64,000 nucleotides of DNA. Origin: Novipirellula aureliae (GTDB taxonomy: Bacteria; Planctomycetota; Planctomycetia; Pirellulales; Pirellulaceae). Both the position numbers and the translations under genes were made by a program. Shown piece by piece: positions 1-64,000 of this stretch. Numbering within the stretch: position 1 is the stretch's first letter; every line of letters starts with the position of its first letter. The notes under the pieces are model-generated. The model ran no database searches and had not been told where the DNA came from. It was given only the letters and a program-made list of their open reading frames with translations. The DNA lies in contig NZ_SJPY01000002.1 of NCBI RefSeq assembly GCF_007860185.1, positions 62,001 through 126,000 on the forward strand. The letters are read 5' to 3'.

Positions 1-876
1 TTCGACCGAAGTCACAAAGGCAAGCCAATTGCCCTTTTTTGAGAACCGAAAGGCACGGACGAAGGGAAAGGTTCGCTGGATTTCGGTAGGCAGATTGACC
101 AGCTTTAGCGGCGTACCAACCGTCTTCTTCTTTGGGTCTTTATCGTCTTGGTCGGCCCTTGGCGGTTCGGAGTGCTGTGGTTTCTGCTTTGCTTTGGCCT
201 CGCTCTCTTCGACCGGATCCGGTTTGCTACGCCCAGGCTTACGAGTTGTTGCTCCGCGGCTCTTTAGCTTTAGCTGTTTTGCTGGCTGGCGAAGTCCTTC
301 GCCCGTCACTTCGTAAACCTCGCGTGGTCCCTTCTCGGTTTTATCAATCGGAGAGGTGACCGTTGGCTTTTCCATCTGGCATGCGACCCAATCACCGTTC
401 TCTTGCGGCAAACCAAAAGAGCGAGCGTCATCGAGAGTGATGATGTCACCCGACGCCAATTCGAGGGCCTGCATCTTGGCTTGGGGACGCTCCTGCGATT
501 CCTTTTTCTGTTTTCGAAATTGCTTCAGGATTTTTTTCTCTGGCGTGACCAAAAACACCGCGAATTGGCTGTTAAACGTGAAGCGGGCCTGTGCTGCACG
601 TTCGATCACATATTCACGCGCCGTATCGACGTGCTGGATGTGCAAGGTCGACTCACCATCAATGGCACCACTTTGGACCGCGTACAAGACCCAGTTGCCA
701 TCGTTTGAGATCTTGGCATTGGAAAGCGTATTCCAGACGTCGTAGTCGCTGTGCTCGAGCATTCGCCGGGTAATGTCTTGGGCCACGACAGCTGGGCAGA
801 AAGTCAAAAACACCAACACGGCAGCGATTTTGCTGATCCGCGATTGGCCTGTGAAACGGAACAAAAGTCTAGTCAT
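1..876 (-). CDS. S9-family (prolyl oligopeptidase-like) peptidase, N-terminal part, cut by window edge
   Basis: The reading frame is open from an ATG at 876-874 to the left edge (292 codons), so only the N-terminus is present. A GAGGAG Shine-Dalgarno site lies just upstream of the ATG. The protein begins with a hydrophobic signal peptide (residues about 15-32, ending near VVAQD), so it is probably exported. It continues with YDVWNTLSNAKISNDGNWVLY, and near the edge with FSKKGNWLAFV, which read like beta-propeller blades of periplasmic S9 peptidases. A charged Lys/Glu/Pro-rich insert sits around residues 195-255. The catalytic alpha/beta-hydrolase domain would lie outside the window, so peptidase activity is inferred from the family and not seen. 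It is transcribed divergently from the small membrane protein at 1099-1491. Confidence 0.6.
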   Translation of the reverse strand, partial: MTRLLFRFTGQSRISKIAAVLVFLTFCPAVVAQDITRRMLEHSDYDVWNTLSNAKISNDGNWVLYAVQSGAIDGESTLHIQHVDTAREYVIERAAQARFTFNSQFAVFLVTPEKKILKQFRKQKKESQERPQAKMQALELASGDIITLDDARSFGLPQENGDWVACQMEKPTVTSPIDKTEKGPREVYEVTGEGLRQPAKQLKLKSRGATTRKPGRSKPDPVEESEAKAKQKPQHSEPPRADQDDKDPKKKTVGTPLKLVNLPTEIQRTFPFVRAFRFSKKGNWLAFVTSVE

Positions 877-1098
877 CAAAAGAGGCTCCTCGGCACGTTG
901 TTATCCAATAACCGAGAGTAGCTACTCTTGTTAAAAAATGGAAACAAACTTGCCTTGGATGTCGCAGTTTTTGGCGATTTATCGAGGTCGACGTTGGAAT
1001 CCAGACGGCAGCCGGTTGACCCGCCCAGACGATACAATGCAGAACGGCCCTACTCCGTTTTCCATCGAAACGGCAACCTGCAAGCGGATCCAAAGCAA

Positions 1099-1491
1099 TT
1101 GAGCACCCTTCGACGAATCGTGGCCTACCTTTGGGCGTCGCCCTATACGATCGCTGGAATTACGATCGGGCTGTTGCTCGGTGGCCGGTTTCAGGTTGTC
1201 GACGGGGTCATTGAAATCAGCGGGCCGCGAATTGCGGGGCTCTTGCTGCGAATGCTCATCCCCGCCTTGGCTTTGACCTTTGGGCATGTCGTCTTTGGGC
1301 AAACCGAGGCTGCACTGGCACGGACTCGTGAACACGAACGGGTTCATGTACAGCAATATGAGCGATGGGGGATCGCCTTTGTGCCCGCCTACCTGACGTG
1401 CTGGCTGATTTTATCCCTCGCTGGCAGGGACGGTTACCGCGAAAATCCGTTTGAAGTGGAAGCTTACGCGGCCGACGACTGCCAAAAGTGA
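1099..1491 (+). CDS. small membrane protein with HExxH motif (putative metallopeptidase-like)
   Basis: I do not recognise a named gene. From the TTG at 1099 the product is 130 residues: a hydrophobic segment at about 8-28, a second at about 44-66, then H79-E-R-V-H83 followed by QQYERWG, a third hydrophobic stretch near 92-108, and RENPFEVEAYA near the C-terminus. HExxH plus a downstream Glu resembles zincin metallopeptidases, and the spacing to the Glu in NPFEVEAY would suit a gluzincin-like site. The function is not established. The frame stays open upstream to a TTG at 928, but that stretch is Arg/Pro-rich and unlike the rest, so I prefer the later start. Neither start has a clear Shine-Dalgarno site. 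Confidence 0.5.
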   Translation: MSTLRRIVAYLWASPYTIAGITIGLLLGGRFQVVDGVIEISGPRIAGLLLRMLIPALALTFGHVVFGQTEAALARTREHERVHVQQYERWGIAFVPAYLTCWLILSLAGRDGYRENPFEVEAYAADDCQK

Positions 1492-1683
1492 AGATAGGTA
1501 AGCAAAGTAGCCAATCCGATGAGGTCGAAAGAATGACTTAGAAGATTTTCTCTCAAGACGATTGGGCGGCAAAGATGTCGTAAACTTGCGAATTTCCTAG
1601 TGTTTCATGCAAGTCCTGGGGTCTCAGCGTCCGAAAACCTTCACATGACTCAAACAAATTCTACACTTTTTGCAAAACAGCCG

Positions 1684-1711
1684 TTGACCATTTTGGATCA
1701 GCCGCTATCTT
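1684..1711 (+). promoter_or_regulatory. candidate sigma70 promoter upstream of 23S rRNA
   Basis: TTGACC at 1684-1689 and TATCTT at 1706-1711 are separated by 16 bases. This fits a -35/-10 pair reading toward the rRNA genes. It is by inspection only. Confidence 0.3.
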
Positions 1712-1827
1712 TCTATCTCGCTCAGCAAATGAGTCTTCCAAACGTCCCCGAGGGACACCTGGTATGACCCCGCTCTGAGCGAAAGTGAGCCGGTTTAAGA
1801 AACTTTAAAAAAACTTCTCAAACACGG

Positions 1828-1856
1828 TTGACGGCAACGAATCGCCTCGCTATTCT
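1828..1856 (+). promoter_or_regulatory. candidate main sigma70 promoter for 23S-5S rRNA
   Basis: TTGACG at 1828-1833 and TATTCT at 1851-1856 have the ideal 17-base spacing. This is the best promoter match in the leader, about 550 bases before the mature 23S 5' end. With the candidate at 1684 it suggests tandem promoters, as is common for rRNA operons. Confidence 0.45.
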
Positions 1857-2409
1857 TCGCCCTCACTTGTGACCAACCGGCTGACGCCGACTGTCCCAGA
1901 GACATCATTCTGGGTACAATTCGCGTTGACCGGCTGTTCACAAAAACAGCGTCTCTTGCTGACATGACCCTGTGTCATCGGCGAGATATTGATATTTGAC
2001 AATTTGGTTGTTTTGGTAGTTGGCATCTAAAAAGAGCACCACGCTCATTTGGATTCAAGCTGACTTCGCTCAGAGCTTGCTCTAAGAGAAGGCGGTTTCC
2101 AATTGAGTTGGTAGTTTAAGAACAAGTTCTTAAGAAGCGTGCTAACGAAGAAGTCTTGCTGTACTTAACAGTAAAGAGTGAATCGTTAGCGATTAGTATT
2201 CTAATAGGATTCTGTGCAACGTGATTGCTGGCGATTTAATGAAGCCGCCTGTTAAGTCTTTTTGGCTTGAGAGGTAGCGTTCCTACAGAGCGTGTGGTGG
2301 AGGTTAATGAAGCAGTGATCAACACATGTGATATCGTTAATCGTAGAAACCGATCGATATTTTGGATTTCAATCGTGACGCAAGTTACTTTTGAGTTCGG
2401 GATTTCGGC

Positions 2410-5290
<2,881 letters not shown>

Positions 5291-5409
5291 GTCGATATCC
5301 CGCACTCAAATCTATTAGATTCTGATTGCTTCGACGAGCTTGCAAATGCGGATTACAGCTACCAAAAACAACCGGCTTACTAGCGGCGAAATACCCGTTA
5401 GTAAGTCTT

Positions 5410-5517
5410 TCCGGCGACCATATCGTAAAGGTTATACCTGTTCCCATCCCGAACACAGCAGTCAAGCTTTATGAGCCGATGATAGTGCATACCAGCGTGA
5501 AAGTAGGTATTGCCGGA
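5410..5517 (+). rRNA. rrf: 5S ribosomal RNA
   Basis: The terminal stem TCCGGC (5410-5415) pairs with GCCGGA (5512-5517). The characteristic CCCATCCCGAACACAGCAG segment (around 5443-5462) and AAGTAGGTATTGCCGGA tail are present. The length of about 108 bases suits a bacterial 5S rRNA. It lies about 120 bases after 23S with no tRNA between them, and a terminator follows directly. Confidence 0.93.
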
Positions 5518-5525
5518 TTTTTTAA

Positions 5526-5562
5526 AACCTCTTGTTTCGTAGCCGAAACAGGAGGTTTTTTT
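5526..5562 (+). terminator. rho-independent terminator of the rRNA operon
   Basis: A 14-bp stem with one G-U pair (5526-5539 with 5544-5557) encloses a TAGC tetraloop and runs straight into a T run to 5562. It lies 8 bases after 5S rRNA. The A run before the stem means it could also work for transcription arriving from the right. Confidence 0.9.
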
Positions 5563-5927
5563 ATGCGCTAAGCTCTCTGTCCCTTCAAAACCGGGGGTGC
5601 CCTGCTTCACTGCTCCCCCCGGCGACTTATCAAGGCTGCCCCTTCCCGGACGAAAAAGGATTCAATTAATCGCCGCTTTGCCGTGTCCTTTTTGGCTGCT
5701 GTCGAAACGGAACCGTCCCCGGGGAAAGGTGCGACGCCAGTGATGGAGCCGGCTTTAGCGTGGGCCATCCTGACTTAGCCCGGATGATTCATGGGCTTGC
5801 AAATTGTTTTGCTATCGTCTTCGCCTTAAAGCGTTTACGTTCATTGCTCGAAAAACAGTCTGCGTATCATCCGGGTTAGGCGATGCGGCAACGAGCTTCG
5901 GATCTGCCTATCGAAACGCTCGGCGAG
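5563..5927. repeat. intergenic region with inverted CCGGATGAT repeats
   Basis: I see no gene in these 365 bases between the rRNA terminator and the 3' end of the acyl-CoA dehydrogenase gene. AGCCCGGATGAT near 5778 and ATCATCCGGGTT near 5868 form an inverted pair about 90 bases apart. The left copy also sits in its own imperfect palindrome (AGCCC...GGGCT). This looks like a short interspersed palindromic element. Confidence 0.4.
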
Positions 5928-7871
5928 CTATTCGTATGGCATCATGATCTTCCCAGCGCGGACGTTACCAATTTCCGTCCACCCCTTTTCAACAATCATA
6001 CTTCCAAGCTGGGTGACTTGGCGGAAATCTCCGTCGCTGGGGGCTTCCCCGGTCAACCGCCTGCGAAGTTCTCGACAGACGGCATCGGCAGCGGATTGAG
6101 TCACGACGTCTTTCGATGCTCGCGCGTACAAACTGGTGACCAAAATCACGACTGCGTTTTGTACGTCCGAGGACATGGCTGACATGCGACATTGACGGTC
6201 AGCCAACGTCAACTGGTATTTGACCATGTTGCGACTGATCGTCATCCCACTTCGTGACAAGTATCGCTGCGCGAATCGCGTGTGTTGGCTCAAGCGTTCG
6301 TTTGACGCTGCAGCATTGCTTATCGAAGCGGGTGTCCATTTTGCGGACACGAGCTTTTGCTTGGCAAACCACATCGAATAGCGGGTGAGCGGTCCCTTCA
6401 ATGCCCAAACGTGTTTGGGGTTGATCGGGTTAAGTTTCGTTGTTCCCATCGAACCGAGCGTACGGCCAATCGGTTCGAAGAATTTCTTTCCATGATGTTT
6501 CACCAACGATTTCAGAAACGCCATGCCCAACATTTCTCCTTCACCTTCGTAGATACATGGAGCCAGGAAATCGTGAACGTTATCCCCAAACAAATGACCA
6601 GCTAGGAACGATCGGCCACCATGCGTTTTCATAAACAATTCGATTGCCGCTTCCTTTTGTGCCTCACTACCAAAAATTTTTGCGACGATACATTCCATTT
6701 CGCCTCGATAACCTTGATCGAGTAACCCGGCTCCCCAGGCGGTTAATGCATCGCAGGCGACAATCAACCCCGCCATCCGTCCGATCCGGCGACGAACCAA
6801 TTCACGTTTGTCGATTGATTTTCCATAGGTCTGGCGAAATTTACCCCACGGCAACATTTCGGCCAACATCATCCGCATCGCACCCGCTGCATTGGCACAT
6901 AGTGCAACACGTCCTAGATTGAGTCCGTGATAGGCGATGGTTAATCCATCCCCTTGCACCGGAGTGAGCAGGTTCGCGGCGGGAACGCGGAAATCACGAA
7001 AGATTATTCCAACGTTGTGAGCCCGACGCAGCGCATAGATCCCATATTTTTTGAGTTGAAAATGCTCATCGCAGCAGAACGGCAAATCGACGATGAGGAC
7101 GCTCGGTTTACCATCGATTTTGCAAACCAATCCGATCGTGCGTCCGGGGATGACATTGGTGATGAAGAGCTTTTCGCCATTGACCACATACTCGTCACCG
7201 TCAAGCACCGCATGAGTCCGTAGGGCAGTCATGTCGCTACCGGCGCACGGTTCGGTCAGGGCGAAAGCCGACAAGCGTCTACCGTCGGCCAATTTTGGCA
7301 AAAATCGACTTTTCTGTTCTTCGCTGCCGAATGAGCGAACGGGATCGACGGCGCCGATGCAACCATGAACCGATGCCAAGCCAGCGACCGTTGGATCGAT
7401 CATCGCCATTTGCGTAATCATTTCAGCGAATTGTCGCATCGTCGCTCCGCTTCCGCCATATTTGGTATCCACCAACAACCCCCAATAGCCCACGGATCCC
7501 AACTCAGCCAATACCGACGCGGCAATTTTGCCGTCTTCGCCGAGCAACGTTCCGTTGTCGCAATGTTTGCGAACCACCGCTAGCGACTGAGTCACCACTC
7601 GCGAGACCGATTCGTTTTGAGTCATCGGTGTGACTTCGAAGCCACTCGTTGCGACCTGTTTTCCCCAAACCGCTCGGTGTATCGGACTATTGACGGTTTG
7701 GTATTCAGCCGAAAACAACGCTTCGACTTCGTCATCTGCGTGATCGACCACTCCGGTGCGATGGGCTTCATCATACGATGCACCGCCTAAACGCAGAGCG
7801 GTTTCTGCGAACGATTCGGATTGCTTCGCTGGCTTCGCTTCTGGCTTCCGCGAATGGATATCAAGCGTCAT
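5928..7871 (-). CDS. acyl-CoA dehydrogenase (FadE-type, long C-terminal extension)
   Basis: This FAD enzyme catalyses the first dehydrogenation of fatty-acyl-CoA in beta-oxidation. The family signature FALTEPCAGSDM lies near residue 208. The middle domain follows with the FITNVIPG strand, and the C-terminal helical domain carries IYEGEGEMLG, the place of the catalytic Glu in many family members. At about 647 residues it is longer than the 380-residue short-chain enzymes; the extra C-terminal 150 residues resemble long-chain types. The ATG at 7871-7869 overlaps the TGA of the upstream gene (TGATG), and AAGGAG precedes it. A GTG one codon earlier is possible. It is the last gene of a four-gene operon, so it is probably translationally coupled to the hydratase/dehydrogenase. 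Confidence 0.9.
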   Translation of the reverse strand: MTLDIHSRKPEAKPAKQSESFAETALRLGGASYDEAHRTGVVDHADDEVEALFSAEYQTVNSPIHRAVWGKQVATSGFEVTPMTQNESVSRVVTQSLAVVRKHCDNGTLLGEDGKIAASVLAELGSVGYWGLLVDTKYGGSGATMRQFAEMITQMAMIDPTVAGLASVHGCIGAVDPVRSFGSEEQKSRFLPKLADGRRLSAFALTEPCAGSDMTALRTHAVLDGDEYVVNGEKLFITNVIPGRTIGLVCKIDGKPSVLIVDLPFCCDEHFQLKKYGIYALRRAHNVGIIFRDFRVPAANLLTPVQGDGLTIAYHGLNLGRVALCANAAGAMRMMLAEMLPWGKFRQTYGKSIDKRELVRRRIGRMAGLIVACDALTAWGAGLLDQGYRGEMECIVAKIFGSEAQKEAAIELFMKTHGGRSFLAGHLFGDNVHDFLAPCIYEGEGEMLGMAFLKSLVKHHGKKFFEPIGRTLGSMGTTKLNPINPKHVWALKGPLTRYSMWFAKQKLVSAKWTPASISNAAASNERLSQHTRFAQRYLSRSGMTISRNMVKYQLTLADRQCRMSAMSSDVQNAVVILVTSLYARASKDVVTQSAADAVCRELRRRLTGEAPSDGDFRQVTQLGSMIVEKGWTEIGNVRAGKIMMPYE

Positions 7872-10048
7872 CACGATACTCCTTGAAAGAGTTGGTTGTG
7901 TTTTGCCATCTCATCTAACAAAGATGGCGAGGAAAAGCGTGGACCGTATATCGATTGCATAAGTTTCAAGTTGGCTAAAACCGTGGTTTGCCCAATTGCG
8001 TTGATGACTTGCAGCGGTCCGCCTCGATGAGGTGCAAATCCGGTCCCCAAGACCATGGCCAAGTCGATCGCCCAATCATTTTGAACGACTTTTTCTTGCT
8101 TGACACGAATTGCCTCGACTAACATCGGGTAGATCAAACGGCGCTGAATGGGCGTCAATCCGTCTTTGATGAACTTAGCGGCCGATTGACGATCATCGTG
8201 ACGATCCAAAGGCTTTGGGAAGGCACGAGATAGCATCGCGGGCCCACGCTTCATTCCATTCTTGTAGCGGTAGAACCCGGCCCCCGATTTTTTGCCAAGT
8301 TTTCCAGTCTCGACCATTCGTGACAAGAACTTAGCGACACCCGAGAGTCCCTGCAGAACGCCATCGAGTGATTTGGCAACATGCAGCGCCACATCCAAAC
8401 CAACTTGATCGATCAATTCGCAGGGTCCCATCGGCATCCCGAATCGACGGACCTGCCTATCGAGTTCCATTGCCGTGTATCCTTCAGCGATCATCAGCAC
8501 GGCTTCCCCAAGATAAGGAAACAACACACGGTTGACCAAGAATCCGGTCGAGTCGGAGGTTACGATCGGCGTTTTGCCGAGTGCCCGCGTGAAGCCGACC
8601 AAACGAGCGATCGTCGCATCGTCGGTCTGTTTACCGCGAACCACTTCGACCAATTCCATCTTGTGAACGGGATTGAAGAAGTGCAGTCCGCCGACCAAAT
8701 GACCTCGATGGGTGGCCGCAGCCATTTCGCTGACCGACAACGACGAGGTGTTCGTCGCCAGGATCGTTTCGGGTGCCGTCAATCGGTCGAGAGCACGGAA
8801 TACTTGTTGTTTCACATCGATTCGTTCCACCACCGCTTCGATGACCAAGTCAGCATTGGCGAGCCAGTCGTCATCGGTCACCACACGAACTTGCCCCAGC
8901 AGTTTGTCTCGCTCCGCTTCACGAAAGCCCTTTCGTTTTGCGAGTTTGTCGATTAGCGACTTCACTCGTGCGCGTCCGGCGCCGGCGGCTTCTTCGTTGA
9001 CCTCTTGGATGACAACCTCGAAGCCACGGTAGCCTGCCAATTGGCCGATCCCAGCTCCCATCGCACCGGCTCCGATCACGCCGACTTTGCGGATAGGCTT
9101 TTCGTAGGCGACCGCAGGCTTGCCGGTCCATGTTCGCAAGGAACGAGCTGCTTCGCGAGCGAAGAACAAGTCGATCAGCCGGCGGCACGTTGGCGTCGCC
9201 AGCAAGTCGATAAACTCGTTCCTTTCCATCATGAAGCCTTGCGGGCGCAGTCCAAAACCTGCCCGTACGGAGCGGATCGCTGCATCGATCGCCGGATAGT
9301 GCTCCGCCTTCGATCTGGTCCGACTTCGCACTGCGTTCAACACCAGGTGACGGCCAATGCGAGAGTTTTCTATCGAACGCAACAACCTTGCAGGCCAGGA
9401 AATTTGTCGAGCACGCTTAGGGCATTCGAGCACATCATCCACAAAGGCGGAAACGCCACTATCCCAGCAATCAGGCTCGATCGCACGATCGATAAGTCCG
9501 ATTTTGACTGCTTCGGAAGCGGACAAAAACGAGCCTTGTAGAATCATCGACAATGCCCTGCGAATTCCTATTCGTTTTGGTAATCGCTGCGTTCCTCCCC
9601 AACCAGGAATCAGGCCGAGTTTTATTTCAGGAAGTCCAATCTTGGTGCTACTATTATCACGAGCGATCCGGTAGTCACACGCCAACGCCCACTCCAAACC
9701 GCCACCGAGACAGGGCCCATGGATGACGGCAATCGTAGGCATCGGCAGCCAATCGATCGCATCGAACAAGTGTTGTCCGCCATCAATGAGCTGGGCCGCT
9801 TCGATGGGCGAAGCGATTTTCGTAATCGCATTGATGTCTGCACCTGCTAAGAAGCCGGACTCTTTGCTGCTGGTGAAGACAACCGCTGTCGATGACGAGT
9901 CATGCAAATCGCGAACAAGATCATTTAGTTCGTGCATCACCGAAGCATCCAAAACGTTGAGTGGTCGGTCTGGTACATCAAGCATCACCGTCGTCACACC
10001 GCGAGCATCGGTTTGGAGCGTGAAAGCGTCGTAGGTTTTGCTGTTCAT
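7871..10048 (-). CDS. fadJ: bifunctional enoyl-CoA hydratase / 3-hydroxyacyl-CoA dehydrogenase
   Basis: The 725-residue protein has FadB/FadJ architecture. Residues about 10-200 form the crotonase domain, with GFLAGADI (oxyanion loop), GPCLGGGLEWAL (Glu119) and GLPEIKLGLIPGWGG (Glu141) as catalytic positions. Residues about 320-500 form the NAD-binding dehydrogenase domain, with VGVIGAGAMGAGI, ATNTSSLSVS and HFFNPVHKMELVEV, whose His is the catalytic base. The rest is the C-terminal dimer domain. It catalyses hydration of trans-2-enoyl-CoA and oxidation to 3-ketoacyl-CoA. It is third in the operon after ligase and thiolase. I cannot tell FadB from FadJ by eye, so the symbol denotes the type. 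Confidence 0.9.
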   Translation of the reverse strand: MNSKTYDAFTLQTDARGVTTVMLDVPDRPLNVLDASVMHELNDLVRDLHDSSSTAVVFTSSKESGFLAGADINAITKIASPIEAAQLIDGGQHLFDAIDWLPMPTIAVIHGPCLGGGLEWALACDYRIARDNSSTKIGLPEIKLGLIPGWGGTQRLPKRIGIRRALSMILQGSFLSASEAVKIGLIDRAIEPDCWDSGVSAFVDDVLECPKRARQISWPARLLRSIENSRIGRHLVLNAVRSRTRSKAEHYPAIDAAIRSVRAGFGLRPQGFMMERNEFIDLLATPTCRRLIDLFFAREAARSLRTWTGKPAVAYEKPIRKVGVIGAGAMGAGIGQLAGYRGFEVVIQEVNEEAAGAGRARVKSLIDKLAKRKGFREAERDKLLGQVRVVTDDDWLANADLVIEAVVERIDVKQQVFRALDRLTAPETILATNTSSLSVSEMAAATHRGHLVGGLHFFNPVHKMELVEVVRGKQTDDATIARLVGFTRALGKTPIVTSDSTGFLVNRVLFPYLGEAVLMIAEGYTAMELDRQVRRFGMPMGPCELIDQVGLDVALHVAKSLDGVLQGLSGVAKFLSRMVETGKLGKKSGAGFYRYKNGMKRGPAMLSRAFPKPLDRHDDRQSAAKFIKDGLTPIQRRLIYPMLVEAIRVKQEKVVQNDWAIDLAMVLGTGFAPHRGGPLQVINAIGQTTVLANLKLMQSIYGPRFSSPSLLDEMAKHNQLFQGVS

Positions 10049-10227
10049 GGTTTGGTTCCTTTTTTGGGTTTACTACCACCGCGAAACTTTGGAGCCTGCT
10101 TAAGTCGTGCAATGTACTTAGGCCGGAGGCCGACACAAGACTGCAATGTGCTGCCCTCTGGGCTAGGTTCAATACTACTCATTCAAATGCTACTCATTCA
10201 GCAGCCTGCTTTGCTTGGGAGGGCTCG

Positions 10228-11511
10228 TCATGTCTCAACCACCATCGCAACGCCTTGGCCGCCTCCTACGCAGAGTGTTGCTAATCCACGCTGCTTCCCC
10301 TTTGCTTTGAGTGTCCGTAGTAGAGTTAGTACGATTCGGGTTCCCGAGGTACCGACCGGGTGGCCGAGTGCGATCGCACCACCATGCACGTTGACGCGGT
10401 CCATCGGTAATTCGCCCACGGCACTTGACCGTGATAACTCGTTTTCCGCAAAACGCTTTGATCCAAACGCTCGTTCGCAGGCCAAGACCTGGGCCGCAAA
10501 GGCTTCGTTGATTTCGATGTTGTCGAAGTCCGTAAACGACAAGCCCGTTTTTGCAAACAGTTTTGCGGTTGCATAAACAGGCCCGAGCCCCATTCGTCGC
10601 GGATCGCAACCGGCGATTGAATAGGCGGTGATGTAACCGAGGGGTGGGCGAGAAAATCGATCGAGCTTGTCAGGATCGGATAAAACCAAAGCAGCGGCAC
10701 CATCGGTAAGCGGGCAACTATTGCCAGCAGTGATCGTTCCCTCCCGTCCAAACAGCGGACGCAGACGCCCGAGTTGTTCGAGCGTTTGATTTTTTCGCGG
10801 TCCATTGTCTCGTTCGACCGCTTCGCCGGTTGGAAGTGTGACGCTCGCGATTTCGCCAGACATAAAACATCGCTCCTGGGCTTCGCTCGCCTTCTTGTGA
10901 CTTTCCAGTGCAAACGCGTCCTGCTGGTCACGCGTGATAGGAAACTCCTTGGCCAATACTTCGGCGGTTTCGCCCATATTCAAACCTGAAACCGGGTCCG
11001 TCAGTCCCAGCTCAATCCCTGGAACCGGTTTGAAATGCTTCGGACGCATCGACGCGATCGTACGCAGCCGATCGAGCATCGACTTGGAGCGAGCTAGTCG
11101 TAACCAGAGCTTCGCTGCCTCGTGACTCAACAACATTGGAATCTGTGACATCGATTCGGTGCCTCCAGCGACGATGGTTGATGCACGGCCTTCTCGAATC
11201 CGACTGCATCCGGCAAAGATCGATTCCATTCCCGATGCACAATTCCGGTTGACCGTATGAGCGATGCGGTCGTTGGGAACGCCAGCTTTCAACGCAATCA
11301 CTCGAGCGATGTTGGCCGAATCAGCAGGCCCCGCGACGTTGCCAAACACGACTTCGTCAATATCGTTGGCGGATAAGCCGCAGCGAAGGAGTACGGCTTC
11401 GAGTGCCGTGCGGCCAAGCTCGACGGCTGAAACGTCGATAAATGCTCCGAATGCTTTTGCAAACGGCGTCCGTACCCCGTCGACGATGGCGATCGGTTTA
11501 TTGGATTGCAT
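10228..11511 (-). CDS. fadI: acetyl-CoA C-acyltransferase (3-ketoacyl-CoA thiolase)
   Basis: This thiolase cleaves 3-ketoacyl-CoA to acetyl-CoA and a shortened acyl-CoA. The nucleophile is Cys91 in NRNCASGMES. NEAFAAQ carries the His of the active site, GHPVGTSGTRI the second His, and LCVGGGQG the C-terminal Cys. The length of 427 residues is typical. I chose the ATG at 11511-11509 because AAGGAG sits nine bases before it and family homology begins there; a longer frame adds only a basic stretch that overlaps the ligase. The start overlaps the end of the acyl-CoA ligase gene by 14 bases. A gap of about 180 bases separates it from the hydratase/dehydrogenase. Confidence 0.9.
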   Translation of the reverse strand: MQSNKPIAIVDGVRTPFAKAFGAFIDVSAVELGRTALEAVLLRCGLSANDIDEVVFGNVAGPADSANIARVIALKAGVPNDRIAHTVNRNCASGMESIFAGCSRIREGRASTIVAGGTESMSQIPMLLSHEAAKLWLRLARSKSMLDRLRTIASMRPKHFKPVPGIELGLTDPVSGLNMGETAEVLAKEFPITRDQQDAFALESHKKASEAQERCFMSGEIASVTLPTGEAVERDNGPRKNQTLEQLGRLRPLFGREGTITAGNSCPLTDGAAALVLSDPDKLDRFSRPPLGYITAYSIAGCDPRRMGLGPVYATAKLFAKTGLSFTDFDNIEINEAFAAQVLACERAFGSKRFAENELSRSSAVGELPMDRVNVHGGAIALGHPVGTSGTRIVLTLLRTLKAKGKQRGLATLCVGGGQGVAMVVET

Positions 11512-13243
11512 CACTTGATTCTCCTTCGCCAACGGGGGTCGACTGCGTCGTCTCTTGATCGGCTTCACGCAGCTTGCGCCGAATCACCTTGCCCAAAAAA
11601 TTCCTGGGAAGATCTTCCGCGCATCGTTCATAGATGCGAGGTTGTTTGTGCTTCGAGAGATGGTCACGACAATGCTGGCGTAGCCTCGCTTCCTCCCACT
11701 CGGCTTTCGGCTTCATAACGATAAATGCCTTGACGATCTCGCCGCGTTCGCTGTCGGGAACCCCCACGACTGCCGCATCCGCAACGCCGTCAATCTCTCG
11801 GAGTACCGCTTCGACTTCGGCGGGATAAACGTTGAAGCCCGAAGTGATGATGAGATCCTTTTTGCGTCCGACAATGCTATACAGACCATCGCTGCGGCGG
11901 ATTGCCAGATCACCCGTGTGTAGCCAACCATCGCGAATCGTTTCAGCCGTTGCCGTTGGATTTTCCCAGTACCCCAACATGACTTGAGGCCCACGAACAA
12001 TCAGCTCACCGATCTCGCCACTACCAATATCTTCGTGGCTGTCGCCGCTTTCCTCGATAATTCGACAACGTGTTTCAGGTAGAGGAAAACCTATCGTGCC
12101 ATACTCAGGTGGGCCAAAGAGATCGCCAACATGCGTTACCGGTGACGATTCAGACAAGCCGAAACCTTCGACCATGACCGCTCCGCAGTAGCGAGTGAAT
12201 TCTTCGGCGACTTCCGCTTCCAGCGGTGCCCCACCGGAAATCACCCACTTGAGTGAACTCAAATCAGCCGGGTAATCTCGCAGTCGTTGGTTCATCGCAA
12301 CCAACATGGCCGGGACAGCATGAAACACTGTAGGCCTATGTTGCTCGATCAATTGGATCACTTGGCGAGTATTGAAGCGATGATGCAAAATCAATGTCGC
12401 TCCCATGGCTGCTCCTCCCAGAGCGATTGCCGAAACGCCATAGCTATGGAAAAACGGCAACACGGCCATCATCGTCTCGGTGGCAAATTCTCGCTTCGTC
12501 GATTCGAATTGTTGCCAAGCATTCGCAACCATGTTTTGATGGCTAAGTGTCACCGATTTCGGCGAACCCGTCGTCCCCCCCGTCGGCAGAATGTAGGCGG
12601 CGTCCTTCGCCGGATCAATCCGGACCGGTTTCCATTCGCGACGAACAGCCTCGACCTCACTCCAGAACCACGAATGCGACGGATTGCTTGGAAGTGACAA
12701 CACGCCCGTTCGCTGCATGCGCACCCATAGATAACCGATCTGTTTCAACGACGGCAGATGCTCGCGGATGGAAACGTACAGGGTCTTCTCGAGCTCGTCT
12801 TGGCATCCAGCAAGCAGATGGGCCAACATATCGAGGCCGACAACGACGCGAACCTTCGTTTCTTTGACAAACCGCTCGACCTCTTCAGGCACCATCAACG
12901 GACTTAAGGCAACGACAATACCACCACATCGCCATACCGCATTGATCGTAATTAGAAACTCAGGAACGTTGGGCAGCAAAACGCCGACGCGGTCACCTGG
13001 TTCGACTCCTAGGCGTTGCAGCATTGATGCGGCGCGAACAACGTCATGGTTGAGTTCCTCATACGTCCAACATTGGGATCCGTACACAACCGCCTTGCGA
13101 TCAGGGATCACTTCGGCCGCATGACGAAGCAGTTCAAAGGCAGCAAAACCTTTGTAGTAGTCAATGCCATCCATCTTCGATGGTGGCAGCGACCCTTTCG
13201 CTCGCTTAGACACCGCAAGTTCGTTCTTGAGTAGATGTCCCAT
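11498..13243 (-). CDS. fadD: long-chain acyl-CoA synthetase (AMP-forming ligase)
   Basis: It activates fatty acids as acyl-AMP and then acyl-CoA. ANL-superfamily motifs occur in order: the P-loop-like LPTGGTTGSPKSV, VEGFGLSESSPVTH (A5), WLHTGDLAIRRSDG (A7), GRKKDLIITSGFNVYP (A8), and the C-terminal lysine in LPRNFLGKVIRRKL (A10). The ATG at 13243-13241 was chosen because GAGGA lies seven bases before it; the frame continues to a TTG upstream without homology. It encodes 581 residues and is the first gene of the beta-oxidation operon that runs down to 5928. Confidence 0.9.
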   Translation of the reverse strand: MGHLLKNELAVSKRAKGSLPPSKMDGIDYYKGFAAFELLRHAAEVIPDRKAVVYGSQCWTYEELNHDVVRAASMLQRLGVEPGDRVGVLLPNVPEFLITINAVWRCGGIVVALSPLMVPEEVERFVKETKVRVVVGLDMLAHLLAGCQDELEKTLYVSIREHLPSLKQIGYLWVRMQRTGVLSLPSNPSHSWFWSEVEAVRREWKPVRIDPAKDAAYILPTGGTTGSPKSVTLSHQNMVANAWQQFESTKREFATETMMAVLPFFHSYGVSAIALGGAAMGATLILHHRFNTRQVIQLIEQHRPTVFHAVPAMLVAMNQRLRDYPADLSSLKWVISGGAPLEAEVAEEFTRYCGAVMVEGFGLSESSPVTHVGDLFGPPEYGTIGFPLPETRCRIIEESGDSHEDIGSGEIGELIVRGPQVMLGYWENPTATAETIRDGWLHTGDLAIRRSDGLYSIVGRKKDLIITSGFNVYPAEVEAVLREIDGVADAAVVGVPDSERGEIVKAFIVMKPKAEWEEARLRQHCRDHLSKHKQPRIYERCAEDLPRNFLGKVIRRKLREADQETTQSTPVGEGESSDAIQ

Positions 13244-13615
13244 CACGAATTCCTCGATCAAGAAAGGAATCGACGGTCATGCTCTCACCAAGCATGATGT
13301 GAAAAACATAGGGGACTGTTGGCTCGTCGAATCAGCCGAATAAACAGACAAGAAATAAGCGTGGTCACTTGGAATGGATTAACCACGACGACTGACGAGA
13401 AAGCGAATAACCGAGCCAAACTGCTACTCGCCAACCGCAAGCCAATTGTAGGCACTAGGAGCCCTTAAGAAAAGTGTTTTTCCACTAAAAACCAACAAGG
13501 GAACTTGAGACGCCCTAGAGAAGCAGTCTCTTGAAGATCTGGCTTGACCGTAGTGGATCTTGTGAAAGATCCCCATGCGGTTGGATTTTGTGAAAGATCC
13601 CCCACGATCGACGAA
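13244..13615. repeat. intergenic region with two GATC-hairpin repeats
   Basis: This 370-base gap between gltX and the acyl-CoA ligase gene has no gene that I can see; the ligase promoter should lie here. GTAGTGGATCTTGTGAAAGATCC at 13550-13572 and GGATTTTGTGAAAGATCC at 13583-13600 are relatives, in opposite orientation, of the 18-base hairpin that is tandemly repeated at 22835-23329. An unpaired TTGAAGATCTGG fragment of the same unit lies at 13531. Confidence 0.6.
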
Positions 13616-15163
13616 TCATGAATTAGCGACTCGAGTGATTCGGGCGACTACTTTTTCCTGGCCAATCACCTCAAGTGTTTCGAACATCCCAAACCCAGCG
13701 GGTGACCCGGTGGTTGCAACGCGTAACGCATGGATGATATCGCCCAGTCCGATCTGTTGGTCATCGCAAAACTGATTGACCAAGGCTTCAAGCGTTTCGG
13801 CGTCAAAGGAATCCGCTTGGGTAAGTGGCTCCACAAGTTTTGCCAACAGAGGCTTGGCCATTTCGGGTTTGACAACTCGCTTTTGGTAGGCCTTTTCATT
13901 GATAGCGTAGTCGTCAATGAAACAATAGTCGAAGTCCAAGATATCCCCCGCGATCTTCAGGCGATCGCCTGCCGCTTCGACAACCGCTTTCAACTTAGCT
14001 TCCGACTCGGGGCTGTCCGACGAAGTAAGTCCAGCGGCGATGGCAAACGGGCGGACCTTTTCCAATCGTGTCTCGAGCGGCAATGCGGCAAAAGCATCGC
14101 CTTGGAAAGAGAGTAGTTTTGTGGAATCGAACGAAGCGGGAGCTTTGGTGACGCGGTCGAGTGAAAACAGCTTGATCATTTCATCGACCGTGAACTTTTC
14201 GCTCTCGCCGTCAAGCGACCAACCGAGCAAAACCAAATAGTTCAAAATCGCATCGGGTGTAAAACCGATCTCACGATAGAAATCGATTATGACCGGATTA
14301 AAGGTATCGGCCTCGGCTGAAATACCACAGCGCTGTGCGATGCGGCAACCATGAGCGAGTAAGTCTGCAAAGCCTTTGTTCTTTTGGTACTTCGCCAACT
14401 TACGTTTACTCAATTTGGCATGGCCGCCTGGTTCCGCAACGTATGGTAGGTGGGCGTAAGCAGGGCGTTCGTATCCCAACGACTCAAGAATAAAGATCTG
14501 GCGAGGTGTGTTGGACAAGTGTTCTTCAGAGCGGATGACGTGAGAAATCTGGAGTTCGTGGTCATCGACCACCGAGGCGAGGTGATACAAGCAACTTCCG
14601 TCCGCGCGTTGAATGACGTGATCTTGTTCCGCCGCCCAATCGACTCGCACTTCGCCACGAACCAGATCCGAGATCACGCATTCCCCTTCACGCGGCATTT
14701 TTAGCCGCACGACGGCGGTACGTCCTTCGGCTTCAAAGGCTGCAGCAGCGGCATCGTCTTCGGCCATCCAGCGGCGATCATAGATGAACGGTACCTTGTT
14801 CTTCTCCGCTTCTTGGCGTAGCGCCGTGAACTCTTCGGGACGGGCGTAGTCGCGATACGCATGACCGCTTTCGAGTAACTTTGTAGCGGCTTGTTTATAG
14901 AGCGAATCTCGTTGTGATTGGTAGTACGGATCGTGGGGCCCACCGACTTGAGGGCCTTCATCCCAATTCATTCCAAGCCAGCGAAAACCGTCGAGAATCG
15001 GCTCAATCGCTTCAGCCACGTTTCGACCTGCATCGGTATCATCAATGCGAAGAATAAATTGACCGCCCGCTTGGCGAGCGATCAACCAATTGAAAAGGGC
15101 TGTCCGCACGCCACCAATGTGAAGGTATCCAGTAGGACTAGGCGCAAATCGAGTTCGAATCAT
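13616..15163 (-). CDS. gltX: glutamyl-tRNA synthetase
   Basis: This class I aminoacyl-tRNA synthetase charges tRNA-Glu. [16 protein letters not shown] at the N-terminus contains the HIGH-type motif (HIGG), and [11 protein letters not shown] near residue 260 is the KMSKS-type loop. The C-terminal anticodon-binding helical domain follows. The 515-residue length fits the family. I chose the ATG at 15163-15161 because the conserved sequence starts there; a TTG at 15196 would add eleven hydrophobic residues with no support. There is no obvious Shine-Dalgarno site, as is common here. A small membrane protein lies just upstream on the same strand. Confidence 0.95.
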
Positions 15164-15230
15164 GAGAGCAGAAAGGAAAAAGAGGCAAGGGATCAAAAGA
15201 GATGTTTGGAATCACCGCGAGACAAAGGTT

Positions 15231-15644
15231 TTAGGGTTCGTCAGCGGTTTGAGGTTCTTCGGTCTGAAGCCCATCCTCGGGCTCTGGCCTCTCCTCCAAA
15301 TCCTCCGTTCTCTGATCTTTCACAGATTCTGACGTCTCCGATTCACCTCGTTGCTTTTCACCCAGCTCCGCGTTTTCACCCAGCTCCGCGTTTTCGTCCA
15401 GCTCCGCGTTTTCGTCCAAACCGGTCGCGGGCTGGTTGAAGGCGGCTTCATCTGGGAATCGTGGAGCGACGAACCGGTGCTCGCGATAGGCTAATAACGC
15501 AAAACCAATAGCGGTAATTCCGACAAAGACAAACACGAGTGTCTTTCCATAGTTCTCACGCCACAACTCCGCTCCCCAAGATGAGTCTTGGGCATAACGT
15601 GACGAAGCGCTAGAAGAACCAAATTCTTCTTGCTGATCTTCCAT
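15231..15644 (-). CDS. small single-pass membrane protein with acidic repeat tail
   Basis: I do not recognise this 137-residue protein. Residues 1-30 are polar, then W-rich SSWGAELWRENYG precedes one membrane helix at about 35-52 (TLVFVFVGITAIGFALLAY). The C-terminal half is strongly acidic and contains three copies of a six-residue ENAEL(D/G) repeat, encoded by an 18-bp tandem repeat at about 15361-15416. The topology is probably N-in with an acidic periplasmic tail, or the reverse. It sits upstream of gltX on the same strand. The repeat copy number may vary between strains. Confidence 0.6.
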   Translation of the reverse strand: MEDQQEEFGSSSASSRYAQDSSWGAELWRENYGKTLVFVFVGITAIGFALLAYREHRFVAPRFPDEAAFNQPATGLDENAELDENAELGENAELGEKQRGESETSESVKDQRTEDLEERPEPEDGLQTEEPQTADEP

Positions 15645-15735
15645 TTTTTTCCGGCTATTACAATTAAGATTTCGAGACCCTGACTATGGATAGACTACTG
15701 TGCTAGCCACTGGGAATCAAGCGACGCAGCGGAAA

Positions 15736-16203
15736 CTATTTGGTGCGGTGAAAGGAGGTCGCATCAATCGTCGATCCTGCGCCCATCGGTCGCCGATTCG
15801 GCTGATCTTGCTGCCGCGAATTTTGGTAGGGAGCGGAGGTATCATTCGAACGAATGTACCGGCTCAACACGTGGCATCGAATCCAGTTTCTACCCGCGGG
15901 AATCAACATCAGGAAACCGACCGCATCGGTCAAGAGTCCTGGGGTCAACAGCAGTGCTGCTGCAAAAACGACCATCAATCCATCTTGGATTTCACGACTT
16001 GGTATCCGCCCGCTAGCCAATGCGGATCGGAATCGATGCCACGCCATGGCACCTTCACGACGGGCGAGTATCGAGCCGAGGATGCCTGTGCCGATTACGA
16101 CTAGCAGCGTCGTAAAGACATTGGTGGCATCCGCTAGTCGAAGCAACAACGCTAATTCCACAAGCGGAATGAGGATAAAGGCGGCAAGTAAGCGGAAAAA
16201 CAT
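15736..16203 (-). CDS. fxsA: FxsA family membrane protein
   Basis: The 155-residue protein starts MFFRLLAAFILIPLVELALL and has the FxsA pattern: short N-terminal helix, GTGILGSILARREGAMAWHRFR cytoplasmic loop, GRIPSREIQDGLMVVFAAALLLTPGLLTDAVGFLMLIP, then a polar tail. FxsA is an inner-membrane protein known in E. coli for suppressing F exclusion of phage T7; its normal role is unclear. The start was placed at the ATG at 16203-16201 because the family begins there. The frame runs on to 16524, but that part overlaps the promoter region and start of the divergent porin gene. Confidence 0.8.
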   Translation of the reverse strand: MFFRLLAAFILIPLVELALLLRLADATNVFTTLLVVIGTGILGSILARREGAMAWHRFRSALASGRIPSREIQDGLMVVFAAALLLTPGLLTDAVGFLMLIPAGRNWIRCHVLSRYIRSNDTSAPYQNSRQQDQPNRRPMGAGSTIDATSFHRTK

Positions 16204-16503
16204 GGTAAGTTTCGTCGCGAAAAAAGGTAAAAATGGAAGCGTCAGTTTGGCATTGCTGACAAACCTTTCCCCAGAGACGCAGTTCTTATGCCAAATCAGT
16301 GGAAAGAGAAATGGGAGGTGCGGGATACATGGATTACCCCAATAAAACCGGTTTCTCCGAATGTCAGATACGCCCCCCCCGAAATCGCCTTTTGTTGGGA
16401 GCAATGGCGATTCAAGCCACGAGCCGTTGCCGACTAAACCAATGGTGGGCGGAACCCATTTAGTTTTTTTGGTCGCAACGCGTTGGCCGTTGTTGGAAAG
16501 GGA

Positions 16504-18153
16504 ATGGTAGAAACGATGGACCACAGTTGGCTTCGTAATTTGCGTTTGGCGTTCGCCGCGATCGGGCCAATCATCGCCGTGTCAGCCATCTCCATGACAA
16601 TCGCAAAAGCCGATCGTCCCTATTTGCAAGTAGGACTTTCTCAAGACCAACTCGAGATTGTCGAGGTTGAAACGGACGAGACCAGTGCTGCTGTCTTTGA
16701 AGCCCCCCAACAGCTGGCGCCCACCATGCCGGCTCCGGTGATTTACGATCGAGCCATTGCCACCACCAACTGCAATTGCGGCACGACCTCGTGTTGCAGC
16801 GTAGCGGACAAGAAGGCTGCCTACGCCAAAATGATGTCTGCCTATGCTGGCGTTTTCTACGAGAACAACTTTTCCTACCTAAAGGATCCGTGCTACGAAG
16901 GCCCGTCATTCTACAGCGATCGTTTCAAGAACATCGACACTCGTTGGGGTACCTTTAGCTTCGGCGGTGAAACACGCTATCGTTATCACGACGAACGCAA
17001 CCTTCGCGGACTGGGAATTACCGGCAAAGACGACACCTTCTGGCTCACCCGACAACGGTTGTATGCCGATTGGAAAATCAACGACACCCTGCGTGTTTAT
17101 GGCGAAATCTTAGACGCCAACTCGTCGGATGAAGAGTTTGCTCCGCGTCCGATCGAAGAAAACGACATGGACTTCTTAAACTTGTTCGCTGACGTACTGC
17201 TGCTTGATACCGGATCGAGCAAGCTCACCGCTCGTGTCGGTCGACAAGAATTATTGTACGGAGTCCAACGAGCCGTTTCACCACTCGATTGGGCAAACAC
17301 TCGCCGTACCTTCGAAGGTGTAAAACTACTTTACCAAAGCGGCGACACCTCGATCGACGCATTTTGGACTCAATATGTGCCCGTCGCTCCCAATGAGCTA
17401 GACGATGCGGATTCCAATCAACCGTTCTACGGCATCTATGCTTCGAAAAAGGGGACCTCGCTTGGTGTCTTCGACGCCTACTATCTCGGCTACGAAAATC
17501 GCGATGTCGGCTTCAGCTATCAGACGTTCGGCAGCCGAACCGCCGGTGAGACCGATAGGGGAATACTTTATGACATGGAAGGTGCGATCCAGTTTGGCAA
17601 AAATGAGAACAACAGTGATCACAATGCGGGCTTTTTCACAGCAGGCATCGGTCGCAAATACGAAACGCGTTTGCTGAGCCCTACCGTTTGGGCCTACTAT
17701 GACTACGCCTCCGGTGAAGATGACTTTGACCAAGTTGGCCGTGGCGATAATGGTTACGATCCCTTGTACCCCCTCGCTCACAAGTTCAATGGTTTTATGG
17801 ATTTGTTCGGACGTCGCAACCTACACGATTTCAACGTGCTGACGACCGCGCCCCTAACCAAGAACATCTCATTGGTGCTCTGGTATCACTCCTTCCGCCT
17901 GGTCGAAGAAACGACTCCGTATAGCGTCGCAATGAATCCTTACAACTCGACCACAAAAGCGGAATCGAAGGATCTTGGACAAGAGATTGATGTGCTATTC
18001 AACATCAACCTCAATCCTCGCAACAACGTCCTGTTGGGCTATTCCCACTTCTCCGGCGGCGACTATTACGACACCGACGGCATCAAGCCTGCGATTGCGG
18101 GCGACAGTGCGGACGCTGATTTCTTCTATGCTCAGTTTCAATCACGTTATTAA
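16504..18153 (+). CDS. outer-membrane beta-barrel, alginate-export-type porin
   Basis: A signal peptide (residues about 5-37, ending near AKADRP) is followed by a Cys-rich patch (NCNCGTTSCCS) and a long barrel of alternating aromatic and polar strands ending in FQSRY, with the C-terminal aromatic residue of outer-membrane proteins. The WGTFSFGGETRYRY start and the repeated RLYADWKINDTLRVYGE, ARVGRQELLYG strands match the alginate-export (AlgE-like) family as I know it. The substrate is not shown by the sequence. The ATG at 16504 follows GGAAAGGG closely; an ATG at 16516 is also possible. It is divergent from fxsA and precedes a SulP transporter. Confidence 0.7.
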   Translation: MVETMDHSWLRNLRLAFAAIGPIIAVSAISMTIAKADRPYLQVGLSQDQLEIVEVETDETSAAVFEAPQQLAPTMPAPVIYDRAIATTNCNCGTTSCCSVADKKAAYAKMMSAYAGVFYENNFSYLKDPCYEGPSFYSDRFKNIDTRWGTFSFGGETRYRYHDERNLRGLGITGKDDTFWLTRQRLYADWKINDTLRVYGEILDANSSDEEFAPRPIEENDMDFLNLFADVLLLDTGSSKLTARVGRQELLYGVQRAVSPLDWANTRRTFEGVKLLYQSGDTSIDAFWTQYVPVAPNELDDADSNQPFYGIYASKKGTSLGVFDAYYLGYENRDVGFSYQTFGSRTAGETDRGILYDMEGAIQFGKNENNSDHNAGFFTAGIGRKYETRLLSPTVWAYYDYASGEDDFDQVGRGDNGYDPLYPLAHKFNGFMDLFGRRNLHDFNVLTTAPLTKNISLVLWYHSFRLVEETTPYSVAMNPYNSTTKAESKDLGQEIDVLFNINLNPRNNVLLGYSHFSGGDYYDTDGIKPAIAGDSADADFFYAQFQSRY

Positions 18154-18338
18154 TGCGTGGTGGAATGACACGCTTGGCGAGTTTCGCTACCGCGTGGTCG
18201 TTTCTAAAACCTCTGTGAACAGAGACGATTCGATCGCGTTTTTTGCTGCCTCGCCGACCGGTTGCTGATGGTCTACGATTGAAGGGGATATGCTGTAAGC
18301 TGCCAGACCTCCGATCCACCTTGCATAAAAGCAACTCG

Positions 18339-20570
18339 ATGCTCAAACCTCCACATTCACAGACGCGCGTGAACCTGAGACACGACCTGGTAGCGGGTCT
18401 GGTTGTTTTCCTTGTGGCACTTCCGCTTTGCTTAGGCATCGCTCTTGCATCGGGTGCCGACCTGTTCACTGGCCTGGTTTCTGGAGTTGTTGGAGGCTTA
18501 GTTGTTGGCTTTGTTAGCGGATCACACACAAGTGTCAGCGGCCCTGCGATCGGTTTGACGGTACTCGTCGCGTCGCAAATCGTCATGCTTGGTTCGTTCG
18601 AAGCCTTCATGTTGTCGGTTCTAATTGCCGGACTTATCCAAATCGGATTTGGTGTCGCTCGTGGAGGTGCGTTTTCAGCGTTCTTTCCATCGAGTGTGGT
18701 CAAAGGTCTGCTGTTTGCAATCGGCATTGTTTTGGTCATGAAGCAAATTCCGCACCTGCTTGGACACGATGCAACGGCGGCCGATACAATCTTGCTACAA
18801 CAACGCGATTTCCTGACGACGATCACTGAAGTCAATACGCTAATCGCAGGCGAGATCCATTTCGGTGCCATGCTGATCGGAATGATCTCGATCGTGATGT
18901 TGTTATGCTGGGATCGTCTTACCATTATGAAGCGGCTGATCTTGCCTGCTCCTCTGGTGGTCGTTTTATTCGGAATCTTGATGACCAGTTTATTGGCATC
19001 GTGTGGAGAAGCGTGGCGGATCGGACCGAGTCATCGTGTCCAAATCCCTGTCGCAACGAGTTTGTTTGAATTCGCTAGTTTTTTGAAACGGCCTGACTTT
19101 TCACAGGTCACCAACCCCGCCATCTACACGGGTGCTTTCGCGATTGCCATGATTGCATCGCTTGAAACGCTCTTGAATCTTGAAGCGGTCGACAAGCTCG
19201 ATCAAAAAAAACGATATTCACCTGCCAGTCGTGAATTGATTGCGCAAGGCTGCGGCAATGTCGTGTGTGGCATAATCGGGGGGCTACCTGTTGCGTCGGT
19301 AATCGTTCGCGGTTCGGTTAACGTGGCAGCGGGCTCACGAACCAAGATGTCGACCATTTTCCATGGTGCATTTTTGCTGCTCAGCGCATCGCTGTTACCA
19401 GCCCTCATGAACCGCATACCACTGTCCGCTCTCGCAGCGATTCTGTTCATTACGGGAATGAAGCTGGCAAGTCCTCGGCTGTTCAAACAGATGTGGAGTG
19501 AAGGGCGTTATCAATTCTTGCCGTTCTTCATCACGATTGTCGTGATCGTACTGACCGATTTGATGTTCGGAATTCTGGTTGGACTCGGCGTCAGTGTTTT
19601 GTTCATTCTCCATCGCAGCGTCCGGCACCCGATTCGGCAGGTCGTCGAAACCTACCTGTCCGGCGATCTGACGCACATCGTACTTTCGAATCAAGTTAGT
19701 TTCTTGAATCGTGCCGCGATTGACCGCGTCTTAAACGAAGCAACTTCCGGTAGTCAATTGCTAATCAATGCGACCGATTCTGACTACATCGACCCCGACG
19801 TTCTCAGTTTCATTCGCGACTTCAAAGAGAACGTAGCTCCAGCGCGGGGGATTACCGTCAGCGTCAAAGGGTTTCAGCCAAAGTATTCAATGCCCGATGA
19901 CATTCAGTTCGCCGACTACTCGACGCGTGCGTTGCAGGACGCGGTGACGGCAGATCAAGTGATCGACATCCTCCGTGCGGGCAACCAACGATTCGTCGCT
20001 GGATCGCAACTCAACCGAGATTTGTCGCGGCAAGTCAATGCCACCGCAGCAGGCCAAAACCCACTTGCGGCCGTCTTAAGCTGTATCGATTCGCGAGTTC
20101 CCGCCGAGTTGGTATTTGATCTCGGCGTGGGCGATATCTTTAGTAACCGTGTCGCTGGCAACGTCGTCGGACCGATCTCTCTCGGTAGCCTCGAATATGC
20201 AATCGGTGTCGCCGGTGTCAAACTCCTCGTCGTACTGGGACATACCCGCTGTGGTGCAGTAACATCATCGATCCACCTAATATCGAGCGGACAAAACGCG
20301 ATGTCAGCGACCGGATGCCAGCACTTGCAGGCAATCGTTGACGAGATTGAACCGAGTATGTTATCACCCGGCGAAATGCCTTTCGAAGCTTTGTCGACGG
20401 AACAGCGTGAAGCCTTGGTCGATACCGTGGCACGACGAAATGTCCAACATACTTGTGATAAAATCTTGCACCAAAGCGACGTGATTCGTCTCGCCGTTGC
20501 AGACGGACGCGTCAAAGTGGTGGGGGCAATGTATGATGTAAAAACGGGAATAGTAACGTTCTCAATTTGA
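18339..20570 (+). CDS. SulP family anion transporter fused to beta-carbonic anhydrase
   Basis: The 743-residue protein has an N-terminal SulP membrane domain (about residues 10-430, ten or more helices, with DLVAGLVVFLVALPLCLGIALASG and the SGPAIGLTVLV loop). A divergent STAS-like stretch follows (about 440-520), then a beta-carbonic anhydrase domain (about 525-743). Zinc ligands and active-site residues are visible: Cys582 with Asp584 and Arg586 in SCIDSR, and His635 and Cys638 in GHTRCGA. SulP/CA fusions are thought to move bicarbonate and interconvert it with CO2 at the inner membrane. I chose ATG 18339, at the start of the hydrophilic leader. The porin gene lies upstream on the same strand after about 185 bases. 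Confidence 0.9.
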   Translation: MLKPPHSQTRVNLRHDLVAGLVVFLVALPLCLGIALASGADLFTGLVSGVVGGLVVGFVSGSHTSVSGPAIGLTVLVASQIVMLGSFEAFMLSVLIAGLIQIGFGVARGGAFSAFFPSSVVKGLLFAIGIVLVMKQIPHLLGHDATAADTILLQQRDFLTTITEVNTLIAGEIHFGAMLIGMISIVMLLCWDRLTIMKRLILPAPLVVVLFGILMTSLLASCGEAWRIGPSHRVQIPVATSLFEFASFLKRPDFSQVTNPAIYTGAFAIAMIASLETLLNLEAVDKLDQKKRYSPASRELIAQGCGNVVCGIIGGLPVASVIVRGSVNVAAGSRTKMSTIFHGAFLLLSASLLPALMNRIPLSALAAILFITGMKLASPRLFKQMWSEGRYQFLPFFITIVVIVLTDLMFGILVGLGVSVLFILHRSVRHPIRQVVETYLSGDLTHIVLSNQVSFLNRAAIDRVLNEATSGSQLLINATDSDYIDPDVLSFIRDFKENVAPARGITVSVKGFQPKYSMPDDIQFADYSTRALQDAVTADQVIDILRAGNQRFVAGSQLNRDLSRQVNATAAGQNPLAAVLSCIDSRVPAELVFDLGVGDIFSNRVAGNVVGPISLGSLEYAIGVAGVKLLVVLGHTRCGAVTSSIHLISSGQNAMSATGCQHLQAIVDEIEPSMLSPGEMPFEALSTEQREALVDTVARRNVQHTCDKILHQSDVIRLAVADGRVKVVGAMYDVKTGIVTFSI

Positions 20571-20638
20571 ACGTTTAACGCTTAACCGAAGGCGCCAGCT
20601 TTTTCGCAAATGATCGCCTACAACTTGTTGTTAAACAA

Positions 20639-21205
20639 TCAAGGAGCCGTGATCTTTCGGTACGTCAAGTTGATCCGCTCGCCTACCTTGCGAGCCGTTT
20701 TGGGAACCTCGTGTTTCCAGAACTGCTGCATCGTGCCAGCCATAATGAGCAGCGATCCGTGGCTGAGCAAAAACGTTCTTGTCTCTTTGCTCGTATTATG
20801 CCTCATTCGAAATTTCCGTGTTTCGCCGAGCGAAACGGAACCGATGACATTGCCCATCTCAGGTTCATTGTCAGCGTGCAATCCCATGCTATCGCTGCCC
20901 CCTCGATACCGATTCAAGAGACAGTAATTGTACTCGCCTTGGATCGCTTCGATTCGCTGCTTGATCTCTAGCAGTGTCGTTGTCCAGGGCAACGAAACAT
21001 TCGTAGTTCCGCTGTAGCGATAGGTGATCCCTTCGTCGCCGTAGGAAGCGGTCAGCCGAGGTTGCCTGTGCCCAAAGAGTGCCGGTTTCTGTTCCCATTT
21101 GCACTGATCTCGGATCTCCTTAAAGTAGCGATCGGCAAGTTTCGATTCCATGAAGTCTTGGTCGTATCGCAGGAGTCCGCCGTCAGCCAATTTGATCGTT
21201 TCCAT
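20639..21205 (-). CDS. alkB: AlkB-like 2-oxoglutarate/Fe(II) dioxygenase
   Basis: This 188-residue protein carries the AlkB set: the substrate-lid strand RLTASYGDEGITYRYSG, the iron ligands in LHADNEP (H-x-D) and the distal His in WKHEVPKT, and the 2-oxoglutarate-binding Arg pair in RINLTYR. The family repairs N-alkylated DNA or RNA bases by oxidative demethylation. Its layout is closer to the ALKBH2/3-like bacterial branch than to E. coli AlkB. The ATG at 21205-21203 has a weak AGGA upstream. It is convergent with the SulP-CA gene and lies downstream of the sulfatase gene on the same strand. Confidence 0.85.
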   Translation of the reverse strand: METIKLADGGLLRYDQDFMESKLADRYFKEIRDQCKWEQKPALFGHRQPRLTASYGDEGITYRYSGTTNVSLPWTTTLLEIKQRIEAIQGEYNYCLLNRYRGGSDSMGLHADNEPEMGNVIGSVSLGETRKFRMRHNTSKETRTFLLSHGSLLIMAGTMQQFWKHEVPKTARKVGERINLTYRKITAP

Positions 21206-21293
21206 GATTGTCCTATACAAATGGCTTTCCCACGCGGCCCCGTTGGGCACGCGGTTTACCGGCATGAACAGCCTAGCCTAACACCCAAACTGG

Positions 21294-22712
21294 CTATTCT
21301 TCGAGTTTCTCGTCCAAGATTGCACTGAGTTCTTTTACCACGTCAGCGTTCCCAGCGGCGATGTTCTCCGTTTCACCGCTATCGATTTGGTGGTCGTACA
21401 GTTCGTTTGCCGTAACTCTCTTCCCTTTTAAATGCCGAATCAAACGATACTTCTCAGTACGAATGGTGTCGCGCGAGCCACCATAAGAGATCGCCGACTT
21501 GCCATCAACACTGGGGTCATCGAGCATCGGCAGAAGCGATTCACCGTCGAGGCTGGAGGGTTTTGGCAGCTCACACAAATCGCATAGCGTCGGGAACAAA
21601 TCGATCGATTCAACAATCGCTTTGCTCTGAACACCAGCCTGTTTGACCTGGGGGGCGCAGACAATAAGTGGTGATCGAAGCGATTCTTCGAATAGAGTGT
21701 GTTTTCCCCAAACCGCGTGTTCACCCAAGTGCCAACCGTGGTCGCCCCACAAGACGATAATCGTATCATCGGCCAAGCCGTTCTCTTTGAGTCGATCAAC
21801 AATCCGGCCAACGCAAGCGTCGGCATACGTAACACAGGAGGCGTAGTGTTTTCGTACTTCGTCGGCAAATTCGCTATCCTGACGTGGGTCTTTCCCCCAC
21901 CCATTGTATCTCAAAAATTCACCCGATCCGTGCCAAGTTGAAAGGCCGAGCGGTTTTTCTTTGTGAGCAATCGTTGGCAATTCTGCGTCTAGGTACGGCT
22001 GCATGTAAGTCGCGGGTGAACCGAAGGGCAAATGAGGTCGAATGATCCCAACGGCAAGTAAAAAGGGCTCACCCGTCTTTGCCAATTGGTCGAGTTCTTC
22101 GAGTGCAGCATTGGTCGTCAAACCATCAGGATAGGCAGTATCGGGACCATCGAACGATTCAAAGACGTCCAGTTGCTTTTCGCTGCGAATTTGGCCGTTG
22201 GCTAGTCCGTGCATCGCTCCTTCCGGATGCCGCCAAGGACCAGTGGGCATCGAATGGCGGTCCCAGGCACCGGGCATTTCAATCGAATCGGGATCGTTCC
22301 AATCCTTTCCATACCGTCCGCCGGGGTGATGCGAAACTTTTCCGATCGAGACGGTTGTGTAGCCTGCCTTGCGGAAGACTTCCGGAAACGATGGTGTGGC
22401 CTTCGCCATCTCTTTGCTCCGCGCCACCAATGCTTGGTTACCCCGCGAAGCCGACGTTCGTCCATACCGTCCCGTCAACATTGCGTAGCGAGACGCGCCA
22501 CATGTTGGTGCTTGCACATAGTGCCTCGAAAATGCACGACCGGAACTGGCAAGCGCATCGATATTGGGCGATTCGATATATTCAGCTCCAAACGATTTCA
22601 ATTCGGGGCGCAAATCATCAATACATAGCAACAGCACATTGGGCGATTTGGCCGATAGCATTGGCGAAAAGCACAGGTAGCAAAGCAGAATCGGAGTGAT
22701 TTTTTTTAACAT
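21294..22712 (-). CDS. exported sulfatase (iduronate-2-sulfatase-like)
   Basis: A signal peptide MLKKITPILLCYLCFSPMLS is followed by PNVLLLCIDDLRPEL, whose Asp32-Asp33 are metal ligands. Cys71 in CGASRYAMLTGRYG is the CxAxR site converted to formylglycine. GKVSHHPGG, WGDHGWHLGEHAVWGKHTL and the C-terminal domain complete a type I sulfatase of 472 residues. The family hydrolyses sulfate esters, typically of algal polysaccharides in marine planctomycetes; it probably acts in the periplasm. The start is the ATG at 22712-22710. The frame stays open for another 217 codons through the 33-bp repeat array, but this has no start logic and would bury the signal peptide. Confidence 0.9.
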   Translation of the reverse strand: MLKKITPILLCYLCFSPMLSAKSPNVLLLCIDDLRPELKSFGAEYIESPNIDALASSGRAFSRHYVQAPTCGASRYAMLTGRYGRTSASRGNQALVARSKEMAKATPSFPEVFRKAGYTTVSIGKVSHHPGGRYGKDWNDPDSIEMPGAWDRHSMPTGPWRHPEGAMHGLANGQIRSEKQLDVFESFDGPDTAYPDGLTTNAALEELDQLAKTGEPFLLAVGIIRPHLPFGSPATYMQPYLDAELPTIAHKEKPLGLSTWHGSGEFLRYNGWGKDPRQDSEFADEVRKHYASCVTYADACVGRIVDRLKENGLADDTIIVLWGDHGWHLGEHAVWGKHTLFEESLRSPLIVCAPQVKQAGVQSKAIVESIDLFPTLCDLCELPKPSSLDGESLLPMLDDPSVDGKSAISYGGSRDTIRTEKYRLIRHLKGKRVTANELYDHQIDSGETENIAAGNADVVKELSAILDEKLEE

Positions 22713-22834
22713 GGTGCGAAGCGGATAGGAGGGGAAAGGGGTTTGTTTGCAAGGGCTGCATTGTATCCCATATCTGCTCTCCGTAGTGGCGACATGGCCC
22801 AATGGGGGTATTGAATTTGTTAAAGTTTCTCTCG

Positions 22835-23329
22835 ATCTGGATCTTTGACAAGATCCACTACTTGAAGATCTGGATCTTTGACAAGATCCACTACTTGAAG
22901 ATCTGGATTTTTGACAAGATCCACTACCTGAAGACCTGGATCTTTGACAAGATCCACTACTTGAAGATCTGGATCTTTGACAAGATCCACTACTTGAAGA
23001 CCTGGATCTTTGACAAGATCCACTACCTGAAGATCTGGATCTTTGACAAGATCCACTACTTGAAGACCTGGATCTTTGACAAGATCCACTACTTGAAGAT
23101 CTGGATCTTTGACAAGATCCACTACTTGAAGATCTGGATCTTTGACAAGATCCACTACCTGAAGATCTGGATCTTTGACAAGATCCACTACTTGAAGATC
23201 GGGGTCTTTGACAAGATCCACTACTTGAAGACCTGGATCTTTGACAAGATCCACTACCTGAAGATCTGGATCTTTGACAAGATCCACTACTTGAAGACCT
23301 GGATCTTTGACAAGATCCACTACTTGAAG
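22835..23329. repeat. tandem array, fifteen 33-bp GATC-rich hairpin units
   Basis: Fifteen contiguous 33-bp units run without spacers. Each contains the 18-base inverted repeat GGATCTTTGACAAGATCC (7-bp arms, TGAC loop) and a 15-base linker with ACTACTTGAAGATCT or ACTACCTGAAGACCT. Units differ at a few positions, mainly ATCTGG or ACCTGG at the unit start. By my count there are about 38 GATC sites in 495 bases. Because 33 is a multiple of three, several frames stay open on both strands (for example WIFDKIHYLK on plus), but no gene features support translation. The array lies between the divergent sulfatase gene and the decarboxylase gene. Confidence 0.95.
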
Positions 23330-23436
23330 CAGGTAAGGAATTTTCTGCCGCGTTCCATAACAACAGGCAATGACCAAGGCGATACCGGCATATAATAAAC
23401 GCGTACGCCTCATCTTCTCTTTCCCAAGGTGCTCCG

Positions 23437-25134
23437 ATGAATCATTCACTCAACGCTCGCGGCGAAACAACAAAACCGACGCGTCGTGCGACCGCCAATG
23501 TTACGATAGCCGACTACTTGATCCAGCGGCTTCGCGACTATGGGGTTCATGATCTATTTGGAATCCCCGGCGACTATGTGCTGTCATTCTATAGCGAATT
23601 GGAAAACAGCCCGATCAATGTGATTGGGTGCACGCGTGAAGACTGTGCGGGGTTTGCCGCCGACGCGTACGCTCGCCTAAACGGGATGGGAGCCCTTTGC
23701 GTCACGTACTGCGTCGGTGGGATGAGTGTCTGCAACTCGGTCGCAGGCGCGTTCGCTGAAAAATCGCCTGTCGTCGTGATCTCGGGTGCGCCTGGACTCG
23801 ACGAGCGCCATCGCGGAGTTCTGCTGCACCACATGGTCCGCGACTTTCGCACGCAAGCCGATGTGTTCGAAAAGTTTACGATTGCCTCCACCGAGTTGAC
23901 CGATCCGATGACGGCGTTCTCGGAGATCGACCGCGTCCTCGACGCATGCGACCACTACAAACGACCGGTCTATATCGAATTGCCTCGAGACATGGTTCAT
24001 GTCATCCCTCCGGTCGCGCACGGGTTTCGCGGCACGGTTCAAAACTCAGACGCGGATGCGACGAGCGAAGCAGTCTCGGATGCGATCGATCGGTTAAAGC
24101 ATGCAAAACGTCCGGTTATTCTAGCGGGCGTCGAAACCCACCGGTTCCGTCTTCAAGATGAACTTTTACAATTTGCCGAGTCAGCGTCGATCCCGATCGC
24201 GACGACCATGCTTGGAAAAAGCGTTGTCAGTGAAAAACATCCGTTATTTATCGGGCTCTACGAAGGAGCGATTGGCGATGCGAATGTCACTCAGATTGTC
24301 GAGCAAAGTGATTGGTTGCTACTTTTGGGAGCCTTCCTAAGCGACATTAACCTAGGCATTTACACGGCAAAACTGGACCCGAGCCGCTGTGTCTACGCAA
24401 CAAGTGAATCGCTTCGTGTCTCTCATCACCACTACCACGATGTTGAACTCAAGCAGTTCTTGTCGGGTTTGATCGAAGCATCGAAAGACTTGCCGCCGCG
24501 GCCTATGCCAAAGACCCAAACGCGTAACAAGAAGAAAGCGAAAACGGGAAGAGACAATACCCAGCTGCAAACCAGTTGGATGGTTGAACAGTTAAACGAG
24601 CGGCTCGATCCGGATACAATCGTGATCGCCGACGTTGGTGATTCATTGTTCGCAGCAACCGAATTGACGATCCACGAGCGGACGGAGTTTCTTAGCCCCG
24701 CCTACTACACGTCGATGGGATTTAGTATTCCCGCGGCACTCGGGGCAGCCACCGCACGGCCCGACCATCGCATCGTTGTACTCGTCGGCGACGGTGCCTT
24801 TCAAATGACAGGCCAGGAACTCAGTACACTGGTTTACCACAACCACAACCCCGTGATTATCTTGCTAGACAATCACGGCTATGGAACCGAGCGATACCTA
24901 CATGCCGGTGAATGGAAGTACAACGAGGTTGCCAAATGGAACTACACCGAACTCATGAAAGTCTACGGACGAGGTGAAGCCTACAAGGTCGAAACCAAGG
25001 ATTCATTCCTGGAAACGCTCGACCGTGTCTGGAACTCACCGGATCATCCGCACTTGATTCACGCCGTCTTGGAAGAAAATGACGCCAGCGACACGTTGAA
25101 GAAGTTGGCCGAACGGATGAAAGAGAAAGTTTGA
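23437..25134 (+). CDS. thiamine-diphosphate 2-keto acid decarboxylase (pyruvate/indolepyruvate decarboxylase type)
   Basis: The 565-residue enzyme has the three domains of ThDP decarboxylases. In the PYR domain, Glu68 in CTREDCAGFAADAYAR is the cofactor-activating Glu, and the paired His131-His132 in VLLHHMVRDF is the HH motif typical of pyruvate and indolepyruvate decarboxylases and absent from acetolactate synthase. The PP domain has VGDGAFQMTGQEL and LLDNHGYGTER for Mg-ThDP. It should release CO2 from a 2-keto acid to give an aldehyde; the exact substrate is unclear. AAGGTG lies before the ATG. The repeat array ends about 107 bases upstream, so the promoter must lie within or beside it. 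Confidence 0.85.
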   Translation: MNHSLNARGETTKPTRRATANVTIADYLIQRLRDYGVHDLFGIPGDYVLSFYSELENSPINVIGCTREDCAGFAADAYARLNGMGALCVTYCVGGMSVCNSVAGAFAEKSPVVVISGAPGLDERHRGVLLHHMVRDFRTQADVFEKFTIASTELTDPMTAFSEIDRVLDACDHYKRPVYIELPRDMVHVIPPVAHGFRGTVQNSDADATSEAVSDAIDRLKHAKRPVILAGVETHRFRLQDELLQFAESASIPIATTMLGKSVVSEKHPLFIGLYEGAIGDANVTQIVEQSDWLLLLGAFLSDINLGIYTAKLDPSRCVYATSESLRVSHHHYHDVELKQFLSGLIEASKDLPPRPMPKTQTRNKKKAKTGRDNTQLQTSWMVEQLNERLDPDTIVIADVGDSLFAATELTIHERTEFLSPAYYTSMGFSIPAALGAATARPDHRIVVLVGDGAFQMTGQELSTLVYHNHNPVIILLDNHGYGTERYLHAGEWKYNEVAKWNYTELMKVYGRGEAYKVETKDSFLETLDRVWNSPDHPHLIHAVLEENDASDTLKKLAERMKEKV

Positions 25135-25141
25135 AAGAGAG

Positions 25142-25203
25142 CGTGGCCCAGGCTTCCAGCCTAGGGACTCCGTCGCCCCCCCAGACTGGAAGCGTAGGCC
25201 ACG
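25142..25203. repeat. long imperfect palindrome between convergent genes
   Basis: CGTGGCCCAGGCTTCCAGCCT at 25142-25162 pairs with AGACTGGAAGCGTAGGCCACG at 25183-25203 with few mismatches. It lies between the convergent decarboxylase and YheT genes, so it may act as a bidirectional terminator, though no T run follows. It resembles the hairpin at 46241-46286, sharing the GGCTTCCAG core, which suggests a dispersed element. Confidence 0.65.
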
Positions 25204-25209
25204 TTCCAC

Positions 25210-26211
25210 TCAAACAAAGCCTTGGAACCAGGTTTCCAGGGCTCGGTCCATCCAACAACCGTTACGGCGGTCGATAAAGCCAACGTGCCCGCCATGCCTT
25301 GCGATGCATACGGTCGTCGTATCGGGCCACGCTTGCGACGATTTTCGAAAGCAATCGACAGGGACAACAGGGTCATCGGTCGACGCTAACACCAATGTTG
25401 ATATCGGATTGGAATCGATGTACCGTGACGCAGAGGCTTGCTGGTAGTAATCAAGAGCATCAGCAAACCCGCTCAAGGGCGCCGTCAACTGGTCGTCGAG
25501 TTCGAATAGCGTTCGCGGACGGCGGCGAAAAATTTTGTCTTGAAAATCTTCCCGCAATTTGACTCGCGGAGGGATTCTCGCCAGCAGTTTTCGAACAAAG
25601 TAAAAGTTGTAAGGCCACATGATCGGGCGTTGCATATTCGCACTGCAGCGAAGCAGATCAATGGGCGGGGAAACCGTGGCCACGCGATCGAGACGATCAA
25701 ACCATTCAGGTACCCTTGAAACGCCTGCCCCGATTTTACCGAGTGCAGCTAGAATTTGGTTCCCACCGAGCGAGACCGCAATCGCGCCGAGACGACTGTT
25801 GGGCGCCCGCCGGCTGATAAAATCGAGTGCACAAATAAGATCGTCACCTCGACCTGCGTGGGTCAATTGCTCGGATAGATCAAAACCAGCACCACATCCT
25901 CGCATGTCGATGCGAAAGACGCGGACACCTTTGGCAGCAAACTGAGCAGCCAATCGGCCCATATAGGGTGCTTGGTGAGATCCACAAAGTCCGTGAACCA
26001 ACAACAAGCATGGCTGACCGGCGGACCAGTTTTGCGGTCGATTCTCATGCAACACCACCGCATCGTTGTCGGGCAATGTTACGATATGCTGTTGACCGTT
26101 AAACTTGGATGCTGCATCGCCCCAAACGGACGCCAGTGTTTGGAGGTGTCCGCCACGAAGCCAGCGATGGGGTTCAAAGCGTGGCGGCTGATAAGCCGTT
26201 TTTTCGTCCAA
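25210..26211 (-). CDS. YheT-family alpha/beta hydrolase
   Basis: The protein begins with PPRFEPHRWLRGGHLQTL, typical of the YheT/ABHD1-3 family. LLVHGLCGSHQAPYMGRLA forms the oxyanion region, VSLGGN carries the nucleophile Ser, ASTDDPVVP the Asp and RHGGHVGF the His. The family comprises esterases with uncertain physiological substrates. Length is 333 residues. The start is a TTG at 26211, because conserved sequence begins within ten codons and no ATG is available. It is convergent with the decarboxylase gene and divergent from thpR. Confidence 0.85.
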   Translation of the reverse strand: MDEKTAYQPPRFEPHRWLRGGHLQTLASVWGDAASKFNGQQHIVTLPDNDAVVLHENRPQNWSAGQPCLLLVHGLCGSHQAPYMGRLAAQFAAKGVRVFRIDMRGCGAGFDLSEQLTHAGRGDDLICALDFISRRAPNSRLGAIAVSLGGNQILAALGKIGAGVSRVPEWFDRLDRVATVSPPIDLLRCSANMQRPIMWPYNFYFVRKLLARIPPRVKLREDFQDKIFRRRPRTLFELDDQLTAPLSGFADALDYYQQASASRYIDSNPISTLVLASTDDPVVPVDCFRKSSQAWPDTTTVCIARHGGHVGFIDRRNGCWMDRALETWFQGFV

Positions 26212-26241
26212 TCGATTCGCCCTTTGTTTTTACAATAACTC

Positions 26242-26811
26242 ATGCACACGATACGCTCTTTTATTGCCATTCCACTTTCGCCTCAAGTGCTCCACAACGC
26301 CACCCGTTTGGTCGCCAAGGTGTCCGAACCGAATGACGGAATACGCTGGGTTCCCACCGACAATTTGCATCTGACGCTTAAGTTTTTAGGCGAAGTGGAC
26401 AATACCGAAGTTCCCGAGGTTTGCAACACCATTCGCGAAGTCGTTGACGGCTATTCCCCGTTCGAGCTTGAATTTGCCGGCATCGGCGCATTGCCGAGTA
26501 TCGATCGGCCGCGTGTTATCTGCGTCTATGGCCAAGACCCAACGGGATCGTTGTGCGAAATTGTAGCAAAGCTTGAAAAGAGATTGGCCGATCAAGGTTT
26601 CAAACCGGAACCACGCGATTACCGGCCTCATTTGACCCTTGGGCGAACCAAAGGCGGATCGCGGCGTGCCAGCGAGGAGGTCATCGAGAAAGTGAAGGCA
26701 TACCAGGACATGAAGTTTGGTCAAATGGAGGTCGATGCGGTCGAGCTGATCGCAAGTTTTCTGGAAAAACGCGGCCCCAGCTATCAAGTGATGGACACCA
26801 TCGAACTCTAA
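26242..26811 (+). CDS. thpR: RNA 2',3'-cyclic phosphodiesterase (LigT/ThpR)
   Basis: This 189-residue 2H phosphoesterase has both catalytic HxTx motifs: HLTL at His43 and HLTL at His130. Typical family strands flank them (RSFIAIPLS at the N-terminus, RPHLTLGRTK near the second). The family opens 2',3'-cyclic phosphates on RNA and was first assayed as a tRNA ligase. It is cytosolic. It starts about 30 bases from the divergent yheT start and is followed by proA in the same direction. Confidence 0.9.
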   Translation: MHTIRSFIAIPLSPQVLHNATRLVAKVSEPNDGIRWVPTDNLHLTLKFLGEVDNTEVPEVCNTIREVVDGYSPFELEFAGIGALPSIDRPRVICVYGQDPTGSLCEIVAKLEKRLADQGFKPEPRDYRPHLTLGRTKGGSRRASEEVIEKVKAYQDMKFGQMEVDAVELIASFLEKRGPSYQVMDTIEL

Positions 26812-26982
26812 GGGCCTCGAAATCGCCGAAGGCGACAATCACCGGAAAACAGCCTCAAACGAGCCGGTAACTGATGGATATCGAGCACGATTCGCGGCAG
26901 AAGCATGATATCTCCGTTGACCTATCGGTCCAGTTTGTCGACAATCCGAGCTAGAATCACCTGTTTTTGTTCGATACACCCA

Positions 26983-28296
26983 ATGTTTGCTGCCCCGACC
27001 ATGCCTTCTACCACTGGAAAAACCTCGATTTCCGATATTCACGACCTAACGGATTACTGTCATGCAACGGCTGAAAATGCTCGCAAAGCATCCTATGCGC
27101 TTGCAACGCTCGACGCCGCAGTAAAAAACCGATGGCTTCGCGAGTCCGCAGCGGGATTGATCGCAAACACAAGCGAGATTATCGCAGCAAACCAAATCGA
27201 TCTCGATGCGGCTCCAAACTACGGCCTAAGTGAGGCCGCCATCGACCGCTTACGGCTCGATGCCGGTCGTATCGAATCGATAGCCGCGGCGCTAGAAGAA
27301 ATCGCGATGTTGCCCGATCCAGTCGGTGAAGTGATCGAAGGGCACACACGTCCGGGCGGATTGCAGATTCTAAAGCGACGCGTTCCGCTTGGCGTGGTTT
27401 TCTTCATCTACGAAAGTCGTCCGAACGTGACCGCGGATGCGGCGGGCATCTGCGTCAAAAGTGGCAACGCCGTCATCCTTCGTGGCGGCAAAGAAGCGAT
27501 CCATAGTAGTCGTGCGATCGTCGATGTTTTAGCAAAGTGCGCCCTTGAATGCGGGCTGCCCGAAAATGCGGTCCAGCTTGTCGCCACGACAGACCGAGCG
27601 GCCGTTGGTGAATTTTTAAAACTCAGCAAACTAATCGATGTCACGATCCCACGTGGCGGTGAAGGATTGATCCGCCGTGTTGCCAACGAAGCGACCATGC
27701 CGGTCATCAAGCACTTTGACGGAAATTGCCATGTTTATGTTGACATGTTTGCCGATATCGAAATGGCAGTCGACATTATCGAAAACGCAAAATGCCAGCG
27801 AATGGGTGTTTGCAATGCCTGTGAATCGCTGTTGGTACACGAAGCGATTGCGGAAACGGCCTTACCAAAAATCGCGGCTAGATTGAAAAAGAACCAGATT
27901 GAAATGCGAGCGGACGAGCGAGCATTGCCGTTGATCGATGGCGGCATCAAAGCGGAGCCAGCGGATTGGTCGATGGAATATCTCGGGCCGACCATCAGTA
28001 TTGCCGTTGTCGATTCTCTCGAAGCTGCTGCCGAGCATATCAATCGCTACGGATCGAAACACACCGATGCTATCGTCACCAACGACTTGAAAGCTGCCGA
28101 GTTGTTCACGCAAATGGTCGATAGTTCTGCGGTGATGGTCAACGCCAGCACTCGCTTTAATGACGGTGGCGTCTTTGGACTCGGGGCGGAAATCGGCATT
28201 TCGACCGATAAGTTCCATGCTCGCGGACCATGCGGGCTAAGAGAATTGACCACCTACAAGTATATCGTTCGTGGCGACGGCCATATTCGAAGCTAA
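26983..28296 (+). CDS. proA: glutamate-5-semialdehyde dehydrogenase
   Basis: ProA reduces glutamyl-5-phosphate to the semialdehyde in proline synthesis. The sequence shows [50 protein letters not shown] and the active-site region [11 protein letters not shown] with Cys277 and Cys280, one of which is the catalytic thiol. The C-terminus ends [14 protein letters not shown] as in other ProA proteins. Length is about 437 residues. The ATG at 26983 or the one at 27001 are both possible; conserved sequence begins after both. proB is not adjacent in this window. Confidence 0.95.
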
Positions 28297-28326
28297 AGTC
28301 GTTTGCATGGTAAAAGGACAAGGGAT

Positions 28327-29460
28327 ATGTCAGAAGAATCATTAAGCCAAAACCAAGTTGAGAGCTTGCTCAAGGCGATGGAGACGGTTGACCAGACGGG
28401 CGGCGGTGGCATTGAAACATCCAACCGCGATGACAAAACGTCCAACCCAACCGTCGGCAAAACGATCGATTCATCACGTGGAAAGGCAACCAACAAACCA
28501 AGCGGACGTCGCGCAATGGGGGCAGCAAAAACGTCGGGGCTATTACCCGCCGGTGTGCGTGTGACCGCCTACGACTTCAAGCGACCCGAACGCGTTGGCA
28601 AGGATCAAATGCGAGCGATGCACTCGCTGCATGAAACGCTGGCTCGAAACTTCGGTGCCGCGATGTCGGGGCTATTGCGTACAATGATCGAAGTGAAACT
28701 GCTAAGCGTCGATCAATTGACCTATTCCGAATTCGTCTTCAGTCTCGACAATCCTAGCTGCTTCAGTGTTCTCAAACCGCAACCGCTTGATGGACACTGG
28801 ATTCTTGACGTCGCCCCGATGCTCTCGTATGCCTTGATCGATCGAATGCTTGGTGGTGACCCGAAACCGAGCGACGCGATTCGCCGTCCGCTTACGGAAA
28901 TCGAATCGCGTTTGATTCGCCGCATTGTCGACCTCTTCTTGAAACAATTGACGACGTCATGGGAAAACATTGTCGCGTTGGAATTAGAAATCGACCGCAT
29001 GGAAAACAACCCTCAATTGGTGCAAATTGTGCCGCCCAATGAAGTCGTGATTTTAGTGGGATTCGAAGTTGTCTTGGGGAAAAATCGGGGGATGATGAAT
29101 TTGTGCATCCCCTTCAACACCATCGAATCATTTAATGCGCAACTAAGCCGTAACGGATGGGTGGGCTATGGGAAAGGCAAGCCGACCGAAGGGACACGCG
29201 ACCGAATTTCCACCAGCATTGATGCTGCTCCGGTGAATGTCGTCGTCACGCTGGCACGTTCCAAAATCTGTACCCGTGACCTGCTAGAATTGTCAGTCGG
29301 TGACGTGATCACGACCGAAAAAGAGGTAAACGCTCCGTTAGAGTTATCGATACAAAACGTGCCGAAGTTTCATGTTAAAGCCGGCGCGTTCAAAGGAAAA
29401 AAAGCGGTGCGGATCGATGCGGCCATGCCACCCAAACGTCATTTCGAAGTAGAAGAATAA
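28327..29460 (+). CDS. fliM: flagellar motor switch protein FliM
   Basis: The 377-residue protein starts MSEESLSQNQVESLLKAME, the CheY-binding N-terminal segment of FliM (LSQ-x-E/Q-x-x-x-LL). A low-complexity linker follows to about residue 75, then the middle domain (MRAMHSLHETLARNFGAAMSGLLR, SYALIDRMLGGDP) and a C-terminal SpoA domain (LARSKICTRDLLELSVGDVI). It forms the switch complex at the cytoplasmic face of the flagellar motor. No other flagellar gene is near, so it stands apart from a flagellar operon. The 3' end overlaps the convergent 3-hydroxyacyl-CoA dehydrogenase gene by 22 bases. The ATG at 28327 follows AAGGACAAGGG. Confidence 0.93.
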   Translation: MSEESLSQNQVESLLKAMETVDQTGGGGIETSNRDDKTSNPTVGKTIDSSRGKATNKPSGRRAMGAAKTSGLLPAGVRVTAYDFKRPERVGKDQMRAMHSLHETLARNFGAAMSGLLRTMIEVKLLSVDQLTYSEFVFSLDNPSCFSVLKPQPLDGHWILDVAPMLSYALIDRMLGGDPKPSDAIRRPLTEIESRLIRRIVDLFLKQLTTSWENIVALELEIDRMENNPQLVQIVPPNEVVILVGFEVVLGKNRGMMNLCIPFNTIESFNAQLSRNGWVGYGKGKPTEGTRDRISTSIDAAPVNVVVTLARSKICTRDLLELSVGDVITTEKEVNAPLELSIQNVPKFHVKAGAFKGKKAVRIDAAMPPKRHFEVEE

Positions 29461-30725
29461 CGAAGCGTTTCACTCGGAGAGCGACAGGCGAGACGCTCAA
29501 GCAACTCCTTAGGTGCGAGTAGCGATTTTGAGTACTTGGCGTACCGAATCAAGAATTCGTGAAGCGGCCCACTGCCAATACCGTCGAAATAGTCGAACCA
29601 ACCATTCGGATGACGGTACCCCAATCCGCCCGACATTGCTCGAGCGATCAAGTTCGCGTCGGTGACCGTGCCTTCACGGAGTAACATTGCTGCTTCGATC
29701 CACATGGTCGCGGCGAGACGCATCTCAGTTTCGGCCCGTTCAATGACACGCACTCCTCGAGCGTAGCGGTTGCAGATCTCGACCGTTTGCGGCGCCAATC
29801 TTTCGCTCCGCTGTTTCGCCTTGCCAATATAATCGTAAAAACCACAACGACTTTGTCTGCCTGCCCGTTTTGCTTTTATCAATGCAGGCAGTATCGGTGA
29901 CGGATCGATACGCGATGGAAAGGCCTGCCAATAAACCCGCCCGGCGTTAAACATCGTTTGCGTGCCGATAAGATCGATGAGTTCAAGAGGCGACATCGGC
30001 ATCCCGTAGTGGATGGCGGCAGATTCAATTTGTTGTTCCGTCGCGCCCTGCGACAACAATAACATCGCTTCGTTCAAATAGGGAGACAACATGCGGTTCA
30101 CAATGAACCCTGGCGAATCGCACACCTGTAAAGGAGTTTTTCCGAGCAATTCCACGTGTTGACAACATCGCCTGATCACTTCGTTTTGAGGTTCTCCAGC
30201 CCTACCTTCAGCCGTTGCTGTGGAAGCGATCACCTCAACGGCATCGCGTTGAGATACCGGCATAAAAAAATGCATCCCACAAAATCGCTCGGGACGATCG
30301 AGTGCCGATGCGATATCCCGAATTCTCAGCGTCGAGGTGTTGCTGCAAAAGATCCAATCGTCGCAAAGCCGAGACTCAGCGAATCGAAAAAACTCTTGCT
30401 TGAGCGACAACTTTTCTGCAATCGATTCGATCAGTATGGGGGAAGGTAAAACGGGCCCCCTCGATGACACCTTCGAAACCGGAATTTCATCAGCGCATGG
30501 TTTGAAAATCAATGTGATGGCTGGCAAATCCAGTTCGTTTCGCGTGATCTCAGAAACCTCCCAATCCTGCGGATCGAGCATCAGCGTGTCCACCGCATGC
30601 TGCACCGCGTTCGGATCCAAGTCGGCAACTTGCACGTTCAACCGGGATTCAATGTGGGCGGATAAAATCGCACGCCCGACGACTCCCACGCCGACAAGCA
30701 TACAATTGGGTTGATAGGTCTTCAA
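29439..30725 (-). CDS. 3-hydroxyacyl-CoA dehydrogenase-like protein
   Basis: The 428-residue protein has an N-terminal Rossmann fold (MLVGVGVVGRAILSA), then FCSNTSTLRIRDIA, MHFFMPVSQRDAVEVI with the catalytic-type His, and DSPGFIVNRMLSPYLNEAMLLL, followed by two C-terminal dimer-type domains (GMPMSPLELIDLIG, GLGYRHPNGWFDYFD). It therefore resembles the dehydrogenase half of FadB/FadJ without the crotonase half. The loop after the first strand is longer than usual. It may serve beta-oxidation with the operon at 5928-13243, but this is not shown. Its end overlaps convergent fliM by 22 bases. Confidence 0.8.
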   Translation of the reverse strand: MKTYQPNCMLVGVGVVGRAILSAHIESRLNVQVADLDPNAVQHAVDTLMLDPQDWEVSEITRNELDLPAITLIFKPCADEIPVSKVSSRGPVLPSPILIESIAEKLSLKQEFFRFAESRLCDDWIFCSNTSTLRIRDIASALDRPERFCGMHFFMPVSQRDAVEVIASTATAEGRAGEPQNEVIRRCCQHVELLGKTPLQVCDSPGFIVNRMLSPYLNEAMLLLSQGATEQQIESAAIHYGMPMSPLELIDLIGTQTMFNAGRVYWQAFPSRIDPSPILPALIKAKRAGRQSRCGFYDYIGKAKQRSERLAPQTVEICNRYARGVRVIERAETEMRLAATMWIEAAMLLREGTVTDANLIARAMSGGLGYRHPNGWFDYFDGIGSGPLHEFLIRYAKYSKSLLAPKELLERLACRSPSETLRYSSTSK

Positions 30726-31006
30726 AACGACACGATGGTTAAGAGTAAATGGTTAAGAGTAAATTTGCTCACGAACGGGAACTTCTTCCTTAACTGTAAC
30801 AAAAACAACGGTTATCCGTACACGCCACCCAAAGCGACTTCGTGCCGTTTAACCGCGTGCTCAGCGGGCCGCGAGGGTCACCATACAAACGCACGGCCCG
30901 CCGAGCCCCCGATTTACCGAGCGCTGCCGATCGCACGTGGGCGAAGAGTGGTTATATTAGGGAGCTGAGTTTTGTGTTTGTCTACATCCTGTTTGGAATC
31001 GCATTT
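30726..31006. repeat. intergenic region with direct repeat and hairpin
   Basis: A 14-base direct repeat (GGTTAAGAGTAAAT-like) occurs twice near 30736-30762. CAGCGGGCCG at 30862-30871 pairs with CGGCCCGCCG at 30894-30903 as a hairpin with a 22-base loop. No gene is apparent. The region should also hold the divergent promoters of the flanking genes. Confidence 0.5.
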
Positions 31007-32005
31007 ATGTCAACGGTCCCCCACCTACCTTCACGGCGTCAATTTTTGTCTTCCTCCGCTGTTGCACTGGCGTCAACTGGCTTGCTTGGCTCGCGGCTTT
31101 GGGCGAACGAAGCAGCCCCTTCCACGGATGACAACTCGCCACCTTTTTCGATCTCGCTTGCGGAGTGGTCGCTCCACCGAACCCTAGGCAATCCATCGAA
31201 AAATGTGACGAATCTGGATTTCCCAGCGATTGCGAAGAAGCTTGGCATCGACGCGATCGAGTACGTTAATTCCTTTTTCAAAGACAAGGCTCGTGACTCC
31301 CAATACCTCACTGACCTAAAGTCCCGTTGCGACGACCAAGGGGTGAAGAGTTTATTAATCATGGTCGATGGCGAAGGAGCTCTTGGCGCCCCCAAGGAAG
31401 CGGATCGCGAAAAGTCGGTGACGAATCACTATCGCTGGATCGATGCAGCTAAATTCCTCGGTTGTCATAGCATCCGCGTGAATGCACAAAGCAGTGGTAG
31501 TTACGAAGAGCAACAAAAGCTTGCTGCGGACGGACTCAGGCGTCTTAGCGAGCACGCCGCTCCCCAAGACATCAACGTGATTGTTGAAAACCATGGTGGA
31601 TTGAGCAGTAACGGAAAGTGGTTATCCGAGACGATCGAGATGGTGGGACTCGACAACTGCGGAACACTACCCGACTTCGGTAACTTTTTCATCTCCCGTA
31701 ATCCAGTGGAATGGTTTGACAACTATGAAGGAGTCGATTTGCTGATGCCGTATGCGAAAGCCGTTAGTGCAAAGACTCATCAATTCATGGAGGGTTCGAA
31801 CATTTCTTATCAAGAACGTGGCGGCAAGAAATATGAAACCGACTACGACCGAATGATGGAAATTGTGGTCAAACACGGCTATCACGGATACGTGGGCATC
31901 GAGTATGAGGGCCCAGGTGACGAGTACGAAGGAATCCGCAAAACCAAGGCGGTCCTCGATCGGGTCGCTGCTTCGATTGCGGAAACGGCCACCGTTGCCG
32001 GGTAG
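31007..32005 (+). CDS. Tat-exported sugar phosphate isomerase/epimerase-like TIM barrel
   Basis: The N-terminus has a twin-arginine signal (PSRRQFLSSSAVALASTGLLG) ending near RLWANEAA. The mature part is an AP-endonuclease-2-type TIM barrel: ISLAEWSLHRTL at strand 1, GIDAIEYVNSFF at strand 2, GCHSIRVNAQSSG, VIVENHGGLSSNG with a metal-binding Glu, LPDFGNFF and YVGIEYEGPGDEYEGI. The family includes xylose isomerase-like epimerases; the substrate is unknown. Such Tat-exported barrels are frequent in planctomycetes. The start is the ATG at 31007, which gives 332 residues; the upstream frame lacks support. Confidence 0.8.
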   Translation: MSTVPHLPSRRQFLSSSAVALASTGLLGSRLWANEAAPSTDDNSPPFSISLAEWSLHRTLGNPSKNVTNLDFPAIAKKLGIDAIEYVNSFFKDKARDSQYLTDLKSRCDDQGVKSLLIMVDGEGALGAPKEADREKSVTNHYRWIDAAKFLGCHSIRVNAQSSGSYEEQQKLAADGLRRLSEHAAPQDINVIVENHGGLSSNGKWLSETIEMVGLDNCGTLPDFGNFFISRNPVEWFDNYEGVDLLMPYAKAVSAKTHQFMEGSNISYQERGGKKYETDYDRMMEIVVKHGYHGYVGIEYEGPGDEYEGIRKTKAVLDRVAASIAETATVAG

Positions 32006-32165
32006 TGGGTAGGATTGGCTCGCAGCTGCTTCCGCCGGGCTCGCCCCGGTTCGGAGCAACTTTGTAGCCACCCGTTGTCTCCTCCGCCGAGACAAGCTCG
32101 ACGGAAGGAGGTTTCACGTTGGATCGCGGCTAATGCCTGCACTCCAACGCTTGTGCCCACGTTTT

Positions 32166-35100
32166 TCAGGACTTCATCGAACGCATTGGATCACATCCGA
32201 TAGTACCGACCAAGTCCGCTTCGTAATTCGCCGATTCGGCTCGAATTCGCATCTTCTTGACGAAGTCTAAACGCGCGGGCAAGTTGAGACTACTCACGAT
32301 ATCCGTCTCATCGGGCTCGGCTAGAATGTTCTCGATTCGCTGTTCAAACGCTTTCCAATGATCGGTATCTCGCTTCCGCTTTTCACTAAGTCGCGCCTTG
32401 TACCAATCACTTTGCAGCATCGCATCACGCGAAAATAGCTGGCGAATTTCAGGATCCTCGATCGATTTGCCTTCGTATTTACCTGTGGCCATAATACTCA
32501 AAATCGCTTTGAGAGGCGGACACGCCAATTCGAAACCACCATCCTCGAAATAGGCTTTGGCAACTCGCTGCTGTGCCTCAGCAATATACTTGATGCCATC
32601 AACAAAAGATTCCTTGTCTTGCAATTCAGGCTGCAGTATCTCGGGTGTAAACACCTTTACCGGATTGTCAAAGATACGTGCCAAGTAAGTCCGTACAAAC
32701 TTTCGCGTGATGCGATACCCCAACCGACTGGCAGGCACGGTGACCCCGTCGACTTTGAAATCTTCCAACTTTTCAAGCATACCAGCCTTAATCATCGCGC
32801 TGGGTTCACGTTCCTCGGGTCGCAATCGACACCAAACCTCAGGAATGAGGAGCGAGATATCATGACCGACTTCGAAGTTAGGGCCAACATGTCCCGCAGC
32901 GGTACTGAACCCGCCCACCCCTGTGAGCACCATTGAAACGACGACCGAGTTGAGATCAATCGATGGCATCAATGCATTGAACGGTCCTTTGGTCAGCGCA
33001 CCTTCGCTCCCCGCCCCCGTCGTGCTCGGGCTCTTCCCCGTCAAGGAGCAAACGTAGTCCATCAGTAGCTCGGGTAGCTCTTGGAAGTGCAACGGCGAAT
33101 AGACCGCTAACGATCGGAATCCAGCTTCCAAGTCAGGTGGATTATTGCGGCGGCCCGATAAGACCGCACCAACGGGAGTCAGAACCGGTTGATCCGCAGC
33201 CAATCCTCGGTGCAACTGAATCCCTCGCATCGCAACGTAGGTATCTTGACTGCGAACGTGATCGGGTCGGTCTTGGAGGTAGCGGGGGTTCTTGGTTCGT
33301 TTGCCGTCGACAATTCGCGGGTCTGCCGTACTGACGACATAACCTTCTTGCAAAGACGCTGCTTTCAGAAGTAGCGTTTCCATCGGTCCAGTAAACTTGT
33401 CAAACTCAATCGCATCCTGAACGATCTGTCTCGCTTCTTTCGTCGACAATGGCTCGAAGTTGCTAATGAAGTTGCCCGTCCGCGACAAATCCCATTCGGT
33501 TTGTTTGTCGAGCCCTCGATGAACGGCATCATCGGGTCGTTGAAAGAGTCGATACTCGCAGTTTTCGACAAACTTGTAACTATCCGATGGCAAAATACCG
33601 GTTCCAACATCCGCCAATGACGTGCTCGGCACCACGACCGAACAACTGATGTCATCTTCTCGTTGAACCTTGTCGGCTGCAATGAAATCCTGACGAAGCT
33701 TGAAGGTTCGCCAATTCTTGTCATGCAAGCCGACGCGTAAATAGGTCCCAACCAAAGACCGTTCATCCATCTTCAGTTCGTGACCGGGCGACCCATTGAC
33801 GATATCGACACCAAAGTCGTCCTGCCAAGTCGTTTCCATCCCCGGCTTGACGAATCGCTTTATAATAAGCGCTAAAGCGTAGACGTGATCGGGGATCGTG
33901 CGAAGCCATTTGTTATAGTCTTCATTAAAATCGGGAGATGGCGTCAACAATTGAATCACACTCCCGAGACTTCGACTCTGCGACAAAACACTACGACTTG
34001 GTTGGTCGGTGTAGTCCGTTCGGCCCGCGTAATCATTCGACCAGCGATCGTGATAACTGCGTGAAAAAATCTCTTCTAGCATCTTAAAATCTTCGTCGCG
34101 ATCTTTGACAAAGATGGGGCCGTATAGCATGTAGTCCCGAAGGCTCTTGCTAATTTCACTTTTCCCACCACCGCTTACGGTGCAAGGCTTGTGACAAAAC
34201 ACGCCTTCGCCAACCGTTCCCACCAATCGCCAAGAGGGTGCCGCAGGGTGTTTTTCAAGCCGAATTTTATAACCACTCGGAGCAATGTATATCTGCTTGG
34301 GCGACAATGGGATGCGGACCTCCTTTCCTTCGTGATTCCACAGAATGCATCGTTCATGGAGCGTCGCTTTGGCCTGCTCTGGAATATAGATCACATCGGG
34401 ATCGAGTTTATCAATACCATAGCCCTCTGCTTGCACATCGATAAACGAGGCGTAGTCTTTGGCAACATCCGCAAACCGTCTCTGGTTGTAACGGCTACTA
34501 TCGGCTTGAAACTCGTCACCGAGTGAATAGGATGCAAAAGCCAGAGCGCCGCCCGCATGCTCTTCTTCGCATCCACCCATCAAATTGGTGGCGTAACTTA
34601 TCTGAGTCTTCACCTCTTTTTTACAGTACCCAAAGTAGTTGTCGGCAATCAGCGTGACGATAACGCCCGAAGCATCGCGGCAGGTCACCTTAAAAGCGCC
34701 TCCATCATTGTACTTCTCCGATGGGTCTTTCCAGCACATCGAATCGCGACGTTGACGTTCATTCGCATCGTCAAAATGCGGTAAACCAAGCTCCTTTTTC
34801 GTCAACGATGTCAAATGAGTGGCCAAGATCACACAACCTGTATGCCCACTCCATCCGTGCACATCCAAGCCAGCATCGTTCTGCAAACTGAGTGGATCAC
34901 CAGCGTTTCCAAAAATCGACTCGACAAAATCGAGGTTACTGACCAGACACCCAGGAGCGAAGAACCGGGTTTCCATTCGCTTCGCTTCGGTATACGGAAC
35001 CACCTCAGGACAAACCAACGGGCGGAGTAAAAGGGACACCCACGTTGTTGCTGGATTTTCAGAGGTTGACGTGTAGGGCAAAAGCATCAATTCATCGGGC

Positions 35101-35675
35101 GGCGACATCGCGGCGCGAAAAAGGTTTGCAAACACGTGCTTGGGAACAACTCGCTTGTCGTTGGGAATCGGCAATCCGCCTGAAACGACATGGAAGGTTC
35201 CCGCTGTCGTGCGCCGATCGGCCCGTGGGTTGTGAAGCACCCCATTCAAACACCGATACGAGTCGACCAAGTCGTTGCGAAAATGATGGCCGCCCGCTGG
35301 AAGACTCAGCTCACGGCCCATGCCATGACGGTCGAGGGTCAAAGTGCGACCGGGAAGTTTTAATTGATCACCGTCGATCACGTCTTGAAAATACCGATTC
35401 AAAAACGACTCGATCCGCTGGTCAATCGGAGGTCGGTATCCAGCTAGCAAGCGATTTTTTTCACGCAAGCTATCGAGAATACCGCCCGAAAACGTGGTCA
35501 GCGATTGGTCGCGATGCCAATCGGGAGGGCTCAAACCCGCCGACGCCATTTGTAACGCAATGTAGTTATTCAAATGTTCTCGTTCGGACGGTTCATCGGC
35601 AATTTCGCGATCCCACCCGAGCGCACGCTGTCGTTCCCAATCTGTGTTTTCGAGTTGCTCTTTGCTAAGCGTCAT
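32166..35675 (-). CDS. giant cytosolic protein, possible PPi-type phosphoenolpyruvate carboxykinase
   Basis: I do not recognise this 1169-residue protein with certainty. No signal peptide, membrane helix or coiled coil is visible. Residues 501-511 (SGGGKSEISKS) look like a kinase P-loop of the PEPCK kind, preceded by Cys494 and Cys498. Further conserved-looking parts are a Gly/His-rich stretch near 270-290 (DVHGWSGHTGCVILATH), IADNYFGYCKKEVKTQIS near 343-360 and EEEHAGGALAFASYSLG near 370-386. Its size and P-loop suit the PPi-dependent PEPCK family known from Propionibacterium and Entamoeba, about twice the length of GTP-PEPCK. That assignment is inference from memory. The ATG at 35675-35673 was chosen over a TTG at 35720. 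Confidence 0.55.
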   Translation of the reverse strand: MTLSKEQLENTDWERQRALGWDREIADEPSEREHLNNYIALQMASAGLSPPDWHRDQSLTTFSGGILDSLREKNRLLAGYRPPIDQRIESFLNRYFQDVIDGDQLKLPGRTLTLDRHGMGRELSLPAGGHHFRNDLVDSYRCLNGVLHNPRADRRTTAGTFHVVSGGLPIPNDKRVVPKHVFANLFRAAMSPPDELMLLPYTSTSENPATTWVSLLLRPLVCPEVVPYTEAKRMETRFFAPGCLVSNLDFVESIFGNAGDPLSLQNDAGLDVHGWSGHTGCVILATHLTSLTKKELGLPHFDDANERQRRDSMCWKDPSEKYNDGGAFKVTCRDASGVIVTLIADNYFGYCKKEVKTQISYATNLMGGCEEEHAGGALAFASYSLGDEFQADSSRYNQRRFADVAKDYASFIDVQAEGYGIDKLDPDVIYIPEQAKATLHERCILWNHEGKEVRIPLSPKQIYIAPSGYKIRLEKHPAAPSWRLVGTVGEGVFCHKPCTVSGGGKSEISKSLRDYMLYGPIFVKDRDEDFKMLEEIFSRSYHDRWSNDYAGRTDYTDQPSRSVLSQSRSLGSVIQLLTPSPDFNEDYNKWLRTIPDHVYALALIIKRFVKPGMETTWQDDFGVDIVNGSPGHELKMDERSLVGTYLRVGLHDKNWRTFKLRQDFIAADKVQREDDISCSVVVPSTSLADVGTGILPSDSYKFVENCEYRLFQRPDDAVHRGLDKQTEWDLSRTGNFISNFEPLSTKEARQIVQDAIEFDKFTGPMETLLLKAASLQEGYVVSTADPRIVDGKRTKNPRYLQDRPDHVRSQDTYVAMRGIQLHRGLAADQPVLTPVGAVLSGRRNNPPDLEAGFRSLAVYSPLHFQELPELLMDYVCSLTGKSPSTTGAGSEGALTKGPFNALMPSIDLNSVVVSMVLTGVGGFSTAAGHVGPNFEVGHDISLLIPEVWCRLRPEEREPSAMIKAGMLEKLEDFKVDGVTVPASRLGYRITRKFVRTYLARIFDNPVKVFTPEILQPELQDKESFVDGIKYIAEAQQRVAKAYFEDGGFELACPPLKAILSIMATGKYEGKSIEDPEIRQLFSRDAMLQSDWYKARLSEKRKRDTDHWKAFEQRIENILAEPDETDIVSSLNLPARLDFVKKMRIRAESANYEADLVGTIGCDPMRSMKS

Positions 35676-35984
35676 CTGTGTCTCTCGTTTTGGTTCGAAA
35701 ATTGCCCATGAAGACTTCAATAGCCAGTCAAGACTATCGTTCTACACGTTTCTCGAAGTGGATCCAAGGCGAGGTCTGCAACGGAAACGCGGTTATCCGC
35801 AGCGTGTTCCTAGGGTGCCCCTGCCTTCCTTAGCGGAGCAGCTTCCGGGCCAAAGGCCCAGCAATTTACCTAACCCCGCCTGATGGGCTGGCTTGGGCAA
35901 ACGCACGGGGCTCTGACCCTCTATCAAAACAAGCAAATTCAAAACTTGCGTTTCGGGTTAAGAAAAACCGAATTCCGTTAGTAT
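35676..35984. other. intergenic region with small hairpins
   Basis: About 300 bases separate the giant PEPCK-like gene and the Nudix gene, both on the minus strand. A GGGCCAAAGGCCC hairpin lies near 35848. The promoter of the giant gene should lie here. No gene is seen. Confidence 0.35.
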
Positions 35985-36542
35985 TTAGGTGGCGCAACCC
36001 AATTCGGGCGCCGACTTCCAACGTTCAATGGCAATCCTATTCGACTCGAATGCCATTTGCTCGAATAGCTCACTATCGGAATCGACCCAGCGAGATTCGC
36101 TGAGCTCCTTCTTATCGAGTTGGATCTTTGCGTCGTCGGCGACTTTGCAGAGGAAGAACATGTCGATCACCGAGACAATGATGCCGCCATAGCGGTAACC
36201 ATTTGGATGCGTCATCAACAACTCGTGACTGGTGATCCGCAACTTGGTTTCCTCGCAAACCTCTCGGGCCAAAGCGTCTTCAATCGTTTCGCCGCGATCG
36301 ACAAACCCGCCCGGTAGCCCCCATTTCCCCTTCCCTGGATCGACGGCTCGGCGGACGAGTAGCAGTTGCCCTTTGTCATTGGTGATCAATCCGCCGACCG
36401 CTGCGACAGGACCGAAAAAGTTGGCGAACCCGCATTGGTCACAGCGGAAAGGAACGCTGCCGATTTTGTTGTTCTTCGCCGCGCAACGTGGGCAGTAGTG
36501 GTAGGCGTCTTCGATCGATACCTCATTGCAGGCGGTGCTCAT
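35985..36542 (-). CDS. Nudix hydrolase with N-terminal zinc ribbon
   Basis: The 185-residue protein has a four-Cys zinc ribbon at residues 17-37 (CPRC and CDQC). A Nudix domain follows, with the box GGFVDRGETIEDALAREVCEET carrying the Mg-binding Glu residues. This layout resembles NudC-like and related NADH pyrophosphatases but is shorter than NudC (about 257 residues) and lacks its N-terminal domain, so the substrate is open. Its ATG overlaps the stop codon of the LarA-like gene's neighbour frame by four bases (ATGA at 36539-36542), but the order is such that this gene lies downstream of it only in coordinates: transcription runs from the giant-gene-distal side, LarA-like gene first, then Nudix. 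Confidence 0.8.
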   Translation of the reverse strand: MSTACNEVSIEDAYHYCPRCAAKNNKIGSVPFRCDQCGFANFFGPVAAVGGLITNDKGQLLLVRRAVDPGKGKWGLPGGFVDRGETIEDALAREVCEETKLRITSHELLMTHPNGYRYGGIIVSVIDMFFLCKVADDAKIQLDKKELSESRWVDSDSELFEQMAFESNRIAIERWKSAPELGCAT

Positions 36543-37828
36543 GATGATCGCTTTGTGATCGAAGGTAACGAATCGAAACCCAATGAATCAAACGTTCCAC
36601 TGGCGAATTGAGCTGCTCGAAATGTTTCACAATCTTCAAACGATCGACTCAAATGCTCGATACCTTCAAGCGAATCGATGACCCCGAATCCCAACGCCTC
36701 GACCGTGTCGCGATCTAACTGGCTCTTGATGAGCACTCGCGATTCAGCGAGTACCCGCTCCAAAATCCTGGCCAATCCGACCGACTCATCCCAAATCGTG
36801 AACCCATCTTCTGACTTGGCGTCCTGATCAAACGACTTGCTGGAGTCGTGATCGTCCATCGATTCGTTTTGGTTGAGTCGATAGACCAATCGGTCGCTTG
36901 GTGGGCGTTGAATACTCGTCCAAACGAGGATCGTGCCGCCGGGAGCGACATGGGTTGCTGCTGCCATTAACGCGCGAGCAAAATTGGCCCACGTTTGCTG
37001 TTGTTGGTTGCCTTCGAGCGAAGCGATGACCAATTTCGCAGAAGGCGGATACTCGTCTTTACGGTCGCGGGCCAGAGCGAACGAACGACGAATGGTCTCG
37101 GGAGTGCCTGCGAACACCGAGCCCGCCAATCCGTCCTCGCTAGCAGCGACTGCCATCATCACTTGCACGCCGAGCATCCATCCGATTTGAGCTTCATTTT
37201 GACCACGTTGTTTTTCGCCAGACTTCGATTCGGAATCAGAGAATTTCCATAGCGATTCCAAATGGCGGATTCGAGTATTTGCATCGGCTAACATCGGATA
37301 GACGCCGCTAAGGTGACGATTGGAAGCCGCGTCCCAGGGTCGTGCAGCGACAATCGGTAAGACGAAATCAGCATCGGCAATGGCTCGGTTTAGATAGACC
37401 GGTTCGGCATCGACGTCGGCACCGAGATATCGAAGTGACTCGCGATTTGTCGAGTCGTGCCGAAGGATGGTTGCGCGCCCCTTGAATTCGTTTTCCAGCT
37501 CTTGGATCGTTGCATCGGTTGCTTCATCCCAAAGCACGACATCAACGGCATCCGCACCCGCCTCTTCCATTTCTGAAAGCACGCCGCCAAGGATTTCCAG
37601 CAAACTCGGCAAATTGGGATCGACCGCCAAAGCGACACGGTCTCCGGGTGCGATTGCGGCGGAAACGGCAGGAAAATCTTCGGGCCTCCGCAGAGCCGAC
37701 CGTACTTCCCCCACGAAGTCCTTGATCGGACAACGGTTCGCCGACATGTCGAAATGCCATTGATTTGTCGATGCAATCCGTGATTGCACCTGCGAAAAAG
37801 GGAGCGAGGAGGTAAGGGATTCTTCCAT
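36539..37828 (-). CDS. LarA-like (DUF2088) protein with altered active site
   Basis: The protein resembles nickel-pincer lactate racemase LarA in its N-terminal half: PGDRVALAVDPNLPSLLEILGGVL, ADAVDVVLW, then PVYLNRAIADADFVLPIVAARP. In LarA the first segment reads DxTRP and later parts supply two catalytic His and the cofactor-binding Lys. Here the Arg and these His are not in the expected places (DPNLP; ARPWDAASNRHLSGVYP), so racemase activity is doubtful. I chose the ATG at 37828, giving about 429 residues, since the upstream frame to 37912 is hydrophobic without support. Its stop overlaps the start of the Nudix gene by four bases (ATGA), so the two are probably coupled. Confidence 0.55.
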   Translation of the reverse strand: MEESLTSSLPFSQVQSRIASTNQWHFDMSANRCPIKDFVGEVRSALRRPEDFPAVSAAIAPGDRVALAVDPNLPSLLEILGGVLSEMEEAGADAVDVVLWDEATDATIQELENEFKGRATILRHDSTNRESLRYLGADVDAEPVYLNRAIADADFVLPIVAARPWDAASNRHLSGVYPMLADANTRIRHLESLWKFSDSESKSGEKQRGQNEAQIGWMLGVQVMMAVAASEDGLAGSVFAGTPETIRRSFALARDRKDEYPPSAKLVIASLEGNQQQQTWANFARALMAAATHVAPGGTILVWTSIQRPPSDRLVYRLNQNESMDDHDSSKSFDQDAKSEDGFTIWDESVGLARILERVLAESRVLIKSQLDRDTVEALGFGVIDSLEGIEHLSRSFEDCETFRAAQFASGTFDSLGFDSLPSITKRSS

Positions 37829-38313
37829 TGAATGAGCAACGTCATGGGTTGAGAAAACGTGAATTGCCAATCGGCTTAGATTGGCCAGTCCAAGAAAGTA
37901 TCCGAAAAGCAAAGCCTTTTAGCAACAGCCAATCAAAATCTAGTCATTTCCTTCAAAAGGGCGTGAAACGACAACCCGCAGCGTGATGAAGTGGGTGTGG
38001 AAAAAAGTTAAGATGAGGTTTGATCTTCCAGATCATTGCCGGGTTGCTCCTATTGTGGCTGGTCGTGGCGTACGTCGTACGCTCCTCTTGTCTGGAAAGA
38101 ATACGCACGCCGCGATTCGAGCTTTCGATGATAGTCCTCGAATTACCTCGACCGGCGATCATCATCCGGGGGATCCGCTGAATGTGGCCTTGACCGGCAT
38201 CAACGTGCTTTACCATGGATGGGCTGGCTTGCCTTGCCTTTCACGGAACATTACAACAAGTAGGCCCCATTGGATTCGACGCTCGCTCGATAACACGACG
38301 ATCACGTTTCTGA
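37829..38313. other. intergenic region, possible decayed or very small membrane ORF
   Basis: This gap of almost 500 bases lies between divergent genes. A 53-codon frame from a TTG at 38020 to a TGA at 38179-38181 on plus starts with a strong membrane helix (IFQIIAGLLLLWLVVAYVV) followed by a basic tail. It has no clear ribosome binding site apart from GAGG directly before it. It could be a tiny membrane protein or a remnant. Nothing else is recognisable. Confidence 0.25.
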
Positions 38314-39147
38314 ATGGATAGCGTTGAGAATCTTAGAATGATCGATAGGAACGGGCCCAAGTTGAAACCGGAAAACAGGATATCGACGGATCACGCTGAT
38401 GACGAACAAGCATTGCACGCGCATTTGAATCGACGGGTGCAATGGAAAACGGCTGGGATCCGTCTGTTGATCGGCCTGGTTGTGCTGGCAGCGGTTGTCT
38501 GGTTCGGCCGCAATGCGGGCGAGGACATCAAAGGGATGGAGAGTTGGATTGCCGGTCATGGGGTCTGGGGATGCCTTGTCTTTGTCGGCATGATGGTCCT
38601 GTTCACTTCGATTTTCGTGCCCGATACAGTGCTGGCGGTTGCGGCCGGAGTCCTGTTCGGAATCGGATGGGGTGCCGTTTTGACGGTGATTGGAGCTTTG
38701 CTCACCGCCACGTTGAATTTTTTCTCCGCTCAAACTCTGTTGCGGCCACGGATCGAAAAGATGCTCGCCGCGCACCCTAAGCTCCGAGCAATTCAACGCG
38801 CCGTCAATCGCGAAGGCCTGAGACTGCAATTGCTGCTGCGGTTGTCACCGATCAATCCGGTCTCGGTCAGCTACGTGTTGGGAGCCTCGGGGGTGCGATA
38901 TTCAACCTTCATTCTTGCGACGGCCGGATTGATTCCGGGCTTGTTTTGTGAAGTTTACTTCGGCTATCTGGCCAGCCATGTCACCAAGGTCGCTGGCAAC
39001 GTCAGCGAGCATTCGTCGCTACATACCATCGTCACGGTCGTCGGCTTTGTTTTCTGTATTTTGTTGATGGTCTTCATCTCGCGGATTGCTTCGAAAGCGA
39101 TTGCGGAGGCAGAAAGTGAATCGACAAGCGAGGTCGAACAAGCATGA
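38314..39147 (+). CDS. TVP38/TMEM64 (VTT domain) membrane protein
   Basis: The 277-residue protein has a polar N-terminus, a helix at about 48-65, then the VTT/SNARE-associated domain: GVWGCLVFVGMMVLFTSIFVPDTVLAVAAGVLFGIGWGAVLTVIGALLTATLNFFSAQ, RPRIEKMLAAHP and LLLRLSPINPVSVSYVLGASGVRYSTFI with the conserved Arg-x-x-P region. A final helix lies at about 240-260. The family comprises inner-membrane proteins of the DedA superfamily, some linked to lipid scrambling; the role here is unknown. The start is the ATG at 38314; an ATG at 38338 is also possible. Confidence 0.85.
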   Translation: MDSVENLRMIDRNGPKLKPENRISTDHADDEQALHAHLNRRVQWKTAGIRLLIGLVVLAAVVWFGRNAGEDIKGMESWIAGHGVWGCLVFVGMMVLFTSIFVPDTVLAVAAGVLFGIGWGAVLTVIGALLTATLNFFSAQTLLRPRIEKMLAAHPKLRAIQRAVNREGLRLQLLLRLSPINPVSVSYVLGASGVRYSTFILATAGLIPGLFCEVYFGYLASHVTKVAGNVSEHSSLHTIVTVVGFVFCILLMVFISRIASKAIAEAESESTSEVEQA

Positions 39148-39356
39148 ACCAACGTCGACGATTGTGAATCGAAGGCACCGATTGCATCGGTGCAACAGGA
39201 GGTCGATCAGACGTTTGTTCCGATTCCCAGGAAGCAATGTTCGACCCGCACCACGTCGTGGCAGCGGCAGATTTGCCCAAGATTGTACCTTCGGGCGTCA
39301 GATGCGAAAGTAATTTTTTGACGCCCTTATCAGGATCAATCTTTGCTCGTTCCCGA

Positions 39357-40280
39357 TCAAACCCATTTTCGCCATCTCAGGTAGATCCATGAACTTATCG
39401 CGATCAACACCATACTCGTGCATACGACAACGAATCCCTGTGGGTCATGTTGCTCGGGAATTCCCGAGACATTCATCCCCAATAGGCCAGTAAGGAAGCT
39501 GAGCGGCAAGAACACCGTGGCAACAATCGTCAGGTTATAGGTAATCTGATTCAATCGTGCGTTCATCTGTGACTCGATTTGATCGCGTAACAGGTGTGCT
39601 CTTTCGTGACAGCCTTCCAGGATTTCCAGGTAGTTGCGTACGCGATCGGTGACAGACTCAATCGCCGGCCGATCATCCTCACTGATCGGCAGCGAGTGAT
39701 CCGAGAGAATGAACACCAACAGATTTCGCAGTGTCAGTAGCTGACGACGAATACGAATTGTTTTTCGCCGAACGAGATCTAATTGCGCTGAGTTTGCGTC
39801 ATCGATCGACTCAAGAATTTGTTCCTCCAAGTCGTCGGTTCTTTCAGAAACCATCACGATAAGACTTTCCAATTTGCTGACGTTGCTGTTGATCAGGCAA
39901 GTGAGTATCTCCAGTGGAGCCCAGCTGCTCTGATGCTTCGAAACATTCGTCTTCAAAGTCTCAATCTCTGGTATCGGGGCGGAACAAATACTGATCACTC
40001 GATCGCGTTCGAACCACAAGCCGACCGAAGTCGAATCACTCTTCCCTATTGCAGGTGAGACTACTTGTGTTTGAAAACGGAGCAGCAGCCCATCATCGAA
40101 CTTCTCATGATGATTCAGCGTGCTTTCATCGAGCAGACGCATGATGACTTGCTCGGGCAAACCCGATCCGTTTTTGAGCCATTCCACGGAATCGGTCGTG
40201 CGGCCATCCAGGTCAACCCAGATGAACGTTTCCGCTCCCGCTGCATTGCTTTGACGTTTGAGTTTGAAAAATTCCGGCAT
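39357..40280 (-). CDS. CorA-family divalent cation transporter (ZntB-like)
   Basis: The 307-residue protein has a large cytoplasmic domain with a long helix (residues about 140-240) and two C-terminal membrane helices. The pore signature GMNVSGIP at about 271-278 lies at the end of the first helix, as in CorA and ZntB; the GMNVxGIP form is closer to ZntB. It carries Mg2+ or Zn2+ across the inner membrane; direction and metal cannot be read from the sequence. The 3' end lies about 210 bases from TVP38 (convergent), and a sulfatase fragment lies 5 bases upstream on the same strand. Confidence 0.85.
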   Translation of the reverse strand: MPEFFKLKRQSNAAGAETFIWVDLDGRTTDSVEWLKNGSGLPEQVIMRLLDESTLNHHEKFDDGLLLRFQTQVVSPAIGKSDSTSVGLWFERDRVISICSAPIPEIETLKTNVSKHQSSWAPLEILTCLINSNVSKLESLIVMVSERTDDLEEQILESIDDANSAQLDLVRRKTIRIRRQLLTLRNLLVFILSDHSLPISEDDRPAIESVTDRVRNYLEILEGCHERAHLLRDQIESQMNARLNQITYNLTIVATVFLPLSFLTGLLGMNVSGIPEQHDPQGFVVVCTSMVLIAISSWIYLRWRKWV

Positions 40281-40285
40281 TCAGA

Positions 40286-40546
40286 TCACTCCGTGACAAT
40301 GTGTTTCATTAATTTCCGAATATCGCTGCGTTCCTCCGATACGCGATGAAGCGATCGGAAGGTGAGCGTTTTGTCGCCCATGATGCCCAGGTTGTAGGCG
40401 CTGATGTTATCACGCCCAATGTCATCGCCCCAGATGACGAGCATGTTCGGTTTTTCGTCAGCTCCCAGAGCATTGCTGGAGGCCGAAAGGGCCAGCACGC
40501 TCACAAGCAGGGCAGCGAAAAAGCTTTCTTGACGTGTGGTTTTCAT
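40286..40546 (-). pseudogene. N-terminal remnant of an exported arylsulfatase
   Basis: The 86-residue frame begins with a signal peptide ([22 protein letters not shown]) and the sulfatase start [26 protein letters not shown], with the metal-binding Asp pair. Sulfatase similarity stops there. The next 29 residues do not continue the family and the formylglycine site is missing, so the rest of the gene (about 450 codons) has been deleted. It lies 5 bases upstream of corA. Confidence 0.75.
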
Positions 40547-40699
40547 GCCGGTGGTTCTAAGAACGAGGAGTTTTGTGGATCAATTTCCACAAGTGGAGCA
40601 TCGCTAGCATCCCCCATCCCACGTGTTTCGCAATCTTATCAACATCCATACTCCTACTCCACTAGCCTTCCCTCCCTTCTGTGTTTAACTGGATTCTGC

Positions 40700-40951
40700 A
40701 TGAAGGCGACGAAGCGTTGCTCTCACGGCCAAAGGCCCAACATCCTGTTCATCATGGCTGATGACATCGCCTGGATGTAGCCGGGCTAATAGCATCGGGG
40801 TCTGATGGCAGGAGAAACGTTCAATATTGACAGGCTCGCCCCTGAGGGTGGCATCATGAGGCACGCAGACGCCGAGCGAGAATACGCTTACACAACTGGA
40901 CGGCGTATCAGATTCGAAATCGAAATCGGAAGAGATGGAGCTCTTCATTGA
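40700..40951 (+). pseudogene. decayed arylsulfatase fragment with in-frame stops
   Basis: Read from the ATG at 40700, the frame gives QRPNILFIMADDIAWM, then TAG, PG, TAA, TAG, and then in the same frame HRGLMAGETFNIDRLAPEGGIM. Both halves match the first 50 residues of arylsulfatases (PNILFIMADDIG..., GLM.GETPNIDRIA.EG), so three stop codons interrupt one homologous stretch. Similarity is lost after about residue 55 and the catalytic Cys is absent. It is divergent from the sulfatase remnant at 40286-40546, so two sulfatase genes have decayed here. Confidence 0.8.
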
Positions 40952-41178
40952 TCGGCAACGACAACGATCTTCAAATCGCATACGACCGACCGCTGAATGC
41001 GAGATATGCGAATTGGGTAAAGGATTCGGATTGCAGCGACCAACACACCCGAAGGGCTTGGACTATTCTCGCAGGCCGCCCAGTCATACCTCGCAGTGAG
41101 TGAGTCGGTAGGGACGGGCCGCTTTTCTCTGCTTGATATTCCCTTGCGCGTCGATGAATGACCAGTAGGCCGGACAAG

Positions 41179-42516
41179 ATGCGAATTTCAGAAGGACGTC
41201 AATTGCCAACCGCGAAAACCCACACTTGTATTCTCACACTGCTGCTGATCGGGACCGCGGGATTGACTAGCGCTGATGACACCTGCGATCGGTTCAGCCC
41301 CACCCTCTCTGACGCTGCATGCGGCGGCTCCGTATTGTCACCGGACTCCTCCGTATTGTCACCGGACTCCGCGGATGATCCTTGGCAGCTGTTCGGCGAC
41401 TGCACGCGGTTGGAGCGTTGGGGGATCACCGTTGATGGCCAGCTCGCCCAAGGAGTGACGACCAACTCACGCGATCCGACCAACCCAGCGGCTGGCACCG
41501 GCAATCTTCCAGCGACGAGTTTCAACTATCGCAGCGACGAGTACATGCTCAACTCCTGTTACTTGTCCGTTGGTCGGAAGACCGACACGGGTGGTTCAGG
41601 ATGGGATATTGGCTTCAATATGGATTTGACTTACGGCACCAACTACGTCTTCCTGCAGTCGCGTGGCTTGGAGACGCGCCGCGATCTAAGCAACCATTGG
41701 AACCGTGGCGATGGGTCGGGGCTCGGCGGAGTCGGCTTGATGGGACTGGCGATGCCGCAGTTGTATCTAGAAGTGGCCTACAACGACTTGACCGTTCAAC
41801 TGGGTCACTTCTATTTGCCGGTGGGCTACGAGCGACCAATTCCTACCGAGAATTTCTTCTACTCCAACAGCTATGGATTCAGTTTCAGCTTTGAGACGGT
41901 TCCGGTGGTTGGGATGTACGCGAGTTGGCGGCCCAATGACTCGTTGCAGATTGGCGGCGGGTTCCACCGCGGAATGGCCAATTGGGAAGACAACAACAAC
42001 GACTTGAGTGGCTTCGGAATCGTGACCTTGCTGGGTGACAATGGCGATCGATCCTTGTCGTTCCAATTCAGTCTGGGCAATGAGGCCGATACTGGCAGCG
42101 AAATTCTGTACGTGCAAAGTGTCGTCTTTGAACAGCAGATTGGCAAACGCTCGAGCTACGTGATCTACAGCGATTTCGGATTTCAAGAGAACGTGCTGCC
42201 AGGCGGCGGAACGGCGTCGTGGTACAACGTCCATCAGGAGTTATCGCACGCGTTCAGTGATTGCTGGACAGCGGGGCTTCGTTTTGAATGGTTCGACGAT
42301 GTCGACGGATTCACGGTGAATCCAACGCCCGGTCCGGGTGTGTACCATGACCTGACATTCGGCTTGAACTACACACCCAACAGCAATCTGGTCGTCCGCC
42401 CCGAGATTCGCTGGGATTGGTTTGACGCGGACGCCGGTGTCGGGTCGGGACCATTCGGCAACGGCAGCGACCGCAATCAATTCATGGCCGCCGTTGACGC
42501 GATCATCACGTTCTAG
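41179..42516 (+). CDS. outer-membrane beta-barrel porin (BBP2/OmpL-like)
   Basis: A signal peptide (residues about 15-33, ending LTSADD) is followed by a Ser/Asp-rich segment with an exact duplication (SVLSPDS twice, a 21-bp direct repeat at about 41328-41369). The remaining protein is a beta-barrel of alternating strands ending AVDAIITF with the C-terminal Phe. GHFYLPVGYERPIPTENFFYSNSYGFSF is typical of the putative beta-barrel porin-2 family known in planctomycetes. The substrate is unknown. The ATG at 41179 was chosen for the signal peptide. It encodes 445 residues. Confidence 0.75.
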   Translation: MRISEGRQLPTAKTHTCILTLLLIGTAGLTSADDTCDRFSPTLSDAACGGSVLSPDSSVLSPDSADDPWQLFGDCTRLERWGITVDGQLAQGVTTNSRDPTNPAAGTGNLPATSFNYRSDEYMLNSCYLSVGRKTDTGGSGWDIGFNMDLTYGTNYVFLQSRGLETRRDLSNHWNRGDGSGLGGVGLMGLAMPQLYLEVAYNDLTVQLGHFYLPVGYERPIPTENFFYSNSYGFSFSFETVPVVGMYASWRPNDSLQIGGGFHRGMANWEDNNNDLSGFGIVTLLGDNGDRSLSFQFSLGNEADTGSEILYVQSVVFEQQIGKRSSYVIYSDFGFQENVLPGGGTASWYNVHQELSHAFSDCWTAGLRFEWFDDVDGFTVNPTPGPGVYHDLTFGLNYTPNSNLVVRPEIRWDWFDADAGVGSGPFGNGSDRNQFMAAVDAIITF

Positions 42517-42950
42517 AAGAGAGAACGTTCACGAGAATGAACGAGCAAATTCAAGCAATGGTGACAGTACTTTCGTTGGTGAACCCTGCGATTGGTACGA
42601 TCTCGAAAAACGGATTGAACTCGAATCGTGTTCCGATTTTCCCTTGTTGCTCAAGCCTCGCGATCACCGCCGCATGAAACGTGATCACCGCCGCATGAAA
42701 TTTGTAGGGCCCGGCATTAAGCGATCGAAAATCGGTGTGAAGACTCTTGAGTGACGGGGCGTAACCACAGCCTGATGACTCCGTGCCAGCAGTCAAAGCA
42801 TTTGGCCAAAAGCAGCTAAATTGCCGCAAATGTTCCTGAATGTTATATTCTTCATTTCATGGAATACAATCCTTTTCACAGAAACAAATCCGCTTTGCTG
42901 GTGTTCTCTTTTAAAACGGGCAAAGCGCCGACTCTTATCCTAGGACCACA
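42517..42950. repeat. intergenic region with dispersed ATCACCGCCGCATGAAA repeat
   Basis: No gene is seen in these 434 bases. CGATCACCGCCGCATGAAAC (42661-42680) is followed directly by a longer copy starting GTGATCACCGCCGCATGAAA and running to about 42720. The longer copy matches the sequence at 46186-46224 over about 39 bases with few differences. The promoter of the ApbE gene should lie in the last 150 bases, which are AT-rich. Confidence 0.7.
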
Positions 42951-44459
42951 ATGAAACACTCCTCCTCTCAACGACTCAGGATTCTATGCTTCATCGGTCT
43001 GTTTTCAATATACTCGATAGGTGTATTTGCCGGTGAGTTTGTCTATTTTCATGAGAACGTTCTCGGTAGTTCACTCGAACTCCGATTGAATGCGGACAAT
43101 CAATCCCATGCTGAAGCGGCTCAACTCGCCACGTTAGAAGAGATTGGCCGACTCTCGGAAATCTATAGCCATTACAGCTCATCGAGTGAGCTGTCAAAGT
43201 TGTCCGCGTTACCCTACGAAGCCGAAATGGTGGTTTCGAGCGAACTCGCGATGACGTTACAAGTTTGTGAGGATTGGGTCCAGATTTCCAAAGGTGCATT
43301 CAATCCTGCCGCCGAATCGTTGTCGAGAGTATGGAGGGAAGCGGAGGTTGCACAACGTTGTCCGACGCCCGAAGAACTTTCAGAGAAAGCTCGCGCCGTT
43401 TCGGCTGATCATTGGCGAGTCGATCCGAAATCCAATCGCGTGACACGACTTTCTCGTGAACCACTCACACTCAATGCGATTGCAAAAGGAACGATCCTTG
43501 ACGGTGTGTGCAAGCATGTCCTCGACAACAACAAGCAGATTACCGGCATCGCCGTGAATATTGGGGGTGATATCCGAGTCGCTGGGGATATGTCACAGAT
43601 CATTTTGATTGCCGACCCTAAGGCGGACGCCATTGGAGCAAAACCGCTGAGCCGACTGAATTTGCACAACCAGGCAGTTGCAACAAGCGGTCCATCGGAG
43701 AGGCACTTTACGATCGAGGGCGTGAACTATTCACATCTGATTGATCCTCGCTGTGGTCAACCAACGCAAACGATCATGAGTGCGACCGTCATTGCTGCGG
43801 ATGCCGAAACAGCAGACGTGCTGGCGACGATCTGTAGCGTACTACCGATGGCTGACAGCCTCGCGCTCGTCCAATCACTTCACAACGTCGAGTGCTTGCT
43901 GGTGACGGCTGCGGGGGTGATGACACACAGCACGAATTGGCCGGGTGAAGTTCCTGCAGAGGACGGCTCGACCGTTGACGCTCCAACGACCACTGATCAT
44001 GAACTGGTTGTCGAAATTGAAATTGCGAATTCCAACAACTCTCGACGCTATCGCCGACCCTACGTCGCCGTTTGGATCGAAGACAACAAGGGGTTTCCAG
44101 TCAAGACGATGGGCCTTTTTTTGATGGCCAAAAACCCCGGCCCACGCTGGCACCGTGATCTCCGACGCTGGTACGCAGGCGATCAGGCGCGACGTCGGGT
44201 CGAGGACACGGCGTTGATAGGAGTGATCTCAAAGCCAACACGAAATCCAGGCAACTACAAGTTCTCATGGGACGGTAAAGACAAGGACGGCAAATCAATC
44301 GAACCTGGAAAGTACGTTTTGTACATCGAAGCGGCTCGGGAGCATGGTACGTATCAGCTGATGAAGCATCCGTTTGAATTTGGCGACAAGCCCTTTGAAG
44401 CGGAGCTTCCTGGTAACGTCGAAATCAAGTCGGCGTCGGTGAAATTCAACTCGAAATGA
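42951..44459 (+). CDS. apbE: FAD:protein FMN transferase (ApbE) fused to DUF2271
   Basis: The protein (502 residues) starts with a signal peptide ending near VFAGEF. Residues about 30-330 are an ApbE domain: LNAIAKGTILDGVC, VNIGGDIRVAG, VATSGPSERHFTIEG, HLIDPRCGQP and the C-terminal TADVLATICSVLP. The family flavinylates Thr residues on exported proteins using FAD. Residues about 345-500 match DUF2271 (PYVAVWIEDNKGFPVKTMGLF, PRWHRDLRRWY, YKFSWDGKDKDGKSIEPGKYVLYIEAAREHG). The gene overlaps the PepSY membrane protein by ATGA, so both probably form an exported flavin redox module. Confidence 0.9.
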   Translation: MKHSSSQRLRILCFIGLFSIYSIGVFAGEFVYFHENVLGSSLELRLNADNQSHAEAAQLATLEEIGRLSEIYSHYSSSSELSKLSALPYEAEMVVSSELAMTLQVCEDWVQISKGAFNPAAESLSRVWREAEVAQRCPTPEELSEKARAVSADHWRVDPKSNRVTRLSREPLTLNAIAKGTILDGVCKHVLDNNKQITGIAVNIGGDIRVAGDMSQIILIADPKADAIGAKPLSRLNLHNQAVATSGPSERHFTIEGVNYSHLIDPRCGQPTQTIMSATVIAADAETADVLATICSVLPMADSLALVQSLHNVECLLVTAAGVMTHSTNWPGEVPAEDGSTVDAPTTTDHELVVEIEIANSNNSRRYRRPYVAVWIEDNKGFPVKTMGLFLMAKNPGPRWHRDLRRWYAGDQARRRVEDTALIGVISKPTRNPGNYKFSWDGKDKDGKSIEPGKYVLYIEAAREHGTYQLMKHPFEFGDKPFEAELPGNVEIKSASVKFNSK

Positions 44460-45115
44460 ATTTGCACCGCCCAACCAAACATGCCTTGCGCCACCCGACC
44501 CGTCGCTTCATTGCTTTATGGAGCCGGTGGATTCACATTTACCTGTCACTACTCTGCCTCGCAGTGATCTTCCTGTTCAGCATTACCGGACTGACTCTCA
44601 ATCATCCCGATTGGTTCTTTAGCGAAAGTACGACCGAACAATCGGGATCGCTTGACGTGTCGCTTCTCAACATCCATGCATCACCACCCGCGAATTGGGA
44701 CCAATTCGATTATGGTCATCAAGTTGATAAGCTCGCGATTGCGGAGTTGCTTCGTTCAAAGCATGGCCTGCGAGGCACCGTTACTGATTTCTTCACGTAT
44801 GAAGAGGAAGCGGAATTGACGTACCAAGGACCTGGGTATACCGCGATCGCGCGTCTCTCGCGGAGCAGCGGTGACTATACCGTGGCCGTGACGACCAACG
44901 ATCTCGTCTCAGTCTTCAACGATTTGCACAAAGGACGAAACAGTGGCAAAGCGTGGTCAATCGTGATTGATGTATCGGCAATCGTTTCAGCGATCGTCGC
45001 ACTCAGCGGCTTTGCACTGATCTTCTTCTTGCGTGTCCGCCGCACCAAAGGAATTCTAACGGCAATTACCGGAGCGGCGATTTTGCTAATCCTGTACCGT
45101 ATTGCGGTGTCCTGA
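44456..45115 (+). CDS. PepSY-associated membrane protein
   Basis: The 219-residue protein has a basic N-terminus, a first membrane helix at about 28-48 (IYLSLLCLAVIFLFSITGLTLNH), a periplasmic stretch of about 110 residues, and two C-terminal helices (about 165-190 and 198-217). WSRWIHIYLSLL and SITGLTLNHPDW are typical of PepSY_TM proteins, and VFNDLHKGRNSGKAWSIVIDVSA is the matching C-terminal motif. Such proteins often sit beside ApbE and carry out transmembrane electron transfer or iron reduction. Its ATG overlaps the apbE stop codon by four bases, indicating coupled translation. Confidence 0.85.
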   Translation: MNLHRPTKHALRHPTRRFIALWSRWIHIYLSLLCLAVIFLFSITGLTLNHPDWFFSESTTEQSGSLDVSLLNIHASPPANWDQFDYGHQVDKLAIAELLRSKHGLRGTVTDFFTYEEEAELTYQGPGYTAIARLSRSSGDYTVAVTTNDLVSVFNDLHKGRNSGKAWSIVIDVSAIVSAIVALSGFALIFFLRVRRTKGILTAITGAAILLILYRIAVS

Positions 45116-45127
45116 CCGAAGGATCGT

Positions 45128-45982
45128 CTAGACGTCAAACAAACAAAGACGCACCGGAGTCAATCCACCTCGACGTCGTGAATCGTATAGATGCGTGATT
45201 TCTTGGTTTGGCTTTTCGGCACCATTGCCATTACCAATTGCCGGGTCGTTGATAATGATGTCTTTCTGGTTGTAACCGACTGCAACGACCCAATGATCCT
45301 CGCGTCCATCGCCACTGGTCCCATAATCGACCCCGATTAATGTTGGCAAGTTTCGCCAAAGTCGTTCCATGATCGTGTCAATAAAATCGCTTCGGCGACG
45401 ATAGTCGGGGTAAGTCAACCTGGGCCTACGGCAGCCGAGCGTTTGCCCCGCATCAAATGCTTTTTGCCAATAGAGGTTGTTGCCCGAGTATCCGTTGTTG
45501 GCATCGAGGTACGCGTCCAAGGATGCTGGATTGATGTCGTGTCCATAAAAGGCCAAGCACATGGCAACCGAACACATCGCGCAACCTTTTGAGGCAATCG
45601 ATTTGTCGCCCAGCATGATTGAGCCCCATTGCGGATCGCCTTGCCGAAAATGAGGCACTTTGCGCCCGCCGCTGCGGATGAGAGTTGCAAACCCAGGATC
45701 GCGGTCTCGACCTATTTGATCGTTTTTCTCGTACCAATCGAGTACCTTCCAAGACAAAGGGCCGACAATTCCGTCCGGTTCAAGGTTCTCGCCAATGATC
45801 TTGCGAGAACGAAACTTGTTCGCTTGGTTTTGAAACTTGACCACCGTCCCTTTCGTTCCATTTCCGAATTTTCCATCGACTTCGATATCGGGTCGCGGAT
45901 CAACGTAACGGTTTAGCATCATTTGCAAATTTTCGACATCCTGCCCCCGGGTCCCGAAAAGTAAAGTTCGTCTATCGGCCAT
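45128..45982 (-). CDS. peptidoglycan-binding domain plus C39-like peptidase
   Basis: Residues about 8-80 form a PG_binding_1 domain (GTRGQDVENLQMMLNRY, DGKFGNGTKGTVVKFQ, DGIVGPLSWKVL). Residues about 105-284 look like a papain-fold C39-like peptidase: VPHFRQGDPQWGS, SKGCAMCSVAMCLAFYG with candidate nucleophile Cys134, and REDHWVVAVGYN with the His. No signal peptide is visible in the 284-residue protein from the ATG at 45982; the upstream frame to 46036 does not supply one either. Its target is unknown. It is convergent with the PepSY gene with only 12 bases between them. Confidence 0.75.
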   Translation of the reverse strand: MADRRTLLFGTRGQDVENLQMMLNRYVDPRPDIEVDGKFGNGTKGTVVKFQNQANKFRSRKIIGENLEPDGIVGPLSWKVLDWYEKNDQIGRDRDPGFATLIRSGGRKVPHFRQGDPQWGSIMLGDKSIASKGCAMCSVAMCLAFYGHDINPASLDAYLDANNGYSGNNLYWQKAFDAGQTLGCRRPRLTYPDYRRRSDFIDTIMERLWRNLPTLIGVDYGTSGDGREDHWVVAVGYNQKDIIINDPAIGNGNGAEKPNQEITHLYDSRRRGGLTPVRLCLFDV

Positions 45983-46185
45983 GGATGTGCTCCAGAAATG
46001 GTGAAAACGTGGATCGAAAAGGGGAAGCGTCGCCAATCGAGTTGAGAAGATGGCTACCCTCTTGTAATCGGGTGCAACAGGAATAAGTTGCTTCGAATCG
46101 ACGGATTATGCGAAGAAACTCGGCCAACGTTTTCCAGTTAAAGAGTAGAGCGACACGATTTGGGCAAGTATTTGAGCAAGTATCG

Positions 46186-46224
46186 CGATCACCGCCGGAT
46201 GAAATTCGTACGGCCTGGCGTTAG
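46186..46224. repeat. dispersed repeat, second copy
   Basis: GCGATCACCGCCGGATGAAA followed by TTCGTACGGCCTGGCGTTA matches the copy at 42681-42720 with few changes. It runs directly into the composite palindrome at 46222-46305. Confidence 0.75.
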
Positions 46225-46305
46225 GGGTGCGGTATCACTTGGCTGTGGCTTTCAGCCCCAGTTCTGCGACTGGAAGCCACAGCCACAAAAAAACGCACCC
46301 CTAAA
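46222..46305. repeat. composite palindrome (nested stems)
   Basis: An outer 11-bp stem (TTAGGGGTGCG at 46222-46232 with CGCACCCCTAA at 46295-46305) encloses a 16-bp stem with one G-T pair (46241-46256 with 46271-46286). No T run follows, so it is more likely a dispersed palindromic element than a terminator. It lies between the C39-like and symporter genes, both on the minus strand. Confidence 0.85.
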
Positions 46306-46343
46306 GTTTTACTTTGACGAAGCACTACGGTTCTAGACAAAGC

Positions 46344-48395
46344 TTAATAGAAAATGCCGTAGAGGATGACCATACACACGATCACGACGCCTCCGAAGAA
46401 TTTGGCAATCTTCGAACTCTCTAAGTTCATGTTCTCGTTGACCGGCAGAGTGACCGGAACCTTCAATGGCCTGATCAAGGTCATCAGCGTCAACACGACG
46501 AGGATCACTCCGAAAGTGATCGCCATTCGATTAAGGAACGCAATGTCTTGTGTTTGAGGTGCAAAGTAGAGCGTTCCGTAGAGCACGGGACTCAAGATCA
46601 ATCCAACGGTGCCAGCCGAACGCGGTGCTCGGTGAACCAGCAATCCGAAGATGAAAATCGCCAAGATTCCCGGCGAGATGAATCCTTGGAATTCTTGGAT
46701 AACCGTAAAAATACCTCCAAACGACGGATGCCCAAGAAACGGAGCAATGAACATTGCGATCAACACAAAGACGACCGTGCAAACGCGCCCGGTCCGCACA
46801 AGTGCTTTCTGTGACGACGTCGGTCGCAACTTGTAGAAGATGTCCATCGTGAAAATCGTCGATGCGGAATTGAGCATCGAAGCAAGCGAGCTAACGACCG
46901 CTCCAAAAATGGCCGCCAGAACGAAACCTTTGACCCCCGTTCCAATGGGAATTAATTCGCGGATTAAAGTCGGGAATGCGTTATCGTAATCGTGCGTTAC
47001 CAAGGTCTCCGACATGACTTCCTTTTCCAATTCGACCTCAGCCAGTTTGATCAACTTGTCGTTGAGTGCTGCCAGATCGATTGCATTGGTTCCTAGTGCT
47101 ATCTCGTCGCCCAGTTCAACCTTGCCCTCCAAAACGGAGCGATTGTATTTCGCAACCGTTAGTGCGTCTTCGGGCATGAACTCGACAAACACGTCATTGA
47201 ACGAGTAAAGCTGTGTCGCTTCGGGTGGTTTTGGATCGGCCAAGTTTGCCTCGATTGCTTTCGCGACGGTCGCATGACGCGTGTCCTCGGGATCAGGCTT
47301 CATCATGCTTGACATCTCGCCATAAAGCTCGGGTGTCCTTTCGGATAAGATCAGCGCATTTCGGTTGACCGCATCTTCACGCAATTTCCCTTGGAACAAG
47401 TTGAAGGCCAAAATGCCGGGGATCACGACGATAAATGGAATCAGGAGCTTCAAGAAGGCGGCAAAAATAATCCCCTTCTGGCCCTCCGCCAGCGACTTTG
47501 ATCCGAGAGTTCGCTGGGTAATGTATTGATTCAACCCCCAGTAGAAAAAGTTGGGAATCCAAAGTCCGATCATTAAAGCCGTCCAAGGAATCTCGGGGTC
47601 ATCGGTTGGCCGTACCATGTGCAACTTGCCATCGGGCAATTCACCCTTGTTGAGATCGTAAAACCGTTCGATCGGGCCTGCGGCTTCGAGGCTTTCCACG
47701 GTGACTTCGCTATTGCGTGCTGTCAGGATCAATTTTTCGGGATCGGTTTCTCCCAGTAAAGCGAATGCAAAGTAGGCGATAATCATGCCGCCAATGATTA
47801 GGGCGGCACCTTGCAAGAGGTCAGCCCAGGCACAAGCTTTCAGCCCGCCCGCGAACACGTAGGCTGCCGCCAGGACTCCGATAATCCAACACCCCACCGT
47901 GATACTGCCTAGATCCAAACCGGCGACCACGACCCCTTGGAAGTTCCCGGTAATAACCTTTGCACCGGAGTAGATGACCGACGCGGTTGGCACCCCTACC
48001 AAGATGATCATGGTAGTGATCGCCATCACAGTGCGAGCGAAGGTGTTGTAGCGGTATTCCAAAAACTCTGGAATCGTATAGATACCGCTCTTGAGGAAAA
48101 CGGGCAGAAAGACGAACGCGGTGACAACCAACGTCGCCGCGGCCATCCATTCATAACTGGCGATCGCCATCCCGAGCCAATCGGCCGCCTTGCCCGTCAT
48201 GCCGACAAATTGCTCGGTCGAGATATTGGCGGCGATCAGCGAAAACCCGACCAAGTACCAAGTCAAACCACGCCCCGCCAAAAAGTAGTCCTGCGCGTCC
48301 TTGGACTCATGATCCTCTTCACGGCTCTTCCAAAGACCAATGGCGATGACCGAGAAAACAAAAAGCACAAAAACGATGATGTCCAAAGCGGCCAT
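46344..48395 (-). CDS. sodium/solute symporter (SSS/SLC5 family), probably for sugar
   Basis: The 683-residue protein has about 13-14 membrane helices. DYFLAGRGLTWYLVGFSLIAANISTEQFVGMTG at the N-terminus is the family signature with the Na+-site region, and FLEYRYN and GGLKACAWADLLQGAALIIGGMI follow. A long hydrophilic insert (residues about 340-470) separates later helices. SGLT-like members of the family carry sugars with Na+. The gene sits 56 bases after galK on the same strand, which suggests a galactose or related sugar, but the substrate is inferred from context. Confidence 0.88.
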   Translation of the reverse strand: MAALDIIVFVLFVFSVIAIGLWKSREEDHESKDAQDYFLAGRGLTWYLVGFSLIAANISTEQFVGMTGKAADWLGMAIASYEWMAAATLVVTAFVFLPVFLKSGIYTIPEFLEYRYNTFARTVMAITTMIILVGVPTASVIYSGAKVITGNFQGVVVAGLDLGSITVGCWIIGVLAAAYVFAGGLKACAWADLLQGAALIIGGMIIAYFAFALLGETDPEKLILTARNSEVTVESLEAAGPIERFYDLNKGELPDGKLHMVRPTDDPEIPWTALMIGLWIPNFFYWGLNQYITQRTLGSKSLAEGQKGIIFAAFLKLLIPFIVVIPGILAFNLFQGKLREDAVNRNALILSERTPELYGEMSSMMKPDPEDTRHATVAKAIEANLADPKPPEATQLYSFNDVFVEFMPEDALTVAKYNRSVLEGKVELGDEIALGTNAIDLAALNDKLIKLAEVELEKEVMSETLVTHDYDNAFPTLIRELIPIGTGVKGFVLAAIFGAVVSSLASMLNSASTIFTMDIFYKLRPTSSQKALVRTGRVCTVVFVLIAMFIAPFLGHPSFGGIFTVIQEFQGFISPGILAIFIFGLLVHRAPRSAGTVGLILSPVLYGTLYFAPQTQDIAFLNRMAITFGVILVVLTLMTLIRPLKVPVTLPVNENMNLESSKIAKFFGGVVIVCMVILYGIFY

Positions 48396-48451
48396 ATTGA
48401 ACTGCCAATCAGGAGAATGAGAGTGGAAGGATGTGGATAAAAACGAAGTGG

Positions 48452-49699
48452 TTAGGACGGGGAACGAGAAATAACGTGGGCACCAATCGCCGGGCGACTG
48501 GCGAACAATTGGGCCTCGACGCCACTTTGTTCTTTGTAGGCTTTCAGAATTTGCTGGGAGACTTCGACCACTTTGTCCGAATCAACTAAGGTAACGGTAC
48601 AACCGCCGAAGCCGCCGCCCGTCATTCTCGATCCATATACGCCTCCTTCGCGACCAATCGCTTTGGCGATATCGACAAGCAAATCGAGTTCTTTGCAACT
48701 GACTTTGAAGTCATCACGAAGGGACGCATGGCCTTGATACATCAAGTCGCCAAGTGCTTCCCAGCGGTTCGCTTCGATGGCTTCCGCTGCTCGTTCGGTT
48801 CGCTCGATTTCCGAAACCACGTGCCGTGCCAATTGACGTTCGGTCGCTGTTAACGTTGCCTCCGCTGCGTCGACTTGTCCCATCGTGACATCTCGCCACG
48901 ATGACGCACCGATTTTCGTGAGCGCGGAATCACACCCTTTGCGCCGCTGGGCGTACTCGCCACCGACCAATTCGTGTTTAACGTTGCTGTTGGTAATCAG
49001 CACCGAGATCCCATCACTCGAAAATGGGAGTTGGCGGATTTCTTGGCTTCGACAATCGAGCAGCATGAACGCGTTGGCTTGGCCAAAAACGCTGCTGAAC
49101 TGATCCATGATTCCGCACGGCATTTTGGCAAAATCATGTTCCGCTTTCTGGCAAATCAGCGCTTTCTCTGCCTTTCCGAGTTCGACGCCTGTGACGGCTT
49201 CCAATAGCGTAGCGGTAGCGACTTCCAAGGCAGCACTGCTACTAAGCCCTCCACCGACGGGAACGTTGGACTCAAGCAAGATGTTGAGAGGGGGAATTTT
49301 CTGAGTGGATTCAGGGCCAAGTTTTTGCATGAATCCAGCAAAAACTCCTTCCACATAGCTCATCCAAGAAGGGGTCTCAGGCGGCGTGGGGATCTTCGTC
49401 AAATCGATCTCGGCAAAGACGTCCAAATTGACACTGCGTACTGACGCGATCCCCCGGTCATCCCTCTTTCGCTCCGATGCAGCCATTGCGACATAACGTT
49501 CGATCGCCATCGGCATCACAAAGCCGTCGTTGTAGTCAACATGCTCACCAATTAAATTCACTCGCCCCGGGGCCGCTACGATCCACGTTGGTGGTTCGCC
49601 ATGCTCGGCAATAAAAGATTGGGTTAAACGATGCACCAAGTCACCAAGCGAACCGTCGTAAGCGTTGATTTCCGATGAAGTCATAGCGTGCGGAACCAT
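48452..49699 (-). CDS. galK: galactokinase
   Basis: GalK phosphorylates galactose at C1 in the Leloir pathway. GHMP-kinase motifs are present: GRVNLIGEHVDYNDGFVMP at the N-terminus (galactokinase signature), NVPVGGGLSSSAALEVA (ATP loop) and MTGGGFGGCTVTLV near the C-terminus. Length is 415 residues. The ATG at 49699 or that at 49684 are both possible; neither has a clear Shine-Dalgarno site. It lies upstream of the symporter gene and likely shares its transcript, giving uptake and phosphorylation in one unit. Confidence 0.92.
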   Translation of the reverse strand: MVPHAMTSSEINAYDGSLGDLVHRLTQSFIAEHGEPPTWIVAAPGRVNLIGEHVDYNDGFVMPMAIERYVAMAASERKRDDRGIASVRSVNLDVFAEIDLTKIPTPPETPSWMSYVEGVFAGFMQKLGPESTQKIPPLNILLESNVPVGGGLSSSAALEVATATLLEAVTGVELGKAEKALICQKAEHDFAKMPCGIMDQFSSVFGQANAFMLLDCRSQEIRQLPFSSDGISVLITNSNVKHELVGGEYAQRRKGCDSALTKIGASSWRDVTMGQVDAAEATLTATERQLARHVVSEIERTERAAEAIEANRWEALGDLMYQGHASLRDDFKVSCKELDLLVDIAKAIGREGGVYGSRMTGGGFGGCTVTLVDSDKVVEVSQQILKAYKEQSGVEAQLFASRPAIGAHVISRSPS

Positions 49700-49857
49700 T
49701 TCGGAGAGAACAAATGCAAATCATCGCGAAATCGAAAAAAATCGCGACCTTGCTAGTAGAAGGCTTCAATTGCCTTTGCATGACCCATGATTATGTATTG
49801 CCAGCATCTCGATGACAATGAGACGCACAGCGAATGGCTCAAAACTTATTGAGAAAC

Positions 49858-50937
49858 TCAGCTTAGCTGCGACAGCGGTAAACGTTGCACACGGTGATTG
49901 TTGCTATCGAGAACATGCACGCGACGGTCCGAATCGATGACGACTCCCCAGGGTTGGTAGAGTTGACCGTTTTGAAAACCGGGACCACCCCAACTTGCGA
50001 TCCAGTTTCCGTTGCTGTCGATTCGCTGTAGCCGTTGGTTACCATATTCGCAAACGACGATCGTTCCATCAGCGGCAAGGGTTAGGTCATACGGGTAATA
50101 GAATTGGCCACTCTCGCTGCCTTGGCTGCCAAAAATGCCAACAAGTGTCGGTGTCGGTGTCGACAAATCAAACCGCTGAATGCGATGGTTACACGCGTCG
50201 GCCACCCACAATGTTTGCCCTTGAACGACCAAGCTTTGTGGGCGGACGAATTGACCGGGCTGGTTCCCCGTGCCACCCCACGACGTCATGAACTGGCCGC
50301 TCGGATCGAACTTTTGGATCCGATCGGAATCGCCATATTCGCCGATATAGAAGCATCCATCCGCGTCACAAACGGCATCGGTTACAAACGCAAATTCACC
50401 CGGTGAATAGCCGGCAACGCCACCGATTTGTTGTTCGGGAACAAGCTTTCCGCTCAGCGTATAACAGAGCATGCGGTAATAGTGCGTGTCGGCAACCAGT
50501 AAGCGGTGAGCGGACAATTGGGCATCCGGTCCATCGACACCACTGGGGGAAAAACCCGTAGGCAAGGCGACGGCCAATCCGGTCGGACGGCCGTTTTTGG
50601 TTTGCGGAGTCGACCAGCCTCGAAGATAATTGCCATCGGCGTCAAAGACTTGAATCCGACCCGTTGTGTCGACGATGTAGAGGCGATCTGCGGGGTCAAT
50701 CGCAATCGCTCTCGGCTTCAGAAACCGGCCTTCGCTAAAACCGCGTCTTCCCCAGACAAGTTCAGGTTGGCCATGCAATGCCCCGGAGATGCAGCCGGGA
50801 ATCGCAGTGCTTCCGATTGCTGCCGTTCCAATCGCAACCGAGGCACGCATCCAATTTCGGCGGTTGAGGTTATTTTTCACTCGTTGATCAGTCCATGCCG
50901 AAGTTTGCCCGAAAACGTCGCTGAAGACACACACCAT
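49858..50937 (-). CDS. NHL-repeat beta-propeller lipoprotein or Tat-exported protein
   Basis: The N-terminal region holds a twin-arginine-like segment (NRRNWMRASVAIGTAAIGSTAIPGC), whose Cys is a plausible lipoprotein site. The rest consists of NHL repeats (FLKPRAIAIDPADRLYIVDT, GRIQVFDADGNYLRGW, DRIQKFDPSGQFMTSWGG, HRIQRFDLS, QRLQRIDSNGNWIASWGG, HRVQRL), which form a six-bladed propeller. The function is unknown. From the ATG at 50937 it has 359 residues; a GTG at 50880 would place the twin arginines next to the start and is an attractive alternative. Confidence 0.75.
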   Translation of the reverse strand: MVCVFSDVFGQTSAWTDQRVKNNLNRRNWMRASVAIGTAAIGSTAIPGCISGALHGQPELVWGRRGFSEGRFLKPRAIAIDPADRLYIVDTTGRIQVFDADGNYLRGWSTPQTKNGRPTGLAVALPTGFSPSGVDGPDAQLSAHRLLVADTHYYRMLCYTLSGKLVPEQQIGGVAGYSPGEFAFVTDAVCDADGCFYIGEYGDSDRIQKFDPSGQFMTSWGGTGNQPGQFVRPQSLVVQGQTLWVADACNHRIQRFDLSTPTPTLVGIFGSQGSESGQFYYPYDLTLAADGTIVVCEYGNQRLQRIDSNGNWIASWGGPGFQNGQLYQPWGVVIDSDRRVHVLDSNNHRVQRLPLSQLS

Positions 50938-51102
50938 CGACGGTGATGAGAACGTCCCTATCGACGAATAAGGATCCGGACTGGGAAATCGTCGAAAAAC
51001 ACCTTACAATCCTCCATTATCGTATACCGCCGGACCATCGCCTTTGTCAACTGAATACGAATTGGCGAAAAAAAAAACAGCCGTTTGCAAAGCCAACCCT
51101 CC

Positions 51103-52314
51103 ATGCTGAAAATCCTAGACCTACAAACGGCAGAGGATTCGCGAGATATTGTGCATCGTAGCGTCCAGGCATTGGTCGAGGGCCAACTCGTCGGTTTGCC
51201 GACGGAAACCAGCTATGCCGTCGCTGCCCATGCACTTTGCGAGCCAGCAATGGAGCGATTGTGTGCGCTTGCCAAGAGCGGCGGGGGGCGGAAGGGGGAC
51301 GAGCGTAGTGAAACAGACGACAGCCCCGGGGTGGGTGATTTTGCCCTGTCGATCCGAAGCCGTGAAGCGGCCATCGATTATTTGGGGGACAAATCGACGA
51401 CCGCTCGGCGGCTCATGCACCGCTGCTGGCCAGGCCCGCTGACGATTCAGTGCGAGTGCCGAGACCCATTGTCGGCGATATCCCAATTGCCTGAATTCGT
51501 TAGAAACCGACTAATTTGCCAAGAAAACCGCATCAATTTTCGCGTTGTCGACCATGACGTTTTGGACCAAATCCACCGTTATCTGTCTGCACCGCTTGTC
51601 CTTTTCAGCCATTCGAACTGTAATTACGGCGAAGTCGTTGCGACCGCGGCAACGTTAGCAGATCGCTATAGCAACGATTTGCCTCTGCTGCTCGATGACG
51701 GGCCCACTCGTTATGGTGGCAGGACCACCGTGGTCCAGGTCAACGGCAATCGCTGGAAACTACTCCGTGAGGGCGTTATTGAACGTGCTGCTATGAATCA
51801 ATTTGTCAAACCCGTGATTGCGTTAGTGTGTACGGGAAACACGTGCCGCAGCCCGATGGCGGAAACCATCATGCGCGAGCAGCTTCGAAAGCGAACCGGG
51901 TGCGAAGACGCCGTCCGCGTCCTCTCAGCCGGTGTCGCTGCCTCGGCTGGATCGGGGGCCAGTCCTCATGCGGTCGCGGTCATGGGCAAACGGGGGCTCG
52001 ATTTGACCGGTCACAGCAGTCGTCCACTCGACGAATCGGTCATGAATGTCGCCGATCTTGTCCTCACGATGACACGTGGCCATCGGGCCGCCATTTTAGC
52101 AGCATGGCCTGAGATGCATGATCGTATCTTTACACTTCGCCGTGATGGCGGTGACATCTCGGACCCCGTCGGCATGGATATTGAAGTCTACCGAGCCTGT
52201 GCCGATCAAATCGAAGAAGAACTTGGAAAATGGCTCGATTCCCTTGATGACGACTTTTTTCCAAAAAACGAAAACGAACCGAACAACAAGACTAACCCGG
52301 ACCGCGAATCATGA
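51103..52314 (+). CDS. Sua5/YrdC-like domain fused to LMW phosphatase (arginine-phosphatase-like)
   Basis: The N-terminal half (residues about 1-230) is Sua5/YrdC-like: VGLPTETSYAVAAHAL, HRCWPGPLTIQ, FSHSNCNYGE and GRTTVVQVNGNRWKLLREGVI, corresponding to the threonylcarbamoyl-AMP synthase fold. The usual KxR region is replaced by AKSGGGRKGDERSETDDSPG, so activity is uncertain. The C-terminal half (about 235-395) is a low-molecular-weight phosphatase: Cys243-TGNTCRSP with Arg249, and DISDP with the general-acid Asp. Thr in CTGNTCR matches Bacillus YwlE, an arginine phosphatase, rather than the Ile of tyrosine phosphatases. rpiB follows after 16 bases. Confidence 0.8.
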   Translation: MLKILDLQTAEDSRDIVHRSVQALVEGQLVGLPTETSYAVAAHALCEPAMERLCALAKSGGGRKGDERSETDDSPGVGDFALSIRSREAAIDYLGDKSTTARRLMHRCWPGPLTIQCECRDPLSAISQLPEFVRNRLICQENRINFRVVDHDVLDQIHRYLSAPLVLFSHSNCNYGEVVATAATLADRYSNDLPLLLDDGPTRYGGRTTVVQVNGNRWKLLREGVIERAAMNQFVKPVIALVCTGNTCRSPMAETIMREQLRKRTGCEDAVRVLSAGVAASAGSGASPHAVAVMGKRGLDLTGHSSRPLDESVMNVADLVLTMTRGHRAAILAAWPEMHDRIFTLRRDGGDISDPVGMDIEVYRACADQIEEELGKWLDSLDDDFFPKNENEPNNKTNPDRES

Positions 52315-52330
52315 TGAAAAAGGTGACGGA

Positions 52331-52825
52331 ATGTTAAAAGTGTCCATTGCAAGCGATCACCGTGGTGTTCACATCAAGGCTCGGCTCATTCAATCGCTCC
52401 AAGCGGCTGGCTATACCGTTCATGACGAAGGAACCGAGAGTGATTCGACCGTCGACTATCCTGACTTCGCCAAAAAAGTAGCGAGCAAAGTCAGTTTAGG
52501 GGAGGTCGATCGCGGGATCCTGATTTGTGGAACGGGAATCGGTATGTCGATCACGGCGAACAAGTACTCAGGCGTGCGCGCAGCATCCTGTTCTGGCGAA
52601 GTGATGGTCGAAATGAGCCGTCGGCATAACGACGTCAACGTCCTCTGCCTACCAGGTGATATGATTGGCGACCGACCGATCGATGATTTGGTTTTGCTTT
52701 GGTTGCGAACGGAATTTGAAGGTGGCAGGCACGCGAAACGGGTCAGCAAAATCAGTGAAATCGAAAAGGCGAATCTACGCGGTGACTCGCTGAAAAACGA
52801 ATCAACGAACCCATCGGGAACCTAG
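52331..52825 (+). CDS. rpiB: ribose-5-phosphate isomerase B
   Basis: The 164-residue protein begins MLKVSIASDHRGVHIKARL and shows DEGTESDSTVDYPDFA, DRGILICGTGIGMSITANKYSGVRAA and SRRHNDVNVLCLPGDMIG, the RpiB/LacAB fold with the active-site Cys in ICGTGIG and the catalytic His region. It interconverts ribose-5-phosphate and ribulose-5-phosphate. Length is near the usual 150, with a basic C-terminal extension. GGTGACGGA precedes the ATG at 52331, which was chosen because the conserved start lies there. It follows the Sua5-phosphatase fusion and precedes holB. Confidence 0.93.
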   Translation: MLKVSIASDHRGVHIKARLIQSLQAAGYTVHDEGTESDSTVDYPDFAKKVASKVSLGEVDRGILICGTGIGMSITANKYSGVRAASCSGEVMVEMSRRHNDVNVLCLPGDMIGDRPIDDLVLLWLRTEFEGGRHAKRVSKISEIEKANLRGDSLKNESTNPSGT

Positions 52826-52832
52826 GATACCC

Positions 52833-53849
52833 ATGGCTTGGTCCACTCTCATCGGTCACTCTGGAATTGAAAAATGGTTCTCGGTTTCCATCGGTAAAGG
52901 ACGTATCGGCGGCAGTTTTCTATTTGTCGGTCAAAACGGTATCGGCAAACGAACAGCCGCCAACCTGCTCGCCCAAACACTGTTGTGCCAACGTAGCGAG
53001 CCAGCCGAGATGTCGCCTTGTGGGGTTTGTGAATCGTGCGTCCAAGTTGCGGCTGGGACGCATCTCGACGTTACCCGCGTTGGCAAACCGAGTGACAAGA
53101 CGATGATTCCACTCGAACTTCTCATCGGCCCCCCTGAAGCACGGATGCAGGAAGGTTTTTGCCGCGACGTTCGGATGCGGCCGATGAGCGGTCGAAGACG
53201 CATTGGAATCATTGAAGACGCCGACTATCTCAACGAAGAAGGGGCGAATTGCCTACTAAAAACGCTCGAAGAACCGCCTCTCGGTGCGGTCATTATCTTG
53301 ATTGGAACGAGCGAGCAGCGACAATTGCCGACGATTCGTTCACGGTGCCAAGTGATCCGGTTTCAATCCCTATCCGGCGAGCATGCCGTCAAACTAATGC
53401 GCGACGTCCACCATGTTGAGGCTGCCGAGGAAAAGATCATCGAAGCCACCGAAATCGCTGGCGGTGATATGCACGTCGCATTACACCTCTTGGGTGGACA
53501 AGCGGATCAATTTCGCGAGGCATTGTCGGCGTTGTTTGCGGCACCACAGCCCGACCCTGTCCGCATCGTCCGAGTGATCAATTCCCATATCGATCAAGCG
53601 GGGAAAGAACCTTCGAAACGTCGCGCTGCGATGCGAGACGTTTTTTCGTTTGCGGTCCAGTACTATCGTCAACAATTGCGGCGAGATGCAAGCGAACGGC
53701 TTTCAGCCAACCGATCACTCAACCGACTCGATCGATCGATACGCGCGCTTCGCGAAACCGATCGCAGCGCAAACCAAGCTAGTTTGGTGGAGTGTTACAG
53801 CGCCGACATCGCCGCCGCGATCACAGGCGACCGCGGCGAAATCGGCTAA
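52833..53849 (+). CDS. holB: DNA polymerase III delta' subunit
   Basis: The 338-residue AAA+ protein has SFLFVGQNGIGKRTAANLLA (Walker A), a zinc module starting at LLCQR and ending CGVCESC, GRRRIGIIEDADYLNEEGANCLLKTLEEPP (Walker B and sensor region) and LPTIRSRCQVIRF (SRC motif). It is the clamp-loader delta' subunit, which has a structural zinc site. The C-terminal domain is divergent. Its start lies 7 bases after rpiB, so the three genes 51103-53849 probably form one transcript. Confidence 0.85.
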   Translation: MAWSTLIGHSGIEKWFSVSIGKGRIGGSFLFVGQNGIGKRTAANLLAQTLLCQRSEPAEMSPCGVCESCVQVAAGTHLDVTRVGKPSDKTMIPLELLIGPPEARMQEGFCRDVRMRPMSGRRRIGIIEDADYLNEEGANCLLKTLEEPPLGAVIILIGTSEQRQLPTIRSRCQVIRFQSLSGEHAVKLMRDVHHVEAAEEKIIEATEIAGGDMHVALHLLGGQADQFREALSALFAAPQPDPVRIVRVINSHIDQAGKEPSKRRAAMRDVFSFAVQYYRQQLRRDASERLSANRSLNRLDRSIRALRETDRSANQASLVECYSADIAAAITGDRGEIG

Positions 53850-54032
53850 GATGGTTTTGTCATGCTCACAATCAAAAAGCCGATGAGCGTTCTTGGAAAG
53901 CGATGCAGGTCTTCTTCAATGAGTTGTTCAGCACGAAGGCGTTGGAATCCAAGCTTTAGCCGCTCCGCGCCTCCTCGAATCGGCTAATACCTGGACTCGA
54001 ACCATCACTCGCCTCCACAACGAAGAAGAAAC

Positions 54033-54983
54033 ATGAGCCTCGAAGAAATCCAACTCGCACAGCAGAAAACCGGCGCCCTTACCGACGCTTTAGCGGAGGT
54101 CATCCGTGGCAATCGCGAGTGCATCGAGGTACTGGTTCTATCGCTCTTGTCGAACGGATCGGTGCTCATGCAAGACGTACCCGGTGTGGGCAAAACGACG
54201 CTGGCAAAAGCGGTCGCTCGAGCCATTGACGTCGACTTTCATCGTGTCCAATTCACGCCCGATTTATTACCAGCCGATATCCTCGGCTCGTCGATCTACA
54301 ATCCAAAGGAAGGCTCGTTCGACTTCCGACCTGGTCCCGTGTTCTGCCATGTCTTGTTGGCTGACGAAATCAATCGCGCGTCACCACGAACGCAATCGGC
54401 ATTGCTGGAGGCAATGAGTGAAATGCAGGCGACGATCGAGGGAACGCAGCACGACCTGCCATCACCCTTTCTTGTTTTGGCGACCCAGAATCCAGTCGAA
54501 TTCCATGGGACGTACCCGCTGCCCGAAGCACAACTCGATCGTTTTTTAGTGCAACTTGAATTGGGCTATCCCGACGCAGAAACCGAAGTTGAGATTCTTC
54601 ACGCTCAAGCGATTTCACACCCTCTCGACCGCATGCAGCCAGTCTTGACCAAGGATGACGTGGTCCGTTTTCAAGACTTGGTCCGAAATATCCGTGTCGA
54701 TAGAATTGTCTCGCACTATATCGTCGATCTTGTCCGACAAACTCGACACGACCCGCGGTTGAAACTGGGCGTTAGCCCTCGAGGATCTCTGATGCTGTTT
54801 CGTGCAAGCCAAGCATCGGCGTTGGCCAACGGACGCGACTTTGTTCTGCCGGACGATGTTCAGCGGTTGGCTCCTTACGTTTTACCACACCGCTTGATCA
54901 TGAACCCCAAGGCAAAGTACGGGGGTGTGTTAGCGAAGGATATCGTGACTGAAATCCTCCAGGCCACGACGGTTCCATCATGA
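54033..54983 (+). CDS. MoxR-family AAA+ ATPase
   Basis: The 316-residue protein shows LMQDVPGVGKTTLAKAVARA (Walker A), FTPDLLPADILGSSIY and FRPGPVFCHVLLADEINRASPRTQSALLEAM (Walker B with sensor), and LATQNPVEFHGTYPLPEAQLDRFLV (sensor 1). This is the MoxR AAA+ family, which acts as a chaperone-like partner of DUF58 and von Willebrand proteins. The gene is the first of an operon with DUF58 and transglutaminase-like genes, overlapping the DUF58 start by four bases (ATGA). The 180 bases upstream contain no gene. Confidence 0.93.
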   Translation: MSLEEIQLAQQKTGALTDALAEVIRGNRECIEVLVLSLLSNGSVLMQDVPGVGKTTLAKAVARAIDVDFHRVQFTPDLLPADILGSSIYNPKEGSFDFRPGPVFCHVLLADEINRASPRTQSALLEAMSEMQATIEGTQHDLPSPFLVLATQNPVEFHGTYPLPEAQLDRFLVQLELGYPDAETEVEILHAQAISHPLDRMQPVLTKDDVVRFQDLVRNIRVDRIVSHYIVDLVRQTRHDPRLKLGVSPRGSLMLFRASQASALANGRDFVLPDDVQRLAPYVLPHRLIMNPKAKYGGVLAKDIVTEILQATTVPS

Positions 54984-55555
54984 ACTGGGAGCGATCGAGT
55001 GCTTATCGCTATCTGCGTTTCCTATGGCATTTTCGATTCACGACGTCGGGAAAGTGGATGGTCGCCGGTTTAATGTTATCGGCAATGCTGGGCAGTGCGT
55101 CGGTCGAAACGCCGATCTATCAGATCTTCTGTGCACTGTTTGCCTTCTTTTTTATCGACCGGATCGTCGGCTATACGATGCGGCCCAAAATCGATGTTGC
55201 CTATCAATTCCCCGATCGAACGACTGCAAAAGAGTCTGTCCAGGGAACGTTCAAACTTGACAACCAAGGACGCTGGACCGCTTATGACGTAGGCGTTCGA
55301 TTTTTCCGATTGCCAAAAAACATCGAGCAGCCCGATGTCGAAACGACGTTCGGACAGATAGCATCCGGTGGTTCATTGAGAACCACGCTGCGTTTGAAGC
55401 CTAACCGCCGAGGGCTCTACACTCTTCCACGGCCTCGTGCCTACTCGACCTTTCCATTTCATCTGTTTCGAGACGGTCGTTCGAAGTCGGAAGCTCTAAC
55501 GTTATTGGTCCTACCGCACTTTCATCCGCTGGTCAACCGGGCGGAATCGCATTGA
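54980..55555 (+). CDS. DUF58 protein, N-terminal half (gene split by frameshift)
   Basis: The frame encodes 191 residues: a basic N-terminus, two membrane helices at about 27-57, and the first beta domain of DUF58 (SVQGTFKLDNQGRWTAYDVGVRFF, RGLYTLPRPRAYSTFPFHLFRDG). It ends LVLPHFHPLVNRAESH and stops. In complete DUF58 proteins the HFHPL motif leads within about ten residues to the next motif, YQPGGIALTS. Here the last six codons read another frame, and QPGGIALTSDIGESPEYIGN continues in the second gene. So a short non-multiple-of-three deletion appears to have split one gene. Its ATG overlaps the moxR stop. Confidence 0.75.
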   Translation: MNWERSSAYRYLRFLWHFRFTTSGKWMVAGLMLSAMLGSASVETPIYQIFCALFAFFFIDRIVGYTMRPKIDVAYQFPDRTTAKESVQGTFKLDNQGRWTAYDVGVRFFRLPKNIEQPDVETTFGQIASGGSLRTTLRLKPNRRGLYTLPRPRAYSTFPFHLFRDGRSKSEALTLLVLPHFHPLVNRAESH

Positions 55556-56202
55556 CGTCGGACATTGGTGAATCGCCCGAGTACATTGGAAACCGCGAAT
55601 ACGTTGCGGGCGATTCGGCTCGTCGGATCGACTATCGTTCATGGGCTCGGTTAGGGCGTCCAATCGTTCGCGAATATCAAGAAGAGTACTATTGCCGTGT
55701 CGCATTGGTGCTCGACACCTTCGTAGACGCACGCTCCAAGAGAAGGTTTGCCAACGCTAGTCGGGACGTTGACTGCGAGTTTGAAGCTGCGGTCAGTCTA
55801 TCGGCTTCGATCGCCGATGCGCTGTCGCGAGGCGAGTACTTGCTTGACCTTTTCGCGGCTGGCCCTGAACTGTACGTCTTTCGTGCTGGGCGACATACAG
55901 CTCACCTCGAAAACGTTTTGGAGATTTTGGCTTGTGTCGATGCTTGCCCGAAAAACCCTTTCGAAAAGGTATCGCCAGCGATCTCGGAGGAGCTCAACAA
56001 CATTTCAACGGTCATAGGCGTTTTTCTCGACTGGGATGCCTCGCGTGCTCAACTCGCTCGCACGGCCGCCGAGCGGGGATGTCGCGTTGTCATCTACGTC
56101 GTTCGAGATGGCGAGACGAGTGAACCGATCGAGTTTGACGAAGGCAGGGTGATTCAAATCCAAACCGATGCGATTCGCAGCGGAGGCATTGAATCGCTAT
56201 GA
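55552..56202 (+). CDS. DUF58 protein, C-terminal half (TTG restart)
   Basis: The second frame starts at a TTG (55552) that overlaps the previous TGA by three bases (TTGA at 55552-55555) and gives 216 residues. GESPEYIGNREYVAGDSARRIDYRSWARLGRPIVREYQEEYYCRVALVLDTF is the central DUF58 motif, with the YxxGDxxRxIDW-like core and the start of a VWA-like fold (Asp in LVLDT). If translation restarts at the TTG, both halves could be made as separate chains; otherwise this is a broken gene. It overlaps the transglutaminase-like gene by ATGA. Confidence 0.7.
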   Translation: MTSDIGESPEYIGNREYVAGDSARRIDYRSWARLGRPIVREYQEEYYCRVALVLDTFVDARSKRRFANASRDVDCEFEAAVSLSASIADALSRGEYLLDLFAAGPELYVFRAGRHTAHLENVLEILACVDACPKNPFEKVSPAISEELNNISTVIGVFLDWDASRAQLARTAAERGCRVVIYVVRDGETSEPIEFDEGRVIQIQTDAIRSGGIESL

Positions 56203-58244
56203 ATCCTCTCCATCTCAATCATGCCCGTATCATCGGTTTGGTACTCATCGCACTTCAAGTAGTGGCACTCGGTTTTTTTTTTAAGACACCGCTGTTTTGT
56301 GGTGGCATGTTGGCCGCCATCGGTTTTGCCGCATTCTCAAAAAAGCGATTTGCATCGCCGCAATCCGCTAAACGCTGGCCCATCATTTTCGTTGTACTCT
56401 TTGTTGTATCGCGTACGTTATTGCCGACATCGCTGTACGCGGGTCGGCAAAGCTTTCTGGTTCCCGATGCCTGCCTGATCGCGATGCACTTTGTCGTTTA
56501 TCAGACGGCTCTATTCTTCGTTCGCTCCAAACGTGATCGACCACCAAATCACTTGCCCATCCTTGCGATAACGGCGATGATATTTACAGGCGATATCCAA
56601 GTCCAGACGAGTGAGCGTTTGTTCTTTCAGCTGCTCTCTATTTTGCTAGTAGTGCTTTCGATCGGATATTTTTTGGCCTGCCGCAACTCCAGTCCAACGA
56701 CGGGGAATCCCATTGGCGGGTCAACGTTCACGAAACAGCGATGGTGGTTATTGGCAGGTGTGGCAATCGCTTGCTCGGCGATAGCGTGGGCCTCGGCCAG
56801 TAATCTGTACCGCTACGCTCGCGAAATCGAAGACACGATGAATCGGTTCATCCACCCATCACTCAAACCAGAATCCGTTGGCTTTTCGGGCCAGGGCAGA
56901 CTGGGGAGCGTCGCGAGTCAAAAAGGTGAATCGGGAAAAAACGTCGCCCTGCGAGTCGATGCCGAGAAAATACCCGGGTACCTGCGCGGCAAAGTGTTTG
57001 ACACCTACCTTCCTGGGCAATGGCAATGCGTGGCCACTTCCAAACCACTGAAACCGGCCGAGCAAGATGAATTACCAGCGGACACTGCCGCTGACCGTCG
57101 TGATGGACAACGCTTTGCCATCACGAAAAACCTCACCAAGCTCGGCGACGCGCTCGAGATTTGGCCTAACCAAAATTTCCAAAGCGTACTTTTCACTCCT
57201 CTCGATACATCGGTCGTGCAAGCACACGTCGACCACATGTCACTGAACCTTCACCATGTTGTTTCGGCTGACGAGATGCCAATCATGTCGAGCTACAAGG
57301 TTTGGACATCGCCCGTCGAGCCGATAACTGTCAACGCAAGTGGTGGACTGAGCAAAGAAGAACAGCAATGCCTAACCATGCTGCCGAGCGATCTGGATCC
57401 ACGCATTTCGATGTTGGCGGAAAAGATGTTCAGTGAAGCAAACACAACGACTGAGAAAATTGCGGTTGTGGAGAATTACTTTCTCGATAACTATGAATAT
57501 CAAATTGGTATCGAGATCCCTCATCAAGTCGACCCGATCAACTATTTCTTACTCGAACGTCCAGCGGGACACTGTGAATATTTTGCCAGCGGTGCGGTCG
57601 TTCTGCTGCGGGCTGCAGGCATCCCCTGCCGCTACGTGACCGGTTTTGTCGCAGCGGAAAAGAACGACTATGGAGATTACTGGATCGCCCGAAACCGTGA
57701 CGCACACGCCTGGGCAGAAGCGTATGATGAACAACTCGGCTGGGTGTTGGTAGAAGCGACCCCGGCGGAAGGTGTGCCACAAGAAACCTCGGCTCAAACG
57801 AGTAACCAAATCTGGGACGCCGCTAAAGCAAAATGGCAAAAGTTGGTTCGTCAACTCCGACGCGACGGCTTGGGTTTTCTGATCCAAACGATCGGCAACT
57901 TGATCGTTCATCCGTTGACCTGGATATTGCTTTTAGTTGTTGCAATCGGCTTTACGGTTCGTCGATACTTGCAATATCTCACGCGTAAAACGACGAAACA
58001 CGTTGATCCGTTGACGCGACAACTGCACGTCCTGCTTGATCGCATGGATCAATCGTGGAAACAAAAAGGACTAGAGCGTCGACCGAGTGAGACGCTGCAT
58101 CAATTCGCACGGCGACTCGAACTGGCGGAGAAATCAGAGCCCTACCGAGACGCGGCCAATTGGTATCGCCGTTTTGCCGTCGTTCGTTACGGCGGCAAAG
58201 TAACCGTCAGCTCGATCGAATCGCTGCAGGATGGGTGCGTTTAA
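56199..58244 (+). CDS. transglutaminase-like membrane protein (TgpA type)
   Basis: The 681-residue protein has about six N-terminal membrane helices (residues about 10-210), a large periplasmic domain with a transglutaminase core, and a C-terminal helix at about 567-590 followed by a cytoplasmic DUF4129-like tail. The triad is Cys459 in AGHCEYFASGAVVLLRAAGIPCRYVTGF, His503 in DAHAWAEAYDE and the acidic residue in VEATPAEG. This TgpA-like layout commonly accompanies MoxR and DUF58 and may modify or bind cell-envelope proteins. Its ATG overlaps the DUF58 stop by four bases. The operon appears to end here, with repeats following. Confidence 0.9.
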   Translation: MNPLHLNHARIIGLVLIALQVVALGFFFKTPLFCGGMLAAIGFAAFSKKRFASPQSAKRWPIIFVVLFVVSRTLLPTSLYAGRQSFLVPDACLIAMHFVVYQTALFFVRSKRDRPPNHLPILAITAMIFTGDIQVQTSERLFFQLLSILLVVLSIGYFLACRNSSPTTGNPIGGSTFTKQRWWLLAGVAIACSAIAWASASNLYRYAREIEDTMNRFIHPSLKPESVGFSGQGRLGSVASQKGESGKNVALRVDAEKIPGYLRGKVFDTYLPGQWQCVATSKPLKPAEQDELPADTAADRRDGQRFAITKNLTKLGDALEIWPNQNFQSVLFTPLDTSVVQAHVDHMSLNLHHVVSADEMPIMSSYKVWTSPVEPITVNASGGLSKEEQQCLTMLPSDLDPRISMLAEKMFSEANTTTEKIAVVENYFLDNYEYQIGIEIPHQVDPINYFLLERPAGHCEYFASGAVVLLRAAGIPCRYVTGFVAAEKNDYGDYWIARNRDAHAWAEAYDEQLGWVLVEATPAEGVPQETSAQTSNQIWDAAKAKWQKLVRQLRRDGLGFLIQTIGNLIVHPLTWILLLVVAIGFTVRRYLQYLTRKTTKHVDPLTRQLHVLLDRMDQSWKQKGLERRPSETLHQFARRLELAEKSEPYRDAANWYRRFAVVRYGGKVTVSSIESLQDGCV

Positions 58245-58268
58245 TCGACGCAGAGGGTTGGCGGTAGG

Positions 58269-58347
58269 GGATCTTGTAAATGATCCTCGTGTGCCAGGAT
58301 CTTGTAAATGATCCTCATGTGCCAGGATCTTTAACAAGATCCACTAC
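58269..58347. repeat. three GATC-hairpin repeats
   Basis: Two 28-base units starting GGATCTTGTAAATGATCC (58269-58296 and 58297-58324) are followed by GGATCTTTAACAAGATCC and ACTAC (58325-58347). The last differs from the unit at 22835-23329 by one base in the loop. It lies between the transglutaminase-like and ThiH-like genes. Confidence 0.85.
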
Positions 58348-58436
58348 GGTAATCACTCCATTCGCGAATCCGTCTTTTTGTGTTAGCCTACAAAGGCGGA
58401 CACACAAGAATCCGAACATCCAAATTCTAACTTGAA

Positions 58437-60299
58437 ATGACAACCACCAATCAATCGGGACTTACTTCACTGAGTCAATTCACCCACTGGATTGAACAAA
58501 CCGATCACCATGCCACACACCGTTTGAACTTGATTGATCGAGTCAATGCGGCCTTGTCCGAAGACTCGCTCGCAACCCCTGAAGAACGGATTTCCATCGC
58601 CAGCCAACTGGAACGGTGGCGGTATCAATTGCTCAACGAAACTCGAGTGAATCGAGATAATAGCGACACGAATGAAAGTCAGGGCGCTAAGTTGTTAGCA
58701 GAGATGGATTACTGCTTCCAGCGACTTCGTAGTTCGGATCCAACAAACGTTGCGCTACGTTCACCACGCAGTCCGCATCTCGCCATTCGCGACGACGATG
58801 TGGAGCGTCAGGCAGTCGAGAGCTTGCAATGTCCGTCTCGGAGAGACGGACCTACGGCCATTCGCAACGACGATGTGGAGCGTCAGGCAGTCGAGAGCTT
58901 GCAATGTCCGTCTCGGAGAGACGGACCTACGGTCATTCGCGACGACGATGTGAATAGTCAGGCAGTCGAGAGCTTGCAATGTCCGTCTCGGAGAGACGGA
59001 CCTACGGCCATTCGCAACGACGATGTGGAGCGTCAGGCAGTCGAGAGCTTGCAATGTCCGTCTCGGAGAGACGGACCTACGGCCATTCGCAACGACGATG
59101 TGAATAGTCAGGCAGTCGAGAGCTTGCAATGTCCGTCTCGGAGAGACGGACCTACGGTCATTCGCGACGACGATGTGAATAGTCAGGCAGTCGAGAGCTT
59201 GCAATGTCCGTCTCGGAGAGACGGGCCTACGGTCATTCGCGACGACGATGTGGAGCGTCAGGCAGTCGAGAGAGCTCGTACTTGGATCGACCGTTCCTTT
59301 CCCCTTGCGGAACTCGAAGCCTCGGCAAAACGGTTAACGGATCAACGATTCATGACTTGCGAAGCCGCGGACAATCGAGCCAAGCGGCGAATGGTCTTGT
59401 ATGCTCCAATCTACGTGTCGAGTGAGTGCGTTAACCACTGTACGTATTGTGGCTTCCGATATCCGATGCAGATAAATCGTACCCATTTACATCTTGATCA
59501 AGTTCTCGACCAGTCGCAAATTTTGCGGAAACGCGGGTTTCAACATCAATTGATCGTGGCCGGCGATTACCCCAGCCGGACATCGACGGCATACTTTTGT
59601 GAGTTGATCGAAGCCCTTGAAGGGCAGGGCTTAGAGATTGGAATTGAAATTGCGGCTCAGTCGACCGAGTCCTACGCCGCCATGGTATCCGCCGGCGCAA
59701 CGGGCGTGACGTTGTATCAAGAAACGTACGATGAATCCGTCTACGAATCGGTGCATATCCGCGGGCCAAAGTCGTCCTTCGCATGGCGACTTGAGGCACC
59801 CGAGCGGGCGGCGGAAGCAGGTTTTAGCCGCGTCGGTTTGGGGATCCTGCTTGGCCTTGCCGATCCGGCAAAAGATTTCCTATCGCTCGTCCGGCACGGG
59901 TTTTACTTGCAGCATCGTTTTCCCAATCTGCAATTGGCGTTTAGTTTCCCACGTATCCACGAAGCGCCGAATGATTTCGAAATCCCACACGAGATTTCGG
60001 ACGATGATCTGGTCCGCTTTTACTGCGTCACTCGCATGCTGTTCCCGCAGTCCCATCTGGTTTTGTCGACACGCGAAGCGGCCGAACTACGAGCACGTTT
60101 AGCACATTTGTGCATCACCCAAATGAGCGCAGGAAGCTCGACGTCACCCGGTGGATACACGGAGTCGAAAGGGGACAAGACAAACGAGACGCAGCCCCGT
60201 TGTATGGGTGAACAGTTCCCGGTGACAGACGAACGGAGTGTCGAAGAAGTCACCGATTGGCTCGAGCAAGACGGATTCGAAGTTCGCTGGTCGTTCTAG
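58437..60299 (+). CDS. ThiH-like radical SAM protein with in-frame repeat insert
   Basis: The C-terminal part (residues about 280-600) is a ThiH/2-iminoacetate synthase-like radical SAM domain. Cys331, Cys335 and Cys338 in SSECVNHCTYCGFRY form the CxxxCxxC cluster site, followed by GFQHQLIVAGDYPS, IAAQSTESYAAMVSAGATGVTLYQETYD and VGLGILLGLADP. ThiH cleaves tyrosine for thiazole synthesis, while HydG-like relatives have an extra C-terminal cluster that I do not see. At 620 residues it is far longer than ThiH (about 377). Residues 116-278 consist of a 25-residue repeat. No other thi gene is nearby. Confidence 0.75.
   Translation: MTTTNQSGLTSLSQFTHWIEQTDHHATHRLNLIDRVNAALSEDSLATPEERISIASQLERWRYQLLNETRVNRDNSDTNESQGAKLLAEMDYCFQRLRSSDPTNVALRSPRSPHLAIRDDDVERQAVESLQCPSRRDGPTAIRNDDVERQAVESLQCPSRRDGPTVIRDDDVNSQAVESLQCPSRRDGPTAIRNDDVERQAVESLQCPSRRDGPTAIRNDDVNSQAVESLQCPSRRDGPTVIRDDDVNSQAVESLQCPSRRDGPTVIRDDDVERQAVERARTWIDRSFPLAELEASAKRLTDQRFMTCEAADNRAKRRMVLYAPIYVSSECVNHCTYCGFRYPMQINRTHLHLDQVLDQSQILRKRGFQHQLIVAGDYPSRTSTAYFCELIEALEGQGLEIGIEIAAQSTESYAAMVSAGATGVTLYQETYDESVYESVHIRGPKSSFAWRLEAPERAAEAGFSRVGLGILLGLADPAKDFLSLVRHGFYLQHRFPNLQLAFSFPRIHEAPNDFEIPHEISDDDLVRFYCVTRMLFPQSHLVLSTREAAELRARLAHLCITQMSAGSSTSPGGYTESKGDKTNETQPRCMGEQFPVTDERSVEEVTDWLEQDGFEVRWSF
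58782..59270 (+). repeat. six and a half in-frame 75-bp hairpin repeats
   Basis: Six full 75-bp units start at 58782, 58857, 58932, 59007, 59082 and 59157, with a partial seventh at 59232. Each encodes AIR(N/D)DDV(ER/NS)QAVESLQCPSRRDGP and contains the perfect inverted repeat GTCCGTCTC/GAGACGGAC. Copies are almost identical and differ mainly at two linked sites (N or D; ER or NS) that combine freely, which suggests recombination between units. The multiple-of-three length keeps the reading frame of the ThiH-like gene. Confidence 0.95.
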
Positions 60300-60384
60300 G
60301 CCTTGTCCCAAAAGAAGACGGCCCCGTTGGGGGACGCGCAGGGCAATCGCATTGGAGCTTAGCCCAGCCCAAACGACGCCGACA

Positions 60385-61686
60385 CTAAAAACTTAATTCG
60401 CCGCCGATGCTCAACCCTTGTGCCCAATAGTCGGTTTCGACAAACGAAAATTGCGGACGCATCGAACCACTAATTGGTAAAATCTGTTCAGGCAATAGGT
60501 TCGGGTTCACCGTGCGGTCAATCTGGTCGCCAGCGCGGACCACATTGGGGAAGTACATCAACGAATAGCCCACCGTTGCATGAAACCAATCGGTAATGCG
60601 GATGCCCAGTGTCAATCCAATTTCAGGGATCATCGTGAAATCTTTTCGCTCGTAGCTACCAATGTTGCTCGTTTGGGCCAGCAAACCACCAGCGTAATGA
60701 TCGGTAACACCAAGCTCGGTGATTGCCGTCGACCCGCTAATGCGAACTTGTTGGGTATTGTTGCCGACTCCAACTCGCAACATCGACTCGAGCCAGACGC
60801 GATTGAAATCGGCTTGATAGGTCACACCAAGCTGCAAACCATTGAACTGATTTTCTGTTTCAAACGCTTCACTTAGCGACACCGTTCCCGGTGCGCTAGG
60901 GACTTGAGACTCTAAGTTTTCAGTAAACGCCAATCGATCAGAGAGTTCAAGATAGCGATAGCCGACGATCCAATCGACACGGTCTTGGCTACGACCTTCG
61001 GGGGGGCAAATCGTTGGATAGATGGGAAGCATGGAGGCACGGGCGTTGATCAAGACCGATTTCAAATCCGAATCCGATGTGATGCCAACACTGCCGTTGA
61101 CGCGTCCGGGGAAGGACACCAATTGAGCCGTTTCACGATCGTTCGTCGGATCGAAAAAGGGTCGACCAATGATCGGCGATCCGTTACCCGAAGCGTTGTA
61201 ACTATCATCGTCACCCCAGAGTTGGAAATACTCGCCTTCGATTCCCCAGCTCCCTTGCTGAGTTAACCAAAGGCCCGATTTGAGTCGAAATCCGTTGGCG
61301 ATATCGGTATTTATCTCACCACCGCCGAAGAGGACCGACGTGTTTGGCATGCCTAAGATACCTGCCTGGTTCTGCGCGGTTCCATCCGGGCTGGTCGTAA
61401 TCAACGGCGGTGTTTCCATCCCATCGGCCCACCAAGCCAAGTACTCACCACGTACCCACAATCGATCGGAAACGGTTGGCAACGAAAGCGACCAATTTGA
61501 GAACGCTGGCATCCAACCGGCGGACGAACCATATTGGTTCATCGCATAGGGATCGCCGACACCACCCGAGTAGGTAGGCGGATAATCTTGGGCTCGCACG
61601 TCCTGCAATGCAATAGGGGCGGAAACGAGCAACGTTAGTACGACCGTCGTGATAAACCTCGATGGGATCACAGAAGCAAACTCCAT
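60385..61686 (-). CDS. BBP7-family outer-membrane beta-barrel protein
   Basis: A signal peptide (residues about 8-32, ending VRAQDY) is followed by a linker and a barrel: RLWVRGEYLAWWADGMETPPLITTS is the start typical of the BBP7 family, which is strongly planctomycete-specific. Strands follow with GFRLKSGLWL, GIEGEYFQLWG, VGYRYLELSDRLAF and GLTLGIRITDWFHATVGYSLMYF, ending GGELSF with a C-terminal Phe. Length is 433 residues. The function is unknown; it is an outer-membrane protein by family. It is convergent with the ThiH-like gene. Confidence 0.85.
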   Translation of the reverse strand: MEFASVIPSRFITTVVLTLLVSAPIALQDVRAQDYPPTYSGGVGDPYAMNQYGSSAGWMPAFSNWSLSLPTVSDRLWVRGEYLAWWADGMETPPLITTSPDGTAQNQAGILGMPNTSVLFGGGEINTDIANGFRLKSGLWLTQQGSWGIEGEYFQLWGDDDSYNASGNGSPIIGRPFFDPTNDRETAQLVSFPGRVNGSVGITSDSDLKSVLINARASMLPIYPTICPPEGRSQDRVDWIVGYRYLELSDRLAFTENLESQVPSAPGTVSLSEAFETENQFNGLQLGVTYQADFNRVWLESMLRVGVGNNTQQVRISGSTAITELGVTDHYAGGLLAQTSNIGSYERKDFTMIPEIGLTLGIRITDWFHATVGYSLMYFPNVVRAGDQIDRTVNPNLLPEQILPISGSMRPQFSFVETDYWAQGLSIGGELSF

Positions 61687-61953
61687 TTTTTTTTAATATT
61701 CGCCAGATTTCCTCAAGAGAAACGGCTTCACTACCGACACATCCACATTTTCGGGTGCGGATGTCAAGGCGAATTTGAAATAGCAGCCTTTCGCCCCTTC
61801 GCCTTAAAAGCCTTTCAACTTTATCCACGCTCTCCAAAAAATTTCTTGGCTCGGGACCAGACTTGTCATGCGATCGGCGATGAATGGATTAGCCGGCCAA
61901 CGGCCATGCTTCGAAATCAAAATCCAAAGACCCTTACCAGCGAAAAATTCATC

Positions 61954-62304
61954 ATGGCAAAATTCTATGTCCAATCAGGAAACTTACGCACCATCGTTCA
62001 AGCAGAATCGAGCCGCAAAGCGGCGATTTGGGCCGTCCATCAAGCGATGCAGCAAGTATTTCCGATTGATGACCAACCCGCGACCAACCCAACCAATCAT
62101 CAAGCCGATTCGCCCCTGACCGTGATCATGCTCACGAAGAAACTCAAGGTCAGCGAACGCGGATTTGACCGCAGCGACGCGGGCGAATTATCGACGTTGG
62201 AAGTAATGAACGAGTGGAATCAGATGGTCTCGACTCTAGACCGACTTGAACGAATGATGCACGGTTGGGACAGTTGCACCGTTGGGAATGACCAGACACG
62301 GTGA
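61954..62304 (+). CDS. small uncharacterised protein
   Basis: I do not recognise this 116-residue protein. From the ATG at 61954 it begins MAKFYVQSGNLRTIVQAESSRKAAIWAVHQAMQ, a compact alpha/beta-looking start, then a Pro/Asn-rich linker and LTVIMLTKKLKVSERGFD. The frame runs on upstream to 61846, but that part has no support. No signal peptide or membrane helix is present. It sits opposite the BBP7 gene across 267 bases. Confidence 0.55.
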   Translation: MAKFYVQSGNLRTIVQAESSRKAAIWAVHQAMQQVFPIDDQPATNPTNHQADSPLTVIMLTKKLKVSERGFDRSDAGELSTLEVMNEWNQMVSTLDRLERMMHGWDSCTVGNDQTR

Positions 62305-62316
62305 TGCACATGCCGC

Positions 62317-62357
62317 TTGTGTCTCACCAGAAAAGGTTTGTGTCTCACCAGAAAAGG
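62317..62357. repeat. 20-base direct repeat
   Basis: TTGTGTCTCACCAGAAAAGG occurs at 62317-62336 and again at 62338-62357, separated by one base. Its role is unknown; it lies in the 300-base gap before the alpha-CTD-like gene. Confidence 0.85.
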
Positions 62358-62603
62358 GACGTGTTGGGAAAGCGGGCGTCACTTGGTATGCTTTCAACCG
62401 CTAGCAAAAAATAGCGAAGTGCTACAGCGACGGATGAACGAACGTTTTTTCCTTGGGCATTTGCCAAGCGTTTCCAAATGGCGTAATATCGTTTGTCGAT
62501 TCGTATCAAAATCGTGTTTGAAGACCGAAGAGAGAATCGAAGAGTATTGACCGAGGATTCTGTCGATTACGCATTTTGTCTGTTACCCGAAGGAGTTGGA
62601 AAG

Positions 62604-62873
62604 ATGACACGTATCCCTTTAAGCCAGGCCGATGAGGAAGCTCGTTTGAAAACGGAGCGATTGGATTTGAGCATTGCCGAGATGGGACTGTCGGTGCGAA
62701 CCACGAATTGCCTGGAAGAGACGGGAATTTTGACCGTCCGCGACCTGCTTCAAGCGACCCCAAAGAAATTGATGAACATCAGCAACTTTGGCGAGAAAAC
62801 GCTAGAGGAAGTCTACGAGGCCCTTGAGGCTCTAGGGTTCTATCGTCCAGGTCGCAAAACGACTCCGGCCTAG
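62604..62873 (+). CDS. stand-alone RNA polymerase alpha C-terminal domain-like protein
   Basis: The 89-residue protein is basic-acidic helical. LDLSIAEMGLSVRTTNCLEETGILTVRDLLQATPKKLMNISNFGEKTLEEVYEALEALGF aligns with the alpha-CTD of RpoA (LxLSxRxxNCLxxxxIxTxGDLL..LxxIxNFGxKSLxEI). It is therefore the DNA-binding/helix-hairpin-helix unit without the N-terminal assembly domain. It might contact DNA or regulators, but cannot form the core alpha dimer. AAGGAG lies about nine bases before the ATG at 62604, which defines the start against a longer frame from 62493. Confidence 0.8.
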   Translation: MTRIPLSQADEEARLKTERLDLSIAEMGLSVRTTNCLEETGILTVRDLLQATPKKLMNISNFGEKTLEEVYEALEALGFYRPGRKTTPA

Positions 62874-62880
62874 TTTTACG

Positions 62881-63924
62881 ATGCCCCGATTCCCAAAGCC
62901 TTGGACCAAAAAACGGGGCAAACGTCAAATCGGCTACGCCCTTGGCGGTATCGTTGGCGAAGCGTTATTTTACGCTTCGCTTTTCTTCGTTGGCGTGTTC
63001 GCATTGTCGACGGTGCTGATCGCTTGGTTTGTCCCCGAGCGAGCGCTGAATGTCTCTTCCCAAACGCTTTCGAGTTCACTCAGTTACTGGGTCTTCGGAA
63101 TATTGTCGATTGCGTTGATCCTCAGCGGCGTCGGCGGATTGCTCTATCGGTTGTCGGCGATTTCGACCAGTCATGAACGTCGCTTATCGGGACAAAGTAT
63201 TCTAGGCCCCGGTGCCGACGCCGAATCGAAATTGCCCAGTGTCCCGCAAGGCCGGATGTTGACGGACAGTCCGGGTGAGCGACTGACGTACCGACTAGCG
63301 ATGCAAAAGCCCGAGCACTCAGGAATTTTCGGGGCGGCGTTATTGGCTCTCCTTTGGAGTACCGTCTGGTTCGTTTTGTTATCCGTGGTCGTGTCAGGGT
63401 TCTATTACAATCGGCCCCGTTACATCTTAACATTCCTACTCGCTCCGCTCGGTGGAATTGCCTATTGGGCGTTCCGTTCGTTCATTATCCAACTTCGCCG
63501 AATCGCCGGAATTGGTGCTACAATCGTTGAAATCGGCGACCATCCCCTCATGCCGGGCGAGTCCTATCGAGTGTATGTTTGCCAAATGGGACGTTTGCGG
63601 CTAAGAAGAATAAAAATAATTTTGTGCTGCGAAGAACAGACATTTTACCGCCAAGGAACGGACGTTCGGGTAGAAAAACACGAAGCTTTTACACAAGTAA
63701 TTTTAAATCAGCGTGATGTGGACCTTGACCCACAGGCTCCTTGGGAACAACAATTGAGCTTTGATCTTCCTGAGAACATCATGCATTCGTTCGTCGGTTC
63801 TCACAATGCGATTCGCTGGAAGATCATCGTTTCAGGAGAGTCACGACCTTGGCCATCGTTTTGCCGAAGTTTTCCCGTTATCGTTCATCCACCCGGGTTG
63901 CCACCGAATCGCAGCCCGCGTTAA
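62881..63924 (+). CDS. membrane protein with C-terminal arrestin-like beta domain
   Basis: I do not recognise this 347-residue protein. Two membrane helices lie at about 24-50 and 66-88, and two more at about 148-170 and 177-195. The C-terminal 135 residues have strand-rich, arrestin-like character (PGESYRVYVCQMGRLRLRRIKIILCCEEQ, QLSFDLPENIMHSF, IRWKIIVSGES). It starts 7 bases after the alpha-CTD-like gene. The downstream gene overlaps its end. Confidence 0.55.
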   Translation: MPRFPKPWTKKRGKRQIGYALGGIVGEALFYASLFFVGVFALSTVLIAWFVPERALNVSSQTLSSSLSYWVFGILSIALILSGVGGLLYRLSAISTSHERRLSGQSILGPGADAESKLPSVPQGRMLTDSPGERLTYRLAMQKPEHSGIFGAALLALLWSTVWFVLLSVVVSGFYYNRPRYILTFLLAPLGGIAYWAFRSFIIQLRRIAGIGATIVEIGDHPLMPGESYRVYVCQMGRLRLRRIKIILCCEEQTFYRQGTDVRVEKHEAFTQVILNQRDVDLDPQAPWEQQLSFDLPENIMHSFVGSHNAIRWKIIVSGESRPWPSFCRSFPVIVHPPGLPPNRSPR

Positions 63925-64000
63925 ACGTTTCGTTGTGCCGTGAAGACGGAACCTACGAAGCGGGGGAGCAACTCAAGGCCCAGTGGCGGATTAGCCGCAT
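63849..64000 (+). CDS. start of an arrestin-like protein, cut by right edge
   Basis: Frame 3 opens within the 3' end of the previous gene and runs off the edge. It contains ALNVSLCREDGTYEAGEQLKAQW, which reads like the first strands of an arrestin-fold protein. AGGAG at 63834-63838 lies ten bases before a TTG at 63849, the best start, giving an overlap of 76 bases with the preceding gene. Start choice is uncertain. Confidence 0.45.
   Translation, partial: MAIVLPKFSRYRSSTRVATESQPALNVSLCREDGTYEAGEQLKAQWRISR

Follow-up and report, generated by a model that had tools for sequence, protein, structure and literature searches.

A GATC-rich tandem array between divergent sulfatase and decarboxylase genes of Novipirellula aureliae as a probable, locally amplified GTAG-tagged REP

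The GTAG-tagged REPs are among the closest described relatives of the repeat reported here. They form a superfamily of 24 families in which GTAG abuts a short palindrome with a small loop, the elements are high in copy number and mostly intergenic, and the dimer privileged in most families is the inverted 'HH' pair (Di Nocera et al., 2013, PMC3733652). GTAG REPs have already been reported in Planctomycetes, where Rhodopirellula baltica hosts different families, and transposase genes and flanking repeats have been reported in the same species (PMC3733652). A further described organization is the REPIN, in which two inverted REPs constitute the repeated unit, tandem clusters take in flanking sequence, and clusters are found beside RAYT genes (Bertels and Rainey, 2011, PMC3116915). 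In the REPtrons, the gene for a TnpAREP/RAYT protein of ~190 aa, which carries HuH (DHxH) and Y..NP motifs, is flanked on both sides by its own REP (PMC6006769, PMC8266576).

The window analyzed here is a 64,000-nucleotide stretch of Novipirellula aureliae (contig NZ_SJPY01000002.1, positions 62,001 to 126,000), and the array lies at 22834..23329 on its minus strand, as judged from Tandem Repeats Finder, the GATC count, folding and the tags. Tandem Repeats Finder resolves 15.0 head-to-tail copies with a period of 33 bp, 95% matches and no indels, which bears out the uninterrupted array of fifteen 33-bp units described in an earlier note on this DNA. The units are contiguous and near-identical, without unique spacers, and the statement of that note that the array is not a CRISPR is thus upheld. 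On the minus strand, each unit runs from a spacer through GTAG to the hairpin TGGATCTT-GTCA-AAGATCCA, whose 8-bp stem and 4-nt loop fall within the range (stem of 5-13 bp, short loop) that defines a GTAG-tagged REP. GTAG stands directly 5' of the hairpin in all 15 units. The exact 18-mer GGATCTTTGACAAGATCC is present in 13 of them and the units at 22900 and 23197 deviate, so that the claim of one such hairpin in every unit holds for the 13 only. Likewise, the supposed alternation of ATCTGG and ACCTGG starts is not strict, as ten of the units start with GATC and five with GACC. Folded as single-stranded DNA, the unit reaches -6.7 kcal/mol (z -5.9).

The array occupies 496 of the 724 bp between the start codons of two genes which, as noted earlier, are divergent. 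The sulfatase gene (21294..22712, minus strand; PF00884) starts at 22712, 121 bp from the array, and the TPP-dependent 2-oxoacid decarboxylase gene (23437..25134, plus strand) starts at 23437, 107 bp from it. The decarboxylase has three TPP-enzyme domains, and its top NCBIfam match, an indolepyruvate/phenylpyruvate decarboxylase, scores under the cut-off of that model. With a period divisible by three, the array has several open frames (21294-23363 and 22820-23449 on the minus strand, 22802-23395 on the plus strand), and a gene caller could extend the sulfatase gene into it and predict a domain of 11-residue repeats.

The hairpin is not confined to this locus. The genome search that had been proposed as a check returned 486 matches to GGATCTTNGACAAGATCC with at most two mismatches in the 7.27-Mb genome and none for the reversed control, and the GTAG tag together with the hairpin gave 383 matches with at most one mismatch. 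A recurrent frame among these copies is GTAGT-GGATCTTGTTAAAGATCC, about ten bases, and GGATCTTTAACAAGATCC-ACTAC, that is, inverted hairpins with GTAG at each outer end. In 57 stretches of the same genome (863 kb), many of which were selected for holding a match, 62 clusters were counted, 51 of them from such selected stretches; a tag-outward, REPIN-like inverted pair occurs in 49 of the 62, while 36 consist of one such pair alone and nine of a lone REP. The inverted pair is hence the commonest form of a cluster, rather than the commonest arrangement of neighbors, and its spacing is usually 27-29 bp. The 11 stretches picked regardless of matches (209 kb) hold seven REPs in four clusters, with GTAG on all seven. 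Within the window, a REP of the same family is seen at 13550..13600, with GTAG at 13550 and a second, imperfect hairpin of ambiguous orientation 28 bp on, and a third cluster of the family, at 58264..58347, has two hairpins that face one way and a third that faces the other, 28 bp apart; as single-stranded DNA this cluster folds into one long hairpin (-19.7 kcal/mol, z -7.1). The array hairpin is a GTAG-tagged REP: high-copy, dispersed and mainly intergenic.

The dispersed copies also bear on the simplest account of the array, that of a plain minisatellite with no tie to a mobile element. Such an account would suit a clean head-to-tail repeat with a 33-bp period, and yet it is barely credible, as it is already contradicted by the dispersed tagged copies: the unit hairpin recurs elsewhere with its GTAG tag, either alone or as part of an inverted pair, and the same hairpin stands on both sides of a RAYT-like gene. 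Since the REP is scattered by the hundreds and a transposase-like gene is flanked by the same hairpin, the array is best seen as a familiar type of selfish repeat, one copy of which has most likely expanded locally, and not as a switch built for the purpose. Among the four options offered by the earlier note, the 'expanding selfish repeat' appears to be the best fit, given the hundreds of GTAG-tagged copies and the REP-flanked RAYT-like gene.

A different possibility is that GATC, when methylated within the two divergent promoters, alters the expression of the sulfatase and the decarboxylase. The density is real: 38 GATC sites lie in the 496 bp of the array. The count given earlier was therefore correct, and the chance expectation of about two agrees with base composition (~1.9 per 496 bp, or 248.7 in 64 kb) and not with the rate of the window itself (501 sites in 64 kb, ~3.9 per 496 bp); as the trinucleotide-based expectation is 548, GATC is not rare in this window. 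The genome also has one D12-class adenine methyltransferase, as found by a D12-class search, which scores 87.7 bits on the dam model TIGR00571 (cut-off 114.85), and GATC may be methylated in this genome. Nevertheless, the GATC of the hairpin is part of a REP stem that recurs away from promoters. According to a rough codon-based gene caller, the 62 clusters lie between co-directional genes in 36 cases, between convergent genes in 10 and between divergent genes in 10, with five at stretch edges and one apparently intragenic, so that 36 and 10 of the 56 classified clusters are co-directional and convergent, respectively. Neighboring gene pairs in the same stretches are 302 co-directional to 82 convergent to 62 divergent; the divergent class makes up 10 of 56 classified clusters and 62 of 446 gene pairs, which gives no clear indication that REP clusters favor divergent promoters.

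The comparison with sister elements points in the same direction. The stems beside sister RAYT-like genes include, among others, GGACGTG, GGACTTC, GGAATTC, GGATCTCC, GGATCTG, CCGAATTC and CCGAACTG, and of the 15 distinct tagged stems that adjoin the RAYT-like genes of relatives, 10 have no GATC. Because the tagged hairpins of relatives have other stems, many of them without GATC, the conserved part of these elements is not GATC; the tag is common to sister elements and GATC is not, which on sequence grounds makes GATC incidental. The methylation switch suggested earlier is left unsupported by these 10 GATC-free stems, as well as by the absence of the REP from 11 loci of decarboxylase relatives, two of them congeneric, and it is considered very improbable.

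These 11 loci (L228-L238) have no tagged REP at up to five substitutions, whereas the own locus has 15. The decarboxylase relatives of the two congeners are 76-77% identical to the N. aureliae enzyme, and no match to the sulfatase is present in the 1.5 kb upstream of either. When the in-frame sulfatase was compared with the 12 decarboxylase loci, it matched its own locus and, weakly, the far end of L234 (23% identity). Since the 11 loci have no REP and the congeners have no sulfatase match upstream, the array, judged by these comparisons, is not an ancient component of the decarboxylase promoter. In the two congeners (L229 in G001 and L228 in G002), the sequences upstream of the decarboxylase relative look alike by eye, and, as they lack a match to the sulfatase, the REP array would lie at or near a break in synteny.

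The same results weigh against a cis-acting structure, in RNA or DNA, that serves the host at this locus, be it an attenuator, a transcription barrier between the divergent genes or a site for gyrase or a nucleoid protein. A unit that folds as single-stranded DNA and an array that fills most of the space between the start codons are what such a function would call for, and roles in supercoiling, termination and mRNA stability have been hypothesized for REPs (PMC3733652). Against it, Rfam has no matches in 22500-23700, the relatives of the decarboxylase have no adjacent REP, and the same element occurs at dozens of unrelated sites. Hence a dedicated local function is improbable, although less so than the methylation switch, and an effect of the array on expression is possible as a by-product. 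The structured 5' leader proposed in the earlier note likewise finds no support, given the Rfam result and clusters without a clear preference for divergent promoters.

Preference for the selfish-repeat reading raises the matter of what may move the element. A RAYT-like gene was seen directly between REPs in the loci of two relatives, and a homolog was then located in the own genome (locus L212; G000:C5:420987-421565; 193 aa). This gene, hereafter the C5 gene, is flanked by REPs on both sides: its two 300-bp flanks hold three and two tagged perfect hairpins, respectively, all of them GGATCTTGTTAAAGATCC. Its protein contains the motifs DHFH and YIARNP, and D66-H67-x-H69 and Y128 with N132-P133 are invariant in eight aligned RAYT-like proteins; these residues would correspond to the HuH and Tyr motifs of the RAYT family, and a catalytic role is suggested by the motifs. 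The protein is named RAYT-like, and not an equivalog of NF047646 (REP-associated tyrosine transposase), since it scores 39.3 bits on that model, short of the cut-off of 80, and has no match in Pfam. When the RAYT-like alignment was searched as a profile against the PDB, nothing meaningful emerged, the one match being a chance hit to superoxide dismutase (E 0.91). Another set of candidates, the 13 Y1_Tnp (PF01797) matches of the genome, was set aside as the mover, for the array-type hairpin is absent from their 1.5-kb flanks; the nearest REPs to one of these loci (L011) are 2-4 kb off.

The C5 protein is 85-89% identical to proteins of two genomes of other genera and 52-55% identical to those of the two congeners, and because of this difference either inter-genus transfer or old paralogs are suggested. 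Other RAYT-like genes are present in the same genome. Those at L060 (3788-4453), L073 (7231-7926) and L079 (7099-7866) are adjoined at one end by tandem repeats of other sequences, which show up as repeated peptides in overlapping open frames, and these genes may have their own REP families. At L074, L075 and L076 a different RAYT-like gene is multicopy, the copies on contig C8 being ~96-100% identical and that on C7 58%. The RAYT family is usually described as low-copy, and this multicopy gene is unusual against that description.

The association between tagged hairpins and RAYT-like genes extends to relatives. Thirty-five distinct RAYT-like loci were counted after the exclusion of duplicates (L240, L247, L257), weak matches (L218-L223, L225) and matches without a locus; perfect stems of at least 7 bp, with 0-2 nt between tag and stem, were sought within 300 bp of the gene. 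A GTAG- or GTCG-tagged perfect hairpin occurs on some side of the gene in 19 of the 35 loci and on both sides in 15. With six altered tags, hairpins on both sides were found in 0 of the 35 and hairpins on any side in 0 to 6. Likewise, none of the 10 control loci has a tagged perfect hairpin; these were the loci of decarboxylase relatives (L228-L238) without L235, which has a short flank, the own locus L227 also being left out as it holds the array. Perfect tagged hairpins are absent from 16 of the 35 loci, including those of both congeners, and L224, with its imperfect GTAGTGGACGAGGC hairpins, was counted as a miss because perfect stems were required. At L213 (G015:C5) and L244 (G101:C4) the RAYT-like genes have mixed hairpins, GGATCTTGCTAAAGATCC and the opposite-facing GGACGTGGCTACACGTCC, both GTAG/GTCG-tagged.

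Across 199 genomes of the family, a RAYT-like gene is present in 11 of the 13 genomes with at least 20 tagged copies versus 40 of the 186 others (Fisher p ~7e-6, with genomes treated as independent of kinship). At the threshold used, no RAYT match was obtained in two REP-rich genomes, G087 (115 copies, 82% complete) and G220 (84 copies, 99% complete); a RAYT-like gene without any match to the REP of the array is present in 20 genomes. The exact tagged hairpin is spread over several genera: among the matches listed in a pattern scan of contigs are Neorhodopirellula pilleata, Rubripirellula obstinata, Roseiconus nitratireducens, Rhodopirellula sallentina, Rhodopirellula baltica and Stieleria tagensis, together with MAGs labelled Pirellula, Pirellulaceae, Planctomycetaceae and Planctomycetales. 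Of the 107 neighboring copies within 120 bp that were counted across 120 loci from named relatives, 86 form tag-outward pairs.

Several arrays bear on growth within a locus. The 57 own-genome stretches contain 11 arrays of at least three same-facing units, the present one included, with 3-16 units and periods of 28-47 bp; this count takes orientation into account, and evenly spaced hairpins regardless of orientation number 12. The spacers differ among the 11 arrays, and, because each has its own spacer, the arrays seem to arise locally, from a REP together with the adjoining sequence. At L037, 15 of the 16 same-facing units are missing the GTAG tag, from which it follows that amplification does not require the tag. 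The likely mechanism is slippage or unequal exchange.

At the left end of the present array lies a possible degenerate, opposite-facing REP (22808..22829, plus strand; core 22812-22829). Its core matches 13 of 18 positions without gaps, the tag being recognizable only with one gap, and it stands 27 bp from the first array hairpin, which is the REPIN spacing. On the plus strand outside REP clusters, 13 of 18 is reached at two of 63,319 window positions, and this is one of the two. Since a core match of this quality is rare in the window and the distance agrees with the usual inverted spacing of 27-29 bp, the array is probably a REPIN in which one arm has decayed and the other has been amplified.

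The proposed course of events would begin with the entry of a REPIN, two inverted GTAG-tagged hairpins ~28 bp apart, into the intergenic region of the sulfatase and decarboxylase genes. A tyrosine transposase of the RAYT-like type, for instance the C5 protein of the same genome, would have carried out the insertion; the putative substrate of the C5 protein in this model is the single-stranded GTAG-TGGATCTTG hairpin (GTAG-TGGATCTTGTCAAAGATCCA). One arm would then have decayed to leave the sequence at 22808-22829, while the other, with its local flank, would have been duplicated head to tail up to 15 copies, presumably through slippage or unequal exchange at the hairpins. Taken together, and as far as sequence comparison allows, the array is very probably a locally amplified REP of the GTAG superfamily, which would stem from a RAYT-inserted REPIN with one decayed arm.

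A second family appears to be present in the same window. The tandem array at 58782-59272 (75 bp x 6.5) contains a different GTAG-tagged hairpin, GTAG-GTCCGTCTC-TCC-GAGACGGAC; with two mismatches allowed, the genome has 29 matches to this hairpin and 0 to the control, and its stem variants keep their pairing (GTAGCTCCGTCTC...GAGACGGAG, GTAGATCCGTCTC...GAGACGGAT); it looks like another REP family.

A broader proposal can be made tentatively, and we hold it to be rather doubtful as a whole. The Pirellulaceae may harbor a RAYT lineage outside the published subclasses, in which the REP stem has repeatedly been replaced (GGATCTT, GGACGTG, GGACTTC, GGATCTCC, CCGAATTC and others) and GTAG has been kept, and whose REPs also multiply locally to as many as 16 same-facing units, even where the repeated unit has lost the tag; spread between loci by the RAYT and growth within a locus by replication slippage would then be separable on one element. 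Two points deserve to be retained: the RAYT-like lineage with its swapped stems, and the setting apart of dispersal from local amplification. Read in this manner, a GATC-rich array would become a readable event, the landing of a REP between two promoters followed by its multiplication in place. As sister transposase-like genes adjoin REPs of different stems and the same tag, the Pirellulaceae would offer a natural series for how a RAYT recognizes its REP, and arrays with different spacers would allow local growth to be told from transposition. GATC density or methylation at such sites does not necessarily imply regulation.

In comparison with the described REPtrons, the C5 protein resembles the TnpAREP/RAYT proteins in its HuH and Y..NP motifs and in its length, and its gene in having its own REP on either side (PMC6006769, PMC8266576). 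It differs from the RAYTs of REPtrons in a NF047646 score that is half the cut-off. The published W[QE] motif (PMC6006769) is altered as well: by eye, W is replaced by L or F in seven of the eight aligned RAYT-like proteins and Q is kept, FQ being listed for RAYT subclass 2.1 in the same source. YIARNP has no exact match among the subclass motifs listed there, subclasses 2.7 and 2.5 being the nearest by eye (PMC6006769).

The array and its dispersed kin resemble REPINs in that two inverted REPs seem to recur as a unit in this genome, that tandem clusters take in flanking sequence and that clusters occur beside RAYT-like genes (PMC3116915). Unlike REPINs, the array repeats one arm only, the other being at most a degenerate relic with a 13/18 match, as against the inverted pairs present in 49 of the 62 clusters. 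The closest likeness is with the GTAG-tagged superfamily, in the tag that abuts a short, small-loop palindrome, the high copy number and the mostly intergenic position, the stem of the array being likened to the 24 families by anatomy and not against their consensus sequences (PMC3733652). As with the 'HH' dimers privileged in most GTAG families, inverted pairs are common here too (PMC3733652).
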